Positions 1-64,000 of a stretch of 64,000 nucleotides of DNA are shown here, one piece after another; positions within the stretch are counted from its first letter, which is position 1; each line of letters starts with the position of its first letter. Under the pieces are notes generated by a model that did no database searches, was not told where the DNA came from, and saw nothing but the letters and a program-made list of their open reading frames with translations. A program made the position numbers and the translations under genes. Origin of the DNA: Vibrio lentus (GTDB lineage: Bacteria > Pseudomonadota > Gammaproteobacteria > Enterobacterales > Vibrionaceae); assembly GCF_030409755.1 (NCBI RefSeq), contig NZ_JAUFQE010000002.1, positions 3,635,117 to 3,699,116 on the forward strand. The letters are read 5' to 3'.

Positions 1-482
1 AGTTCAGCGACGTATTGGCCGAGCGTCAAGCTCCGCTTAATGCTGAAAAGGTCGCGGCATTGTCAGATACGGTTATCGAATATAAAGCCGATAATGAAAA
101 GTACGTTGTGACGGTGTTTACTGACATTACGTGTGGCTACTGTGTTCGTCTACACAGCCAAATGCAAGGCTATAACGATCTGGGTATTACCGTTCGTTAC
201 ATGGCTTACCCACGCCAAGGTGCGACCGGACAAGTTGCCGACCAAATGGCAGCAATTTGGGCTTCTGACGATCCAAAAGCAGCGATGCACAGTGCTAAAG
301 CAGAACGTAAAATGCCAGCAGCGGGCACAGACCTTAGCGAGCAGAAGCAAATCATAGCGAAGCAGTATCAATTAGGCCGTGAGCTTGGTATTAACGGTAC
401 ACCTGCTATCGTGCTAGCAAGTGGTGAGTTGGTGAGTGGTTACTTACCACCAGCACAACTTCTTCAGCGTTTAGAGCAGTAA
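1..482 (+). CDS. dsbC: Thiol:disulfide interchange protein DsbC, C-terminal part (5' end outside window)
   Basis: This is the thioredoxin-fold catalytic domain of the periplasmic disulfide isomerase DsbC. The reading frame is open from the first bases of the window, so the gene starts upstream and only about 159 residues are visible. The active-site motif CGYC follows a strand ending TDIT, and the cis-proline loop GINGTPAIV lies near the end, as in DsbC/DsbG. DsbC reshuffles wrong disulfides and is kept reduced by DsbD. It sits directly before recJ, the same order as xerD-dsbC-recJ in other gammaproteobacteria. The signal peptide and dimerisation domain are not in view. Confidence 0.93.
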   Translation, partial: FSDVLAERQAPLNAEKVAALSDTVIEYKADNEKYVVTVFTDITCGYCVRLHSQMQGYNDLGITVRYMAYPRQGATGQVADQMAAIWASDDPKAAMHSAKAERKMPAAGTDLSEQKQIIAKQYQLGRELGINGTPAIVLASGELVSGYLPPAQLLQRLEQ

Positions 483-638
483 GCTTTATTCTGAGCAAAT
501 CAGTTTGTTTTAGAATGGCATGATTTGTTCAGAGCGACGAGACTCGTTGAAAGATATCTAACCTTGTCGCTCGTTGTTTTAATTTCCCTACGTTTTTGAT
601 TTAAGGAGTGGCCTGATTGATATCGGGCCCATTTTTAT

Positions 639-2375
639 ATGATAGAGATCCAACGCCGCCCTGAGGTCGATACTTCAGTTTTACCTGCTCACTTACCTGA
701 CTTGTTAAAGCGCATTTATGTGAGTCGCGGAATCGACAGTGCAGAGCAACTGGAGACGGCTGCGAAAGGCTTACACTCCTATCAAAAACTGGGCGGTATC
801 GATGCCGCGGTAGAACTGCTTTTCAATGCGATTAAGCTTCAAAAGCGCATTATCGTTGTCGGTGATTTTGATGCTGATGGCGCGACGAGTTCCGCTTTGT
901 CGGTATTGGCACTGCGCATGCTGGGCAGTTCTAATGTCGATTACTTAGTACCAAACCGCTTTGAAGATGGCTACGGCTTGAGCCCAGAGGTTGTTGAACA
1001 AGCGATTGAGATTGGTGCCGAAGTGATCATGACCGTAGACAACGGTGTCTCTTCGATTGACGGTGTTCGCTTTGCTAAAGAGCAAGGCCTTGATGTGCTG
1101 GTTACTGATCATCACTTGCCTGGCTCTGAATTACCGATTGCCGATGCAATGGTTAACCCCAACCTAGAAAGCTGTACATTTCCTTCAAAAGCACTAGCGG
1201 GTGTGGGTGTGGCGTTTTACCTGATGATGGCGCTGTGTGTTCATATGCGTAAATTGGGTTGGTTCGCACAACATGGCATGACAGAACCTAAGTTGATGGA
1301 ACTGATCGATTTGGTTGCGTTAGGTACCGTTGCCGACGTGGTACCACTCGATGAAAATAACCGTATTTTGGTTCATCAAGGTTTACAACGTATCCGTGCA
1401 GGCAAAGCGCGTCCGGGTATTCAGGCCTTGATTGAAATTGCTAAGCGAGACGCTAAGCGTTTGGTCGCTTCTGATTTTGGGTTTGCACTTGGCCCTCGTA
1501 TCAATGCCGCAGGCCGATTGGATGATATGTCGTTTGGTGTTGAGTTGTTGATGAGCAATAACATTCACGCCGCGCGTCGAATGGCCAGCGAGTTAGATGG
1601 CTTGAACCAAACACGTAAAGAGATTGAAGAGGGCATGAAACAAGAGGCGATGGCTTTTTGTGAGCGCCTTGAGTTCGGTAAAGACGACTTGCCTTCCGGT
1701 TTAGCCCTGTTCCAACGTGATTGGCACCAAGGTGTGATTGGTATTTTGGCTTCGCGTATCAAAGATAAATATCACCGCCCAGTGATCGCATTCGCTGATG
1801 GTGGGGAAGGCAGTATCAAAGGTTCATGCCGCTCGATTCCGGGTTTGCACATGCGCGATGCGCTTGACCGAATCGATACTCAAAACCCAGGCTTGATCTT
1901 GAAGTTTGGTGGTCATGCAATGGCGGCCGGTTTGACCATTATGGAAAAAGACTTCGAGCGATTTAGTAAGATGTTTGATGACGTTGTGCGCAAAGAGCTC
2001 GGTGAGACGGCGCTGAAGGGCATCATCCTTTCTGATGGTGAGCTGTTACCAGAAGAGTTCTCAATGCACACCGCTGAAACGTTGCGTTCTGGTGGTCCTT
2101 GGGGGCAAGCTTTCCCAGAACCGATCTTTGATGGTGAGTTCAAAGTACTGCATCAAAAGTTGGTCGGTGAAAAACACCTTAAATTGATGCTAGAACCTTT
2201 ATACAAAGGCCATCCAACTAATGTAATGATCGATGGTATTGCCTTCAACGTTGATTTACGTCGCTGGCCTGATGCGTCCGTGAAAACGGTGAGTCTCGCA
2301 TTTAAGCTGGATATCAACGAGTTTCGTGGCAACCAATCTTTGCAGTTGATGATTGATCATATTGAAGCCAAATAG
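639..2375 (+). CDS. recJ: Single-stranded-DNA-specific exonuclease RecJ
   Basis: RecJ is the 5'-to-3' single-strand exonuclease of RecF-pathway recombination, mismatch repair and base-excision repair. The 578 residues match the family length (577 in E. coli). The DHH phosphoesterase motifs are present: DFDADG at about 76-81, DNG at 134-136 and DHH at 157-159. The DHHA1 region with GGHAMAAG follows, then a C-terminal OB-like part. The ATG at 639 is the only start in this frame, because a stop lies 21 bases upstream. AAGGAG at 603-608 is too far to be its ribosome site. The gene lies between dsbC and prfB, the conserved order. Confidence 0.96.
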   Translation: MIEIQRRPEVDTSVLPAHLPDLLKRIYVSRGIDSAEQLETAAKGLHSYQKLGGIDAAVELLFNAIKLQKRIIVVGDFDADGATSSALSVLALRMLGSSNVDYLVPNRFEDGYGLSPEVVEQAIEIGAEVIMTVDNGVSSIDGVRFAKEQGLDVLVTDHHLPGSELPIADAMVNPNLESCTFPSKALAGVGVAFYLMMALCVHMRKLGWFAQHGMTEPKLMELIDLVALGTVADVVPLDENNRILVHQGLQRIRAGKARPGIQALIEIAKRDAKRLVASDFGFALGPRINAAGRLDDMSFGVELLMSNNIHAARRMASELDGLNQTRKEIEEGMKQEAMAFCERLEFGKDDLPSGLALFQRDWHQGVIGILASRIKDKYHRPVIAFADGGEGSIKGSCRSIPGLHMRDALDRIDTQNPGLILKFGGHAMAAGLTIMEKDFERFSKMFDDVVRKELGETALKGIILSDGELLPEEFSMHTAETLRSGGPWGQAFPEPIFDGEFKVLHQKLVGEKHLKLMLEPLYKGHPTNVMIDGIAFNVDLRRWPDASVKTVSLAFKLDINEFRGNQSLQLMIDHIEAK

Positions 2376-2418
2376 CGTTATCATTCATTAAATGATGTTC
2401 ACCATTTAGCCCCAAATT

Positions 2419-2456
2419 CAACAAGCTCTGTTCAAAAACAGGGCTTGTTTTCTTTC
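2419..2456 (+). terminator. Rho-independent terminator after recJ
   Basis: The arms AACAAGCTCTGT and ACAGGGCTTGTT pair with one G-T wobble around a short A-rich loop. A T-rich tract follows. It separates recJ from prfB. Confidence 0.75.
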
Positions 2457-2612
2457 TTTCCCTTATAAATCCTACGTCTTTTTTCAGCCTGTCAAATTTA
2501 TATCCCACTAAGTTATTGAATCTTGGCTTTCCACTCTAAAAAATTCTGTATCTCCGTCACACTTTTGAGTACAATTCTTCGGTTAAATTCTACTCATAAA
2601 TGATGAGCTAAA

Positions 2613-3711
2613 ATGTTTGAAATCAATCCTATTAAAAACCGTCTGCAGGATGTGTCTGAACGCACAAATATCCTGAGGGGGTATCTTTGACTATGACGCT
2701 AAGAAAGAGCGTCTAGAAGAAGTAAACGCAGAATTAGAACAACCGGATGTATGGAACGAACCTGAGCGTGCACAAGCGCTAGGTAAAGAACGTTCTGCAT
2801 TGGAAGCGGTAGTAGAAACAATCGATTTACTTGACCAAGGTGTTGAGGATGTTGAAGGTCTATTAGAGCTTGCGGTTGAAGAAGAAGACCAAGAAACGTT
2901 TGACGAAATTGAACCAGAACTGGCTGAGCTAGAAGCTAAGCTAGAAAAACTAGAATTCCGTCGTATGTTTGCTGGCGATCACGACGCATCAGATTGCTAC
3001 ATCGATTTACAGTCAGGCTCGGGCGGTACAGAAGCTCAAGACTGGACTTCAATGATGTTACGCATGTACTTACGTTGGGCAGATTCGAAAGGCTTCAAGA
3101 CCGAAGTTATCGAAGTGTCTGATGGTGATGTTGCTGGCCTTAAAGGCGCAACGGTGCGTATTTCTGGTGAATACGCTTATGGTTGGTTACGTACAGAGAC
3201 TGGTGTTCACCGTCTGGTTCGTAAGTCACCATTTGATTCAAGTGGTCGTCGTCATACTTCATTTGCATCTGCGTTTATCTACCCAGAGATTGATGACAAC
3301 ATTACGATCGACATTAATCCTTCTGACTTACGTATTGACGTATACCGTGCCTCTGGCGCTGGTGGTCAGCACGTAAACACCACTGAATCGGCGGTACGTA
3401 TTACTCACGTTCCAACCAACACAGTGGTTCAATGTCAGAATGACCGTTCGCAGCATAAGAACAAAGATCAAGCGATGAAGCAGCTACGTGCTAAGCTTTT
3501 TGAACTTGAGATTCAAAAACAAAATGCTGAAAAACAAGCGAGCGAAGAAACGAAATCAGACATCGGTTGGGGCAGTCAAATCCGCTCTTACGTACTGGAT
3601 GATTCTCGTATCAAAGATTTGCGCACCGGCATCGAAAACCGTAACACTCAAGCGGTTCTTGACGGTGACTTAGACAAGTTTATTGAAGCTAGCCTGAAAT
3701 CAGGTCTGTAA
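2613..3711 (+). CDS. prfB: Peptide chain release factor 2 (programmed +1 frameshift)
   Basis: RF2 recognises UGA and UAA and triggers peptidyl-tRNA hydrolysis. Translation starts at ATG 2613 and reads 25 codons, ending in Leu (CTT), to an in-frame TGA at 2688-2690. A +1 shift moves to GAC at 2689 and the frame then runs to 3711, giving 365 residues, the usual RF2 length. The UGA/UAA-reading tripeptide SPF (SPFDSSG) and the catalytic GGQ loop (GAGGQHVN) are both intact. The gene looks interrupted only if the shift is ignored. It lies upstream of lysS, as in E. coli. Confidence 0.97.
2676..2691 (+). promoter_or_regulatory. prfB +1 programmed frameshift site
   Basis: AGGGGG at 2676-2681 is an internal Shine-Dalgarno. 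It is followed by TAT, the slippery CTT and TGA C (2682-2691). This is the classical autoregulatory RF2 recoding signal: low RF2 slows reading of UGA and favours the shift. Confidence 0.97.
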
Positions 3712-3728
3712 GCTTTACCAACTATTAA

Positions 3729-3752
3729 GCTTTACCAATAATATTGGTAAAA
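3729..3752 (+). terminator. Possible weak terminator or hairpin between prfB and lysS
   Basis: TTTACCAATA and TATTGGTAAA form an A/T-rich hairpin followed by a few A residues and no proper T tract. It may instead be a processing site, since prfB and lysS are cotranscribed in E. coli. Confidence 0.35.
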
Positions 3753-3809
3753 ATGCCTATATTTGAAAAAATATAGCTGTCCAAATTATAAAAGCAGGGT
3801 ACATCTCTA

Positions 3810-5342
3810 ATGACTGATGCTGTTCAAAACGAAAACGCACAAGAAGCTTCTTCACCTGAAGAGAACAAACTAATCGCTGAGCGCCGCAGCAAGCTGGATC
3901 ACATCCGCCTGAACTGCAAAGCTAACGGTCACCCAAATGACTTCCGTCGTGAGCACCTAGCTGGCGACCTTCAAGCGGAATTCGGTGAGAAGACTAAGGA
4001 AGAGCTAGAAGAGCTTAACCACATCGTTGCGATCGCTGGTCGTATTATGGCGAAGCGTGGTCCATTCCTTGCGATTCAAGAAACTTCTGGTCGTATCCAA
4101 GCATACGCAGCGAAAGACGTTCAAAAAGTACTAAAAGAGAAGTACCAAGGCCTAGATATCGGTGACATCATCGGTGTTAAAGGTGCGCTTCACAAGTCTG
4201 GTAAAGGCGACCTTTACGTGAACATGGAAGAGTTTGAATTGCTAACGAAAGCACTTCGTCCTCTGCCAGAGAAGTTCCACGGTCTAACTGACCAAGAGAT
4301 GCGTTACCGTCAGCGTTACGTTGACCTAATCGTGAACGAAGACTCTCGTAACACATTCATCGTACGTTCTAAGCTTGTGTCTTCAATCCGTAACTTCATG
4401 AGCTCAAAAGGCTACCTAGAAGTTGAAACGCCAATGATGCACGTGATCCCAGGTGGTGCAACAGCACGTCCATTCATCACTCATCACAACGCACTAGACA
4501 TCGACATGTACCTACGTGTTGCACCTGAGCTTTACCTTAAGCGTCTAGTAGTTGGTGGTTTTGACCGTGTATTCGAGATCAACCGTAACTTCCGTAACGA
4601 AGGTCTTTCTCCACGTCACAACCCAGAATTCACAATGATGGAATTCTACCAAGCGTACTCTGACTACAAAGATCTAATGGATCTAACGGAAGAGATGCTA
4701 AGCACAGCAGCGATGGACGTTCTTGGTTCTACTTCTATGCCTTACGGTGACGAAACAGTTGAGTTCGGTGGCACTTACGCTCGCATGAGCATGTTCGATG
4801 CAATCAAACACTACACACCTGAAAATGCAAACATTCAAGCTCTGACTGAAGATGATCTTCAGAACAGAGAATTGATGGTTAAAATTGCAGAGGAAGTGGG
4901 TCTGTACGTTGAGAAGTTCTGGACATGTGGTCAGCTTCTTGAAGAGATCTTTGGTGAAACGGCTGAGCCTCAGCTAATTCAACCAACGTTCATCACGGGT
5001 TACCCAGCGGACATCTCTCCACTGGCTCGTCGTAGCGACAGCAACCCATTCTTCACCGACCGCTTTGAGTTCTTCATCGGTGGCCGTGAAGTAGCGAACG
5101 GTTTCTCTGAGCTTAACGATGCACAAGACCAAGACGAGCGTTTCAAAGCACAAGTTAACGCAAAAGACGCGGGTGATGACGAAGCTATGTACTACGATGC
5201 AGACTACATTACTGCACTAGAGCACGGCCTACCGCCAACAGCGGGTCAAGGTATTGGTATCGATCGCCTAGCGATGCTATTTACTAACACGCACACAATC
5301 CGTGACGTGATCTTGTTCCCGGCAATGCGTCCTCAAGCGTAA
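3810..5342 (+). CDS. lysS: Lysyl-tRNA synthetase, class II
   Basis: Charges tRNA-Lys with lysine in the cytoplasm. The 510-residue protein has an N-terminal OB-fold anticodon-binding domain (about 60-165) and a class II catalytic core. Motif 2 ([14 protein letters not shown]) and motif 3 ([13 protein letters not shown]) are complete. Codon use is strongly biased, as expected for a highly expressed gene. The start is the ATG after an AGCAGGG stretch. It follows prfB and precedes a strong terminator. Confidence 0.97.
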
Positions 5343-5377
5343 TTTTCGCTGACAGGCCGTAACAGCCGATTCAATTT

Positions 5378-5405
5378 AAAAGCCACCTTCGGGTGGCTTT
5401 TTCTG
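5378..5405 (+). terminator. Rho-independent terminator after lysS
   Basis: AAAAGCCACC and GGTGGCTTTTT form a stem with loop TTCG, followed by T residues. Confidence 0.92.
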
Positions 5406-5468
5406 TTTCTCAGTGTTCAAAACCTTGCCTGTACCGCACTCTTGATTCGAAAAATCATTATTTCTGAC

Positions 5469-5511
5469 ATAGTCTTACTATTGAGACAAAAAATCTAAGA
5501 TAGTCTCACTA
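5469..5511 (+). promoter_or_regulatory. Direct repeat upstream of vpsR
   Basis: ATAGTCTTACTA (5469-5480) and ATAGTCTCACTA (5500-5511) differ at one base and start 31 bp apart, about three helical turns. They lie roughly 105-145 bp before the vpsR start. A regulator site is plausible but not recognised. Confidence 0.35.
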
Positions 5512-5615
5512 CTATACGTCTCTGCGCTGAATACGATCTCGCGGCATTTTTGTCGAACGATGAAGCAGTGACTCGTATTAGCCTGATTTAAATAAAAATA
5601 GAATAAGGAAGAAGG

Positions 5616-6950
5616 ATGGGAACTCAATTTAAGATGGATTCCTTACCAGGTTCTCTTATCGTCGTTGGTGGTGCGTACGAACCCTGGTTATCTGTATTAG
5701 AACAAGTGGGTTGGCAGTGTACCCAGTGTGCAGATTTACGAAAAGCCGATGCATTGATTGCCGACATAGGCCCATGCATTGGCATTGTGGACCTTAGCCA
5801 TGATGAGTTCAGCCTAAATGGCATTGCAAACTTGGTGAGTAACAATAAACAGGTTAGATGGCTCGCCTTTATCCGTGAATCGCAATTAAGCTCCGATACT
5901 ATTTGCCAGTTTATCGTTAACTTCTGTATCGACTTTTTCACGGCACCCATTCCAGATGCACAGCTACTGAGTACCATAGGTCACCAGCTTGGGATGCTTA
6001 AGCTTGAGCAGAAAGTGTGGCCAAACTACGGCATTAACAACAATATGGGCTTGTTGGGCGACTCGGTGGCAGTAAAGCGCCTAAGAGACCAAGTAAAGCG
6101 TATTGGGCCGACTGATGTCAGCATCTTAATTTATGGCGAGAGTGGGGCTGGCAAAGAGACGATTGCACGCTCTATTCATCAAAACTCTTCGCGCGCGCAA
6201 AAGCCATTTTTAACGGTCAACTGCCGAGCTCTGTCTGAGATGAGAATTGAGTCTGAAGTCTTCGGCATTTCAGCTCAGCTTGGTGCAGCCCCTTGTATGC
6301 TGGAAGAGGCGGACGGTGGCACGATATTGCTCAATGATGTGTTAGCGATGCCTCGCAATCAACAGTTGAATTTGTTGCGCTTCTTGCAAGAAGGCAAGGT
6401 AGAGACGGAGACTGGGTCAAAATCGGTGGATGTTCGTATTCTGGCGGCTAACTCTTCTGATATTGAAAAGGCATTGATTGAGGGTGACTTCAATGAAGAG
6501 CTTTACCACTACATCAATGTTCTACGAATTCAGGTTCCGAGCTTAAAAGAGCGGGTTAGTGATATCTCAGTGTTGGCCAATCATTTCTTACGTCAGTATT
6601 CGAAAGAGTTTAATGCTCAAGCCAAGAGTTTCTCTGACGAAGCGCTTCGATCGATGAATCGTTATCACTGGCCGGGCAATGTCCGTGAGCTGATGAACCA
6701 AATCAAACGCGTGGTGTTGATGTCGGACTCAGTGATCATTGAAGATCATCAGCTGGATTTACCTAAGCAAAATGATGAGCGCCGTAGCCTCAAAAGTATC
6801 CGTGAGCGTTCAGAGCGAGATGCGTTGCTGATTGTTCTGGAATCTTATGGTGGTCAAGTATCGTTGGCTGCTAAGGAACTTGGAGTTTCGCGCGCAACCA
6901 TGTACCGATTGCTGAACAAACATAGCCTTATTTCTGAAGGTGTTGTTTAG
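5616..6950 (+). CDS. vpsR: Biofilm master regulator VpsR (NtrC-like, atypical)
   Basis: Very similar throughout to V. cholerae VpsR, which binds c-di-GMP and activates vps polysaccharide and biofilm matrix genes. The 444 residues comprise a receiver-like domain with Asp59 (IVDLSHDEF), an AAA+ domain with Walker A GESGAGKE, and a C-terminal Fis-type helix-turn-helix (VSLAAKELGVSRATMYRLL). The sigma-54 contact loop GAFTGA is missing and Walker B reads ILLND instead of LDE. This agrees with VpsR acting with sigma-70 rather than as a sigma-54 ATPase. GGAAGAAGG precedes the ATG. lysS upstream matches the V. cholerae locus. Similar NtrC regulators are excluded by the near-identical N-terminus. Confidence 0.94.
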   Translation: MGTQFKMDSLPGSLIVVGGAYEPWLSVLEQVGWQCTQCADLRKADALIADIGPCIGIVDLSHDEFSLNGIANLVSNNKQVRWLAFIRESQLSSDTICQFIVNFCIDFFTAPIPDAQLLSTIGHQLGMLKLEQKVWPNYGINNNMGLLGDSVAVKRLRDQVKRIGPTDVSILIYGESGAGKETIARSIHQNSSRAQKPFLTVNCRALSEMRIESEVFGISAQLGAAPCMLEEADGGTILLNDVLAMPRNQQLNLLRFLQEGKVETETGSKSVDVRILAANSSDIEKALIEGDFNEELYHYINVLRIQVPSLKERVSDISVLANHFLRQYSKEFNAQAKSFSDEALRSMNRYHWPGNVRELMNQIKRVVLMSDSVIIEDHQLDLPKQNDERRSLKSIRERSERDALLIVLESYGGQVSLAAKELGVSRATMYRLLNKHSLISEGVV

Positions 6951-6992
6951 AACTCTCAATGAATTGATTTTATCCGGTTAGTGTCAATCTAA

Positions 6993-7020
6993 GAGCCACG
7001 CATGATGCGTGGCTTTTTTG
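6993..7020 (+). terminator. Rho-independent terminator after vpsR
   Basis: AGCCACGCAT and ATGCGTGGCT form a tight stem followed by TTTTTTG. Confidence 0.92.
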
Positions 7021-7114
7021 TTACCCACCGCTACAACTTCCAGTTGGCAGTCGCTGGCTGATAGATTGAGCTATTGGACGCTTGGTCGTTAAGAGAGATG
7101 TTCTGTGATTTTAT

Positions 7115-7735
7115 TGGCTCCTCAAAACCACCGCCTAGGGCGGTGGTGATTGTTCCTTGAGGCTATAGCCTGAAGAAGTGCCCATGTTAGAAGTAACCTC
7201 TTATTCACCACAAGTAAGAGGAAACAACCACATGGGCGATTACAGAAGTTCATCACATGTCTATTGGCGTTGCAAATACCATATAGTTTGGACTCCAAAG
7301 TACAGATATAAGATTTTGAAAGATAAGGTAGGAAAGGAGCTTTATCGTTCAATCTATATTTTGTGCAATATGAAAGACTGCGAAGTTTTAGAATTAAATG
7401 TTCAACCAGATCATGTTCATCTTGTTGTCATTATTCCTCCCAAGTTATCAGTATCGAGTTTGTTAGGAGTTTTAAAAGGCCGAACAGCAATTCGACTTTT
7501 CAATAGATTCCCACATATACGTAAGAAATTATGGGGAAATCACTTTTGGGCTAGAGGGTATTTTGTAGATACGGTCGGTGTGAATGAAGAAGTCATTCGG
7601 CGATATGTACGACACCAAGATAAGCAGGACATAGAGTATGAACAACAATTACAGTTATTGAAGAACTGATAGCGCGGACGCCCCCTTTTAGGGGGTTATA
7701 AAGCAAAACCGCCTTCTAAGAAGGCGGATATTTTT
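7115..7735 (+). mobile_element. IS200/IS605-family insertion sequence, copy 1 (IS1004/IS200-like)
   Basis: A 621-bp element bounded by comparing the three copies in this window. It starts TGGCTCCTC directly after TTTAT (7110-7114) and ends GGATATTTTT. No target duplication is seen, as expected for this family. The left end has hairpin CACCGCC-TAGG-GGCGGTG, and the right end has CCGCCTTCT paired with AGAAGGCGG. The hairpin CCTCTTA/TAAGAGG buries the transposase ribosome site, a known IS200 device to limit expression. A CCCCC/GGGGG hairpin follows the gene. It lies between vpsR and small unknown genes. Confidence 0.93.
7232..7669 (+). CDS. tnpA: IS200/IS605 family transposase TnpA, copy 1
   Basis: A 145-residue Y1 HUH transposase. 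It acts on single-stranded DNA and recognises the end hairpins. The HUH motif is in QPDHVHLVV, and the catalytic tyrosine is likely in EEVIRRYVRHQ. The start at 7232 (MGDYRSSSH) is chosen because AAGAGGA (7216-7222) sits at the right distance and the family begins there. A longer frame from 7178 exists but lacks support. The protein is identical to copies at 12846 and 16460, and each looks intact. Confidence 0.95.
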   Translation: MGDYRSSSHVYWRCKYHIVWTPKYRYKILKDKVGKELYRSIYILCNMKDCEVLELNVQPDHVHLVVIIPPKLSVSSLLGVLKGRTAIRLFNRFPHIRKKLWGNHFWARGYFVDTVGVNEEVIRRYVRHQDKQDIEYEQQLQLLKN

Positions 7736-7942
7736 ATAATCATAGTGAATATGTTATATATAAACTGATATGCAACTAATATTTTGGGTGAATCATTTGT
7801 TTTGAAATTGTTAATCAATTATCGGTTGAATAATATACTCACTTGGTTAGACTTTAACCGTGAAAGCAATGGTTTAACAAAGACTTATTTGCTTTTATTA
7901 TTTCATTTCTTTTTGGATTTTTTAGTTAGTTTGGAGGCGCAA

Positions 7943-8065
7943 ATGAAACATTTCGATTTTATACAGCATATTTGCGCGTCGTTTGATCCGTGTACTGACA
8001 TGGTGACTGTTATGTCACAAGCATCAGCTATGGCCGATCGAAACACCCAAGATAAACCTAACTAA
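7943..8065 (+). CDS. Small hypothetical protein (40 aa)
   Basis: An ATG at 7943 follows TTGGAGGCGCAA, a good ribosome site, and opens 40 codons (MKHFDFIQHICASFDPC...). I do not recognise the product. It is hydrophilic with two cysteines (positions 11 and 16) and no membrane segment. The same frame is open back to 7784 but that upstream part is A/T-rich and unlike a coding region. It lies between IS copy 1 and a DUF1127-like gene in the same direction. Coding status is uncertain. Confidence 0.4.
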   Translation: MKHFDFIQHICASFDPCTDMVTVMSQASAMADRNTQDKPN

Positions 8066-8174
8066 TAGATCCGTACCCTTATTTGGCTGCGGAAAAATAG
8101 CAGCTAAGTGAGAAGCCCTCATACTATCTAATACGCTATTTTTCCTCAGTTTATTCCACAACTGGAGAGTTATT

Positions 8175-8426
8175 ATGCGTCACTCAGTATATTTAAAACT
8201 AGCAACAGTCCTTATCCGTGCAGACCTTCGTCGTGAAGAGCGAGAATGGCAACGAAAAGTTCGTCGTAGTTCATATGATCTACCATGGAACAATACCCAC
8301 TTATTGAGAGATATTGGCCTTGAAGCCGATGGTCGACCAATTGGTTTTTCTGAGCCTGAAGTTGTCACGATTGAGCGCCGAGTTCGTCATCTTCGTCGAG
8401 TCTTAAGCGCGCGAATACCGACGTAA
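8175..8426 (+). CDS. DUF1127-like small basic protein
   Basis: An 83-residue, arginine-rich protein. The segment NNTHLLRDIGLEADGRPIG resembles the DUF1127/YjiS signature (LxDIGL). Such proteins are short and in some bacteria act in RNA or phosphate/carbon metabolism, but no function can be assigned here. GGAGAG lies 5-10 bases before the ATG. The gene is followed by two hairpins and seems monocistronic or paired with the 40-aa frame upstream. Confidence 0.7.
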   Translation: MRHSVYLKLATVLIRADLRREEREWQRKVRRSSYDLPWNNTHLLRDIGLEADGRPIGFSEPEVVTIERRVRHLRRVLSARIPT

Positions 8427-8462
8427 TCTTGTGGGGTGATAGCGCCTTTCACCCCTTAAGAT
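8426..8462 (+). terminator. Hairpin after the DUF1127-like gene
   Basis: GGGGTGA (8433-8439) pairs with TCACCCC (8449-8455), and flanking ATCTT/AAGAT extends the stem. There is no T tract, so it may protect the 3' end or act with Rho rather than terminate alone. Confidence 0.45.
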
Positions 8463-8516
8463 AAACATCAGCGATAGTTATGGCGTCGAAAGCACAAGCT
8501 TTTGAACTAGATCTGG

Positions 8517-8549
8517 CCAAAAAAGAGAAGCACTTGCTTCTCTTTTTTG
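8517..8549 (+). terminator. Rho-independent terminator
   Basis: AAAAGAGAAG-CACTTG-CTTCTCTTTT followed by TTGCTTTTTT. The A-run on the left would also let it work on the other strand. Confidence 0.85.
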
Positions 8550-8640
8550 CTTTTTTAAGCCGTTATGTATGATTTTTTAAGTTGTTATCTAGTAAAGGAA
8601 AAGAGTTCTACTAAGCTTTATGTAGCAATGGAGGCAGGCT

Positions 8641-8952
8641 ATGCAAAAGCATCAATTAGACATGTGGTTACATGGAGAGCATAAAGACTCTTATCAAACA
8701 CCTAAAGTGTACGTTATTGGCTGTTCCGATATCTCGGAATATCTGTTGGCGGTAGAATATAAACACAAGCTGGAACCCGTTAAGCAAGACGGAGAACCGC
8801 TTCACTTTGGATCCTTAGATCAAGTGAAAGAGGAGTTGCTCCGGCTGGGCTTTGAAAAGGCATACCTGCGTTTGCACAATGCGTATGATGAGTTTGGTAA
8901 TGAACCAAGCCAAAGCTACTGCGATATAGAGCTAGCTCTAAAGCCGCATTAG
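8641..8952 (+). CDS. DUF6482-like hypothetical protein
   Basis: A 103-residue soluble acidic protein (MQKHQLDMWLHGEHKDS...) of a type common in vibrios, which I place tentatively in DUF6482. No catalytic motif, signal peptide or membrane segment is visible. GGAGGC lies just before the ATG (8631-8636). It converges with mutH on the opposite strand, and no terminator is obvious between them. Function unknown. Confidence 0.7.
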   Translation: MQKHQLDMWLHGEHKDSYQTPKVYVIGCSDISEYLLAVEYKHKLEPVKQDGEPLHFGSLDQVKEELLRLGFEKAYLRLHNAYDEFGNEPSQSYCDIELALKPH

Positions 8953-9046
8953 AACGCCTCTGTAACACACGACAACCAATGTCATCCATTGCGTTAGTCA
9001 TTGGCGAAACAAGTGTTAATCGCAAGGCACAGTGGCTGTGAGCTAT

Positions 9047-9712
9047 TTATGCATAGTGTGTTGTGAGCAAGTTATGGGTGAACTGGGTTCGTAGGTAGAA
9101 ACCACGAGGTTTGGTCTTGATAGGTTTCCCACTCGCACCATACGCTTCTGTTAGTACTCGGCTGTTTGCTGCTTTCGGTCGTAAATGCAATGCTTCTCCG
9201 TGCCTTGCTGTGATCTGCTCAACATTGCCTAACACGATCAGCTCCATCAGTTCTTCCCAATCCCTTTTTAAGATCTCGTCTTCCGCTGGGGTTGGCGTCC
9301 AGAGTAAAGGGGATCCGACATGTCTTTCTGCAAGCGGGATCTCTCGCTCACCTTCTACGGGAATCCACAACACTTTAGAGAGCTTGTTTCGGACGTGACT
9401 GGTTTCCCATGTTAATCCTTGTACTCCCATTAAGGGGGCGACACAGACAAAGGTTGTTTCTAAAGGCTTGCCAGAATAACCAATAGGAATACTTTTTAGT
9501 TCGATCCCTAGCTTAGCAAAATCTTGCTCTGGCTTACTGCCTGCTGCTGCACCCAAATGCCATTCTAATAGTTGCCCAACCCAGCCTTTATCGCGCTTAA
9601 GATCGTTTGGCATGATCATCTCAGCTTCATCTGCGAGCTCTTTGAATGTCATTCCGGCGATAGCATACGCTCTGTCTAAGAGCTCTTGTTGTGTTTGTGG
9701 TTCTGGTTTCAT
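9047..9712 (-). CDS. mutH: DNA mismatch repair endonuclease MutH
   Basis: MutH nicks the unmethylated strand at hemimethylated GATC sites after MutS-MutL detect a mismatch. The protein is close to other Vibrio MutH sequences over its whole length. The catalytic D-E-x-K set is in [15 protein letters not shown], with Lys in ELKS. I chose the start [12 protein letters not shown] (9712), where homologues begin; the frame stays open to 9760 with no ribosome site. That gives 221 residues (229 in E. coli). It is divergent from rppH across a DnaA-box cluster. Confidence 0.93.
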
Positions 9713-9814
9713 AATAAAAGGCATGATCAAAAAAATGATTTTATCAGAAGTTATCACCAAATGCCGACTGGTTAAGAAATGATCTCATTGCTATAAAAGG
9801 GATCAAACTCATGG

Positions 9815-10292
9815 TTATCCACAGGTCATGAAGGTAATTAATTGAAATATTAATTTAGTGTATAAATAAACAGGGGTTTGTGGTGGATAAAATGCTTGCT
9901 AAATGGGGTTCAAAATGAATCTTTGACCCACCAGTGTGGATAAGCAGCGGAGTGGTTGATCTTTAACCATGTTTGATTTTGAAAAGATCTTTTGGTTTTT
10001 GACGATTATTTATTTTATGATTTTGTTTTTAAATTGATGATTTAATTTGTTTTTTATTGTTAATGGCGAGAGGGCAACTTTCGGTGTTGATGAATGTATG
10101 GATTAAAAAAAACGATTGCGGCTAATTCTTCACATAGTTATTCACAGAAAAGGTGAATAAATGTGGTCTATGTCTCACTCTTATGTGGGTAACTAAGATT
10201 TGAGCAAAACTTATCCATATTCTTAGTTAATAGTCATAAATATAGCGCTTGTCACGTCACTAAGTTTGCTCCAATTGGGGATATGTGGAAAA
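9815..10292. promoter_or_regulatory. DnaA-box cluster between mutH and rppH (DARS2-like)
   Basis: Exact TTATNCACA boxes occur at 9815-9823 (+), 9935-9943 (-) and 10138-10146 (+), and TTTTCCACA at 10284-10292 (-). One-mismatch boxes occur at 9882-9890 (-), 10152-10160 (-), 10184-10192 (-) and 10211-10219 (+). Between them is an A/T-rich stretch (about 9985-10080). In E. coli the DnaA-reactivating locus DARS2 lies in the intergenic region beside mutH (mutH-ygdP/rppH, as I recall). Same place and box density suggest a functional equivalent. No gene is seen here apart from the first codons of rppH. Confidence 0.65.
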
Positions 10293-10328
10293 ATCAGTGT
10301 AATTAAAAATTTAGATAGAGGTTGGCCA

Positions 10329-10847
10329 GTGATAGATGGCGATGGTTACCGATTAAATGTTGGTATTGTAATCTGTAACAACCATGGTCAGGTCTTCTGG
10401 GCTAAACGATACGGGCAACATTCATGGCAATTCCCTCAAGGGGGAATAGATGAAGGTGAAACTCCGGAACAGGCAATGTACCGCGAGTTGTATGAAGAGG
10501 TTGGCCTTACAAAAAAGGATGTAAAAATCGTCGCGACAAGTCGTCATTGGTTACGCTATAAGCTACCCAAACGACTGGTTCGGTGGGATTCGAAACCTGT
10601 CTGTATTGGACAAAAACAGAAGTGGTTTCTTTTGCGCTTAGATTGCGATGAATCGCATATCAATATGCAGCGTGGAAGTACACCTGAGTTTGATGGTTGG
10701 CGTTGGGTGAGTTACTGGTACCCAGTTCGACAAGTTGTTTCTTTCAAGCGAGATGTTTACCGTCGAGCAATGAAAGAATTCGCATCTTTAGCAATGCCGT
10801 TTAAAGAGCGAAAAACAAAAGGAAAACGCAAATTGCGTAGAGGTTAA
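10329..10847 (+). CDS. rppH: RNA pyrophosphohydrolase RppH (Nudix)
   Basis: RppH removes pyrophosphate from mRNA 5' ends and so starts RNase E-dependent decay. The Nudix box [23 protein letters not shown] fits GX5EX7REUXEEXGU. The start is GTG at 10329, with AGAGG seven bases upstream, because homologues begin M-IDxDGYRxNVGIV. The frame open from 10266 is an extension with no support. The 172 residues end in a basic tail. It is followed two bases later by ptsP, so the two are likely one operon, as in E. coli. Confidence 0.95.
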
Positions 10848-12728
10848 GCATGCTCAGCCAACTAAGGGAAATAGTTGAACACGTATCAAGAGTTGAAGAT
10901 GTGTCGACGGCTCTTGATATTTTGGTGAAAGAGACATGCAGTGCGATGCAGACAGAGTGCTGCACCGTGTATCTAGCGAATAATGATATGCAGCGCCTTG
11001 AGTTGATGGCAACTCAAGGCCTGATCTTTGAAGGGAATAGTATTCAGATTGGTTTTGACGAAGGCTTAGTTGGTCTTGTCAAAAGAAGTGCTGAACCTAT
11101 TAACCTTGCACAGGCATCTGCTCACCCAGCTTATAAGTTTTTTCCAGAACTAGGAGAAAGTGTTTATCACTCTTTTCTAGGCACTCCGATTATCCATCGC
11201 AAGCAAGTGCTTGGCGTTTTGGTTATTCAACAGAAATCCCCTCGTTTATTCAGTGAGATGGAAGAGTCTTTCCTTGTCACTCTCTCTGCTCAACTTGCGG
11301 TTATTGTGGCGCATGCCCAAACTCAAGGCCATTGGCTTCTTGAGCAACAGAAGCTACCTGCGACCAAGGGTATTGCTGCATCATCGGGCGTTGCGATCGG
11401 TGATTTATGGTGGGACAACACCCAGCCTGAATTAACCGATGTTTATCCAGCATCGACGCTCAATGTTGAAAGAGAGCATGAGTTGTTGGCTGTTGCCGTC
11501 GAAAATGCCCTCAATGACTTTAAGCGCATGCGAAAGCGTTTAGACAGTGAAATCAATAAAGATGCGTTGGCGATCTTTGATCTGTTTACTCACTTACTCA
11601 ACGATCCGATGTTGCGTAAGGATCTGAAGAGTCAAATCCAGAAAGGCGATAAAGCCGATTGGGCATTAAGACAGGTTGTTGAGAGCTACTCGAATCGCTT
11701 TGCCCGTATGTCTGATGTCTACCTTCGAGAGAGGGCGCAAGACATTCGCGAGTTGGGTCAAAGGCTGCTTTATTTCCTTCACAACTCAGAGCACGAACTG
11801 CGGACTCTAGATAAACCGATTATCTTGGTGGTACGTGAGTTAACGGCTTCTGTTTTAGCGTCGATTCCTAAAGAGAAGTTATTAGCTGTCGTTTCCTTGG
11901 AAGGGGCGGCGAACTCGCACGCGGCTATTTTATCTCGCGCGTTAGGCATTCCCTCGGTAATGGGGGTAAACCTCAACCTAGCTCAAGCCAATGGCAAACA
12001 AGCGATTGTCGATGGTTACAGCGGTGAGATCTTTATTGAGCCGACTCAGAGCCTACTGAGCGAATACCAAGGGCTAATTCTAGAAGAGAGTGAACTCTCC
12101 TCTATGGTTAACCGAGAATTATACTTACCTGCAAAAACCCAAGATGACCGACAGGTCGAGATCTTGCTTAATGCGGGCTTAAGTGCCGACACCAATATTG
12201 CGATCAACCAAGGGGTGGATGGCGTAGGCCTGTATCGAACAGAAATCTCTTTCTTGTTACAACAAAGGTTCCCGTCAGAAGACGAACAGTTCAAGCAGTA
12301 TCGTTCTGTGCTCGCGAGTTATCCAGAGAAGCAAGTTGTGATGCGAACCTTGGATATTGGTGGCGATAAGGCGTTACCTTACTTCCCAATAGAAGAAGAC
12401 AATCCATTCCTTGGCTGGCGTGGTATTCGTTTTACCCTTGATCATCCCGACATCTTTATTATCCAATTGCGTGCGATGTTACGTGCGAGTTGTGATAGCC
12501 AGAACTTGAGTATCTTGTTGCCGATGATCTCTAGCACTCAAGAACTGGATGATACTGTTCAACTCATTGAGCAAGCCTATGACGAAGTGCACGAGCTTGA
12601 TAACCGAGTGCGTATGCCTCGTATCGGTATCATGATTGAAGTGCCATCCATGCTTTACCTTCTTCCGCTTATTGCGGATAAAGTTGATTTCGTTTCGGTG
12701 GGTACCAATGACTTAACTCAATATTTAT

Positions 12729-13349
12729 TGGCTCCTCAAAACCACCGCCTAGGGCGGTGGTGATTGTTCCTTGAGGCTATAGCCTGAAGAAGTGCCCATG
12801 TTAGAAGTAACCTCTTATTCACCACAAGTAAGAGGAAACAACCACATGGGCGATTACAGAAGTTCATCACATGTCTATTGGCGTTGCAAATACCATATAG
12901 TTTGGACTCCAAAGTACAGATATAAGATTTTGAAAGATAAGGTAGGAAAGGAGCTTTATCGTTCAATCTATATTTTGTGCAATATGAAAGACTGCGAAGT
13001 TTTAGAATTAAATGTTCAACCAGATCATGTTCATCTTGTTGTCATTATTCCTCCCAAGTTATCAGTATCGAGTTTGTTAGGAGTTTTAAAAGGCCGAACA
13101 GCAATTCGACTTTTCAATAGATTCCCACATATACGTAAGAAATTATGGGGAAATCACTTTTGGGCTAGAGGGTATTTTGTAGATACGGTCGGTGTGAATG
13201 AAGAAGTCATTCGGCGATATGTACGACACCAAGATAAGCAGGACATAGAGTATGAACAACAATTACAGTTATTGAAGAACTGATAGCGCGGACGCCCCCT
13301 TTTAGGGGGTTATAAAGCAAAACCGCCTTCTAAGAAGGCGGATATTTTT
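12729..13349 (+). mobile_element. IS200/IS605-family insertion sequence, copy 2, inside ptsP
   Basis: 621 bp, same sequence and orientation as copies at 7115 and 16343 as far as I compared. It sits after TTTAT (12724-12728) in the codon for Leu627 of ptsP. Joining the flanks gives TTTATTGGCGGTTGAC, an uninterrupted ptsP. That fixes both ends of the element and shows no target duplication or loss. Confidence 0.96.
12846..13283 (+). CDS. tnpA: IS200/IS605 family transposase TnpA, copy 2
   Basis: Same 145-residue Y1 HUH transposase as at 7232, complete, with HVH motif and tyrosine in RRYVRHQ. It is cotranscribable with ptsP, but the hairpin CCTCTTA/TAAGAGG before its start would block ribosome entry from a read-through message. 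Confidence 0.95.
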   Translation: MGDYRSSSHVYWRCKYHIVWTPKYRYKILKDKVGKELYRSIYILCNMKDCEVLELNVQPDHVHLVVIIPPKLSVSSLLGVLKGRTAIRLFNRFPHIRKKLWGNHFWARGYFVDTVGVNEEVIRRYVRHQDKQDIEYEQQLQLLKN

Positions 13350-13728
13350 TGGCGGTTGACCGGAACAATTCCCGCGTATCTGATGTCTATGAATCCATGC
13401 ACCCTGCAGTGATCATGGCATTGAAACACATCCATGATACTTGTAAGCAATATCAATTGCCTGTGTGTATATGTGGAGAGCTCGCGGGTGATCCAATGGG
13501 CGCATTGCTCTTGATTGGATTAGGGTATGAGACGTTAAGTATGAATACCTCAAATGTCGCAAGGACTAAGTATTTGATTCGTCAATCTAAGCTTAGTGAA
13601 CTGCAAGATTTGGCAAATGAGGCGCTATCAAAACCGTATGGAAGTGACATCTATAGTATGATGCTCAACTATTTCGAAGAGCGTGAATTTACAGGCTTCA
13701 TTCGAGCGGGTAAAAAATAGGATTTAAC

Positions 13729-14520
13729 GTGTCATACGAACTCATTGGCTTGTTGGCAGGCCTTGGTGCTGTTGTTGGTGTTTTAGCGGGTTTGCTGGGC
13801 ATTGGTGGTGGTTTGCTGGTGGTTCCAGCCTTGCTGTTTTTGCTTCCTAAAGCGGGTATTCCTCAAGAGTTTGCAATGCAGATGGCGTTAGCGACTTCGT
13901 TATCAACCATTATTGTTACCTCCGGATCTTCTGCGATTAATCACCTAAAGCTAGGCAACGTCGAGATCTTTGTTGTGAAGTGGCTGATGCCTGGAGTGGT
14001 GGTTGGTGGCTTCCTAGGTTCTTTCATCGCAGACGTTATTCCCGCGCAATATCTGCCGAAGGTATTTGGTGTGATTGTCTTGGTATTGGCATTGCAGATG
14101 CTGCTATCCATTCGTTCAACAAGCCAAAAAGTAATGCCTAGTTCGGCAAAGACGATGATGTATGGCGGCGGAATTGGTGTGGTATCGAGCTTAGCGGGTA
14201 TTGGCGGAGGGTCTTTATCTGTGCCTTTCCTGAATCATCACGGTGTGGAAATGCGCAAAGCCGTAGGTTCATCTTCAGTATGTGGTTGTGTCATTGCGAT
14301 TTCAGGGATGCTTGGATTCATTTGGCATGGTTCATCGGTTAACGATTTGCCCGCTTTCAGTTTAGGCTACGTGTATCTACCCGCTCTGGTTGCGATATCT
14401 TGTACGTCAGTGTTGACCACTCGAATTGGCGCTAAGTTGGCGACTCAACTGCCAACGCCAGTGTTGAAAAAATTCTTTGCGGTATTTTTAATGTTTATAG
14501 CATCGATGATGCTGCTGTAG
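13729..14520 (+). CDS. TauE/SafE family membrane permease
   Basis: A 263-residue integral membrane protein with about eight hydrophobic segments and two related halves. Each half opens with a glycine-rich AGLLGIGGG or AGIGGG motif, typical of the sulfite exporter TauE/SafE (DUF81) family. Substrates in the family include sulfite and sulfoacetate, and none can be assigned here. The GTG start at 13729 lies eight bases after the ptsP stop with only weak GGA(T) before it. It probably belonged to the rppH-ptsP transcript and so may now depend on read-through of IS copy 2. Confidence 0.85.
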   Translation: MSYELIGLLAGLGAVVGVLAGLLGIGGGLLVVPALLFLLPKAGIPQEFAMQMALATSLSTIIVTSGSSAINHLKLGNVEIFVVKWLMPGVVVGGFLGSFIADVIPAQYLPKVFGVIVLVLALQMLLSIRSTSQKVMPSSAKTMMYGGGIGVVSSLAGIGGGSLSVPFLNHHGVEMRKAVGSSSVCGCVIAISGMLGFIWHGSSVNDLPAFSLGYVYLPALVAISCTSVLTTRIGAKLATQLPTPVLKKFFAVFLMFIASMMLL

Positions 14521-14608
14521 TGTATTTCTCCGTTGGTTGTTTTGCTGAGTTGCTTAATTTCAGTGAAGCAGTTAACCCATTGTTTATTATTTAGATAGAG
14601 AGCCAAGT

Positions 14609-15430
14609 ATGTCTCAGGGTTTTATCGAATTCCCAAATATCGATCCTGTTCTTATTGAATTAGGACCAATCTCAGTTCGTTGGTATGGCCTAATGTACCT
14701 GGTCGGTTTTATGTTCGCGCTTTGGTTAGCAAATCGCCGAGCTGATCAACCTGGTAGCGGTTGGACTCGAGAGCAAGTGTCAGATTTACTGTTTGCTGGC
14801 TTTCTAGGTGTGGTGCTTGGTGGCCGTATTGGCTACGTAATTTTCTACAACTTTGACCTATTCCTCGCAGATCCTCTTTACCTCTTTAAGGTATGGACTG
14901 GCGGTATGTCTTTCCACGGTGGTTTGCTTGGTGTTATCACTGCGATGTTCTGGTATGCCAAAAAGAACGGTCGAACCTTCTTTGGTGTCGCAGACATGAT
15001 TGCACCATTGGTGCCATTTGGTTTAGGTATGGGACGTATGGGTAACTTCATGAACAGCGAGCTTTGGGGCCGTGTGACTGATGTTCCATGGGCGATCGTG
15101 TTCCCTAATGGTGGTCCACTTCCTCGCCACCCATCTCAGCTTTATGAAATGGCGCTTGAAGGTATTGTGCTGTTCTTCATCTTGAACTGGTTCATCAAAA
15201 AGCCGCGTCCTCTAGGTTCTGTATCAGGGTTATTCCTAGCAGGATATGGTACATTCCGCTTCCTAGTTGAATATGTACGTGAACCTGATGCTCAACTTGG
15301 CTTGTTCGGTGGGTTTATCTCGATGGGACAAATCCTATCACTGCCAATGGTTATTGTCGGTGCGCTGATGATGGTTTGGGCATACAAGCGTGGTCACTAC
15401 AAAGACGAATTACCACAACAAACGAAGTAA
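14609..15430 (+). CDS. lgt: Prolipoprotein diacylglyceryl transferase Lgt
   Basis: Lgt moves diacylglycerol from phosphatidylglycerol to the lipobox cysteine, the first step of lipoprotein maturation, in the inner membrane. The family signature [14 protein letters not shown] is intact, as is the upstream SFHGGLLG. The 273 residues contain about seven membrane segments. ATG 14609 follows GAGAGCC. thyA begins nine bases after the stop, the conserved lgt-thyA pair. Confidence 0.96.
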
Positions 15431-15439
15431 GGAATTGGT

Positions 15440-16291
15440 GTGAAACAGTATTTAGATCTCTGTCAGCGTATCGTTGATGACGGTACTTGGATTGAAAATG
15501 AACGCACGGGCAAGCGCTGCCTAACCGTGATCAATGCTGACCTTGAATATGATGTTGGTAATAACCAATTCCCACTGGTAACAACGCGTAAGAGCTTTTG
15601 GAAAGCGGCAGTTGCTGAACTGCTTGGCTATATCCGTGGTTACGATAATGCTGAAGATTTTCGCAAGCTAGGAACTAAAACTTGGGATGCGAATTCGAAC
15701 CTGAACGAGGCATGGCTGAATAACCCTTACCGTAAGGGTGAAGACGACATGGGCCGTGTTTACGGTGTTCAAGGACGTGCATGGGCGAAACCTGATGGCG
15801 GTCATATCGACCAACTGAAGAAGATTGTTGATGATCTAACTAACGGTATTGATGACCGCGGTGAGATCTTAAACTTCTACAACCCAGGCGAGTTCCATAT
15901 GGGTTGTTTGCGTCCGTGTATGTACAGCCACCACTTCTCTCTGCTTGGTGACACTCTGTACCTAAACAGTACTCAGCGCTCTTGTGACGTACCTTTAGGT
16001 TTGAATTTCAATATGGTTCAAGTGTATGTGTTCCTCGCTATCATGGCGCAGATCACCGGCAAGAAAGCGGGTGTGGCTTATCACAAGCTTGTTAACGCTC
16101 ATATCTATGAAGATCAACTTGCACCAATGCGTGATGTTCAGTTGAAGCGTGAGCCTCTAGCTGGCCCTACATTCCATATCAATCCTGAAATTAAGTCTCT
16201 AGAAGATTTAGAAACGTGGGTAACGATGGATGACTTCTGGGTTGAAGATTACGAATGCCACGAAGCGATTAAGTACCCGTTCTCGGTGTAA
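15440..16291 (+). CDS. thyA: Thymidylate synthase
   Basis: Methylates dUMP to dTMP using methylene-tetrahydrofolate. The 283-residue protein has the conserved [15 protein letters not shown] phosphate/dUMP segment and a likely catalytic cysteine in [11 protein letters not shown]. The start is GTG at 15440 with AAGGAA about six bases upstream. It is slightly longer than E. coli ThyA (264), as in other vibrios. It is cotranscribed with lgt. Its terminator is now abutted by IS copy 3. Confidence 0.96.
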
Positions 16292-16313
16292 TTTAATCCG
16301 TTTTCTTTGATTG

Positions 16314-16341
16314 AAAGGCTGCCTCTGTGCAGCCTTTTTTA
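16314..16341 (+). terminator. thyA terminator, abutted by an IS
   Basis: AAAGGCTGC-CTCTGT-GCAGCCTTTTTT. IS copy 3 inserted just after the T tract (TTTAT), so the hairpin and T run survive. Confidence 0.88.
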
Positions 16342-16342
16342 T

Positions 16343-16963
16343 TGGCTCCTCAAAACCACCGCCTAGGGCGGTGGTGATTGTTCCTTGAGGCTATAGCCTG
16401 AAGAAGTGCCCATGTTAGAAGTAACCTCTTATTCACCACAAGTAAGAGGAAACAACCACATGGGCGATTACAGAAGTTCATCACATGTCTATTGGCGTTG
16501 CAAATACCATATAGTTTGGACTCCAAAGTACAGATATAAGATTTTGAAAGATAAGGTAGGAAAGGAGCTTTATCGTTCAATCTATATTTTGTGCAATATG
16601 AAAGACTGCGAAGTTTTAGAATTAAATGTTCAACCAGATCATGTTCATCTTGTTGTCATTATTCCTCCCAAGTTATCAGTATCGAGTTTGTTAGGAGTTT
16701 TAAAAGGCCGAACAGCAATTCGACTTTTCAATAGATTCCCACATATACGTAAGAAATTATGGGGAAATCACTTTTGGGCTAGAGGGTATTTTGTAGATAC
16801 GGTCGGTGTGAATGAAGAAGTCATTCGGCGATATGTACGACACCAAGATAAGCAGGACATAGAGTATGAACAACAATTACAGTTATTGAAGAACTGATAG
16901 CGCGGACGCCCCCTTTTAGGGGGTTATAAAGCAAAACCGCCTTCTAAGAAGGCGGATATTTTT
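16343..16963 (+). mobile_element. IS200/IS605-family insertion sequence, copy 3
   Basis: 621 bp, same sequence and orientation as the other two copies. It follows TTTAT at 16338-16342, which here is the end of the thyA terminator T tract, and is followed by TTCTGATG. No target duplication is seen. Confidence 0.94.
16460..16897 (+). CDS. tnpA: IS200/IS605 family transposase TnpA, copy 3
   Basis: Complete 145-residue Y1 HUH transposase identical to the copies at 7232 and 12846. It is preceded by the same ribosome-site hairpin and followed by the CCCCC/GGGGG hairpin. Confidence 0.95.
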   Translation: MGDYRSSSHVYWRCKYHIVWTPKYRYKILKDKVGKELYRSIYILCNMKDCEVLELNVQPDHVHLVVIIPPKLSVSSLLGVLKGRTAIRLFNRFPHIRKKLWGNHFWARGYFVDTVGVNEEVIRRYVRHQDKQDIEYEQQLQLLKN

Positions 16964-17036
16964 TTCTGATGCTTGGCTTGCTTACTATTTGTAAAACCAA
17001 TAACCTTGAGTGGTCTTTTCTAACTACAGAACTACT

Positions 17037-18431
17037 ATGACTCGCTCGCATTGCTTTGTATTGCAACACGACTTTCCTGTTGCTTTCTACCCTGATAAAA
17101 ATCAGTTAGTGGTTGATAGTGAAGCGATTCATTTAGAGCCATTACAGGCAAAGTTACTCAGTTATTTCATCGAAAATCGCGGGCAAGTAGTGAGCACTCA
17201 GCAGATAGCTGCTGATGTGTGGCAAAGAACTCAAGTGTCTGACAATTTGGTCAGACAGGTCATCAGTTTACTGCGCAGTCAGCTTCAGGATAAATCACGT
17301 CCATATCGCATTATTCAGACTATTCCTAAGCAAGGTTACCTGTTCGATGTTGAGGTGACTCAGCCGAGCGTTGAACCAACTCCCGTCGAGAGTGTCTCTC
17401 AACCTGAACCTAAAGCTCTTGTCGCTAAGTCCAAAAAGAAAACCATCGCACTGATTACAACCGCAGTATTCTCGATTGGCTTGATTGCAACTTGGGCATG
17501 GCAAAGCGATATCCCAGCCAATGACGCTACGGTTATTTCTGCTCATCAAAGTGATGTGATTCCCGTTTATATCCATGACATAACACTCGATTCTGCGAAT
17601 GATTATGAGATGTCAGAAAGTGTCTATAACTACCTTTTCTACGGGTTGAACTCGGCTAAAAACTTATCGGGTTACCATTTCTCTCAGCTTGCTAAGCAGA
17701 GTAAGCAATCACTTGCTGACAAGGGTGTTGAGCTTAAAAGCTGGCTGAAACAGAAGGATGACAGTTATGTACTGAGCGTGCTTGTGCAAAACAATCGCCA
17801 ACTCAATCAAAACCAGAAAGTAGAAAAAACCTTTAGCCAAGATAGCTTTTTTGATGCTATTGGAGATGTCATTCTTGAGATCAAAGCCATTATTGCGCCA
17901 ATGAATGCAGAGTATGGAGTGGCAAGCCATCGAGTGACTTCTATTGATAACTATGAAGATTGGAAGGTTATCTCTGAGGGAATATCTCTTTTTTACCAAG
18001 GTAAAGGTGGTCAGCCATTTTCGGATATCGCTACTCAATTGGAAACGATTCAAGAGCAAGGGCGAGATAATTATCTGGTTAATGCTTTACTGTCGTATTC
18101 GGAATCTCTGGCTTACTTACAAGGCCATGAACAGGAAGATCGAGAACAAGCGTTACTATTGGCAAAGCAAGCTTTCGAGATGAACCCACGTTGTGATATC
18201 GCTAATCTTACGTTGGGTCTTGCATTGTTAATTAACCAACATGCTAACCAAGCTTTCCCTTACCTCTCTTACGCTGCTGAAAGTACACCGAGCCCTATCA
18301 GCTTTTATCTGCTCAGCGTGGCTGACAAGCTGTCGGACAACCCAAAAGGTTCGCAATACAACTATCAACGCTATACCGAAGTGAAAAAAGAGCATAACGG
18401 TCAACTGTTTGATCTTATTGAATCTTTATAA
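17037..18431 (+). CDS. ToxR/CadC-like membrane-bound transcriptional regulator
   Basis: An N-terminal OmpR-type winged helix (about residues 10-105) contains LEPLQAKLLSYFIENRGQVVS and DNLVRQVISLLRSQL...RIIQTIPKQGYLF, the ToxR/CadC hallmark. A Pro/Glu-rich linker follows, then one membrane segment (TIALITTAVFSIGLIATWAW, about 136-155), then a periplasmic domain whose end looks TPR-like. Such proteins sense periplasmic signals and bind DNA while membrane-anchored. The start is uncertain: ATG 17037 or GTG 17010, neither with a good ribosome site. The next gene encodes a small membrane protein and may be its target or partner. Signal unknown. Confidence 0.8.
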   Translation: MTRSHCFVLQHDFPVAFYPDKNQLVVDSEAIHLEPLQAKLLSYFIENRGQVVSTQQIAADVWQRTQVSDNLVRQVISLLRSQLQDKSRPYRIIQTIPKQGYLFDVEVTQPSVEPTPVESVSQPEPKALVAKSKKKTIALITTAVFSIGLIATWAWQSDIPANDATVISAHQSDVIPVYIHDITLDSANDYEMSESVYNYLFYGLNSAKNLSGYHFSQLAKQSKQSLADKGVELKSWLKQKDDSYVLSVLVQNNRQLNQNQKVEKTFSQDSFFDAIGDVILEIKAIIAPMNAEYGVASHRVTSIDNYEDWKVISEGISLFYQGKGGQPFSDIATQLETIQEQGRDNYLVNALLSYSESLAYLQGHEQEDREQALLLAKQAFEMNPRCDIANLTLGLALLINQHANQAFPYLSYAAESTPSPISFYLLSVADKLSDNPKGSQYNYQRYTEVKKEHNGQLFDLIESL

Positions 18432-18648
18432 AAAATAAACCTTTCCTAAACCATGAAATGCGTTTTCAAACGAAGGTGTTTCGTGAGAGCTGATGGCTAC
18501 GGTATTTCCGTAAGGTTTCCTTGTGCTAACAGGCTTCTCAACATGTTTGATTATTGTTTGGACTTAGGCTCGATTGCCTTGCATCAAGCGTAAAAACATC
18601 GACTTTCACATACTGGTCACCAAATCATTTACTATTTGGGGTATACAC

Positions 18649-19125
18649 ATGTTGAAGAAGTTTGCTTTTCAGATCATTCCAATTCAGATCTTCTTATTCG
18701 TCTTTTGGTTCAAAAATGGCTTTATCGATAAAGTGATGGGCGTGCTACTTGGCTTCATTACACCCGATACCGCTTATTCGGGTGACACTTGGGCTGGCTG
18801 GAAAGGCTATATTGTCGGCACTTGGGATAAGAGCCAAGTCGGTCATGTTTTACTGAGCCCTACGTTCGATTTTATGTTTCCTATTCTGATTGCTTTGCAA
18901 TGTTTACCATTTTTATTGGTACTTCGCTCGGTGATCGCTGGTGAATTCATGGCTGGTAAAGAACGCCCGTGGTTACTCTATGCGGCTTTTTCTTCTCTAT
19001 TCGTGACAAGTTGTATGGCTTTCACTCAAACCATCACTGGCGCAAGCGATGGGCAATATTTGTGGCAGTTTATCGGTTTTAGCATGGTGGCCATTATGTA
19101 CCTGCGTAATGAGCAAGGTAAGTAA
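18649..19125 (+). CDS. Hypothetical inner-membrane protein
   Basis: A 158-residue protein with about four hydrophobic segments (near 5-25, 68-92, 103-125 and 133-150) and no motif I recognise. The ATG at 18649 (MLKKFAFQ) is preferred over the open extension to 18574, because the first hydrophobic helix then starts at the N-terminus. It lies 217 bp downstream of the CadC-like regulator in the same direction, with no clear terminator between them. No function is proposed. Confidence 0.6.
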   Translation: MLKKFAFQIIPIQIFLFVFWFKNGFIDKVMGVLLGFITPDTAYSGDTWAGWKGYIVGTWDKSQVGHVLLSPTFDFMFPILIALQCLPFLLVLRSVIAGEFMAGKERPWLLYAAFSSLFVTSCMAFTQTITGASDGQYLWQFIGFSMVAIMYLRNEQGK

Positions 19126-19133
19126 GCGTTTTT

Positions 19134-19338
19134 AGATGCGAGATAAGGGTAGATAGAAGCGAGTAAACGGGATACGAAGATCAAAAGCCCGTCATTCCCT
19201 AGACTGACGAAGGAAGGAGTAGGGAATCTCTGGGTGTTGTGTTAGGTAGATTCCCTATCACGCTCGTTCCTCGCTGTAGGGAATGACGGTTTTTATCTGC
19301 TTTTGCTTTTCGTCACTCGCTACTCGAATCTCGCATCT
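19134..19338. repeat. Nested palindromic (MITE- or REP-like) element
   Basis: The outer arms AGATGCGAGAT (19134-19144) and ATCTCGCATCT (19328-19338) enclose AGCGAGT (19158-19164) and ACTCGCT (19315-19321). Inside are CCGTCATTCCCTA (19189-19201) and TAGGGAATGACGG (19277-19289), then TAGGGAATCT (19220-19229) and AGATTCCCTA (19248-19257). The whole folds into one long imperfect hairpin. No coding capacity is seen. It fills the gap between the membrane-protein gene and the nptA terminator. Confidence 0.8.
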
Positions 19339-19354
19339 TTGTCTTTCAAAAAAG

Positions 19355-19385
19355 AAAAAGCCCGCAACCTAGGTTGCGGGCTTTG
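19355..19385 (-). terminator. Rho-independent terminator of nptA
   Basis: AAAGCCCGCAACCT and AGGTTGCGGGCTTT form a perfect stem. On the minus strand it is followed by TTTTTCTTTTTTG. Confidence 0.92.
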
Positions 19386-19409
19386 CTATAAGCGATGTTT
19401 GTTTTGCTA

Positions 19410-20555
19410 TTAAGCAGTCAGTGCTAACACGCTACCTGGCAGTACAAGGAATACCGCAACAAGATAACCAGCCACTACAGCTTTGTTTTTCACTGCCATG
19501 TCTGAAATGATATCAGCTGCTTTCACTGGTAGTTCACGTAGGAACGGAATACCAAAGATGAATACCGTTGCCATGATGTTGAACACCAAGTGTACTAGAG
19601 CAATCTGTAGTGCGAATACTGCGAACTCACCAGATACTGCTGTCGCTGCTAATAGCGCGGTAATACACGTACCGATGTTTGCACCCAAAGTGAATGGGTA
19701 AACGTCACGTACTTTAAGAACACCTGAACCAACTAGTGGAACCATCAAGCTTGTTGTCGTTGAAGAAGACTGAACAAGAATAGTAACGATAGAGCCAGAA
19801 GCGATACCGTGGATAGGACCACGACCGATTGCGTTCTTTAGAATCTCACGAGCACGGCCAACCATTAGGCTCTTCATTAGCTTACCCATTACCGTGATAG
19901 CTACGAAGATAGTCGCGATACCTAGAACGATAAGCATAACCCCACCAACAGTGTCGCCAAACGTTGATAGTGGTTCTTTAATCGCACTTACAACAGGCTT
20001 AGTGATTGGCTTGATGAAGTTAAGACCACCCATGCTCATATCACCTGTTGCTAGCATCGGTGATACTAACCAGTGAGAAATTTTCTCTAGAATACCAAAC
20101 GCCATCTCTAGTGGTAGGAAGATAGCAACGGCTAATAGGTTAAAGAAGTCGTGAATCGTCGCACTTGCGAATGCACGTTTGAATTCATCTTTACAACGAA
20201 CATGACCAAGGCTAACTAGCGTATTGGTTACCGTAGTACCAATGTTTGCACCCATGATCATAGGGATTGCTAGCTCAACAGGTAAACCACCGGCCACAAG
20301 GCCAACGATAATTGAAGTAACTGTACTTGATGATTGAATAAGTGCTGTAGCCACTAAGCCAATCATTAAGCCTGCAACTGGGTGGGAAGCAAATTCGAAA
20401 AGAACCTTTGCTTGCTCGCCTGTTGCCCATTTGAAGCCTGTACCAACCATTGAAACTGAAAGTAATAGTAGGTAAAGCATGAATGCCAAGTTAGCCCAGC
20501 GTAGCCAACGAGTTGTGCTCGAGATAGGCGCTGCTGCAGTAGTAGCTTGGTTCAT
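19410..20555 (-). CDS. nptA: Na+/phosphate cotransporter NptA
   Basis: A 381-residue membrane protein of the Na/Pi cotransporter II family with two repeated cores. Each core carries a QSSS motif (ALIQSSSTVTS and ILVQSSSTTTS) near a GANIGT loop, the substrate-binding signature. It imports phosphate using sodium. The start MNQATTAAAP at 20555 follows GGAGAAAA; the frame extends to 20630 without support. The best match is V. cholerae NptA, which also neighbours the NhaR-HlyU locus. No PhoB box was recognised upstream. Confidence 0.9.
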   Translation of the reverse strand: MNQATTAAAPISSTTRWLRWANLAFMLYLLLLSVSMVGTGFKWATGEQAKVLFEFASHPVAGLMIGLVATALIQSSSTVTSIIVGLVAGGLPVELAIPMIMGANIGTTVTNTLVSLGHVRCKDEFKRAFASATIHDFFNLLAVAIFLPLEMAFGILEKISHWLVSPMLATGDMSMGGLNFIKPITKPVVSAIKEPLSTFGDTVGGVMLIVLGIATIFVAITVMGKLMKSLMVGRAREILKNAIGRGPIHGIASGSIVTILVQSSSTTTSLMVPLVGSGVLKVRDVYPFTLGANIGTCITALLAATAVSGEFAVFALQIALVHLVFNIMATVFIFGIPFLRELPVKAADIISDMAVKNKAVVAGYLVAVFLVLPGSVLALTA

Positions 20556-20944
20556 AATGTTTTCTCCATTGGACCGTTTAAGTCTGTGTTTGGTCTGTTT
20601 GTTTAATCTGAGCGTGATGTTAGAGAACAAATATTTCAGTAATATTACATTTTGGTTTAGGTGAGACTTTTTTGTGATGATTTGCTCTTTAAATATTCCA
20701 CTAGCTAATGTGGTTGTTTTAAGTTGCTGTTTTTAATTGGTTTTTAATGATTTCTCTATAGGTGATATAGATCTTAAAAGTTAGAGAAAAATTGAAAATA
20801 ATCGCCCAAATATTACATTATGAAATCACACACTTCGAAAAAATAAGTGGTAATGACGATTTAAGTTAGGTTTTTCCGAGTTTGTTGAGTGGGCGTGTCA
20901 TATTTGATATAAAAGGTTATCAACTCTTTTAATACGGCACACTT
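20556..20944. other. nptA-nhaR divergent intergenic region
   Basis: About 390 bp of A/T-rich DNA with no supported gene. It must hold both promoters. ATATTACATT occurs twice as a direct repeat (20642-20651 and 20810-20819), one near each gene, and could be a regulator site. No PhoB or Fur box is convincing. Confidence 0.4.
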
Positions 20945-21835
20945 ATGTCGCACCTCAACTATAACCATCTTTATTACTTCTGGATGGTTTGCAAACAAGG
21001 CTCTGTTACTAAAGCCGCAGAAGCTCTGTTTTTAACGCCACAAACCGTAACGGGTCAGATAAAAGCGTTAGAAGAACGTATGGATGGCAAGCTAACAAAG
21101 CGTAATGGTCGCAGTGTTGAGCCGACAGAGCTTGGGCAGTTGGTATTTAAGTATGCCGATCGTATGTTTGGCCTGAGCTACGAAATGCTAGATATCGTGA
21201 ATTATAGCCAGCACTCCAATATTCTGTTTGATGTGGGTGTTGCGGATGCACTGTCCAAAAGATTAGTCAGTAAGATATTGATGTCGACTATCCCACCCGA
21301 TAACAGCATTCATTTACGCTGTTTTGAGTCGACCCATGAAATGCTACTCGAGCAACTGTCTCAGCATAAGCTCGATATGATTCTTTCAGACTGCCCTGTC
21401 GATTCAAGCCAAAGCCCAGGCCTTTTCAGTAAAAAACTGGGTGAGAGTGGAATGAGTTTTTTCTGTTCTGGCAAAGTTGAAGGGATTAGTTTTCCCGCTG
21501 TGTTAGAAGAAAGGAAGCTTTTGATCCCTGGAAGTCGAACTTCTATGGGGCGAAAAGTACTGCAATGGTTTGATCGACAAGGTTTAAAACCCGATATTTT
21601 GGGCGAATTTGATGATGTTGCTTTGATGAAAGCTTTTGCGCGTTATCACCATGATGCCATTTTCCTTGCTCCCACTCTTTATATGTCTGAAGTGGAAGAA
21701 GACACCTCTTTGCAACTTTTGTGTGATATTGAAGAGTTAAAAGAAGAGTACTACGTCATATTTGCTGAACGGATGATCCAACATCCAGCAGTAAAAAACG
21801 TATGTGACGCAGATTTTAGTAAATTGTTCGAATGA
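20945..21835 (+). CDS. nhaR: LysR-type regulator NhaR
   Basis: A 296-residue LysR-family protein: N-terminal helix-turn-helix ([41 protein letters not shown]) and a periplasmic-binding-like effector domain. The N-terminus is the characteristic NhaR form. NhaR activates the Na+/H+ antiporter nhaA in response to sodium. nhaA itself is not adjacent; the divergent neighbour is the Na+-coupled transporter nptA, which would be a logical target. hlyU follows about 100 bp later. Confidence 0.88.
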
Positions 21836-21936
21836 GTTAGTTTGTTAATGAATTGATATCGATTATCATATCCAAGCAATATGCCGTAAATATTGATTGC
21901 CCGTAGTTGGCGTAATAGGTCGTTGGGAGCCAGACT

Positions 21937-22230
21937 ATGAACTTAAAAGAGATGGAGAAGAACTCGGCGCAGGCCGTTATTCTACTCAAAGCCATGGCCA
22001 ACGAGCGACGTTTACAGATCTTGTGCTTATTGCATGGCACAGAACTGTCGGTCGGGGAGTTATGTGGCAAGTTGGAATTGAGTCAATCAGCGTTATCTCA
22101 GCATCTTGCTTGGTTGAGAAGAGATGGCTTAGTCGAAACTCGTAAAGAAGCTCAGACGGTGTATTACACATTGAGCAGTGAAGAAGTAAAAGCGATGATT
22201 AACCTACTGCATGGTATGTACTGCAAGTAG
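21937..22230 (+). CDS. hlyU: ArsR-family virulence regulator HlyU
   Basis: A 97-residue ArsR/SmtB winged-helix protein nearly identical to Vibrio HlyU. The recognition region ELSQSALSQHLAWLRRDGLV and wing ETRKEAQTVYYTLS are present. HlyU activates haemolysin and RTX toxin genes by displacing H-NS. It lacks the ArsR metal-binding ELCVCD box. The two cysteines linked to redox control in the family are kept (QILCLL near 30 and GMYC near 96). GGGAG lies before the ATG. Position between nhaR and rpsT matches V. cholerae. Confidence 0.95.
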   Translation: MNLKEMEKNSAQAVILLKAMANERRLQILCLLHGTELSVGELCGKLELSQSALSQHLAWLRRDGLVETRKEAQTVYYTLSSEEVKAMINLLHGMYCK

Positions 22231-22382
22231 CTTATTGCTGGTGGATTAGCTCATTTCCTATCAGAAATAAGATAGGCACAAGGAAGTGTCGCTATTTATT
22301 AGTGAGGCTTAAGAACCATTATTAGCTAGGCTTAAACAGCTATTAGTAAGACTTCGAGATGTGTTCGCCAAATTTCAGATAT

Positions 22383-22410
22383 AAAAAAACCGGCCGAGGC
22401 CGGTTTTTTT
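22383..22410. terminator. Bidirectional terminator between hlyU and rpsT
   Basis: AAAAAAACCGGCC-GA-GGCCGGTTTTTTT serves both convergent genes. Confidence 0.9.
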
Positions 22411-22436
22411 CGTTTTGCGTTGTAATCAAATTTCTA

Positions 22437-22697
22437 TTAAAGAGCTTTGATTGCAGCAGCGAAACGAGACTTATGACGTGCAGCTTTATTCTTATGAATA
22501 AGGCCTTTAGTCGCCATGCGGTCTAGAAGAGGTGTAACTTCTACAAGAGCAGCAGTTGCAGCTTCTTTATTGCCAGCTTCAATAGCTGCAATAGTTTTTT
22601 TCATGTAAGTGCGCATCATAGAACGACGGCTAGCATTGTGCTGGCGACGTTTCTCAGCTTGGATAGCGCGCTTCTTAGCAGATTTACTGTTTGCCAA
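22437..22697 (-). CDS. rpsT: 30S ribosomal protein S20 (TTG start)
   Basis: The 86-residue basic protein [20 protein letters not shown]... is S20, which binds the 5' domain of 16S rRNA. The start codon is TTG at 22697, preceded by GGGAG at seven bases. E. coli rpsT also uses UUG, and this weak start is tied to autogenous translational control. It is monocistronic, with its own terminator, and divergent from murJ. Confidence 0.97.
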
Positions 22698-22947
22698 GGT
22701 CTAACTCCCAAAAACTTAGTTCGGTGACAATTTAAGGGCGAGGACTATCCCTCATAGGCGCTTAATTGTCAAATGATTTGTGCAAAAACCAATCTCAGCC
22801 AAACAAATTTTGGTATGGAAAGGTCATCGCGGTTAAGATGGCGGGGATTCTAACAGCATTTTTAGACCAATGCTAATAATTATGCTTCTTAGGATAGGAT
22901 AGTATTTATCCTTGATTGAAAGTAATCAACCAGTGTCAGAGGTTTGT

Positions 22948-24510
22948 GTGAGTAAACGACTATTAAAGTCAGGGCTGATTGTCAGTGTAATGACTTTTGT
23001 TTCCCGTGTCTTGGGGCTAGTACGTGATGTCGTAGTAGCAAACTTAATGGGGGCAGGAGCAAGTGCAGACGTATTTTTCTTCGCCAATAAAATTCCTAAT
23101 TTTTTACGTCGGCTGTTTGCCGAAGGTGCTTTTTCTCAAGCCTTTGTACCAGTATTAACGGAATATCACGCCGCAGGTGATAAAGATAAAACTCGAGACT
23201 TGATAGCAAAGGTGTCCGGTACTCTTGGGGTATTGGTTTCTATTGTTACGGTGCTTGGGGTATTAGGCTCTGGGGTTATCACCGCAATGTTCGGTGCGGG
23301 TTGGTTTATTGATTGGCTTAATGACGGCCCCTCGGCGCCTAAGTTTGAACTCGCCAGCCTAATGCTGAAAATTACTTTTCCTTATTTATGGTTCATTACG
23401 TTTGTCGCTTTATCAGGTGCAATCCTTAATACCATGGGCAAATTTGCGGTTTCGTCATTTACGCCTGTGTTCTTGAACGTAATGATCATTGCTTGTGCTT
23501 GGTTTCTTGCTCCTAATTTAGAACAACCTGAAATTGGTTTATCCATCGGCGTTTTTCTTGGAGGCTTAGTTCAATTCCTGTTCCAAATGCCTTTCTTGAT
23601 TAAAGCGGGAGTACTGGTTAAGCCTAAATGGGGTTGGAGAGATCCGGGCGTGGTTAAGATCCGCACGTTAATGATCCCTGCTTTGTTTGGTGTCTCAGTG
23701 AGTCAAATCAACTTGTTGTTCGATACCTTTATTGCCAGCTTTCTAGCAACGGGCTCTATCAGTTGGTTGTATTACTCGGATCGACTATTAGAATTCCCAC
23801 TCGGTTTGTTTGGTATCGCCATTGCGACGGTTATTCTTCCTGCTTTATCCCGTAAGCACGTTGATGCCGAAGGTGAAGGGTTTGCTCATACCATGGACTG
23901 GGGGGTGCGCATGGTACTGCTGCTCGGCATTCCTGCGATGTTCGGCCTTATTGTGTTAGCAAAACCGATGCTGATGGTGCTGTTTATGCGCGGAGAGTTT
24001 TCTCCCCATGATGTTAATCAGGCTTCCATGTCTTTAGTGGCGTACGCTTCAGGTTTGCTGAATTTCATGCTTATTAAAGTATTGGCTCCCGGCTATTACT
24101 CTCGTCAAGACACTAAAACACCAGTTAAGTACGGCATCATTGCGATGGTGACTAACATGGTGTTCAACGCAATCTTCGCTTATTTCTATGGTTATGTTGG
24201 TTTGGCAATCGCAACGGCGTTGTCTGCGTTCGTGAACATGACTCTGCTTTATCGTGGTTTGCATCTAGCGGGTGTTTATCGTTTAACCAAGACTACATTG
24301 TTGTTTAGCCTTAAATTATTGATCTCAGGTACGGTAATGATTGGCGTGATTTTATGGCAGCTAGACAATATGCAATTGTGGCTTGATTGGGGCTTTAACC
24401 AAAGAGCGTTGACACTAACAGGGTTGATCGCACTTGGCGCCTTTGCTTATATTGTGTCGATACTGGTTTTAGGTATCCGAGTAAAACATTTAAAAGCAGC
24501 GACAGATTAA
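22948..24510 (+). CDS. murJ: Lipid II flippase MurJ (MviN)
   Basis: Flips lipid II across the inner membrane for peptidoglycan synthesis. It is a MOP-superfamily protein with about 14 membrane helices. The N-terminus LLKSGLIVSVMTFVSRVLGLVRD and the segment ADVFFFANKIPNFLRRLFAEGAFSQAF are characteristic. The start is GTG 22948 (SKRLLKSG), with CAGAGG five bases upstream; a TTG frame from 22912 is less likely. That gives 520 residues. ribF follows, as in V. cholerae. Confidence 0.93.
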   Translation: MSKRLLKSGLIVSVMTFVSRVLGLVRDVVVANLMGAGASADVFFFANKIPNFLRRLFAEGAFSQAFVPVLTEYHAAGDKDKTRDLIAKVSGTLGVLVSIVTVLGVLGSGVITAMFGAGWFIDWLNDGPSAPKFELASLMLKITFPYLWFITFVALSGAILNTMGKFAVSSFTPVFLNVMIIACAWFLAPNLEQPEIGLSIGVFLGGLVQFLFQMPFLIKAGVLVKPKWGWRDPGVVKIRTLMIPALFGVSVSQINLLFDTFIASFLATGSISWLYYSDRLLEFPLGLFGIAIATVILPALSRKHVDAEGEGFAHTMDWGVRMVLLLGIPAMFGLIVLAKPMLMVLFMRGEFSPHDVNQASMSLVAYASGLLNFMLIKVLAPGYYSRQDTKTPVKYGIIAMVTNMVFNAIFAYFYGYVGLAIATALSAFVNMTLLYRGLHLAGVYRLTKTTLLFSLKLLISGTVMIGVILWQLDNMQLWLDWGFNQRALTLTGLIALGAFAYIVSILVLGIRVKHLKAATD

Positions 24511-24580
24511 TACTGATTAGTATATAATCCGTCGGTTTCACACAATAAATGATGCAAATAACAGGTTTTAGCTGATCACA

Positions 24581-25516
24581 ATGGAACTGATCCGAGGTAT
24601 ACACAATATTAAAGCGCAGCATCATAGCTGTGTATTAACCATAGGTAACTTCGATGGTGTTCATTTAGGGCATCAAGAGGTTCTGAGTCAGGTTTCTAAA
24701 CAAGCTGCAGCATTAGGGCTCCCTTCTGTTGTCATGACGTTTGAGCCGCAACCTATGGAGTTGTTTGCCAAAGGTAAAGCACCAGCACGTTTAACTCGCT
24801 TACGAGATAAATACGTGCAACTGAGTAAGCTAGATATCAGTCGTTTATTGTGTGTGAATTTTAATCAGTATTTTGCAAGCTTGTCGGCGGAAGCGTTCAT
24901 TAAAGACCTTTTGGTTGATAAGCTTGGCGTGAAATTCTTGGTTGTCGGTGACGATTTTTGCTTCGGTAAGGGTCGTACTGGTAATTTCGCTATGCTTCAA
25001 GAAGCGGGCGAGAAGTATGGTTTTGAGGTGGTGAGCACCCAGAGCTATTGCTTAAACCAATTACGAGTAAGCAGTACTGAGATACGAAATGCGTTAGCGG
25101 CCAATGACTTGGCTTCTAGTGCTACCATGCTAGGGCGTGACTACAGTATCAGTGGTCGTGTTTCTCATGGTCGTAAACTAGGGAGAACTATCGGTTTCCC
25201 TACCGCTAATATTCCATTAAAGCGTTGTGTGTCTCCTGTTTCGGGAGTGTATGTTGTTGAAGCATTAGATATCGACGGTGTGCCTGTCGGTGGTGTTGCT
25301 AATATTGGACAACGACCAACGGTTAATGGTGTAAGGCAGCAATTAGAAGTGCATTTTTTTGACTTTAAAGCCAATTTATATGGTAAACAGTTAGAAGTAC
25401 GACTTTTGCACAAACTGCGCGACGAGATAAAATTTGAATCGTTCGACGCATTAAAGAATCAAATAGAATTGGATGCTGAAGCCGCAAGGGTGTGGCTGCT
25501 TCAGCTAAAGAATTAG
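24581..25516 (+). CDS. ribF: Bifunctional riboflavin kinase / FAD synthetase
   Basis: Makes FMN and then FAD. The N-terminal adenylyltransferase carries TIGNFDGVHLGHQ (near 22-34), the HxGH nucleotide site. The C-terminal riboflavin kinase carries GRVSHGRKLGRTIGFPTANI (near 194-213). The 311 residues equal the family norm. It lies in the conserved ribF-ileS-lspA-fkpB-ispH cluster, 63 bp before ileS. Confidence 0.96.
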   Translation: MELIRGIHNIKAQHHSCVLTIGNFDGVHLGHQEVLSQVSKQAAALGLPSVVMTFEPQPMELFAKGKAPARLTRLRDKYVQLSKLDISRLLCVNFNQYFASLSAEAFIKDLLVDKLGVKFLVVGDDFCFGKGRTGNFAMLQEAGEKYGFEVVSTQSYCLNQLRVSSTEIRNALAANDLASSATMLGRDYSISGRVSHGRKLGRTIGFPTANIPLKRCVSPVSGVYVVEALDIDGVPVGGVANIGQRPTVNGVRQQLEVHFFDFKANLYGKQLEVRLLHKLRDEIKFESFDALKNQIELDAEAARVWLLQLKN

Positions 25517-25579
25517 TCGGATGATTCCACCGATTAACATAATGTCTAACTTCGCCCAATATAACGGAATTAAGAATCG

Positions 25580-28438
25580 ATGAGTGATTATAAAGATACC
25601 CTGAACTTACCAGAAACAGGGTTCCCAATGCGTGGCAATCTGGCAAATCGTGAACCAGAAATGCTTAAGCGTTGGTACAAAGAAGACCTTTACGGTGAAA
25701 TCCGTAAGGCAAAGAAAGGTAAAAAATCTTTCGTGCTGCATGACGGCCCTCCATACGCGAACGGCGACATTCACATTGGCCACGCGCTGAACAAGATTCT
25801 TAAAGACATTATTATCAAATCTAAGACCCTTTCTGGTTTTGATGCACCGTACATCCCAGGTTGGGACTGTCACGGTCTTCCAATCGAGTTGATGGTTGAG
25901 AAGAAGAAAGGTAAGCCTGGTCAGAAGATTTCGGCTGCTGAATTCCGCGAAGAATGTCGTAAGTACGCTGCGGGTCAAGTTGAAGGTCAGAAAGAGAGCT
26001 TCAAACGTCTTGGTATCATGGGCGAGTGGGACAAACCTTACCGCACTATGGATTTCGGCACAGAAGCGAACATCATTCGTTCTCTAGGTAAAATCGCAGA
26101 CAAAGGTCACCTACTTAAAGGTTTCAAACCTGTTCACTGGTGTACTGACTGTGGTTCTGCTCTGGCTGAAGCTGAAGTTGAATACAAAGATAAAGTTTCT
26201 CCATCTATCGATGTGAAATTTTCTGCAGCTGACGAAGCGGCTCTACTAGAGAAATTTACTCTAGCGGAAGGCCACGCTGGTCAAGGCGAAATCTCTATCG
26301 TTATCTGGACGACAACACCATGGACTCTGCCTGCTAACCGCGCAGTATGTCTACGTGATGATCTTGAATACGTATTGATCCAAGTTGAAGCGAATGGCGA
26401 ACAGCCTGCTCAACGTATTATTGTTGCTTCTGAACTAGCAAAAGACGTAATGGATCGTGCGGGTATCGAGCGTTTCCATAACCTTGGTTTTGCGACTGGT
26501 GCTGATCTTGAGCTTTCTCAGTTCAACCATCCGTTCTACAACTTTACGGTTCCTGCTGTTCTTGGCGATCACGTAACAACTGATTCTGGTACTGGTGTGG
26601 TTCATACCGCTCCTGGTCACGGTCAAGAGGATTTCGTGGTTGGTAAGAAATACAACCTAGAAATCGCTAACCCAGTAGGCTCTAACGGCGTTTACCTGCC
26701 AGACACTGAGCTTTTTGCTGGTCAGCATGTATTCAAAGCGAACGATTCTGTTTTAGACGTTCTAAAAGAGAAAGGTGCACTATTGCATCACCACGCTTAC
26801 GAGCACAGCTACCCACATTGTTGGAGACACAAAACTCCAATCATCTTCCGTGCAACACCACAATGGTTCATCTCTATGGATCAAGCTGGCCTACGTGCAA
26901 AAGCACTAGAGTCAACGAAGAGTGTTGAATGGATGCCAGAATGGGGTCAAAGCCGTATCGAAGGTATGATCGAAGGTCGCCCTGAGTGGTGTATCTCTCG
27001 TCAACGTACTTGGGGTGTGCCAATTGCTCTGTTCGTTCATAAAGAAACATCAGAACTTCACCCAGATAGCCCAGCACTTATTGAAAAAGTAGCGAAGCTT
27101 GTGGAAGAAAAAGGCATTCAAGCTTGGTGGGATGTAGATGCTGCTGAACTGATGGGTGCTGAAGACGCTGACAAATACGAGAAAGTACTTGATACGCTAG
27201 ACGTATGGTTCGACTCAGGTGTAACGCACTTCTCTGTTGTGGATTCTCGTGAAGAGTACAACTTCCCGAATGAAGAAAGAACGCACAGTGCTGATCTTTA
27301 CCTTGAAGGTTCTGACCAACACCGTGGCTGGTTCCAGTCTTCTTTGATTTCATCTATCGCGATGAAAGACGAAGCACCATACAAGCAAGTGCTAACGCAC
27401 GGTTTCGTGGTTGATGGTAACGGCCGTAAGATGTCTAAATCTATCGGTAACGTTGTTGCTCCTAAAGATGTAACGAACAAGCTAGGCGCCGATATTCTAC
27501 GTCTATGGGTTGCTTCTACGGATTACACTAACGAAGTTGCGGTTTCTGACGAGATCCTTAAGCGTTCTGCTGATGCATACCGTCGTATTCGTAACACGGC
27601 TCGTTTCTTCCTAGCGAACTTGAACGGTTTCAACCCTGAAACTGACCTAGTTCCTGCTGAAGAAATGGTAGCACTTGATCGCTGGGCTGTTGGCCGTGCT
27701 CAAGCTGCACAAGAAGAGATCGTTAAAGCATACGGTGAGTACAACACTCACGGTGTAACTCAACGTCTAATGCAGTTCTGTTCTATCGAAATGGGTTCTT
27801 TCTACCTAGACGTAATTAAAGACCGTCAGTACACAGCGAAACAGGGCAGCCATGCTCAACGTAGCTGTCAAACGGCGCTTTACTACATCGTAGAAGCTCT
27901 AGTTCGTTGGATGGCTCCTATCATGTCGTTTACTGCAGATGAGATCTGGAACGAGATGCCTGGCGAGCGCGACACGTTTGTATTCACAGGCGAGTGGTTC
28001 GAAGGCCTATTTGGTCTTGCTGACGACGAAGAGCTAAGCAACGAATTCTGGACTGAAATCCAGTCAGTTCGTGGCGCAGTGAACAAGCTTCTTGAAGATG
28101 CTCGTAAAGAGAAAACAATCGGTGGTGCACTGCAGGCTGAAGTTACTCTATACGCTGACGATGCACTAGCGGCTAAAATCAACAAGCTAGAAGATGAGCT
28201 ACGTTTCGTACTTATCACTTCTGCTGCGGTTGTTAAGCCACTTAGCGATAAGTCTGATACAGCTCAAGCGACAGACGTTGAAGGTCTATACGTTGAAGTT
28301 GCAGCAACTGAAGCTGAGAAGTGTGACCGTTGCTGGCACCACACTCCAGATGTAGGCACAATTGAAGGTCACGAGAAAATTTGTGGTCGTTGTGTGTCGA
28401 ACATTGACGGTGAAGGCGAAGTGCGTAAGTTCGCATAA
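25580..28438 (+). CDS. ileS: Isoleucyl-tRNA synthetase
   Basis: Class I synthetase of 952 residues that charges and edits tRNA-Ile. HIGH is seen in [22 protein letters not shown] in [12 protein letters not shown], and the CP1 editing domain in [13 protein letters not shown] and [17 protein letters not shown]-terminal zinc site uses CDRCWHH and CGRCVSN. Codon use is highly biased towards abundant tRNAs. The start is ATG 25580; AAGAATCG just before is a modest ribosome site. Confidence 0.97.
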
Positions 28439-28474
28439 CGACTCAGAGAAAGACTGAACTTTTTGTAAAAATCA

Positions 28475-28502
28475 TAGCCCCAGTATCAACTGGGGTTATT
28501 TT
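28475..28502 (+). terminator. Terminator or attenuator between ileS and lspA
   Basis: AGCCCCAGT-ATCA-ACTGGGGTT followed by ATTTTTAA. Confidence 0.75.
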
Positions 28503-28599
28503 TAATTATAGGAAATGTGTTTAACCAAGCTGACTTCTCGTGTTCATTCTTGAGAGTGGATAATGAGATGATTTGACTGAGTAGATACTAGGAATAGAA

Positions 28600-29100
28600 A
28601 TGAGTGAAGTTTCGTTAAAACAATCTGGTGTTCGTTGGTTATGGCTGGCTTTGCTGGTGTTCCTTGCTGATATCGGCATCAAACTCTTTGTCATGGACAA
28701 CATGGGTTATGGCTGGGCAAACCGTATTGAGGTGTTGCCATTCTTTAACTTTTTGTATGTTCATAACTATGGTGCGGCATTTAGCTTTCTGAGTGATCAG
28801 AGCGGCTGGCAGCGTTGGTTATTTACGGGTATCGCATTTGCGGTAACGGGTATGCTGACATACTGGATGAGTAAACTACCTGCTGCAGAAAAGTGGAATA
28901 ACATTGCTTATGCGATCATCATTGGTGGCGCGGTAGGTAACGTGTTCGACCGTGTTGTACATGGTTTTGTGGTTGATTACCTAGACTTCTACTGGGGTAC
29001 TTACCATTGGCCTGCATTCAACTTGGCTGATATGGGGATCTGTATCGGTGCTGCGATGATCATCTTGGATGGCTTCCGCAAGAAAGATGAAAGCAAATAG
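28600..29100 (+). CDS. lspA: Lipoprotein signal peptidase (signal peptidase II)
   Basis: Cleaves the signal peptide of diacylated prolipoproteins in the inner membrane, working after Lgt. A 166-residue protein with four membrane helices. The two catalytic aspartates are in [10 protein letters not shown] and FNLADMGI. It lies in the usual ileS-lspA-fkpB order. Confidence 0.97.
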
Positions 29101-29189
29101 GCTACTCAAGCATTAATGAGTATTAAGTAAATCGCTTTGAAATAGATTGCCCTAAAGTCAGTCTATGACTCACAGAATAGAATAGCCCT

Positions 29190-29225
29190 AAGCGCTGTCG
29201 GTTGATTCCGACGGCGCTTTTTTTT
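29190..29225 (+). terminator. Rho-independent terminator between lspA and fkpB
   Basis: AAGCGC-T-GTCGG pairs with CCGAC-G-GCGCTT, followed by TTTTTTT. Confidence 0.88.
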
Positions 29226-29294
29226 ATGCTTCAATCAACAAGGAAGCAAAGCACAATGCGTCCTCAAATAATAAAGAAATCTAAGGAAAGTAAC

Positions 29295-29726
29295 GTGGCA
29301 GCAATTAAAAATGATTCAGCAGTAACTCTACATTTTACGATTAAAATGAAGGATGGTTCAGTTGCCGATAGCACCGAAAATATGGGCAAGCCCGCTAAGT
29401 TCGTTATGGGTGATGGTAGCCTAAGCGAAAACTTCGAAGCGTGTTTGCTTGGGCTTGAAGCTGGGACGGAAAAGTCTATCGAACTGAAAGCACAAGATGC
29501 GTTTGGTATGCCTAACCCAGACCATATCCACCACATGGATAAAGCAAAGTTTGCTGGTGGTACTGATGTTGAAGTCGGTACTATCATGGCGTTCTCTGGC
29601 CCTGACGGTATGGAGATCCCGGGTATTATCACTGATATTGCAGGTGATTCAGTGACCGTTGATTTTAATCACCCATTAGCAGGCCAAGACGTTACGTTTG
29701 ACGTCAACATCTTAGCGGTGGAATAA
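29295..29726 (+). CDS. fkpB: FKBP-type peptidyl-prolyl isomerase FkpB (SlpA)
   Basis: A 143-residue SlyD/FkpB-type protein: an FKBP domain (VTLHFTIKMKDGSVADST, GLEAGTEKSIEL) with an inserted flap and C-terminal VDFNHPLAGQDVTFDVNI. It helps prolyl isomerisation or chaperoning in the cytoplasm. The start is GTG 29295, with TAAGGAAAG immediately upstream; a longer frame to 29202 begins inside the terminator and is rejected. ispH follows. Confidence 0.93.
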   Translation: MAAIKNDSAVTLHFTIKMKDGSVADSTENMGKPAKFVMGDGSLSENFEACLLGLEAGTEKSIELKAQDAFGMPNPDHIHHMDKAKFAGGTDVEVGTIMAFSGPDGMEIPGIITDIAGDSVTVDFNHPLAGQDVTFDVNILAVE

Positions 29727-29870
29727 CGATAGAATAGCTGTCTTCACGCTAGAACAAGATAGCCTTACAGCTGTGATGTCACCCGAAGCTTCACTGTCTA
29801 GGCGCTTCACTGTAGAATGCGAACCTCGCTGACAGCGAACTCTATAGAAACAACCTTAGTACCGCGGTAA

Positions 29871-30830
29871 ATGATGAGCAATGAAATGAAAATAATGTTA
29901 GCTAACCCTCGTGGCTTTTGTGCTGGTGTCGATCGTGCGATCAGCATCGTAGAACGCGCACTCGAAATGTATCAGCCACCGATCTATGTTCGCCATGAAG
30001 TGGTGCACAACCGCTTTGTTGTTGAGGGGCTCAAGCAGCGTGGTGCTATTTTTGTCGAAGAACTGAGTGAAGTGCCAGACGACAACATCGTGATCTTCTC
30101 TGCTCACGGTGTCTCTCAAGCGGTTCGTAAAGAAGCGAAAGAGCGTGAACTCACGGTATTTGATGCAACATGTCCATTGGTAACCAAAGTACACATGGAA
30201 GTTGCTCGTGCGAGCCGCAAGCATATGGAAGTGGTACTGATTGGTCACGCGGGTCACCCTGAAGTGGAAGGCACTATGGGTCAGTACGCTAGCCAAACTG
30301 GCGGTATGTATTTGGTTGAGAAGCCAGAGGACGTACAGAACCTAGTGGTAAATGATCCAAGCAACTTGCATTACGTTAGCCAAACCACGCTGTCAGTTGA
30401 TGAAACTGCGGATGTGATTGAAGAGTTACGTCGCGTGTTCCCTGAGATCCAAGGGCCACGTAAAGATGACATTTGCTACGCAACACAAAACCGTCAAGAC
30501 GCAATTCGCGAGATGGCCGGTGATGTTGATGTTGTGATTGTTGTCGGTTCTAAGAACTCATCGAATTCAACACGTTTGAAAGAGCTGGCTGAGAAGCTAG
30601 GCACGCCAGGTTACCTAACCGATTGTCCTGAAGACATTCAAACAGAATGGGTTGAAGGCAAAAAGAAAATTGGTGTGACAGCGGGTGCTTCAGCGCCTGA
30701 AGAGCTAGTAAACCAAATCTTAGATCGTATTCGTGAGTTGGGCGCAACTGAAGTTGAAGAGATTCAAGGCCGTGAAGAGAACATGTTCTTCGAAGTACCA
30801 AAAGAGCTGCAGATTAAGCAAGTCGACTAA
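29871..30830 (+). CDS. ispH: 4-hydroxy-3-methylbut-2-enyl diphosphate reductase
   Basis: Last step of the MEP pathway: reduces HMBPP to IPP and DMAPP. The three iron-sulfur cysteines are in [20 protein letters not shown] and [10 protein letters not shown]. ESxxG-type active-site histidines are in EVVHNRF and [10 protein letters not shown]. The 319-residue frame starts at ATG 29871; an internal ATG at 29886 ([11 protein letters not shown]) matches where most homologues begin and may be the true start. Confidence 0.96.
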
Positions 30831-30903
30831 TCTCTATTGATTGGTGACACCATCGATTTTTGATACTAGCGATTAGTAAACACTATCGATTTGTAAATAG
30901 CAG

Positions 30904-30932
30904 GAAGCCAACGTTGATGCGTTGGCTTTTTT
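30904..30932 (+). terminator. Rho-independent terminator after ispH
   Basis: GAAGCCAAC-GTTGATGC-GTTGGCTTTTTT. It is also close to the end of the convergent btsR gene. Confidence 0.85.
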
Positions 30933-30970
30933 GATCGAGCTTTGGAACAAGGCATCGAACTTCTAACGCG

Positions 30971-31702
30971 TTATTGGAGACCGAGTTGCTCTTTTAAAGT
31001 TTTTAAGTAACGGCGACTGACAGGCACTTCAAAGCCTGTCAGGGTAATGATCTCAGCTAATCCATTCTCTAACAATTTGATCTCTTGGATCGATTTTATG
31101 TTGATCAAATATTGGCGATGACAGCGGATCAAATCGGTCTTTTCTTCTAGGATCTTCAGGGTTAACTGTGAAGTGGCGGTTTGTGATGAACTACGAACAT
31201 GCACACCGCTGATATCTGAATAAGCGCACTCGACCGTTTGGCTTGCCATGATCACTATGCGGTTGTGACCAATGCACGGGATTTGCTCTAAGTGGCAGGG
31301 AGCAATCGCTGAGATGTTTTGTTCTGGCGCTTTCTGGTTCTGCTTGATGACCTTATTCAGACGACAAACACTCTTGTTTAATCGACAAGGTTCAACTGGC
31401 TTGAGTAGGTAATCAAAGGCATTGTCTTCAAAGGCTTGAATCGCATATTGGTCGTAGGCGGTGACGAACACCACGTAAGGCATGGTGTCTGGGTCAAGCA
31501 TGCTTAACAGTTCGATACCGGTAACCTGCGGCATTTGGATATCCAAATACACCACATCCGGCTTGAGAAGGTTGATCTGTTTCAGTCCTTCGATCGCGTT
31601 ACTCGCTTGGCCAATGATTTCTACTTCACCGGTTTCAGTCAGTAGCTCAATCAGCTCTTCGCGAGCAAAAAGTTCATCATCGACAACTAATGCCTTTAAC
31701 AT
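30971..31702 (-). CDS. btsR: LytTR response regulator BtsR (YehT-like)
   Basis: A 243-residue response regulator: a receiver domain with phospho-acceptor Asp54 (VVYLDIQMPQVTG) and a LytTR DNA-binding domain (LIRCHRQYLINIKSIQEIKLL... VPVSRRYLKTLKEQL). LytTR regulators bind direct repeats about 21 bp apart. The paired kinase gene lies directly upstream, and a CstA/BtsT-type transporter lies beyond it. In E. coli BtsSR senses pyruvate and turns on the transporter btsT. The matching site array upstream of the transporter supports this assignment over YpdB. Confidence 0.88.
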   Translation of the reverse strand: MLKALVVDDELFAREELIELLTETGEVEIIGQASNAIEGLKQINLLKPDVVYLDIQMPQVTGIELLSMLDPDTMPYVVFVTAYDQYAIQAFEDNAFDYLLKPVEPCRLNKSVCRLNKVIKQNQKAPEQNISAIAPCHLEQIPCIGHNRIVIMASQTVECAYSDISGVHVRSSSQTATSQLTLKILEEKTDLIRCHRQYLINIKSIQEIKLLENGLAEIITLTGFEVPVSRRYLKTLKEQLGLQ

Positions 31703-31807
31703 CCTACAATCTTCATCTTGATTCTATCTCTGCTTGATTCACGTTTATCTTCTAAATGTCAGCTTCTAATTGTTCCAACTCGGAGTTATTCGTCTCCGAA
31801 AACCCTA

Positions 31808-33478
31808 CTATTTTAGTATAGGTATGATAAAGCTCATTCGAGTAAATTGCTGTGGTTGAGATTCTATTTTTAGTGCTGAATCTTGTCCAAAGAAATTAGT
31901 GAGCCGTTTATCAACAATCTCCATGCCTAATCCAACGTGATCTTGAGATGGCTTTTGATAATTGCCCGCGTTGTCTTCAACGATTAACTTGAATCCACCC
32001 TCGAAAGCCTCGCTATAGATCTTCACTTTGCCGCCTTCCAGCATGTTAGAAATCCCATGCTTGATGGCGTTTTCGACCAGTGGTTGCAAGGTAAAGCTCG
32101 GAAGTTGCGACTCATACAGTTGTGGGTCGATATCCCACTCCACTTCCAATCGGTCAGTAAAACGTGCCTTTTCAATGGTTAGATAAGCGTTAACATGTGC
32201 CAGTTCGTCTTTGAGTTTCACAGTGTTAATGTTTTGCTTCAGGTTACTTCTAAAGAAGTGAGACAGATGCTGAATAAGCTCTCGTGCTTTATCAGGGTCA
32301 CGACGTGTAACGGCACTGATGGTATTGAGTGCATTAAACAAGAAGTGAGGGTTAACTTGAGCGTGCAGCAGTTTGATTTCAGCTTGGGTAAGTAGTGTCT
32401 GTTGCTGCTGATAGTTACTGAATAGGATCTGACTCGACAATAGCTGAGCGATACCTTCACCCATCGACATGTTGATGGTCGAGAATAGCTTTAACTTTGG
32501 CTCATACAGCTTGATGGTACCGACCACTTCATTACCCGCGCGCAGTGGAATAATAAGCGCAGAGCCTAATTTACAATCTTGCGATAGAGAACATTGGAAC
32601 GGGTTCTCTTTGCCATCGAGGTAGATGATGTCGTTCTGTTCCATCGAGGTAAGCGTGCTTTGCGATGAAATCGGAGTGTTAGGTATGTGGTGTTCATCGC
32701 CAATGCCGACGAACGCGAGAATTTTCTCTCGGTCGGTAATCGCCACCGCACCAACATTGGTCTCTTCGTAAACGATACGTACGATTTTTTGTGCGTTATC
32801 GGAATTAAACCCACCATGCAGAATACCCACCGAACGTTCGGCAATGGTTAATGCGCGTCGAGAGAAGGTTGCAGAATATTTTTCGAAGATGGTTTTACGG
32901 TCTTGGATGATGCTCATGAACAGTGCTGCACCCACAGAGTTTGCGATGATCATTGGCGCGGCAATATCAGAAACCAGAGCGTAGGATTGCTCGAACGGTT
33001 TCGCGACGGCAAGCAAGATGATCATATGAATGATTTCAGCAAACAGGGTTACAGAGAACACCACCAGAGGATTAAACAGTTGGCTGGCTTTGTTTTTTCT
33101 CACGAGATAAACGTGTAATAGGCCGCCAATCAAGCCTTCTGCTGTGGTGGAAATCGCGCAAGCTAGATCGGTGAATCCACCCAAAGAGTAACGATGGATA
33201 CCGCCAGTAAAACCGACCGCAAAGCCGACAACCGGGCCACCAAACAAGCCACCCATGACTGCTCCCATCGCTCGGGTGTTGGCGATGGCATCATTGATCT
33301 GTAAGCCAAAGTAGGTGCCCATAATACAGAACAGGGAAAACAGAACGTAGCAGCTGATTTTATGACTTAAGCGCGAAGAGATGCTCAACAAAGGGAGAAT
33401 CAATGGGGTTTTACTTAGCATGTAAGCAATCACTAAGTAGACACAGGTTTGTTGCAGCAGAGAGAGAATGAGTTCCAT
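31808..33478 (-). CDS. btsS: Sensor histidine kinase BtsS (YehU/LytS-like)
   Basis: A 556-residue kinase. It has an N-terminal 5TM-5TMR-LYT membrane module (about 1-195, with GGLFGGPVVGFAVGFTGGIHRY), a GAF domain (about 215-345) and a His_kinase domain with HAQVNPHFLFNALNTI (likely phospho-His378). A HATPase domain with VENAIKHGISN and VGLGMEIVDKRL follows. E. coli BtsS binds pyruvate. Placed between the transporter and btsR on the same strand, it completes a local sensor-regulator-target set. Confidence 0.88.
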   Translation of the reverse strand: MELILSLLQQTCVYLVIAYMLSKTPLILPLLSISSRLSHKISCYVLFSLFCIMGTYFGLQINDAIANTRAMGAVMGGLFGGPVVGFAVGFTGGIHRYSLGGFTDLACAISTTAEGLIGGLLHVYLVRKNKASQLFNPLVVFSVTLFAEIIHMIILLAVAKPFEQSYALVSDIAAPMIIANSVGAALFMSIIQDRKTIFEKYSATFSRRALTIAERSVGILHGGFNSDNAQKIVRIVYEETNVGAVAITDREKILAFVGIGDEHHIPNTPISSQSTLTSMEQNDIIYLDGKENPFQCSLSQDCKLGSALIIPLRAGNEVVGTIKLYEPKLKLFSTINMSMGEGIAQLLSSQILFSNYQQQQTLLTQAEIKLLHAQVNPHFLFNALNTISAVTRRDPDKARELIQHLSHFFRSNLKQNINTVKLKDELAHVNAYLTIEKARFTDRLEVEWDIDPQLYESQLPSFTLQPLVENAIKHGISNMLEGGKVKIYSEAFEGGFKLIVEDNAGNYQKPSQDHVGLGMEIVDKRLTNFFGQDSALKIESQPQQFTRMSFIIPILK

Positions 33479-33609
33479 ATTTTCACCTATTGAGACGCTT
33501 GTTAAGTGTAAAGCTCATTGCTTGGTAACGGTAGCTTTGCTTGTCTTTTCATGGGTTATATCGAATGACTTTGGTTTCCCAAGGTCGAGAAACTAATATT
33601 TAGAAATAA

Positions 33610-33640
33610 CAAAGCCCATCACAGTGGACGGGCTTTAGTC
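33610..33640 (-). terminator. Terminator after the cstA-type gene
   Basis: AAAGCCC and GGGCTTT pair around ATCACAGTGGAC. On the minus strand TTATTT follows. It separates the transporter from btsS, so transporter induction need not raise btsSR. Confidence 0.7.
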
Positions 33641-33751
33641 TTAATTTCCACGAATCACTGGGTGATTACGGGAGCAAGCGAAGTTGTGCTTGGCAGTTCT
33701 TTTGTCTCTTTCTATGAAGATTGGTCTCTTTTTCCCAAGAGCCTAAAAGAA

Positions 33752-35245
33752 CTAGGCTGTTTTAGTCACTGGTTTTGGCTCTTGATCTTGCTCGTCGTCA
33801 GCTAGGTCGATATCACCTTTGCCTTTAGAAATCTTGATAACGTAAGCCGTAATCAGTAGAGATGAAACCACACCTACGATTGTTGAGATTTGCATAGGTA
33901 GACCAAAACCTAGTTGGCTGTTGTTCAGAATGAATGTGATACACACAGACGTCATGAAGATAGCTGGAACCGTTGTTACCCAGTGCAGTTTGTTGTGGCG
34001 AAGTAGGTACGCTGAAGCTGTCCACAGCATCATTACTGCTGTTGATTGGTTAGCAAAGCCGAAGTAGCGCCAGATGATACCGAAATCTACTTGAGTCAGG
34101 ATGCCACCAAGAACGAATAGCGGTAGAGCCATCAGTAGGCGGTTGCGCAGTGTTTTCTGTTCCATGTTGAAGTATTCAGCAAGGATAAGACGGCTTGAAC
34201 GGAACGCTGTGTCACCAGAAGTGATAGGTAGGATAACCACGCCAAGGAAAGCAAGGATACCGCCAAATACACCCAGTAGACCAAATGAAGCACTGTATAC
34301 CACGTTACCTGGGCCGCCGTTTGCAATCGCGTCAGACAAAGACTCAACTGAACCGAAGAATGATAGAGCAAGTGCACACCAGATTAGAGCGATGATGCCT
34401 TCACCAATCATTGCACCGTAGAATACGAAGCGACCGTTCTTCTCGTTTTCCATACAACGCGCCATCAAAGGAGACTGAGTTGCGTGGAAGCCAGAAATAG
34501 CACCACATGCGATAGTGATGAATAGAGCAGGCCAAAGTGGTAGGTCATTCGGGTTCATGTTGGTGAACATGTCTTTCATCTCGAAGCCACCCATGATTTG
34601 GTGCTCGTCAGATAGACCAATCGCAGTGATTAGGCCAACAGACATAAAGATAAGTAGTGCACCGAACAGTGGGTAGAAGCGACCAATGATTTTATCGACA
34701 GGGACAATCGTTGCGATGATGTAGTAAGCAAAGATGATAACAACCATCGTAGTTGCAGACATCGCGAAATCAGTTTGGTCGTTCACTAGGTTAGTGATCA
34801 TGCCTGCAGGAGCAGATACGAATACCACACCAACTAGAAGCAGTAGAACAATGGCAAAGATGTTCATAAAGTGTTTTGCGCCATTGCCTAGGTAACGGCC
34901 AGTGATAGTTGGAACCGAAGCACCACCATTACGGATAGATAACATACCTGAGAAGTAGTCGTGTACTGCACCTGCGAAGATACAACCTAGCACGATCCAA
35001 AGCATCGCTGCCGGGCCGTAAAGGGCACCCATGATAGGGCCGAAGATTGGACCAACACCTGCAATGTTAAGCAGCTGAACTAGGTAAACCTTTGGCGTCG
35101 ACATTGGAACGTAGTCCACGCCGTCTTGCTTGGTATGAGCAGGTGTTTGACGCTTTTCATTGATACCGAAGATCTTCTCGATAAAGGCACCGTAAATAAA
35201 GTAGCCACCAATGAGTGCTGCAACACAGGTAAGAAACCACATCAT
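33752..35245 (-). CDS. cstA: CstA/BtsT-family pyruvate or peptide transporter (short form)
   Basis: A 497-residue protein with about 14 hydrophobic segments. The family motifs VPMSTPKVYLVQLLNIAGVGPIFGPIMGA and GAISGFHATQSPLMARC are intact. E. coli CstA and BtsT are about 700-716 residues. This is the short form common in vibrios, lacking the extra C-terminal helices. CstA-family proteins import pyruvate and perhaps peptides. The BtsSR pair downstream and the BtsR-type sites upstream (35326-35555) suggest pyruvate-induced transport, so btsT could be an equally fair name. Confidence 0.85.
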   Translation of the reverse strand: MMWFLTCVAALIGGYFIYGAFIEKIFGINEKRQTPAHTKQDGVDYVPMSTPKVYLVQLLNIAGVGPIFGPIMGALYGPAAMLWIVLGCIFAGAVHDYFSGMLSIRNGGASVPTITGRYLGNGAKHFMNIFAIVLLLLVGVVFVSAPAGMITNLVNDQTDFAMSATTMVVIIFAYYIIATIVPVDKIIGRFYPLFGALLIFMSVGLITAIGLSDEHQIMGGFEMKDMFTNMNPNDLPLWPALFITIACGAISGFHATQSPLMARCMENEKNGRFVFYGAMIGEGIIALIWCALALSFFGSVESLSDAIANGGPGNVVYSASFGLLGVFGGILAFLGVVILPITSGDTAFRSSRLILAEYFNMEQKTLRNRLLMALPLFVLGGILTQVDFGIIWRYFGFANQSTAVMMLWTASAYLLRHNKLHWVTTVPAIFMTSVCITFILNNSQLGFGLPMQISTIVGVVSSLLITAYVIKISKGKGDIDLADDEQDQEPKPVTKTA

Positions 35246-35325
35246 AATTTGTTATCCCTGAATGTATTAATTAAGTCAGGGTGTATATTAAAGGAGTCGA
35301 TGAGAAGAAACTTCCGCTACTGGAG

Positions 35326-35555
35326 TGAGTGGTCGAATAGCCACTTAAGTGGTGTTATAACTGATTGAGTGGTTTGTTACGTTTATAGAGCGGTTGGTTA
35401 TTCGTGTTGAGAAGTGTCTTACTTCTGGCAAGTGGTGACTTATCAGCTTTAAGCGGTAACCAATAGATATCAGTGGCAGATAACAGACATAAGTGGACAT
35501 CAGCCAGTGTTCAGCGGAGAATTACCACAAAGGCAGCGCTTCGTCAGGAAGTGGT
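35326..35555 (-). promoter_or_regulatory. Phased array of BtsR-type binding sites (about 10 units, 20-21 bp period)
   Basis: On the minus strand the motif ACC[A/G]CT[C/T]A, the E. coli BtsR/YehT consensus, is exact at 35326-35333, 35346-35353, 35366-35373 and 35450-35457. One-mismatch copies are at 35387, 35429, 35490 and 35548, and two-mismatch copies at 35470 and 35511. Successive starts are 20, 20, 21, 42, 21, 20, 20 and 21 bp apart, about two helical turns, with one degenerate unit near 35410. The last copy (35548) falls off the phase. E. coli sites come as two copies with 13-bp spacers. The array lies 80-310 bp before the cstA-type start and ends 25 bp before the divergent lipoprotein gene. 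Confidence 0.75.
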
Positions 35556-35579
35556 GAAGTAACAATATAAAGGATTGAA

Positions 35580-35930
35580 ATGAAAAAAATAATAACACTA
35601 TTCGCCGTGGCATTTAGCCTTGCAGGATGCAGCGCTAATGTTCAAGATCTAGCAGCTGAAGGTAACTGGCAAGAGATCGGTTACCGAGATGGTATCAAGG
35701 GTAATACTCAGCGTTCGTATTCAGAGATGACTGAGCTTGGTGCTGTTGATCAAGCCAGTTATACAGAAGGTTATCACTTAGGTGTGGCAGAGTTCTGTAA
35801 TCCTAACCATGCTTATCAGATTGGTTTGTCTGGTCAGGTGTATGAAGGTGTGTGTTCTGGTACGGAAGACGCTCAACGTTTCCGTATGGAATGGCAACGT
35901 GGCTGGGATGAGTTCTCGAACGACTATTAA
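35580..35930 (+). CDS. DUF2799 lipoprotein
   Basis: A 116-residue predicted lipoprotein: signal peptide MKKIITLFAVAFSLAGC with lipobox LAGC (Cys17), then a DUF2799 domain with GYRDGIKG and EGYHLGVAEFC. Three further cysteines could form disulfides. AAAGGATTG precedes the ATG. Its promoter region overlaps the BtsR-type array, so it may be co-regulated with the divergent transporter. Function unknown. Confidence 0.85.
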   Translation: MKKIITLFAVAFSLAGCSANVQDLAAEGNWQEIGYRDGIKGNTQRSYSEMTELGAVDQASYTEGYHLGVAEFCNPNHAYQIGLSGQVYEGVCSGTEDAQRFRMEWQRGWDEFSNDY

Positions 35931-36000
35931 TCCGGCTTGCGGTTAATTCTTGATTTCGTTAAATAAAAAATCCGCTAAATAAAAAGCATCTAGCTAAATA

Positions 36001-36032
36001 AAAAACCAGTACCCATGTGTACTGGTTTTTTG
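36001..36032. terminator. Bidirectional terminator between DUF2799 lipoprotein gene and murQ
   Basis: AAAAACCAGTAC-CCATGT-GTACTGGTTTTTT. Confidence 0.9.
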
Positions 36033-36083
36033 TATAACGCCGAATCAATAACGCTTAATCAATATGAGAGTCTACCTGTCGGT

Positions 36084-37025
<942 letters not shown>

Positions 37026-37049
37026 CTAAAATGATGGTTCTAAAATTGT

Positions 37050-38162
37050 TTAGTCCGCACGATAAAGAACGCCTAGAGAGGCTGCTCTACTTGCGCCAGT
37101 TACTTCTGGTAAATTGCTTGGCAGTTGATGTATGTGCCGTTGAGCAAGCCACGCAAAGGCCATGGCTTCCATATAATCGGCATCAACGCCTTTACTGGTG
37201 GTTGATTCAACCTCCCAGCTAGGAAGCAGTTCAGACAGTCTCTTCATCAACAATGGATTTCTCGTACCACCGCCACACACATACAGTGCAGGTTGGTTAC
37301 CCAAGCGATAAGTTTCCACTTCATTGGCTATCGTCAATGCGGTGTATTCACAAAGTGTGTACTGAACATCTTCTGCTGCAAGGTCTTTAAATTCTGTTAA
37401 TTGTTGTTCTAGCCACGGTAGATTAAACAGCTCTCTGCCAGTGCTTTTCGGTGGCATTTTAGATAGATAAGATTCGTTCAACAGCTGTTCGAGTAAGGCC
37501 TGATTTAGTTGGCCTTTGAGAGCGAACAGCGCGTCACGGTCAAACTTCTCACCCGTGTGTTTATCTACCCAAGCGTCCATCAACATATTGCCCGGGCCAG
37601 TATCATAACCAAGAGTAGGCTGGTTCGGGCGCAGCACTGAAATATTCGAGATACCACCAATATTCAACACCACAACTGAGCTGTCTTGCGGGTGAAAGAT
37701 CGTATGGTGAAACGCAGGTACTAATGGCGCACCTTGTCCGCCAAGCGCCATGTCTTTGCGTCTGAAGTCGGCGACCGTTTGAATCTGTGTTTTAGCGGCA
37801 ATGATATTGGCGTCACCCAATTGCATGGTAAATGGCGAATCACCGGTTGGCTGGTGGAATACTGTTTGGCCATGGTTACCAATCGCAGTCACAGAAGATG
37901 CAGGCGTACCTGACTTATCGAGAAGTTGTAGAACCGCATCAGCAAATAGATGACCAAGCTGGTGGTCGAGTTCACCAATGGCAATCAAATCGGTTTTCTG
38001 TCCAATACAAACCTCAAGCAAACGCGCTTTGATATCATCTGGCATAGGAAACTCATCATGAGCGAGCAATGTGATACCAGTGTCTTCTATCGAAACTAAG
38101 GCCGTATCAACGCCGTCCATACTCGTCCCTGACATCACACCAATGTATAACTCTGACTTCAT
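37050..38162 (-). CDS. anmK: Anhydro-N-acetylmuramic acid kinase AnmK
   Basis: Phosphorylates and opens 1,6-anhydroMurNAc to MurNAc-6-P, the substrate of MurQ. The 370-residue actin-fold kinase begins MKSELYIGVMSGTSMDGVDTAL, the family hallmark. It also has GNHGQTVFH, YDTGPGNMLMDAW and CGGGTRNPLLM. Its ATG overlaps the stop of the upstream kinase gene (TAATG), implying translational coupling. Confidence 0.96.
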   Translation of the reverse strand: MKSELYIGVMSGTSMDGVDTALVSIEDTGITLLAHDEFPMPDDIKARLLEVCIGQKTDLIAIGELDHQLGHLFADAVLQLLDKSGTPASSVTAIGNHGQTVFHQPTGDSPFTMQLGDANIIAAKTQIQTVADFRRKDMALGGQGAPLVPAFHHTIFHPQDSSVVVLNIGGISNISVLRPNQPTLGYDTGPGNMLMDAWVDKHTGEKFDRDALFALKGQLNQALLEQLLNESYLSKMPPKSTGRELFNLPWLEQQLTEFKDLAAEDVQYTLCEYTALTIANEVETYRLGNQPALYVCGGGTRNPLLMKRLSELLPSWEVESTTSKGVDADYMEAMAFAWLAQRHIHQLPSNLPEVTGASRAASLGVLYRAD

Positions 38163-39043
38163 TACGAGTCTCCTAAGTTGAGCTGATTAATCTTCTGGTT
38201 AGCCAATACTTCTGCGCCATCCAGAGCATTGCCTTGAACATGTAAACTACGATCTTGAATCGCTGGTGAGAGACGCTCACGATAGAACTGTCCTAAGCTA
38301 CCCAAGAACATAATAGGTAGCGTGTTGTTACTAGAACAAGCCTGAGTGAGCTGCTCTATTTGAGTGGCCCCTTGTTCTATAATCGCTTTTGCCGTTGAAC
38401 ATTGTGATTCAATGTCGACCAGAGCTCTTGCAAACTGAGCATAATCAGTCGCGTTCGCTTGGCTAATCCATTCTAAGATTTGGCTACGTTTGCTACCGGT
38501 TTTCTTCATGACTAAATCGCGAGTCAAAGATGAATCCTGATTGTCGAACTCGGCGAGGGTCTGTTGAACCGCTCGAAAGCCAAGCCAAGCGCCACCGCCT
38601 TGGTCGCCAATTGGAAATCCCCATCCGCCAAATTGCAGGGTCTCATGTAGAGAGTCTAATTGGATGGCAACTGACCCCGTTCCTATCGCAATACAATTTA
38701 CACCTTGTCCTGCATTGGCACCAAATACTGATGCTTCTGCATCGGTTGTGATGTACAGGTGAGGACAATGCGCTAAAGCGGACTTTAACTTGGACTTTAA
38801 CTGCGTATTACCCGCTCCCGCGACACCCAACACAATATAACATTGTTTCGGTATTATCTGGTTTGTCGCTAGAATTTCATCAATATAATTAGTGAGTTGA
38901 GTCACCGCAGCTTCACCGTATAGGGTTAATGAAGTCGCCGGTAAAATGAACTCCTCAATCACTATTGATGTGGGCTCTATTTTCTTAAGTCTGACGGCGG
39001 TTTTTGTTCCGCCGCCATCGACTGCCAAGGTGTGTGTAATCAT
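38162..39043 (-). CDS. BadF/BadG-type amino-sugar kinase (GlcNAc/MurNAc kinase-like)
   Basis: A 293-residue ASKHA-fold kinase of the BadF/BadG/BcrA/BcrD ATPase family. It has phosphate 1 motif AVDGGGTKTAVRL, GTGSVAIQLD, and GDQGGGAWLGFRAVQQ. Relatives include GlcNAc kinase and the MurNAc/GlcNAc kinase MurK. Coupled to anmK and murQ and next to a sugar symporter, it likely phosphorylates imported GlcNAc, MurNAc or a glucosamine. The exact substrate cannot be read from the sequence. Confidence 0.8.
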   Translation of the reverse strand: MITHTLAVDGGGTKTAVRLKKIEPTSIVIEEFILPATSLTLYGEAAVTQLTNYIDEILATNQIIPKQCYIVLGVAGAGNTQLKSKLKSALAHCPHLYITTDAEASVFGANAGQGVNCIAIGTGSVAIQLDSLHETLQFGGWGFPIGDQGGGAWLGFRAVQQTLAEFDNQDSSLTRDLVMKKTGSKRSQILEWISQANATDYAQFARALVDIESQCSTAKAIIEQGATQIEQLTQACSSNNTLPIMFLGSLGQFYRERLSPAIQDRSLHVQGNALDGAEVLANQKINQLNLGDS

Positions 39044-39046
39044 CCA

Positions 39047-40639
39047 CTAGACCGTTTGTAGCTTGTTGACTTCTTGAGTCTGTTTTTTACCTGCTAAGCA
39101 GACAACCAACGAGACCAAGGTGCCAATACATAATTGATAAGGGAAAGCCAATCGAATACCAACCCAGTCAGCGTTAATCACGCCCATCACGCTATCCCAC
39201 ACGTAAGCCTGCATCAGTAATGTCGTTAAGAAACCGGCGATAAGGGCTAGAGCAACCGAGGTTTCGTTGCCACGTTCAGTAAAGATTGCAGTGAAGTACA
39301 CGCCCAGTAAACCTGTGTAGGCAAACACCATCACACTCAGTGCAAATGATAACAGTGGCATGTCGGTGTATTGCTGCCAGTAATAACACAAGATGCCCAT
39401 ACTACCCAGAGCGGCTGCTGCTACAGCCATACCAACGCGTCCAGCTTTCACGTAATGGAAGTCATCTTGCTCTCCTTTACGAGCTTCTAACCAAGGCTTG
39501 TAAATATCTTGTACCGCAACTGAAGACATAGAGTTTAAGCCGGAGTTTAACGTTGAAAGTGCTGCTGCAACCACACCAACAGTCACTAAGCCACGAAGAC
39601 CCGCAGGCATTTCATTCAGCACGTAGTACATGAAGATCGTTACGTTTTCGCCATTAAAGTTTTGCACGACTTCTTTGCCTTCCACACCCATTAGCTCAGG
39701 CCTTTGATAGAAGACATACAGTAGCAAGCCAATAGACATGAATACGAGCACAACTGGAATCGAAAAGATGATTGAGTTGATCATCGCCTTTGAACCTTGC
39801 TTGGCATCTTTGCACGTCAACACACGTTGCGTCATGTCTTGATCAAGGCCAAATGCACCGATGTTTAATAGGACAAAGCCAGTGATACATGCCCAGAAAC
39901 TAAAGGTGCCAGCAGGGCTAAAGTCGAGAGTGAAATCGAGTAAGGTCAGCTTAGACGATTGGCCTTCGCCAGGGTTTGCTAGTACTTGAGCTATTTGGCC
40001 GAAGTCGGCTGGAATTTGTCCCAGTAAGTAGATGATGACGGCAATAGCAGCACCGACATACACCACAAGTTGAATTAGGTCACTCCAGATGACGGAACGA
40101 ATGCCACCCATGTAGGTATAAGCAAGGCCGACAGCGACTAAAATAACAACTGAAGTCACCACACTGCTGGGGGCAATATCGGTAAACAGAATCATCGAGA
40201 CTGCAATCGCAGCCATGTAGAGGCGAGCACCTGAAGCAAACACTCGGCCGACCAAATACATCACGCCTGCACGTTGTTTGGTTTTCTCGCCAAAGCGCAC
40301 TTTGAGTAGTTCATAAACGGTTGAGACTTTGTTTTGATAGAAACGAGGAATAAGTACCAAGGCAACGAAGATGGCACCAATAATGCCGCCAATGTTGGTC
40401 GCTAAGTAGGTTAAGTCACCACGGTAGCTAGATTCTGGCCCGCCTAAGAACGTCGCAGCAGATTGTGATGTCGCGAGCACCGAGATAGCCACGACCCACA
40501 TTGGCATCGAATTACCACCTAAAAAGTAGTCCTTAGTGCTCGTTATTTTTGTTCGGCTGAAGTGCCAACCTGTAAAAGCAATAATGGCGAAATATATCGC
40601 AAATACGGCCCAGTCCAGTGAGGTAAATAGTGAATTCAT
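39047..40639 (-). CDS. Sodium:solute symporter (SSS family), probable amino-sugar importer
   Basis: A 530-residue membrane protein with about 13-14 helices. KDYFLGGNSMPMWVVAISVLATSQSAATFLGGPE is typical of SSS/SGLT-type transporters, and TVGVVAAALSTLNSGLNSMSSVAVQDIYK carries the Na2-site serines. It is the first gene of the recycling operon and three bases before the kinase. It likely imports MurNAc, anhydroMurNAc or GlcNAc, taking the place of the PTS importer MurP seen in E. coli murQP. GGAGCTGCT precedes the ATG. Confidence 0.85.
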   Translation of the reverse strand: MNSLFTSLDWAVFAIYFAIIAFTGWHFSRTKITSTKDYFLGGNSMPMWVVAISVLATSQSAATFLGGPESSYRGDLTYLATNIGGIIGAIFVALVLIPRFYQNKVSTVYELLKVRFGEKTKQRAGVMYLVGRVFASGARLYMAAIAVSMILFTDIAPSSVVTSVVILVAVGLAYTYMGGIRSVIWSDLIQLVVYVGAAIAVIIYLLGQIPADFGQIAQVLANPGEGQSSKLTLLDFTLDFSPAGTFSFWACITGFVLLNIGAFGLDQDMTQRVLTCKDAKQGSKAMINSIIFSIPVVLVFMSIGLLLYVFYQRPELMGVEGKEVVQNFNGENVTIFMYYVLNEMPAGLRGLVTVGVVAAALSTLNSGLNSMSSVAVQDIYKPWLEARKGEQDDFHYVKAGRVGMAVAAAALGSMGILCYYWQQYTDMPLLSFALSVMVFAYTGLLGVYFTAIFTERGNETSVALALIAGFLTTLLMQAYVWDSVMGVINADWVGIRLAFPYQLCIGTLVSLVVCLAGKKQTQEVNKLQTV

Positions 40640-40660
40640 AGCAGCTCCGTAGCATGAATA

Positions 40661-40686
40661 GGGTAGAGGGTAGAGGGTAGAGGGTA
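40661..40686 (-). repeat. 7-bp tandem repeat (GGGTAGA x 3.7) in the symporter leader
   Basis: GGGTAGA is repeated three full times plus GGGTA, about 22-47 bp before the symporter start codon and just beyond its ribosome site. Copy number could vary by slippage and alter expression, though no such effect can be shown here. Confidence 0.8.
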
Positions 40687-40735
40687 CTTATAGTTATTTT
40701 TTCAGAATGTCAGTTTGAATAATGAGTTTCAAAAT

Positions 40736-40754
40736 CTATTCCTTGGTGGAATAG
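40736..40754. promoter_or_regulatory. Probable MurR/RpiR operator, distal copy
   Basis: CTATTCC-N5-GGAATAG, a perfect 7-bp inverted repeat in the symporter-murR gap. It shares the TATTCC/GGAATA core with the palindrome at 40821. Confidence 0.6.
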
Positions 40755-40820
40755 TGACCAATGCTTTTCTTTGACCATGCTCCCAGAAGGCTGTGTTAGC
40801 TATTCCATATGAGAGAATTC

Positions 40821-40840
40821 ATTGGAATAATTATTCCAAT
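40821..40840. promoter_or_regulatory. Probable MurR/RpiR operator, proximal copy
   Basis: A perfect 20-bp palindrome ATTGGAATAATTATTCCAAT, centred about 70 bp before the regulator start. A half-like TATTCCATATGAGAGAATTC lies just before it (40801-40820). Sites between divergent sugar genes are the usual place for a local RpiR-type regulator. Confidence 0.65.
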
Positions 40841-40900
40841 GAAAATACAAAACTCGTTATGATAACGAAGAACTGGCAGAGGTAAGGGGAAGGGCATTTA

Positions 40901-41749
40901 GTGAAAGGCATTGCGAAAGTAAAAGCGCTGTTACCCAAGCTGTCTCCATCTGATGCGTTGGTGGCGCGATATGTTCTTGATCACCCACAACAGGTGAAGC
41001 AACTATCTTCGTCCGAGTTGGCCAAAGCCGTCGGAGTGAGCCAGTCAACGATAGTGAAGTTTAGTCAGAAGCTTGGTTATAAAGGGTTTTCAGAGATGAA
41101 GGTCAAACTCTACCAAAGCGATATGACTTATCAGCCCGTATCTCAACGTGGCATACATGGCACTATCACTCGTAAAGATCAACCCGACATGGTGATGGAC
41201 AAACTTCTTGCAAGCAAAACACAATCGCTTGAGCGCACTGTGTTATTAAATGAAGGTGAGCAGCTAAACCATGCCGCAGATATTTTGCATCTTGCGCGTA
41301 AGGTGCAGATCTCAGGCGTAGGCGCTTCATCTTTGGTGGCGAAAGATCTTGCCTATAAGTTGATGAAAATAGGCCATGCTGCCAATGCAGAGCAGGATGC
41401 CCATATTCAAATTGCCAATGCCGCTTCTCTTTCTGAAAATGATGTGTTGATTGCGATTTCTTATTCTGGAAACACCAGAGAAGTGGTGAAGGTTGCTCAG
41501 CTAGCCAGATCGAAAAAGGCCAAGGTGATAGTGATTAGTCAGCTATCCCCTTCTGCTTTAGACAAATACGCTGATATTAAGTTGATATCAGCAGCCGACG
41601 AAAATCATATTCGCAGTTCATCTATAACTGCTCGTGATAGCCAACTTTTTATTACTGACTTGTTGTTCATTGCGTTAACTCAGCAGGAAGAGCAAGCCGA
41701 CCAATTAATTGAACAAAGTAAATCTGCAGTAGCAGAATTTAAGCAATAA
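40901..41749 (+). CDS. MurR/RpiR-family transcriptional regulator
   Basis: A 282-residue regulator: N-terminal helix-turn-helix ([35 protein letters not shown]) and a C-terminal SIS sugar-phosphate domain ([37 protein letters not shown]). E. coli MurR represses murQP and responds to MurNAc-6-P; this is its likely counterpart. GTG start at 40901. It is divergent from the symporter operon, with operators between, and 11 bp before nagZ. Confidence 0.88.
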
Positions 41750-41760
41750 AAGGATATTGT

Positions 41761-42750
41761 ATGGGACCGTTGTGGGTAGATGTTGCGGGCTATGAGCTAA
41801 CAGCTGAAGACAGAGAAATTTTAGAGCACCCAACCGTTGGTGGTCTCATCTTATTTGCTAGAAACTACCACGATAGTAAACAGCTATCGGCGTTAAATAA
41901 AGAGATCCGCAAAGTTGCAAAACGTCCTATTTTAATCGGTGTTGACCAAGAAGGTGGCCGAGTTCAACGCTTCCGCGATGGTTTTTCAATTATCCCAGCA
42001 GCTCAAGAATTTGCGACCAAGAATAATGGCGAGCAATTAGCAGAACAAGCGGGTTGGTTGATGGCGGCGGAGTTGATTGCCCATGATATCGATCTGAGCT
42101 TTGCGCCTGTTTTAGACAAAGGCCACGACTGTAAAGCGATTGGTAGCCGAGCATTTGGTGAAGATATTGATACCATCGTTCGCCACAGTAGTGCTTTTAT
42201 TAAAGGCATGAAATCGGTTGGCATGGCGACAACAGGAAAGCACTTTCCAGGACACGGTGGCGTGATTGCTGATTCGCACCTTGAAACGCCTTACGATCCT
42301 AGAGACGATATCTTTGAAACTGATATGGCGATCTTCAAGGCTCAAATTGAAGCTGGAATATTAGATGCGATGATGCCTGCACACGTGGTTTTTTCTCACT
42401 ATGATGATCAACCAGCTAGTGGCTCTGAGTATTGGTTGCAGAAAGTATTGAAGCAGCAGCTTGGATTTAAAGGCTTGGTATTCTCTGATGACTTAACGAT
42501 GGAAGGCGCTGCAATTATGGGTGGGCCAACCGACAGAGCGAAGGCTGCTCTGAATGCGGGTTGCGACATGGTGTTGATGTGTAATAAACGAGATGCACAA
42601 ATTGAGGCTCTTGATCACTTAGCGATTCAAGAGGTACCTTTAGCCAACTCATTGCTTAAAAAGCACAGCTTTGATTTACCGACGCTTCACTCGGATAGCC
42701 GATGGAAAGAGGCCTCAGAGCAAATTAAGCGGATGTTAAACGCTGGGTGA
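41761..42750 (+). CDS. nagZ: Beta-N-acetylhexosaminidase NagZ
   Basis: A cytoplasmic GH3 enzyme that removes GlcNAc from anhydro-muropeptides, making the substrates for AnmK and AmpD. A 329-residue single-domain barrel. The catalytic histidine loop is in [19 protein letters not shown] and the nucleophile Asp in [28 protein letters not shown] is the family start motif. AAGGATATTGT lies before the ATG. Paired with the MurR-like gene, it ties the enzyme to the recycling divergon. Confidence 0.96.
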
Positions 42751-42773
42751 TAAATAAACACTCTATAAGTTTT

Positions 42774-42806
42774 AAGAAGGCGATATTAAAAATATCGCCT
42801 TTTTTG
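42774..42806 (+). terminator. Rho-independent terminator after nagZ
   Basis: AAGGCGATATT-AAA-AATATCGCCTT followed by TTTT. Confidence 0.92.
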
Positions 42807-42862
42807 TATGTGCTAGGCATGGTTTAGGCCTATTTGTGCCTCAGAATGAACTAAAGATAGGG

Positions 42863-42880
42863 TGTAAATTTAAATTTACA
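42863..42880. promoter_or_regulatory. TyrR box 1 (consensus) upstream of aroF
   Basis: TGTAAATTTAAATTTACA exactly fits TGTAAA-N6-TTTACA, the strong TyrR site. Confidence 0.9.
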
Positions 42881-42885
42881 TTAAA

Positions 42886-42903
42886 TGTTTTTTATTGTTT
42901 ACA
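42886..42903. promoter_or_regulatory. TyrR box 2 (weak) upstream of aroF
   Basis: TGTTTT-N6-TTTACA, starting 23 bp after box 1. A strong-plus-weak pair allows tyrosine-dependent hexamer binding, as in E. coli aroF. Confidence 0.7.
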
Positions 42904-42969
42904 CTTGCAATCGTTTTTGTAGCTGTTATTGTGTTTTTAAAGATTGTTAGCCCAAATGGAAATGTTGGG

Positions 42970-42987
42970 TGTAAAAATAAATATACA
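42970..42987. promoter_or_regulatory. TyrR box 3 near the aroF start
   Basis: TGTAAA-N6-TATACA, one mismatch from consensus, only 10 bp before the ATG. Binding here could block elongation or initiation. Confidence 0.7.
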
Positions 42988-42996
42988 GGTTGAGTT

Positions 42997-44070
42997 ATGC
43001 AAAAAAGTGAATTAAGCAATGTCAATATCATCGACGAACAGGTACTGATTACTCCTGAGGAGTTAAAAGCGAAATTACCTTTGAGCGATAATGCTCGTCG
43101 TTTTATTCAAGAGTCTCGTGAAACGATTGCGAATATCATTCATAAGAAAGATCACCGTATGCTAATCGTGTGTGGTCCATGTTCTATTCACGATCTAGAA
43201 GCGGCGAAAGAGTACGCAAAACGCCTCAAAGCACTTTCTGAAGAACTGAGCGACCAACTGTATATTGTTATGCGTGTTTACTTTGAAAAGCCTCGTACCA
43301 CGGTTGGTTGGAAAGGTTTGATCAATGACCCACATCTAGATGGTACGTTCGATATTGAGCATGGTCTGCATGTAGGTCGTGAGCTTTTAGTTGAATTAGC
43401 TGAGATGGAAATCCCACTAGCGACAGAAGCACTAGACCCAATCAGCCCACAATACCTAGCAGATACATTCAGCTGGGCCGCGATTGGTGCACGTACGACT
43501 GAATCTCAAACTCACCGTGAAATGGCAAGTGGCCTTTCAATGCCAATCGGCTTTAAGAATGGTACTGACGGTAACTTAGGTACTGCAATTAATGCGATGC
43601 AGGCTGCTTCTTCTAGTCACCGTTTCATGGGTATCAGCCGCGAAGGTGAGGTTGCACTGCTAACGACTCAGGGTAACCCAAACGGTCACGTGATTTTACG
43701 TGGTGGTAAGCAGACGAACTACGATTCAGTATCTGTACACGAATGTGAGCAAGAGCTGGGTAAATCTGGTTTAGAAGCGGCGTTGATGGTTGATTGCAGC
43801 CACGCTAACTCTCGTAAAGACTTCCGTCGTCAACCATTGGTTGCTGAAGACGTTATCCACCAAGTGCGTGAAGGCAATAAATCAATTATAGGCCTGATGA
43901 TTGAGAGCCACATTAACGAAGGTAATCAGCCGTCAGATATTCCTCTAAATGAGATGAAATACGGCGTTTCTATTACCGACGCGTGTATCAATTGGGAGTC
44001 AACTGAGGCACTATTGAAGCATGCACATACGGAATTAGTCCCGTTTTTAGAGAACCGCCTGAAAGGTTAG
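42997..44070 (+). CDS. aroF: 3-deoxy-7-phosphoheptulonate (DAHP) synthase, tyrosine-regulated type
   Basis: First step of the shikimate pathway. A 357-residue type I AroFGH enzyme: CGPCSIHD (metal/PEP Cys), MRVYFEKPRTTVGWKGLINDP, GARTTESQTHREMASGLSMPIGFKNGTDG and DCSHANSRKD are conserved. It is assigned to the Tyr-sensitive isozyme because three TyrR boxes precede it and tyrA follows, as in E. coli aroF-tyrA. The exact feedback specificity is inferred. Confidence 0.92.
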   Translation: MQKSELSNVNIIDEQVLITPEELKAKLPLSDNARRFIQESRETIANIIHKKDHRMLIVCGPCSIHDLEAAKEYAKRLKALSEELSDQLYIVMRVYFEKPRTTVGWKGLINDPHLDGTFDIEHGLHVGRELLVELAEMEIPLATEALDPISPQYLADTFSWAAIGARTTESQTHREMASGLSMPIGFKNGTDGNLGTAINAMQAASSSHRFMGISREGEVALLTTQGNPNGHVILRGGKQTNYDSVSVHECEQELGKSGLEAALMVDCSHANSRKDFRRQPLVAEDVIHQVREGNKSIIGLMIESHINEGNQPSDIPLNEMKYGVSITDACINWESTEALLKHAHTELVPFLENRLKG

Positions 44071-44142
44071 CCAGAGTTTAAATTTAAGTGCCTCATCTAA
44101 TGGGGCATTTTAAGATCTGTCGCTAACGAACCTGCGTCAATG

Positions 44143-44178
44143 CGGGCTTTTAGATTAGTACGGGCTTATAGATTAGTA
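44143..44178 (+). repeat. 18-bp tandem duplication before tyrA
   Basis: CGGGCTTTTAGATTAGTA is followed directly by CGGGCTTATAGATTAGTA, one mismatch. It ends 9 bp before the tyrA ATG and borders its ribosome site. Probably a slippage duplication. Confidence 0.85.
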
Positions 44179-44187
44179 AGGAATAAA

Positions 44188-45315
44188 ATGGCCGTTGAAC
44201 TGAACGAATTACGCGACCAAATCGATGCTGTCGATAAACAAATGTTGGATTTACTGGCTCAACGACTGGCTCTAGTAGAGAAAGTCGGCGAAGTGAAAAG
44301 TGAACATGGTTTACCTATTTATGTACCGGAACGTGAAGCCGCGATGTTGGCATCTCGTCGTCAAGAAGCCGAGAAAATAGGGGTTCCGCCACAGTTAATC
44401 GAAGATATTTTGCGTCGTACTATGCGTGAGTCTTATGCCAGTGAAAAAGATTCTGGTTTTAAGTGTCTTAACCCAGAGTTGCGTTCAGTGGTTATCGTTG
44501 GTGGTAATGGTCAACTTGGCGGTCTGTTTGGCCGTATGTTCAAGCTTTCTGGCTACGAAGTGAAAATCCTTGGCAGCCAAGATTGGGATAGAGCCGATGA
44601 GATCTTAGATAATGCCGGCCTTGTGGTTGTTACGGTTCCAATTCACCTGACGGAAGGTGTGATTGCGAAGCTGGGTAACCTACCAAGCGATTGTATTCTT
44701 TGTGATTTGACGTCGATTAAATCAAAGCCTCTACAAGCCATGATGAACATGCACCAAGGCCCTGTGGTTGGATTACACCCAATGTTTGGTCCTGATGTTC
44801 CAAGCCTTGCGAAACAAGTGATTGTTTACAGTGATGGACGTGGTTCTGAAAGCTACCAATGGTTGCTGAATCAATTTGGTATTTGGGGCGCGAGCCTTTG
44901 CCAGATGGATGCTGCTGAACACGATCACGGCATGACTCTGATTCAAGCACTTCGTCACTTCACCTCTTTTGCTTACGGCTTGCACCTGAGTAAAGAGAAT
45001 CCAAACATTGATCAGCTTCTGAAGCTAAGTTCGCCAATCTACCGACTGGAGATTGCGATGGTTGGCCGTTTGTTTGCTCAAGACCCGAACTTATACGGTG
45101 ATATCATTCTTTCTTCGGATGAGAATATTGAGATGATTCGACGTTTCCATAGTCGTTTCGGCGAAGCATTAGAAATCTTGGATGGGAAAGATAAAGCCAA
45201 GTTTGTTGATAGCTTTAATCAAGTCAGTGATTGGTTTGGTGACTACTCACAGCAGTTCTTGCAAGAGAGCCAAAACCTTTTAAAACAAGCACATGACTCG
45301 ATTCATCGTGGCTAA
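44188..45315 (+). CDS. tyrA: Chorismate mutase / prephenate dehydrogenase (T-protein)
   Basis: A bifunctional enzyme leading to tyrosine. The N-terminal AroQ chorismate mutase ([35 protein letters not shown]) is followed by an NAD-binding dehydrogenase ([28 protein letters not shown]). 375 residues, as in E. coli (373). The start [10 protein letters not shown] at 44188 follows GTAAGGAATAAA; the open frame to 44140 runs through the tandem duplication and is rejected. Cotranscribed with aroF. Confidence 0.95.
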
Positions 45316-45332
45316 TCACTATTTGAAATTAT

Positions 45333-45367
45333 AAAAAAAGAGCGACCTGATGGTCGCTCTTTTTGTT
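45333..45367. terminator. Bidirectional terminator after tyrA
   Basis: AAAAAAAGAGCGACC-TGAT-GGTCGCTCTTTTTG, between tyrA and the convergent M23 gene. Confidence 0.92.
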
Positions 45368-45459
45368 TGTGCTGAATGCTATAAAAGCATTTGGCCTACA
45401 GTAGTCTAAAAGCAATTAGATCATCATAGGCCAAACCAACATCTCCTAATAACCAACAA

Positions 45460-46470
45460 CTAGTTAGTCGTGATAGGCTTTTTGTTCTCTTCACTCGATA
45501 CGGTGTCGATAGTCGAGCTAATGTAAGGCACGTTAGTCAGGTTGATCTGCAAGCGAACTACATTATCAATCAGTTGAACCAGTGGACCCCACTTAACTTT
45601 TTTCTCTTTCTCGAACACGTAGTTGAAGTTTTCCGGTGTCCAATCCATCAAGTATTGAGGATTCAATGAACGACCAAGGAAGCGTACTTCATAATGCAGG
45701 TGTGGCCCGGTTGAGTTACCTGAGTTACCACAACTCGCGATCACATCACCTTTACTAACAAACTGACCGCTGCGAACTTTGAATTTTTGTAGGTGCGCGT
45801 AAGAACTCATGAAGCCGAACGAGTGACGCATAGTAATAAAGTTACCGAAGCCTTTTTTACTTGGGCGTACCGTTTCAATGACTCCATCTGCGGGCGCGAC
45901 AATGTCTTCACCACGTTTACACGTCAGGTCGATACCAGTATGTACATGACGTTTACCTGAGATAGGGTTAGTGCGGCTACCATAAGAAGAAGATATACGC
46001 TGATAAGCCATAGGACTGTCGTTTGGAATCAAGCGAAACATTGTGGCTCTTACTGCTGAATCTACCGCAGCCGCATCAATGCGATCTTCTAAAGAGACAT
46101 CATCGGTAAGCAGCTCTTCATCGGCAAGGCCAAGTACTGATTCCACATCGAATACACGCTTACCAAGCAGTTGAATGGTGCCTTCTTTCTCGGTGAGTGT
46201 TTGCGATAACGAGTGATTGGTTTCTACCTGTTCAGCGTAAAGAAACTCAGTTTGCTCTTTTTCAACAATCAGCGTTTCAATCAACTGTTGTGCATCGCCC
46301 GCTTGCATTGCGAGCTCTTGTTTACCTTCGAAGTGTATGTAGGCAGCTCCGCCAATTAACAACGGCACTGAAAAAATTGCAGTGGTGCACATGAGCACGG
46401 CTTTTCGGCCGAAGTAAAACGTCTGTTCCCCATTGTTAGAGGGAATAGTAATGGAAATTTTTTTAGACAT
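45460..46470 (-). CDS. M23 family metallopeptidase (periplasmic, membrane-anchored)
   Basis: A 336-residue protein: short cytoplasmic N-terminus, one membrane segment (about 25-47), a coiled-coil stretch (about 50-110) and a LytM/M23 domain. The zinc motifs HVHTGIDLT (HxxxD) and GPHLHYEVRF (HxH) are complete, so it should be an active endopeptidase rather than an EnvC/NlpD-type activator. It probably cuts peptidoglycan cross-links. Resembles the Shy endopeptidases of V. cholerae, but which one I cannot tell. Confidence 0.85.
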   Translation of the reverse strand: MSKKISITIPSNNGEQTFYFGRKAVLMCTTAIFSVPLLIGGAAYIHFEGKQELAMQAGDAQQLIETLIVEKEQTEFLYAEQVETNHSLSQTLTEKEGTIQLLGKRVFDVESVLGLADEELLTDDVSLEDRIDAAAVDSAVRATMFRLIPNDSPMAYQRISSSYGSRTNPISGKRHVHTGIDLTCKRGEDIVAPADGVIETVRPSKKGFGNFITMRHSFGFMSSYAHLQKFKVRSGQFVSKGDVIASCGNSGNSTGPHLHYEVRFLGRSLNPQYLMDWTPENFNYVFEKEKKVKWGPLVQLIDNVVRLQINLTNVPYISSTIDTVSSEENKKPITTN

Positions 46471-46518
46471 GGTTCTGTATTAACTAAATGCTTCTAATAG
46501 AAAAAGGTAATGGAGAGT

Positions 46519-46887
46519 TTATTCCTGACCTAAATCGGTAAGGTGTTCAATCTCTCTATAAAGCAGTTCATCGTCGCCGACATTAAGCTCAACAAGGCGC
46601 TTAAGGTGGCTAATACTATCAATATCTAAATGCTCTATGCGTAAACGCATTGAGGTATTGATGGTAGAGACTATCGTTGCTTCTAACTGAATATTGATAT
46701 CACTGTTGGTGAGCTTAAAGCTGACTTGAACAGGAGCATCGTGGCTGAGTTGCTGCCATTTATCACATTGAATGAGTAAACCATGGAGAGATAAGTCTTG
46801 CACTGAGCCTGATACATTTACTTGTCCTTGTGAGATCTCAGTCGGGACTTGATAAATAACTCGTGAAAATTGACGTCTTTCAAGCAT
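46519..46887 (-). CDS. plzA: PilZ-domain c-di-GMP receptor protein (PlzA-like)
   Basis: A 122-residue single PilZ domain. The c-di-GMP contacts RRQFSR (RxxxR) and DLSLHG (D/NxSxxG) are intact. The start MLERRQFSRV at 46887 is preferred; the frame runs to 46935 without a ribosome site. The symbol rests on position near aroF-tyrA and ettA-slt, where V. cholerae carries plzA (VC0697, from memory). It may act on motility or biofilm with VpsR and MbaA of this window. Confidence 0.75.
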   Translation of the reverse strand: MLERRQFSRVIYQVPTEISQGQVNVSGSVQDLSLHGLLIQCDKWQQLSHDAPVQVSFKLTNSDINIQLEATIVSTINTSMRLRIEHLDIDSISHLKRLVELNVGDDELLYREIEHLTDLGQE

Positions 46888-46977
46888 AGGTAATTTCTCT
46901 ATATCAATAGGTAAATAGTAAGCCAGATATATCAAAGGCCGCTATTATCGCGGCCTTTGTTCAAAATACAAGCTAAT

Positions 46978-48645
46978 TTACTTAGTAATACGCTTGTACT
47001 TGATACGGTGCGGTTCAGCCGCTTGTGCGCCCAGAGTCTTCTTCAGCCACTCTGTGTACTCAGTATAGTTACCTTCGTAGAAGTTAACTTGACCTTCATC
47101 ACGGTAGTCTAAGATATGGGTCGCAATACGGTCAAGGAACCAACGGTCATGCGAGATAACCATTGCACAGCCAGGGAACTCAAGCAGCGCTTCTTCAAGT
47201 GCACGCAGAGTTTCGACATCAAGGTCATTGGTTGGTTCATCGAGTAGCAGTACGTTACCGCCCGCTTTTAGCAGTTTCGCTAGGTGAACACGGTTACGTT
47301 CACCACCAGAAAGCTGACCGATGATTTTCTGTTGGTCGTTGCCTTTGAAGTTGAAGCGAGAGCAGTATGCACGAGCAGGGATTTCGAAGTTGTTGATCTT
47401 AATGATATCAGCGCCTTCAGAGATCTCTTGGAATACTGTTTTGGTGTCGTCCATGCTGTCACGGAACTGATCAACAGAAGCAAGCTTAACCGTTTCGCCT
47501 AATTCAACTGTGCCTGAATCTGGCTGTTCTGCGCCGCTTAGCATCTTGAATAGTGTTGATTTACCCGCACCGTTGGCACCAACGATACCGACGATAGCGC
47601 CTTTAGGCATGCTGAACGATAGGTCGTCGATAAGAACACGGTCACCAAATGACTTAGTTAGGTTCTTAACTTCAAGTACCTTGTCACCTAAACGCTCACC
47701 TGGCGGGATGAACAGTTCGTTGGTTTCGTTACGCTTCTGGTATTGGCCAGTCGTTAGTTCTTCAAAACGAGCCATACGAGCTTTAGATTTAGCCTGACGG
47801 CCTTTAGGATTCTGACGAACCCATTCAAGTTCTTTCTCGATAGTCTTTTGACGTGCGCTTTCACCTGATTTCTCTTGCTTCAGACGCTCATCTTTCTGTT
47901 CTAGCCAAGATGTGTAGTTACCTTCCCATGGAATACCTTCACCACGGTCAAGTTCTAGAATCCAGCCAGCAGCGTTGTCTAGGAAGTAACGGTCGTGGGT
48001 AATTGCCACAACAGTACCGCTGTAATCAACAAGGAAGTGCTCAAGCCAAGCCACTGATTCTGCATCCAAGTGGTTGGTTGGTTCATCAAGAAGCAGCATG
48101 TCTGGCTTCTCTAGAAGTAGACGACAGATCGCAACACGACGACGTTCACCACCTGATAGGAATTCGATTTTCGCATCCCACTCAGGAAGACGAAGTGCAT
48201 CAGCAGCACGCTCTAGAGCTGTCTCTAGGTTGTGGCCGTCTTTCGCTTGGATAAGTGCTTCAAGCTCGCCTTGCTCTTTAGCAAGAGCATCGAAATCTGC
48301 GTCTGGTTCTGCGTAAGCTGCGTAAACAGCATCGATACGCTTAAGTGCGTCAGCAACATCAGAAACCGCTTCTTCTACGATTTCACGGACTGTTTTTGAT
48401 TCGTCTAGTACAGGCTCTTGCGGTAGGTAACCGACTTTAAGGCCTTGCTGTGCACGAGCTTCACCATCAATATCAGTATCAATACCAGCCATGATACGTA
48501 GTAGGGTAGATTTACCTGAACCATTTAGACCCAAAACACCGATTTTAGCGCCAGGAAAAAAGCTAAGAGAAATGTCTTTAAGAATTTGACGCTTAGGTGG
48601 AACAGTTTTGCTCACCCGAGACATGGTATATACGTATTCAGCCAT
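46978..48645 (-). CDS. ettA: Energy-dependent translational throttle protein EttA (ABC-F)
   Basis: A 555-residue soluble ABC-F ATPase that binds the ribosomal E site and gates the first elongation steps in response to ATP/ADP. Two nucleotide-binding domains: Walker A GLNGSGKST and GANGAGKST, signatures LSGGERRRVA and LSGGERNRVH, Walker B LLLDEPTNHLD and LLLDEPTNDLD. The arm and P-site interaction motif region lie between them. Codon bias is high. Confidence 0.95.
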   Translation of the reverse strand: MAEYVYTMSRVSKTVPPKRQILKDISLSFFPGAKIGVLGLNGSGKSTLLRIMAGIDTDIDGEARAQQGLKVGYLPQEPVLDESKTVREIVEEAVSDVADALKRIDAVYAAYAEPDADFDALAKEQGELEALIQAKDGHNLETALERAADALRLPEWDAKIEFLSGGERRRVAICRLLLEKPDMLLLDEPTNHLDAESVAWLEHFLVDYSGTVVAITHDRYFLDNAAGWILELDRGEGIPWEGNYTSWLEQKDERLKQEKSGESARQKTIEKELEWVRQNPKGRQAKSKARMARFEELTTGQYQKRNETNELFIPPGERLGDKVLEVKNLTKSFGDRVLIDDLSFSMPKGAIVGIVGANGAGKSTLFKMLSGAEQPDSGTVELGETVKLASVDQFRDSMDDTKTVFQEISEGADIIKINNFEIPARAYCSRFNFKGNDQQKIIGQLSGGERNRVHLAKLLKAGGNVLLLDEPTNDLDVETLRALEEALLEFPGCAMVISHDRWFLDRIATHILDYRDEGQVNFYEGNYTEYTEWLKKTLGAQAAEPHRIKYKRITK

Positions 48646-48805
48646 TGCCGATCGATCCTAATTATTGTTCAAAATTGTCTGCTATTTTATACCAATATCC
48701 CCAAAGATGTTACTCCTAGGACAGAAAAGCCATTCTTGAACTAATCCTTACTTATTATTGTCACATTGGTCATTAAAACTATATTTAATAGGCTTCTGAG
48801 GCGAA

Positions 48806-48831
48806 GTGTTAAATATTAATAATATTTACAC
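48806..48831. promoter_or_regulatory. A/T-rich near-palindrome in the ettA-slt gap
   Basis: GTGTTAAATATT (48806-48817) and AATATTTACAC (48821-48831) form an inverted repeat with one bulge. It resembles a regulator site but no family is recognised. The rest of the 263-bp gap shows nothing further. Confidence 0.35.
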
Positions 48832-48908
48832 TCAAACTCTTTACATTTGATGTGATGTCGGGCGTAAATAGACTTCACGTATTCATACACGCACTAAGGA
48901 AAGAGCGA

Positions 48909-50858
48909 ATGTTTTTCCGCATTGGTAATACGAAAATTGCTGTCGCTGCATCGGCAATTTTGTCTTCATTTTCACTGGCTCCGATGGCTTTGGCGAGCAA
49001 TGCATCTGAGCTTGAAATGCAGCGTGATGTTTATGACAGAGCGCAAGAGGTTTTGGACAACCGAGATCTAAAAGCCTACTCCGCGCTGCGCAACAAAATT
49101 CAAACATACCCTCTAACGCCATACACTGATTATCGCGCCTTTCTCATAGGCCTAGGTGATCGCACACCTGCTGAAGTGGATGCTTTTATTGAAGAGAATA
49201 AAGCGCTGCCATTTTCGAATCGTATGCGTGCGCCTTACTTAGATTCATTGGCCTCTCAAAAGCAGTGGCAAACGATACTGGAATTTCAAACTCAAGAGCC
49301 AGTTGGTGAAAAATACCAATGTATCTACTATCGAGCGCATTATGAGCAAGGTAATCAAGAGCTCGCGTTCAAAGGTGCGAAACAGCTTTGGTTAAGTGGT
49401 AGTGGTGTTGATGACGCCTGTGACCCACTTTTTGAAGGATGGGATAAAGCCGGTTTAAGAACGGATGATCTGATACTCGAAAGGATGCTATTAGCGTTTG
49501 AAGGCCGTAACGGTAAGCTGATGACCTATCTGATTAAGCAATTAGATCATGATGAGTCAATTGCTCAAGCTAAGCAGATGAAGGCATTGTACAACAAGCC
49601 TGAAAATGTGCTCGCGTTTGCTAAGAAGCACCCTGCGAATGAATTTTATCAAGTTCAAACCGAGTTTGGTTTTGAGAAACTGGCAAGGAAGTCAGCAAGC
49701 AGTGCTCAAGAGATTTTTGATGATGTTGTGAAAGCTCAAAAGCTATCTAAAGAAAAATCTCAAGAGTTAGCAGATTACCTCACGTTCCGTTTGATCAATA
49801 CCGATTCTGAAGAGCTGATGGCGTGGCGAGACAAAATGCTCGCGAGTTCATCAAAGCAAGTTTTGCTGGAACGACGTGCTCGCTTAGCGATTCAACATGC
49901 CGATTGGACTGGCTTGAAAGAGTGGATTGCTCGCTTAGATGATAAACATCAAGCTTCGCTTCGTTGGCAATATTGGCAGGGTAGAGCTGAGATAGCGCTA
50001 GGTGAGACTGCTGAAGGTAACAAACGACTGTCAGACATTTTGGGTCAGCGTAATTTCTACAGTGTGGCTGCCGCTAAGCAGTTAGGTAAGCCTGTTCAGT
50101 ACCCAACATCGACACTCAAATACAACGCTGAAACAGTAAAACCATTTGAGACTTCTTTGGTTCGAATCGGCGAGCTGATTGACCGAGATAAAATAGCAGC
50201 AGCGAAGAGTGAATGGCGTTGGTTGTTAACCAATGCTGATAAAGATCAGAAATCAATGCTTGCCGCTCATGCCGCGACACAACGTTGGAATCACTTTACG
50301 GTAACGGCGAGTATCTCAGCGAAGATGTGGGACAACATTGCGTTACGTTTCCCTGTCGCCCACAAGTGGTGGTTTAACTTCTATGCTGAAAAGCACGATA
50401 TCGACCCGATCACTTTGATGTCTTTAGCGAGACAAGAGAGTGCAATGGATTCAGAGGCTCGCTCTCCGGTTGGGGCTCGCGGTATCATGCAAATCATGCC
50501 GAAGACGGCTCAATATACAGCGAAGAAGCATCAGATTAAGTATCAGGGTAGCGATGATCTTTACGATGTGAGTAAGAACATTGAGATTGGTAGTCATTAC
50601 CTAGATGGGCTGCTGTCTCAATATGATAATAATCGTATTTTTGCTTTTGCTGCATACAACGCAGGTCCGAGCCGAGTGAAACAGTGGCGTTCACGCAGTG
50701 ATGAAAAGTTAGATGCGTACGCCTTTATCGAAATGATCCCTTTCAAGGAGACTCGTGGATATGTTCAGAACATCTTGATGTTTGAGACTTACTATCGAGA
50801 CATCTTGGGCGAGAAGGGAACGTTTTTAGCGCCTCATGAGGCAAAAACGAAATACTAA
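48909..50858 (+). CDS. slt: Soluble lytic murein transglycosylase Slt70
   Basis: A periplasmic exo-muramidase that releases anhydro-muropeptides, feeding the NagZ/AnmK/MurQ pathway. It has a signal peptide (about 1-33, cleavage near ALA-SNAS), a long alpha-superhelical U/L region and a C-terminal SLT domain with catalytic Glu in LARQESAMDSEARSPVGARGIMQIMP and AYNAGPSRV. The start at 48909 follows AAGGAAAG; the open frame to 48852 is rejected. 649 residues, the family norm. trpR follows, as in E. coli. Confidence 0.94.
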   Translation: MFFRIGNTKIAVAASAILSSFSLAPMALASNASELEMQRDVYDRAQEVLDNRDLKAYSALRNKIQTYPLTPYTDYRAFLIGLGDRTPAEVDAFIEENKALPFSNRMRAPYLDSLASQKQWQTILEFQTQEPVGEKYQCIYYRAHYEQGNQELAFKGAKQLWLSGSGVDDACDPLFEGWDKAGLRTDDLILERMLLAFEGRNGKLMTYLIKQLDHDESIAQAKQMKALYNKPENVLAFAKKHPANEFYQVQTEFGFEKLARKSASSAQEIFDDVVKAQKLSKEKSQELADYLTFRLINTDSEELMAWRDKMLASSSKQVLLERRARLAIQHADWTGLKEWIARLDDKHQASLRWQYWQGRAEIALGETAEGNKRLSDILGQRNFYSVAAAKQLGKPVQYPTSTLKYNAETVKPFETSLVRIGELIDRDKIAAAKSEWRWLLTNADKDQKSMLAAHAATQRWNHFTVTASISAKMWDNIALRFPVAHKWWFNFYAEKHDIDPITLMSLARQESAMDSEARSPVGARGIMQIMPKTAQYTAKKHQIKYQGSDDLYDVSKNIEIGSHYLDGLLSQYDNNRIFAFAAYNAGPSRVKQWRSRSDEKLDAYAFIEMIPFKETRGYVQNILMFETYYRDILGEKGTFLAPHEAKTKY

Positions 50859-50893
50859 GCTCTCGGCGCTTTGTCCGAAACTGAGTAAATATT

Positions 50894-50936
50894 AAAGGCA
50901 GTGAGTGCGAACCATTTCTACTTACTGCCTTTTTAC
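50894..50936 (+). terminator. Rho-independent terminator after slt
   Basis: AAAGGCAGTGAGT pairs with ACTTACTGCCTTT around a 13-base loop, followed by TTA. Confidence 0.75.
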
Positions 50937-51031
50937 ATTGGATTACATCGAGTGTTTCGGTATAAAGTGTTGAACGCTTTCAATCGTTAAGCGACTCTTT
51001 AAAGTCAGAATTTAAAAGTAAGTGTAGAAAT

Positions 51032-51325
51032 ATGGCATCACAACCTGAATATGATAATTGGCAACAACTAATGGATTTGGTAAAAACAGCCGCTGAGAAA
51101 GATCAGCATGAGCTGTTGTTGACCATGATGATGACATCTGATGAACGCGATGCTTTGGTTGCTCGAGTTAATATTCTTTGTGAATTGATGAAAGGCGAGA
51201 TGTCTCAGCGACAAGTGAGTCAAATGCTGGGAGTAGGCGTTGCGACGATCACCAGAGGCTCTAATGAGCTCAAGGCTAAATCCGAACAAGAGAAAGCGGC
51301 CATCGCCGAGTTACTGCTTAAGTAG
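51032..51325 (+). CDS. trpR: Trp operon repressor TrpR
   Basis: A 97-residue all-helical repressor that binds tryptophan and then the trp operators. The helix-turn-helix SQRQVSQMLGVGVATITRGSNELK and the upstream MMTSDERDALVARVNILCELMKGEMSQ match the family. It follows slt, the conserved pair. I did not recognise a trp operator upstream. Confidence 0.95.
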   Translation: MASQPEYDNWQQLMDLVKTAAEKDQHELLLTMMMTSDERDALVARVNILCELMKGEMSQRQVSQMLGVGVATITRGSNELKAKSEQEKAAIAELLLK

Positions 51326-51354
51326 ATCTTACATATTAAGCACTGAAGTTTGAT

Positions 51355-51386
51355 AGAAACGCTAACAATCCGTTAGCGTTTTTTGT
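51355..51386. terminator. Bidirectional terminator between trpR and yjjX
   Basis: AAACGCTAAC-AATCC-GTTAGCGTTTTTTG, in a convergent gap. Confidence 0.9.
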
Positions 51387-51452
51387 TTCTGCTGTATTGG
51401 TTAGACTTTCAACTAGATAACTTAAATCTTTGAAAAACCATGCCTTTGAAAG

Positions 51453-51974
51453 CTAAGCGGGAAAGTGCTCAGGATTAACGAAAGGGATAAGCGCCAAGAT
51501 CAAAGCTTGATGGTATACCGAACTGCGCGAGAGTTGGTTGTGTGTCAGTAGGCCAATCGCTCCACCTTTTTGCTTGATGTTGTCTGTACCGAAGACTTCA
51601 TCCATCACATCCCCTAACTCATTTGCATACTGGAGCTTATCAAGTACAACTGGTGGCAGCATCAAGCTTGCAGAGCGAGACTCGCCACGTTGGCCATTTG
51701 CTTCAATTATCATCCAAGCAAAGGTTACGTTACCTTCAATTCCAGATTCTAATCCGACATGAAAGTCTGCATTTGGCATCTTTTGGAGTGCATTGCTCAC
51801 GCGGTTCACTGCACCTTGATAGGTTTCATCATTGCTCATGGGTTGATCGGCAACCCCGCTGGGTACGCTAACCCCGATGAATTCGAATTCAGTATTAGGG
51901 AAAGCTGACAAGAACGCACTTTTAACGGCGTTGATTTTTGCTGGGTTGAGCGATGCAATGACTACGGATTTCAT
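51453..51974 (-). CDS. yjjX: Inosine/xanthosine triphosphatase YjjX
   Basis: Hydrolyses ITP and XTP to clean the nucleotide pool. A 173-residue NTPase: the start MKSVVIASLNPAKINAVKSAF, then VGLESGIEG and KQKGGAIGLLT, are family motifs. The start at 51974 is chosen because the frame further up (to 52031) overlaps the end of mbaA. It sits 10 bp after mbaA and is likely cotranscribed with it, as in V. cholerae (VC0703-VC0702). Confidence 0.93.
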   Translation of the reverse strand: MKSVVIASLNPAKINAVKSAFLSAFPNTEFEFIGVSVPSGVADQPMSNDETYQGAVNRVSNALQKMPNADFHVGLESGIEGNVTFAWMIIEANGQRGESRSASLMLPPVVLDKLQYANELGDVMDEVFGTDNIKQKGGAIGLLTHNQLSRSSVYHQALILALIPFVNPEHFPA

Positions 51975-51984
51975 GAATGAGTTC

Positions 51985-54315
51985 TTATTGTTGTTGGTTA
52001 AATTGCAATTGATGTTCTCTGTACCAATCACTTAGGTCTTCAAGTGGCATCGGTTTGCCAAAATAGTAGCCTTGCAGCATATCGCACTGCGCCTCTTGTA
52101 ACCATTGATGCATGCGTTTGGTTTCGATGCCCTCAGCGGTTACCTTCTTTCCTTGAGCATGGCACAAACTTATCACTGGTTTTACTATGTTCTGATTGTC
52201 TGTTTCGATCAAGGTTTCTAAAAAGCCCTTATCCAATTTGATTTTTTGAGTGGGATATTGAACCAACTGGGTTATCGACGTGTAACCAGAACCAAAGTCA
52301 TCAATCGCTAAGCGGTAGCCCATTCGAGAGAGCTCGTTCAATAATGGAAACCCCTGTGAGTTTGAGTAGAAGGTCTCGGTGATTTCGAAATCGATCAAGT
52401 TCGGCGGAATACCATTGATCTTGGCGTGCTCACCGATGAAAACCGCAAGGTGAGTTGTTTCTATTCCTGCTGAAGACAGATTGATTGAGAGCTGAATCGA
52501 ATGATCAAACTGAGCTTGAAGCTTATGGAATGAAGCAAAAGCATGCTGGATTACCCAACGATCGACAAGGTCGAACAACCCTGTTTGTTCGGCAATTGGA
52601 ATAAACTCATCAGGCGGTACAGAGCCTAGCTGTGGCGATTCCCAGCGTAACAGCACCTCAACACCGATGACCTGACTTCCTGTTGAATCCATGTATGGCA
52701 TATAAACGAGTTTGAACTCTTCATCAAAGTTCTTATGTCTCAAAGCCTGTTCAATACTTGCTTGTCGTTGAATGGTTTTGTCTAAGTCTGAAGAGTAATC
52801 CGCGTACCGATTCTTACCTGCTCGTTTGGCTTGATACATCGCAGTGTCTGCATTTGAGAGCAATTTTTCTATTGAGTAGCCGTCATTAGGATAAGTTGCA
52901 ATGCCAATACTGACCGTAATCGGGTAGTTGCCAGATTCAGTGATAAACCCTTTTTGCAGAGGCGCCAATAATGTATCTGAAAACTTATGAGCGATATTCC
53001 CATGGCGAGCCGATGCATTGATGTAAATAACGAACTCGTCACCAGAGAGTCGAGCTGGCATACAATGGGCATCGTAATCCGTTTTGTATAGAACGCCGAT
53101 CTCGGAAATACGTTGAGCGAAAGAAACTAAGATCGAGTCGCCAACTTGATGGCCATATTTGTCGTTCACAAACTTAAAATTATCTAAATCTAAGTAGAGT
53201 ACCCACGTGTATGTTTTTGAGTTTGTTTTGGGGAGTGATTGCTCAACAAAGGTTTGGAATTGACGTCGGTTGGCGATCTTGGTCAGCTGGTCATTTTCAG
53301 CTAAAACCTTAGTTTGTTGATAGGTGTTATCTAACTCTTGGTACATGTCATAAAAACGATGCGATAAGCGGCCTAACTCGTCATTCGTTTTTAAACGTTC
53401 AATGTTCTTTCTTTGCTTTTTTTCTACTTGTTGTAATTGTCGGTCTAACCGTGAAATAGGGGTAATGACACAACGAGACAGCAGCATAAGCAGTAAGGCA
53501 ACCGTTACTAAGGCTGACAGTGCAAACGACAGGCTCAGTTTATTCCAGATAGAGTCGAGCTTATTGTTTAAAAGAAACTGAGCAGGATCGACCGTCGCGT
53601 AAAGCTCAGGAGCCAGCTTCACGGAATGAGTTAAATCACTTTCCAAAGAGACTGCCGTTGGCGTGAAAAACAGGCTGGTTTGGTAGTCGAACTCGATCTG
53701 CTTTCTCAATGTATTAAATTTATCGAGAGAAACAGAAACAACCACAAAAAAAACATCACTAGGTTGGTAGCTTATAGAGGGCGAAACCGTTCTTTTATCG
53801 AGTACCTCATAGTGAACTAACATCCCTTCACCTTGAGAGTTTTGGACGTAATTGGTACTCGATTCTTCCAATGTTTTTTGATACTGATGATCAATAAACT
53901 CTAAGATCTTAGGGTCCATTTTGGCGAGTGCATCACGACTATTGTCTGCGTAATAACTGAGTTTTCGTTCACCATCAAGCAGTGCTAATCCAGTAAAGCT
54001 GTCATCACCATCTTGCAAGAACTGTATGGTTTCTCGAAGGTTATCGAGCAGTTCAAGTTCACGATACGGATTGTCATCAACTAAAAAATAACGTCGAACT
54101 AAGTCGCTTTTAGAGAGCGTGTAAGAGTAACTATTTAGGAAGGAGCGAGATTGGCGAAAATACCCAGCCAACTTTTCCATATTCAGTTGCAGTACGTTGT
54201 CTTCGCGTTTGATGAAGCTGTTTTTCTGCGTTGAGTAAATGATATAGCTAGAAGCTGCGGTACTAATCAGTATAACAGGGGCTATTAGAAGTAATATTTT
54301 AGTACTGAGCTTCAT
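51985..54315 (-). CDS. mbaA: Membrane GGDEF-EAL c-di-GMP enzyme MbaA
   Basis: A 776-residue inner-membrane protein: helix 1 (about 6-28), a periplasmic sensor region (about 35-260), helix 2 (about 264-288), HAMP-like linker, GGDEF domain (about 340-505) and EAL domain (about 520-770). The GGDEF motif is SGDEF without an RxxD I-site. The EAL motif is EVL, and the metal and catalytic residues in FEITETFY, IDDFGSGYTSI and KVTAEGIET are kept, so phosphodiesterase activity is likely. SGDEF/EVL and the neighbours yjjX and pheA point to MbaA, the norspermidine-responsive biofilm enzyme. Its periplasmic partner nspS is absent upstream. Confidence 0.82.
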   Translation of the reverse strand: MKLSTKILLLIAPVILISTAASSYIIYSTQKNSFIKREDNVLQLNMEKLAGYFRQSRSFLNSYSYTLSKSDLVRRYFLVDDNPYRELELLDNLRETIQFLQDGDDSFTGLALLDGERKLSYYADNSRDALAKMDPKILEFIDHQYQKTLEESSTNYVQNSQGEGMLVHYEVLDKRTVSPSISYQPSDVFFVVVSVSLDKFNTLRKQIEFDYQTSLFFTPTAVSLESDLTHSVKLAPELYATVDPAQFLLNNKLDSIWNKLSLSFALSALVTVALLLMLLSRCVITPISRLDRQLQQVEKKQRKNIERLKTNDELGRLSHRFYDMYQELDNTYQQTKVLAENDQLTKIANRRQFQTFVEQSLPKTNSKTYTWVLYLDLDNFKFVNDKYGHQVGDSILVSFAQRISEIGVLYKTDYDAHCMPARLSGDEFVIYINASARHGNIAHKFSDTLLAPLQKGFITESGNYPITVSIGIATYPNDGYSIEKLLSNADTAMYQAKRAGKNRYADYSSDLDKTIQRQASIEQALRHKNFDEEFKLVYMPYMDSTGSQVIGVEVLLRWESPQLGSVPPDEFIPIAEQTGLFDLVDRWVIQHAFASFHKLQAQFDHSIQLSINLSSAGIETTHLAVFIGEHAKINGIPPNLIDFEITETFYSNSQGFPLLNELSRMGYRLAIDDFGSGYTSITQLVQYPTQKIKLDKGFLETLIETDNQNIVKPVISLCHAQGKKVTAEGIETKRMHQWLQEAQCDMLQGYYFGKPMPLEDLSDWYREHQLQFNQQQ

Positions 54316-54505
54316 TGTTACATACAACACTATTTATAATTTTGTGCGTAAGTTTATGTTACTTGTTGATAGCTCGCTATTAATTACACGTTGTTAGATG
54401 ATTTCCTGTGAAGGCAATAAGGTTTTGTCTTTATTGATAAAAGTGTGATTAGCGAGAGGTGTTATGTTGGTGATAATTTTAGGAGGCGGGTGTGAAGAGA
54501 CAGTG

Positions 54506-54574
54506 AACGGAATAACAATTTAACACCCACAATACGTATTTCTGCCTATTGTTTCGTTCGATTGTTATTCCGTT
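54506..54574. repeat. Long perfect inverted repeat between pheA and mbaA
   Basis: AACGGAATAACAAT (54506-54519) and ATTGTTATTCCGTT (54561-54574) are a perfect 14-bp pair around 41 bases. Inside is a second pair, ACAATA and TATTGT (54529-54534, 54547-54552). No T tract follows on either side, so a simple terminator is unlikely. It occupies the place where nspS lies in V. cholerae. The rest of the 316-bp gap shows no gene. Confidence 0.8.
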
Positions 54575-54631
54575 TGCGGTAACTTTTACTGTTTGGCCTA
54601 TGGTAGGCGCATTGCTTTTGGCAACCTAAAC

Positions 54632-55807
54632 TTACGACAACTTAACTTGAGTCGCTTTAATGTTCTCACTTGGGTAGCAGCCTAGCACTTTTAAGTGACG
54701 AGTAATGGCCGTCAGTTCCGTGATCGCTTGCTGCATGTTATCCGCATTCAAGTGTGCTTCTAAATCAACGTAGAACATCTCTTCCCATGGGTTCCCCATA
54801 ATTGGACGAGATTCTAGTTTCGTCATATTGATGCCCAAGCGTTGCAGAATCAGTAGGGTTTCAACCAAAGAGCCTGCTTCTTGAGAGGTCGACATGATGA
54901 GTGTCGTTTTCGCTGGAATCTGAGTCGAGACTTCTACCGCTTTACGCGCCACAACGATGAAGCGAGTGTGGTTCTCTGTTTGATTGGCAATGTTACCTTG
55001 AATTGCTTGAAGCCCATACAGTTTGCCACTTGAAGCGTTACCAATGGCTGCTACATCATCACTATCCAGCTCTTTCACTTTCTTCATTGCGTCAGCGGTG
55101 CTTGCACAAGATTCAAGGCTGACACCTTTAAGGCGACTCAAGAACTCACTGCATTGCTGATGAGGTTGTGGATGCGAATAAAGCGTCTTAATGTTTTCTA
55201 ATCGAATATCACTTTTAGCAACTAAGCAGTGTTCAATAGGCTGAGACAGTTCACCCACGATGTAGAGTGTTGTGTGTTGTAGAAGATCGTAAACTTCGTT
55301 GATTGAACCTGAACTGGTGTTCTCAATAGGCAGCACACCATAATCTGCATGACCAGATTCCACCGTCGATGCGACTTCTTTGAAATGATTGCAGTTAAGC
55401 TCTATCAATTCCATATTCTTGCGGCTGAAGTATTCACGGCTAGCAAGATGCGAATATGAACCTTTAGAACCCAAGAACGCAACGCGAGCCAATGGCTTAC
55501 GGCTTTGTGGGTTCGCCAGATTTTGTAGGTATGACTGTTGCAGCAGAACCGAATCTTCAATGATGGTATGAAACAGCTTAGTGATGTACTGCGCATCAAG
55601 CTCGTATTTATCTTTACCGTTGTTAATTAGCTTAACCAGAAGCTGCTGCTCACGAACGGCATCGCGTACAGGTTTTGATGTCTCCACTTTACTTTTCGCA
55701 ACTTCGATACTGAGTTTGCGACGTTCTGAAAGTAAACTCAGCAGTTCGTCATCTAAATCATTGAGACGAAGGCGGATATCATCCAGTGAAATTGAGCGGT
55801 CAGTCAT
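54632..55807 (-). CDS. pheA: Chorismate mutase / prephenate dehydratase (P-protein)
   Basis: A bifunctional enzyme leading to phenylalanine, 391 residues. Order: AroQ chorismate mutase (LDDIRLRLNDLDDELLSLLSERRKLSIEVAKSK), prephenate dehydratase (RVAFLGSKGSYSHLASREYF, GVLPIENTSSGSINEVYDLL) and a C-terminal ACT domain with Phe-binding ESRP (KLESRPIMGNPWEEMFYVD). The message begins with a leader peptide and attenuator. TyrA in this window shares the mutase module. Confidence 0.96.
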   Translation of the reverse strand: MTDRSISLDDIRLRLNDLDDELLSLLSERRKLSIEVAKSKVETSKPVRDAVREQQLLVKLINNGKDKYELDAQYITKLFHTIIEDSVLLQQSYLQNLANPQSRKPLARVAFLGSKGSYSHLASREYFSRKNMELIELNCNHFKEVASTVESGHADYGVLPIENTSSGSINEVYDLLQHTTLYIVGELSQPIEHCLVAKSDIRLENIKTLYSHPQPHQQCSEFLSRLKGVSLESCASTADAMKKVKELDSDDVAAIGNASSGKLYGLQAIQGNIANQTENHTRFIVVARKAVEVSTQIPAKTTLIMSTSQEAGSLVETLLILQRLGINMTKLESRPIMGNPWEEMFYVDLEAHLNADNMQQAITELTAITRHLKVLGCYPSENIKATQVKLS

Positions 55808-55822
55808 AAATGTGTCCTTATA

Positions 55823-55850
55823 AAAAAGCCTCCCTTGTGTGGGAGGCTTC
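55823..55850 (-). terminator. pheA attenuator terminator
   Basis: On the minus strand AAGCCTCCC-ACACAA-GGGAGGCTT is followed by TTTTATAA. The upstream GGAGGCT (55885-55891 on the plus strand) is complementary to the AGCCTCC arm and can form the competing antiterminator. Confidence 0.9.
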
Positions 55851-55895
55851 TTGTTCGTTTTTGACTTGTTTTTCTAAAACGACTCAGCCTCCGAT

Positions 55896-55943
55896 TTACG
55901 GAAGAAAAAAGAAGTCAAAAATAAACAAAGATTGAGAGTGCAT
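55896..55943 (-). CDS. pheL: pheA leader peptide PheL
   Basis: A 15-residue frame, MHSQSLFIFDFFFLP, with five phenylalanines, three of them consecutive, ending in TAA just before the antiterminator segment. Stalling at Phe codons when charged tRNA-Phe is scarce would favour antitermination. E. coli PheL is built the same way. The frame is too short for usual gene finders. Confidence 0.9.
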   Translation of the reverse strand: MHSQSLFIFDFFFLP

Positions 55944-56003
55944 AAAAAGTGATTGTTTTATGAATGTTTAAACACAATAAGCAAGCGAGCTACGAGCGTC
56001 AAG

Positions 56004-56037
56004 CAAAAAAATAGCGCCCTGAGGCGCTATTTTTTAA
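56004..56037 (-). terminator. Terminator after raiA (near bidirectional)
   Basis: AAAAAAATAGCGCC-CTGA-GGCGCTATTTTTT. Confidence 0.9.
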
Positions 56038-56051
56038 TCTGTTCTCTTTCC

Positions 56052-56387
56052 CTATTCTACTTCAGCTTCTAGCTCTTCAATTTCAGGCTTTTCAGCGCGA
56101 CGCGCTTCTGGTTTATGGCGTAGCTTGTTGAGTTGACGCTCTAGTTTTTGTTCTACTTCGTTGATAGCCACGTAGAGGTCGTCATGAATTGATGAAGCAA
56201 CAAGTTGGCCTTTTGGTACCGTTAGTACGGCTTCAAATTTTTTCTTCTTGTTTGGTTCTTCGCTAAAGCTCGCTTGGCAGCCAATGATGTCTACTTGCCA
56301 TTTATCCAGCTTTTTAAATTTGCTTTCTATGTGATCACGGATTGCAGAGGTAATGTCGATGTTTTTACCAGTGATGTTCATTTTCAT
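56052..56387 (-). CDS. raiA: Ribosome-associated inhibitor RaiA (YfiA/HPF family)
   Basis: A 111-residue S30EA-type protein that binds the 30S subunit in stationary phase or cold and halts translation. It starts MKMNITGKNIDITSAIRDHIESKFKKLDKW, has the basic VEQKLERQLNKLRHKPEARR and ends in an acidic tail, as in YfiA rather than the shorter HPF. Position near pheA is conserved. GGAAAACTTCT precedes the ATG. Confidence 0.92.
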   Translation of the reverse strand: MKMNITGKNIDITSAIRDHIESKFKKLDKWQVDIIGCQASFSEEPNKKKKFEAVLTVPKGQLVASSIHDDLYVAINEVEQKLERQLNKLRHKPEARRAEKPEIEELEAEVE

Positions 56388-56796
56388 AGAAGTTTTCCTC
56401 TGTTGTATCCCTCATGGGTTAACTTCAGATTACGACTTTTAGGAATAAAGAATGTGATCTGGATCTTGTTTTGATTGGGTGGGATAAGCATTAAAATCAA
56501 ATGTGATCTCACGCAAGTCTTGGTATCTTTTTGTCGAAAAATGCTTGTTATCCCTATGAAAAACGATAAGTTGGAGGCAAGGCTTCACTAAAAATTAAAC
56601 CAGTTTTTAGGGGCGTCCTACAGCTTTTTGAAAGTGCTTGATGAAAATTCACGCAATATACTTTCGTGATTTAAGTCACACCAAAGAACGATCCGAATTT
56701 GATAAACAAAAGCCGCATAAGTTTCCTTATGCGGCTTTTGTGCTTTTAGTCCTGTCTTGGGCGTTTACTGCTTAAGCTCATAATGACAAACAGCGG
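56388..56796. other. raiA upstream region and end of the MltF-like gene
   Basis: About 410 bp with no supported gene. It should hold the raiA promoter, on the left side for the minus strand, and it holds the transglycosylase terminator at 56707-56741. Nothing else stands out. Confidence 0.5.
56707..56741 (-). terminator. Terminator after the MltF-like gene
   Basis: AAAAGCCGCATAAG-TTT-CCTTATGCGGCTTTT, T-rich on both sides. Confidence 0.9.
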
Positions 56797-58215
56797 CTAA
56801 TCGTTGGTTTGCAGTAGCCTTGCTGTTCCGTTCTCTCGAGTGGCATTAATCGCCGCCAATTGTTTATAAATAACAAAGTAGCGATTGATGTTGGCGACAT
56901 ACGTGACGGGTTCTTTACTGACATACTTACGCGTGACGATTTCGACGTTTTTAAACCAGACGTTAGGGTTGTAGCCTTTCTTCTTCGCGAGGTATCTCAT
57001 TTTTCTGATTTTAGCTGGGCCTGCGTTGTAAGACGCCAACGTAAAATAGATCTGGTTGTCAGCCGTTATGGCAGGGTCATTAAAATATCGGTCTTTGATA
57101 AAACGCATATATTTCACGCCGGCATGGATGTTGTTATCCACTTTATGAATATTTTTGATATTAACGTTTTTGTCTTTGGCCGTACTTGGTAAAACCTGCA
57201 TGACGCCAATCGCCCCACGATGAGAGACTTGACTCTGATCGAGCCCTGACTCCTGGAACCCTTGAGCAGACATCATTAAAGGATCAAATTCGTACTTGCT
57301 GGAGTACTTCTCAAATACGTCAGCGAGCTTGGCAACTCTGTCGACTTTGTTTGGATTGAGAGCTCGACCTAACCAACGCGTATTATCGATATATTTTTGG
57401 TAGATCACGTTACCCAGTAAAGTACCTGTGCGGGCTTTCTTAACGTACTTGTTGATTTCTTTTTTGAGAAGAGGGCTGTCTTTTCTCAGTGCCCAAGCTA
57501 TTTGACCATCCTCTCGCAAAGGTAAATCGCTATGGATCTGAATGTTTTCCATTACATCCGTCCATAATTTTGCTTTATGGCTATCTAGAATAGTGCCTTG
57601 TATATATCCCTGATTAACCAGTTCTATCAGTTCGTAATCTTGGAGAGATTCTTCAATAAAGTGGACATGTAATGGTGGCAACCCGAGTTCATTAAGCTCC
57701 ATATTCACTTTTTGCACACTCTCGAAGTAGCTAGAGCTCGCGCGGATCCATACTTCTTTACCGCTCAACTGCTTGATTTCGGTGAGAGGTTCTGAATTTT
57801 TTCCAGTGATAATGAGTTCTTTACCATCTTTAATCATGGGATCTGAAAAGTCGATCACCTGTAACCGCTTATCAGTAATGGTTAGGTTTGCTACCGCGAC
57901 ATCACCGTATCCGGATTCTAATGAAGGAAGAAGATCATCTCGCTGAACCGGAATGATCTGCACATTGAGATAGGGGTGTTTCTTACGAAGGCTTTTCTCA
58001 AAGTGATAGAGCATTTCTGCCACAATGCCTTTTGGCTTGCCATCTTCTATGTAGTAAAAGCCCAGATCAGCCGATACCAATACTCTCACTGTTCCTTTTG
58101 TTTTGAGTACATCTAAGTCTCCCATATAAGGCTGATTGCTCAATGGGGACAGTTCTAATGCGTTGGAAAGTTGGCTAAATAACCCGATCCAGATAAATAA
58201 TAACATCCTGCTCAC
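56797..58215 (-). CDS. MltF-like membrane-bound lytic transglycosylase
   Basis: About 472 residues: a hydrophobic signal segment, a solute-binding-protein family 3 domain (about 40-270, with LKTKGTVRVLVSADLGFYYIEDGKPKGIVAEML) and an SLT domain with catalytic Glu in AQGFQESGLDQSQVSHRGAIGVMQVLPSTA and ASYNAGPAKI. This is the MltF architecture, in which muropeptide binding controls the lyase. No lipobox is clear. The start is GTG at 58215 because GGAG lies seven bases before it; GTG 58221 and ATG 58206 are alternatives. Confidence 0.85.
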   Translation of the reverse strand: MSRMLLFIWIGLFSQLSNALELSPLSNQPYMGDLDVLKTKGTVRVLVSADLGFYYIEDGKPKGIVAEMLYHFEKSLRKKHPYLNVQIIPVQRDDLLPSLESGYGDVAVANLTITDKRLQVIDFSDPMIKDGKELIITGKNSEPLTEIKQLSGKEVWIRASSSYFESVQKVNMELNELGLPPLHVHFIEESLQDYELIELVNQGYIQGTILDSHKAKLWTDVMENIQIHSDLPLREDGQIAWALRKDSPLLKKEINKYVKKARTGTLLGNVIYQKYIDNTRWLGRALNPNKVDRVAKLADVFEKYSSKYEFDPLMMSAQGFQESGLDQSQVSHRGAIGVMQVLPSTAKDKNVNIKNIHKVDNNIHAGVKYMRFIKDRYFNDPAITADNQIYFTLASYNAGPAKIRKMRYLAKKKGYNPNVWFKNVEIVTRKYVSKEPVTYVANINRYFVIYKQLAAINATRENGTARLLQTND

Positions 58216-58306
58216 ATCCACACTCCATGTTGATGTTTTGTTAAAAGTTATCTATTGAAGATACTGCTTATGCTGCCATTCATCAAGTTTACCAGACGAA
58301 GTTCAA

Positions 58307-58340
58307 AAAAAATCGCGCTAATAAATTAGCGCGATTTTGA
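58307..58340 (-). terminator. Terminator after bamD
   Basis: AAAATCGCGCTAAT and ATTAGCGCGATTTT, followed on the minus strand by TTTT. Confidence 0.9.
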
Positions 58341-58378
58341 AGTGATTGTTTTAGTTAACGACGAGTGTGATTCGCTGA

Positions 58379-59107
58379 CTAGGGCAGTGGGTTGAGCTCA
58401 ATCAAGGCTTCTGTTCTTTTCACAGCGTCTTCTAGTCCAAGCTGCTCGTAGGCTTCTAACTGTATTTTCAGAGATTTACGCGCAGCAATGGTGTCTGGGT
58501 AAGTCTTTTGCAACTCTTGTGTTCTGTTTATAGCTGCAATCCACGCTTCGCGACGCAGGTAGAAATCAGCGGTTGCTAAGTCATACTCCGCTAGGCGGTT
58601 TTTCAGTGCGAACATGCGTTTTTGTGCATCTTCAGCGTATGGGCTTGCAGGGAAACGTTCTAACAGTCGTTTGAAATCAGCAAACGCAAGTTTTACTGGT
58701 TCTGGATCTCGGTCACTACGATCGATATTAAAAATATCGTGCATGAAGTTTCGATCTTGAGCCATGTGTGTCAGGCCACGCATGTAAAGAACCCAATCCT
58801 GTTTTTCATGAGTAGGGTTTAAGCGTAGGAATCGTGAAATGGTGGCAAGGCCTAATGCCAAGTCATCATTTTTGTAGTACGCGTAAATCAGATCGAGTTG
58901 TACTTGTTCAGAATAGGCGCCGAATGGGTAACGAGAGTCTAGGGCTTCTAGCTTTTCGATTGCAGAAAGCCAGCTACCACTCTGCAGTGATTCTTGGGCG
59001 TCAGAGTAAAGAACCGATGGCGGTACATCCGGTACTATTTCTTCACTACTTGAACAACCAACTAAGAGTGATACGGCTAATAGACCCGATAAAGTAAGGT
59101 GTTTCAT
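58379..59107 (-). CDS. bamD: Outer membrane protein assembly factor BamD
   Basis: An essential lipoprotein of the BAM complex that inserts beta-barrel proteins in the outer membrane. 242 residues: signal peptide with lipobox LLVGC (Cys18), then five TPR-like repeats (YSDAQESLQSGSWLSAIEKLEALDSRYPFGAYSEQ, FKRLLERFPASPYAEDA...). It is divergent from rluD, the conserved arrangement. Confidence 0.95.
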   Translation of the reverse strand: MKHLTLSGLLAVSLLVGCSSSEEIVPDVPPSVLYSDAQESLQSGSWLSAIEKLEALDSRYPFGAYSEQVQLDLIYAYYKNDDLALGLATISRFLRLNPTHEKQDWVLYMRGLTHMAQDRNFMHDIFNIDRSDRDPEPVKLAFADFKRLLERFPASPYAEDAQKRMFALKNRLAEYDLATADFYLRREAWIAAINRTQELQKTYPDTIAARKSLKIQLEAYEQLGLEDAVKRTEALIELNPLP

Positions 59108-59244
59108 GTCAGGCGTCGATTCCTTGAATTAAATATTTCGTAAGCTTCCGTTACTTTCTAACCAGTAACAGATACAATGATGCAATTATTCTATTTTATC
59201 CATACTAATGGGTATTAGTCTCACGGTTTTTAAAAAAGTTCGAT

Positions 59245-60219
59245 ATGGCTCAGCAGATAACATTAACAGACACAGTAAAAAGCAGCCAGTTAGGTCAACG
59301 TTTAGACCAAGCTGTCGCTGAACTATTTACCGATTTTTCTCGCTCTCGTATTAAAGAGTGGCTTCTTGACGGCAAAATCCAAGTGGATGGCGAAGTTATC
59401 ACTAAACCGCGCACCATAGTTTTGGGCGGTGAAGCGATCATCTTACAAGCAGAGCTTGCGGATGAAGAGCGCTGGGAAGCACAAGATATTCCGTTAGACA
59501 TTGTCTATGAAGATGATGATTTATTGGTTATCAATAAACCTCGCGATCTGGTTGTACACCCAGGTGCAGGTACGCCGGATGGAACCATACTAAACGCATT
59601 GCTTTTCCATTACCCTCAGATTGCTGAAGTACCTCGTGCGGGTATTGTGCACCGTCTGGATAAAGACACAACTGGTCTTATGGTTGTGGCTAAAACGGTT
59701 CCAGCTCAAACTCGTCTTGTACGTGCTCTTGCTAAACGTCGTATTACTCGTGAATACGAGGCAATTGCTATCGGTAAAATGACAGCGGGTGGTGTGGTTG
59801 AGAAAGGCATTAGCCGTCATGCTACTAAGCGAACCTTAATGGACGTTAATGAACTGGGTAAGCCTGCGGTAACTCACTACCGTGTTGCTGAGCACTTCCG
59901 CGAACACACTCGTATTCGTCTGCGTCTAGAAACAGGTCGTACTCACCAAATCCGTGTTCACATGTCATACCTTCAGCACCCGCTGTTAGGTGATATTGCG
60001 TATGGTGGTCGTGCTCGTATTCCAAAAGGTGCATCTGAAGAGCTAACGACAATGATTCGTTCTTTTGATCGCCAAGCGCTACACGCGGTTATGCTGAAGT
60101 TTGTTCACCCGATTACTGGTGAAGAAGTTGAGTTCCATGCACCTGTGCCAAATGACATGGTTGTGATGGCTGAAGCGTTGCGTGTTGATGCTCGCGAAAA
60201 CATAGAAGACGACATTTAA
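59245..60219 (+). CDS. rluD: 23S rRNA pseudouridine synthase RluD
   Basis: Modifies U1911, U1915 and U1917 in helix 69 of 23S rRNA. 324 residues: N-terminal S4 domain (GQRLDQAVAELFTDFSRSRIKEWLLDGKIQVDG) and an RluA-type catalytic domain with Asp in GIVHRLDKDTTGLMV and RTHQIRVHMSYL. It overlaps nothing but lies two bases before pgeF, forming a tight operon. Confidence 0.96.
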   Translation: MAQQITLTDTVKSSQLGQRLDQAVAELFTDFSRSRIKEWLLDGKIQVDGEVITKPRTIVLGGEAIILQAELADEERWEAQDIPLDIVYEDDDLLVINKPRDLVVHPGAGTPDGTILNALLFHYPQIAEVPRAGIVHRLDKDTTGLMVVAKTVPAQTRLVRALAKRRITREYEAIAIGKMTAGGVVEKGISRHATKRTLMDVNELGKPAVTHYRVAEHFREHTRIRLRLETGRTHQIRVHMSYLQHPLLGDIAYGGRARIPKGASEELTTMIRSFDRQALHAVMLKFVHPITGEEVEFHAPVPNDMVVMAEALRVDARENIEDDI

Positions 60220-60221
60220 TC

Positions 60222-60962
60222 GTGTCAATGATCATCCCTGACTGGAATGCACCAAAAAACGTGAAAGCATTTGCTTCGACTCGTTTTGATGGTTGTTCTA
60301 CAGGTGCTTATCAAGGGTTAAACCTTGGTATGCACGTTGGGGATGATGCTTTACTTGTTGAAAGTAATCGAACATGGCTAAAGCAACAATCTAAGATGCC
60401 CACGGCTCCGGTATGGCTAAATCAAACTCACTCAACGGATGTCGTTACAGTTTTAGAACCTATAGCGAATGTGCTTGATGCGGATGGTGCATTTACCACT
60501 GTAAAGGGTGTTGTGTGTTCTGCGATGACAGCCGATTGCTTACCAGTCATCCTTACCGATACCAAAGGCACTCAAGTTGCTGCTGTTCATGCGGGTTGGC
60601 GTGGTCTTGCTGGTGGCATTATTGAAAATGCCGTCGCAAAGTTTTCAAACCTAGATTCAGATAATCAGATCATTGCTTGGCTTGGTCCTGCTATTGGTAA
60701 AGATGCGTTTGAGGTTGGCAACGATGTGTTGGACGCTTTTGTTCGTTTTGACCCTCAAGCGAAATTAGCATTTAAAGCTAAATCTGAACCCGGCAAGTGG
60801 TTAGCAAACATGTCTCAACTTGCGACTCAACGACTAATGAAAGTTGGCGTGACTTCGGTGACAGATTCGAATCTATGTACATACGCCGATTCAGATGCTT
60901 TCTATTCTTATCGTCGTGATGGTATTACTGGACGTCAGGCGACATTTATTTGGTTAGAGTAA
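60222..60962 (+). CDS. pgeF: YfiH/PgeF multicopper-laccase-like purine nucleoside/peptidoglycan editing factor
   Basis: 246 residues of the YfiH (DUF152) family. The zinc/copper ligands are in LNQTHSTDVV, CSAMTADCLPV and AAVHAGWRGLAGG. The family has been called polyphenol oxidase, purine nucleoside phosphorylase or, in E. coli, an editor of wrong muropeptide precursors. It is coupled to rluD, as in E. coli (rluD-yfiH-clpB). Confidence 0.93.
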   Translation: MSMIIPDWNAPKNVKAFASTRFDGCSTGAYQGLNLGMHVGDDALLVESNRTWLKQQSKMPTAPVWLNQTHSTDVVTVLEPIANVLDADGAFTTVKGVVCSAMTADCLPVILTDTKGTQVAAVHAGWRGLAGGIIENAVAKFSNLDSDNQIIAWLGPAIGKDAFEVGNDVLDAFVRFDPQAKLAFKAKSEPGKWLANMSQLATQRLMKVGVTSVTDSNLCTYADSDAFYSYRRDGITGRQATFIWLE

Positions 60963-61033
60963 TCTCTGACTAGCATAACCACTCATCCAGTTCATTTATA
61001 TTTTCATATCAGCTCTATTCTTCATCCTTATCC

Positions 61034-61062
61034 CTTGAAAATCTGCGTTACCGTATCCATCT
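61034..61062 (+). promoter_or_regulatory. Sigma-32 (RpoH) type promoter of clpB
   Basis: CTTGAAA (61034-61040), a 15-bp spacer, then TCCATCT (61056-61062). This is one mismatch from the heat-shock consensus CTTGAAA / CCCATNT, 42 bp before the clpB start. Confidence 0.8.
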
Positions 61063-61104
61063 TCTAACCATAAGATAAACATATCTAAGAGTAGGAAGGT
61101 TGGC

Positions 61105-63678
61105 ATGCGTCTCGATCGATTCACTAGTAAATTCCAAATTGCGATATCTGATGCTCAGTCGCTCGCATTAGGTCGTGATCACCAATATATAGAACCTGTA
61201 CACCTAATGGTGTCTTTGCTTAATCAAGATGGCAGTGCGATTCGTCCATTGCTCACCATGTTGAATATTGATGTTGTTCAATTGCGTTCTAAATTAAGCG
61301 AAATATTAGACCGAGTGCCGAAAGTAAGCGGTATCGGCGGTGATGTTCAGCTTTCTAACGCAATGGGAACGCTATTCAACCTATGTGACAAGGTCGCGCA
61401 AAAGCGTCAAGACAGTTACATATCTTCAGAAGTATTCCTACTCGCTGCAATAGAAGACAAAGGACCTCTAGGTAACTTACTTAAAGAGTTAGGCCTTACT
61501 GAGCAAAAACTATCTCAAGCTATCGAGCAAGTTCGTGGTGGTCAAAAGGTTGATGACCCGAATGCGGAAGATAGACGCCAAGCTTTAGAGAAGTTCACCA
61601 TTGATCTGACCGAGCGAGCAGAGCAAGGCAAGCTAGATCCTGTGATTGGTCGTGATGATGAAATTCGTCGCACGATTCAAGTCCTTCAACGTCGTACTAA
61701 GAACAACCCTGTCATTATCGGTCAGCCCGGTGTGGGTAAAACCGCGATTGTCGAAGGTTTGGCTCAGCGTATTATCAATAATGAAGTTCCTGAAGGCTTA
61801 AGAGGTCGACGAGTTCTTTCATTGGATATGGGCTCATTGGTAGCCGGTGCTAAGTATCGTGGTGAATTCGAAGAGCGTCTAAAATCAGTGCTTAATGAAT
61901 TATCGAAAGAAGAAGGCAATGTCATTCTCTTTATCGATGAAATTCATACGATGGTCGGCGCAGGTAAAGGCGAAGGCTCTATGGATGCGGGTAATATGCT
62001 GAAACCGGCATTAGCTCGTGGTGAACTGCACTGTGTCGGCGCAACAACGCTCGATGAATACCGACAATATATAGAGAAAGACCCTGCGTTAGAGCGTCGA
62101 TTCCAAAAAGTGATCGTCGATGAACCAACCGTTGAAGACACAGTTGCCATTCTTCGTGGTTTGAAAGAGCGTTATGAACTTCACCATCATGTAGAAATTA
62201 CCGATCCTGCTATCGTAGCTGCGGCAACGCTATCTCACCGATACGTTTCAGATCGTCAGTTACCAGATAAGGCGATTGATCTCATTGATGAAGCGGCTTC
62301 GAGTATTCGAATGCAGATAGATTCAAAGCCCGAGTCATTAGATAAGTTAGAGCGAAAAATCATTCAGTTGAAGATCGAACAGCAAGCTCTGACGAATGAA
62401 AATGATGAGGCCAGTGAAAAACGCCTGCGCACTCTACAAAGCGAACTTTCTGAGAAAGAACGTGATTTCGCAGAGCTTGAAGAAGTTTGGAATGCTGAAA
62501 AAGCGGCGCTGTCTGGTACGCAACATATTAAATCAGAGCTAGAACAAGCTCGAATGGATATGGATTTTGCACGACGTGCTGGTGACCTTAACCGTATGTC
62601 TGAATTGCAATATGGACGAATCCCAGAATTGGAGAAGCAGTTAGATCTCGCGACTCAAGCTGAAATGCAAGAAATGACCTTGTTGCGTAACAAGGTGACT
62701 GACGCTGAGATTGCCGATGTCCTTTCAAAGCAAACCGGTATTCCTGTTTCTAAAATGCTAGAAGCAGAAAAAGAGAAGCTTCTGAAAATGGAAGGTGTTC
62801 TGCATAAGCGAGTTATCGGTCAAGCGGAAGCGGTCGAAGTAGTATCGAATGCGATTCGTCGTAGCCGTGCTGGCTTGTCTGATCCGAATAAGCCGATTGG
62901 TTCGTTCTTGTTTTTAGGGCCAACAGGTGTCGGTAAAACGGAACTGTGTAAAACATTAGCGAACTTTATGTTCGATAGTGAAGATGCGATGGTGCGTATC
63001 GATATGTCTGAGTTTATGGAAAAACACTCTGTTGCTCGTTTAGTTGGTGCTCCCCCTGGTTATGTGGGTTATGAGGAAGGTGGGTACTTAACCGAAGCCG
63101 TTCGTCGAAAACCTTATTCTGTCATTCTGCTTGATGAGGTAGAGAAAGCTCACCCAGATGTGTTCAATATTCTATTGCAGGTTTTAGATGATGGACGATT
63201 AACTGACGGACAAGGTCGCACCGTCGATTTTAGAAATACCGTGGTAATCATGACATCGAACCTAGGTTCAACTCGTATTCAAGAGAACTTTAATACATTG
63301 GATTACCAAGGCATTAAAAATGAGGTTATGGAAGTGGTAGGTAAACATTTCCGACCTGAGTTTTTGAATCGAGTTGATGAAAGTGTCGTGTTCCATCCAT
63401 TAGGCCAAGAGCACATCGAGTCAATTGCCGCGATTCAGCTTGATCATTTGAAAAAGCGAATGGAAGATAATGGTTATGAACTCGAAGTTTCAGAAAAAGC
63501 GCTTAAGCTAATCTCTCAAGTTGGTTTTGACCCTGTATATGGTGCAAGGCCTCTTAAAAGAGCAATTCAACAAACTGTTGAGAACCCGTTAGCGAAAGCA
63601 ATACTGGCTGGAAAAATAAATCCAGAGAAGAAAGTGCAGCTATTAGTGAATAACGACCGAATTATTGCTCACCAATAA
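61105..63678 (+). CDS. clpB: Protein disaggregase ClpB (Hsp100)
   Basis: A hexameric AAA+ disaggregase working with DnaK. 857 residues: N-domain (about 1-145), AAA-1 with GQPGVGKTA, a coiled-coil M-domain (about 400-525) and AAA-2 with GPTGVGKTE. Tyr pore loops are in GAKYRGEF and GYVGYEEGG. There is no IGF/L ClpP loop. ATG 61105 follows AGGAAGG. The heat-shock promoter upstream fits its regulation. Confidence 0.97.
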
Positions 63679-63689
63679 TCAAACTATGA

Positions 63690-63736
63690 ATAATAGGTAC
63701 GATTAGCCGAAATCAAGGCTTAATCGTACCTATTTT
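63690..63736 (+). terminator. Rho-independent terminator after clpB
   Basis: AATAGGTACGATTAGCC and GGCTTAATCGTACCTATT pair almost fully around a short loop, then TTT. Confidence 0.88.
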
Positions 63737-63798
63737 GAACGCTTTGTGTAAATAGTGTCCGAACGATCGCCTACGGCGGTTTTTTTTCGTTTTTGGTC

Positions 63799-63826
63799 TT
63801 GTGCAAAGGGGGATTCTCTCTATAAT
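63799..63826 (+). promoter_or_regulatory. rRNA operon promoter P1 (probable)
   Basis: TTGTGC (63799-63804), a 16-bp spacer and TATAAT (63821-63826), followed by a G/C-rich discriminator GCGCCTCC like E. coli rrn P1. A T-rich run (63780-63796) could be an UP element. The rRNA genes would lie past the window end. Confidence 0.75.
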
Positions 63827-63923
63827 GCGCCTCCGTTGCCCGGGATAACCAAGCGGTTTGAACTAAGTAACGAGACGACATTAAGCATTTAAGATGCTTT
63901 GAAAAATTAGCTGGAAAAAGTGT

Positions 63924-63951
63924 TTGACACTGGAACCCAATTCGCTAGAAT
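63924..63951 (+). promoter_or_regulatory. rRNA operon promoter P2 (probable)
   Basis: TTGACA (63924-63929), a 16-bp spacer and TAGAAT (63946-63951), 125 bp after P1. Tandem P1-P2 spacing of this size is typical of rrn operons. No 16S sequence has begun by 64000. Confidence 0.8.
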
Positions 63952-64000
63952 GGCCGTCCACTTAGAGAGGCTCCTTACTAAAAGGAACGCTCAATAAGTA

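Follow-up and report, generated by a model that had tools for sequence, protein, structure and literature searches.

The window analysed here is a 64,000-nucleotide stretch taken from one end of a 3.7-Mb contig in the Vibrio lentus genome (5.9 Mb). Its minus strand carries, in this order, btsT, btsS and btsR: a btsT/btsU-type transporter gene of the CstA family (33752..35245; 497 aa; Pfam PF02554), a gene for a LytS-type histidine kinase with 5TM-5TMR_LYT and His_kinase domains (31808..33478), and a gene for a LytTR response regulator (30971..31702) that scores 363.5 bits against the NCBIfam BtsR equivalog model NF008677, for which the cut-off is 246. A lipoprotein gene with a DUF2799 domain (PF10973; 35580..35930) diverges from btsT on the plus strand, and the 334-bp gap between the two genes is the site of the repeat array described below. 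Gene coordinates and domain matches thus agree with the earlier note on this DNA, which had placed the array between the transporter and a divergent lipoprotein gene, near btsSR. Pyruvate is the presumed substrate of this CstA-family transporter, and its gene would be the orthologue of V. campbellii BtsU. By btsT, the nearest relative in a tree of 81 rows is Vibrio splendidus 12E03 (L034). The position of btsR varies among relatives: it lies about 1.1-1.5 kb upstream of btsT in six Photobacterium loci, as opposed to downstream in the window, and in many Vibrio loci it is found where the fetched flank ends on the upstream side (examples are found among loci L062, L077, L051 and L103).

The array consists of ten consecutive slots of ACCRCTYA-like sites, all in one orientation on the minus strand, with 8-bp sites separated by 12-13-bp spacers. 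The core operators, namely slot 1, nearest the btsT promoter (ACCACTCA; 35326..35333), slot 2 (ACCACTTA; 35346..35353) and slot 3 (ACCACTCA; 35366..35373), are exact matches to the consensus (TRAGYGGT on the plus strand), as is slot 7 in the extension (ACCGCTTA; 35450..35457; matrix score 11.9). One mismatch is present in extension slots 4 (ACCGCTCT; 35387..35394; score 5.8) and 6 (ACCACTTG; 35429..35436; score 9.3) and in slot 9 (TCCACTTA; 35490..35497; score 7.3). Sites with two mismatches fill the remaining positions: the degenerate slot 5 (ACTTCTCA; 35408..35415; score 2.4), extension slot 8 (GCCACTGA; 35470..35477; score 8.7) and the weak slot 10 (TCCGCTGA; 35511..35518; score 2.8). Start-to-start steps are 20, 20, 21, 21, 21, 21, 20, 20 and 21 bp, with a mean of 20.6 bp. 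The arrangement is that of a BtsR operator, in which direct repeats of ACC[A/G]CT[C/T]A stand 20-21 bp apart upstream of btsT. Four exact copies, four copies with one mismatch, nine periods, a degenerate slot near 35410 and a last copy off phase had all been claimed for this gap, and each is borne out; the fourth one-mismatch copy is the off-phase one, at 35548, 37 bp beyond the preceding slot. We excluded this copy from the array, as the nearest relative does not keep it. The degenerate slot 5 reads ACTTCTCA or ACATCTCA in 7 of 8 splendidus-type rows, a set from which L044 was excluded. The opposite strand of the gap has a single one-mismatch match to TRAGYGGT (35340) and two matches with two mismatches.

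The regularity of the array far exceeds chance. A scoring matrix trained on 63 loci, none of them from the splendidus group, gives the chain of ten slots a score of 89.9, compared to a maximum of 29.7 among 3000 dinucleotide shuffles of the gap (mean 6.8, s.d. 3.4), and the periodic signal proposed from inspection of the sequence therefore stands well above shuffled DNA. Under a stricter chain rule, which drops the two weakest slots, the array scores 84.7 and no other chain in the 64-kb window exceeds 16.8. Tandem Repeats Finder reported no repeat for the array because the spacers are unlike each other. Scans of the V. lentus genome for two-site matches returned five matches, three of them in the array (three in the backward control), and in another version three matches, two of them in the array (four in the backward control). 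The matches outside the array (L001, which falls within a coding region, L131 and L132) were set aside, being single pairs at counts near those of the backward control.

Downstream of the core, a candidate btsT -10 element (TAATAT; 35285..35290, minus strand) begins 35 bp past the end of slot 1. The pattern TANNNT occurs at this fixed offset, 35 bp downstream of the last strong site, in 75 of 81 rows, compared with only 0 to 6 rows at twelve shifted neighbouring offsets. The candidate -35 element (AAGTTT; 35308..35313, minus strand), 17 bp upstream of the -10, is weak; its first base lies 20 bp beyond that of slot 1, which puts the element in what would be the array's next slot. Apart from a common aTG at its beginning, whose T is missing in the window, the element shows little conservation, in keeping with a promoter that works with an activator. 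Relatives share a conserved AGCG (+7 to +10) followed by ATG (+12 to +14) in the interval from the last operator to the -35, at 0.8-1.9 bits (35311-35318 in the window and the same offset elsewhere). The AGCG looks like a half-site in inverted orientation, or may belong to another factor.

To describe conservation of the array we used as relatives the best 80 of 242 confirmed loci, which are all Vibrionaceae by title except L044, titled only as Vibrionales. A plain consensus scan, untrained on these loci and allowing one mismatch at most, chains of at least three sites in register and one skipped slot, recovered a chain in 77 of these 80; conservation in relatives, the lack of which would have spoken against the reading in the earlier note, is thus extensive. 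On the opposite strand the same scan found chains in none of the best 80 of 242, with 18 consensus matches there vs 466 on the array strand, and a reversed-motif control gave 144 matches and chains in only two of the 80. The three loci without a consensus chain (L052, L093 and L095) have five, six and three slots by the matrix, respectively. By matrix, all 80 loci (63 of which served in training) score above the best of 100 shuffles, and the 17 splendidus-group rows, which lie outside the training set, all carry a consensus chain. With the same proviso of 63 training loci among the best 80 of 242, matrix matches number 441 on the array strand vs 8 on the other, their pairs include 256 spaced at 20 bp and 23 at 21 bp, and removal of the three core slots still leaves 206 matches vs 4.

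The array is built around a constant core and an extension of variable length. Slots 1-3 are present by matrix in all of the best 80 of 242 loci, slot 4 in 66, slot 5 in 61 and slot 10 in 16, and strength declines with distance, from median matrix scores of 14.1, 13.6 and 13.6 in slots 1-3 to 8.7, 7.3 and 7.3 in slots 8-10. Across these 80 relatives the number of slots ranges by matrix from 3 to 11. Many species have three only, and members of the Harveyi group (owensii, harveyi, jasicida, rotiferianus and PID17_43) have nine or ten at steps of exactly 20 bp, with a weak further slot in three of the five. In a second locus set, comprising 46 examined of 49 genomes with a transporter match, 42 of the 46 exceed their own shuffles; the 80-locus and 46-locus sets share some contigs and are therefore not independent. 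In one genome (G014) the btsT match (G014:C1:471009-472490) contains one TGA and one TAA, and the three core slots still stand upstream (L116).

Three comparisons show slots beyond the core coming and going in whole units of 20 bp. V. fortis has one extra 20-bp unit relative to D404a, G009 and G030, a near-copy of the neighbouring unit; PID17_43 lacks one 20-bp unit that is present in owensii, jasicida and harveyi; and the window lacks one that is present in V. crassostreae, in an alignment that also has single-base gaps. The tasmaniensis and G023 rows differ by larger blocks. Possession of seven or more strong sites, found in 20 of the 81 rows, requires 10 changes on the btsT tree, and well-supported branches force no fewer than 7 of them. 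Sites are more constant than spacers: in the splendidus set and two other equal-register sets (8, 5 and 4 rows, 17 altogether), 98 of 110 core columns of distal slots are invariant vs 153 of 272 spacer columns (p = 9e-11, for the five most constant motif positions, with columns taken as independent and kinship ignored). L044 was dropped from this count because its three distal slots sit one base out of step. In the splendidus set, including it leaves 28 of 56 motif columns and 27 of 88 spacer columns invariant, and excluding it raises the two counts to 43 and 44. By eye, the spacers of neighbouring units look unrelated in seven arrays, V. fortis being the one exception.

Presence of the array also follows presence of BtsR, which we called by a match at E below 1e-50. 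In both genome sets together, the array beats shuffles in 78 of 79 BtsR-positive loci and in one of seven BtsR-negative loci. Within the first set of 46 genomes, the three without a BtsR match (G031, G041 and G056) have no array and 42 of the 43 BtsR-positive genomes beat their shuffles, G051 and G060 with just two slots; the sole exception (G037) has a transporter match of 46% identity. In that genome a three-slot chain (L142 3454-3523) is found downstream of btsR, near a chemoreceptor-like gene; a clear target gene was looked for near this chain and not found, and E. coli btsT likewise adjoins a chemoreceptor gene, tsr. A genus sample of 158 genomes contains five with btsT and without BtsR (G031, G090, G111, G135 and G145), four of which are without the array. 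The fifth, G135 (L146), has matrix scores of 11, 5 and 3 at the core positions -128, -107 and -87, and its total of 18.9, vs a maximum of 14.1 in 60 shuffles, counts as an array by the shuffle criterion. Because the lowest-scoring BtsR-positive array reaches 21.0 (G051), we read that of G135 as a decaying array, a putative degenerate remnant. Of the 146 genus genomes with both genes, a further 36 were fetched, picked mostly for low transporter identity, and all 36 have at least three slots; with 35 from the first set, 71 of the 146 were examined. The four clean absences in the genus (G031, G090, G111 and G145) have upstream DNA that is similar by eye and are probably one loss event, with G135 as a second in the genus; two more come from the distant genomes G041 and G056, with transporter matches 47 and 46% identical. 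The sites are very probably BtsR operators, an assignment made from sequence and already proposed in the earlier note: the motif is that of E. coli btsT, the neighbouring regulator passes the BtsR equivalog cut-off and presence of the array tracks BtsR.

We consider it probable that the array is a homotypic BtsR operator, with a core and in-register extra units, which switches on the pyruvate-transporter gene btsT and boosts its response. The three core repeats, at 20-bp steps and at a fixed distance from the weak -35 and the -10, would recruit activated BtsR together with RNA polymerase. The extra upstream repeats would allow further BtsR molecules to bind in register, each touching its neighbour head to tail, and additional bound BtsR may raise occupancy of the core, leading to a higher, longer-lasting or steeper response. 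Relaxed B-DNA has 10.5 bp per turn, on which exact 20-bp steps drift by about 34 degrees per step by simple arithmetic. From this drift, and from a core of three at uniform steps that does not pair into dimers, we infer neighbour-to-neighbour contacts. The array had been described as helically phased; over ten units of exactly 20 bp, the step seen in the Harveyi group, relaxed B-DNA would turn the sites off a common face, and the spacing constraint looks to be one between nearest neighbours rather than one of a single face along the whole array. A bolder form of the proposal, to which we give somewhat less than an even chance, is that BtsR forms a one-dimensional chain and that operator number is an evolutionary dial, in which Vibrio lineages place or remove 20-bp units before a fixed three-unit core and so tune the sharpness and duration of btsT expression. 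Under the operator reading itself, BtsR would bind at every slot, binding would be cooperative along the chain and array length would set the response; against it, some distal slots, weaker than the core and fast in turnover, may be unoccupied. With the promoter distance fixed, the natural series of 3 to 11 slots could be used to learn how the number of sites and the contacts between neighbours shape a two-component response, and it is also a test case for promoter evolution by whole-unit gain and loss in bacteria.

Alternative explanations concern the reason for the length of the array or the identity of its ligand. The distal part may serve the divergent lipoprotein gene, with BtsR repressing or activating there and the array being long as it spans two promoters, and this we regard as rather doubtful. 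A candidate sigma-70 promoter of that gene (TGGACA-17-GAGAAT; 35494..35522, plus strand) is a promoter-like match overlapped by the window's slots 9 and 10, slot 9 covering part of its -35 (TGGACA) and slot 10 sharing two bases with its -10; the match is weak, as the stretch holds 2 promoter-like sites vs 0.8 expected in shuffles. In relatives, with lipoprotein starts estimated by tblastn, the array stops 59-62 bp short of the lipoprotein start in 14 of the 17 rows of the splendidus group, irrespective of how long it is (33, 80 and 194 bp in the remaining three); among the 54 other rows that have the gene, 21 place the distal end 32-37 bp from that start. However, the core slots are kept in 9 of the best 80 of 242 loci with no such gene found in the fetched flank (5 of 6 Photobacterium, 2 of 2 Enterovibrio and 2 of 2 Grimontia), and each of the five BtsR-negative loci of the genus retains the gene next to btsT, four of these loci being without the array. 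Columns resembling a -10 or -35 at a shared distance from the lipoprotein start were sought in 69 rows and none was clear. The earlier suggestion that the array could also drive the lipoprotein gene is weak, given the persistence of the gene in the five BtsR-negative loci and of the core slots in the nine loci where it was not found. The window's slots 9 and 10 may owe their retention to the lipoprotein promoter, which BtsR bound to distal slots could hinder or help.

The extra repeats might instead be neutral by-products of 20-bp slippage, with only the core functional. Whole-unit duplications and deletions are indeed seen, and turnover is as fast as the 10 changes of the long state imply; yet the distal spacers have diverged more than the distal site cores, and a single strand and a single period are maintained, which together make neutrality unlikely. 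A sink that titrates BtsR away and does not aid activation would fit the many weak sites and the apparently single main target, with three of five own-genome matches in the array and three matches in the control, but it would need neither register with the core nor a place upstream of btsT, and we judge it very unlikely. That the sites belong to a regulator other than BtsR appears highly improbable: the same motif and steps lie upstream of E. coli btsT and the array is absent or degenerate where BtsR is missing.

The BtsR operator at btsT in E. coli has been described as two repeats. The K-12 btsT gap has four in-phase slots, at -204, -184, -164 and -143, and its chain scores 40.0 vs a maximum of 16.4 in 100 shuffles. 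Two weak slots, GCCGCTCA at -184 and GTCACTTA at -204 (L130 3457-3484), lie upstream of the two strong ones, and these outer two have, from -204 inward, 2 and 1 mismatches; two further weak sites are thereby suggested for the E. coli btsT promoter. The operator of E. coli BtsR (YehT) at btsT (yjiY) shares with the window the same 8-bp motif, orientation toward btsT and 20-21-bp steps, and differs in having four in-phase slots rather than ten. The array had been called about five times longer than that of E. coli, and it is longer, but the factor was overstated given the four in-phase slots of K-12, two of them weak.

BtsR activates btsT in E. coli, where btsT is pyruvate-induced through BtsS/BtsR, and V. 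campbellii has one pyruvate transporter, named BtsU (PMC10653868). Induction of an E. coli btsT (yjiY) promoter reporter in V. harveyi largely resembles that in E. coli, and a BtsR-type motif in V. harveyi is implied by the statement that only S. marcescens and A. hydrophila lacked the motif (PMC5552118). BtsS/BtsR/BtsU of V. campbellii and the V. harveyi system are, like that of the window, Vibrio pyruvate systems (PMC10653868, PMC5552118).

Among LytTR regulators more generally, operators are described as repeats of about 8-13 bp, about 10-13 bp apart and two or three in number (PMC11347149, PMC4847170, PMC4064291). The array falls within this geometry and, with ten slots in the window, exceeds the usual limit of two or three repeats. 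In an open literature search, judged from listings, passages and one abstract, no LytTR operator with more than three repeats was found; two or three repeats are thus the rule among the LytTR regulators described in these sources, and the array here is longer. At yhjX, the target of the sister LytTR pyruvate system, YpdB monomers bind two tandem repeats, the high-affinity site first and the second cooperatively, compared to the ten slots of the window (PMC4847170). The operators of RcoM1 and CoxC have three 8-bp direct repeats at two-turn steps of 18-21 bp, and all three are required for efficient binding and repression by CoxC (PMC11347149). They share with the array a LytTR domain in the regulator and 8-bp direct repeats at two-turn steps, and differ from it in motif, in regulators, in having three repeats at most and in that CoxC is a repressor acting over the -35 (PMC11347149). 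In its direct-repeat sites of varying length the array recalls those on which BldC forms head-to-tail oligomers (PMC5859096). BldC is a MerR-like protein and not a response regulator, and what is seen here are direct repeats of variable length; the likeness is an analogy for the mechanism only.
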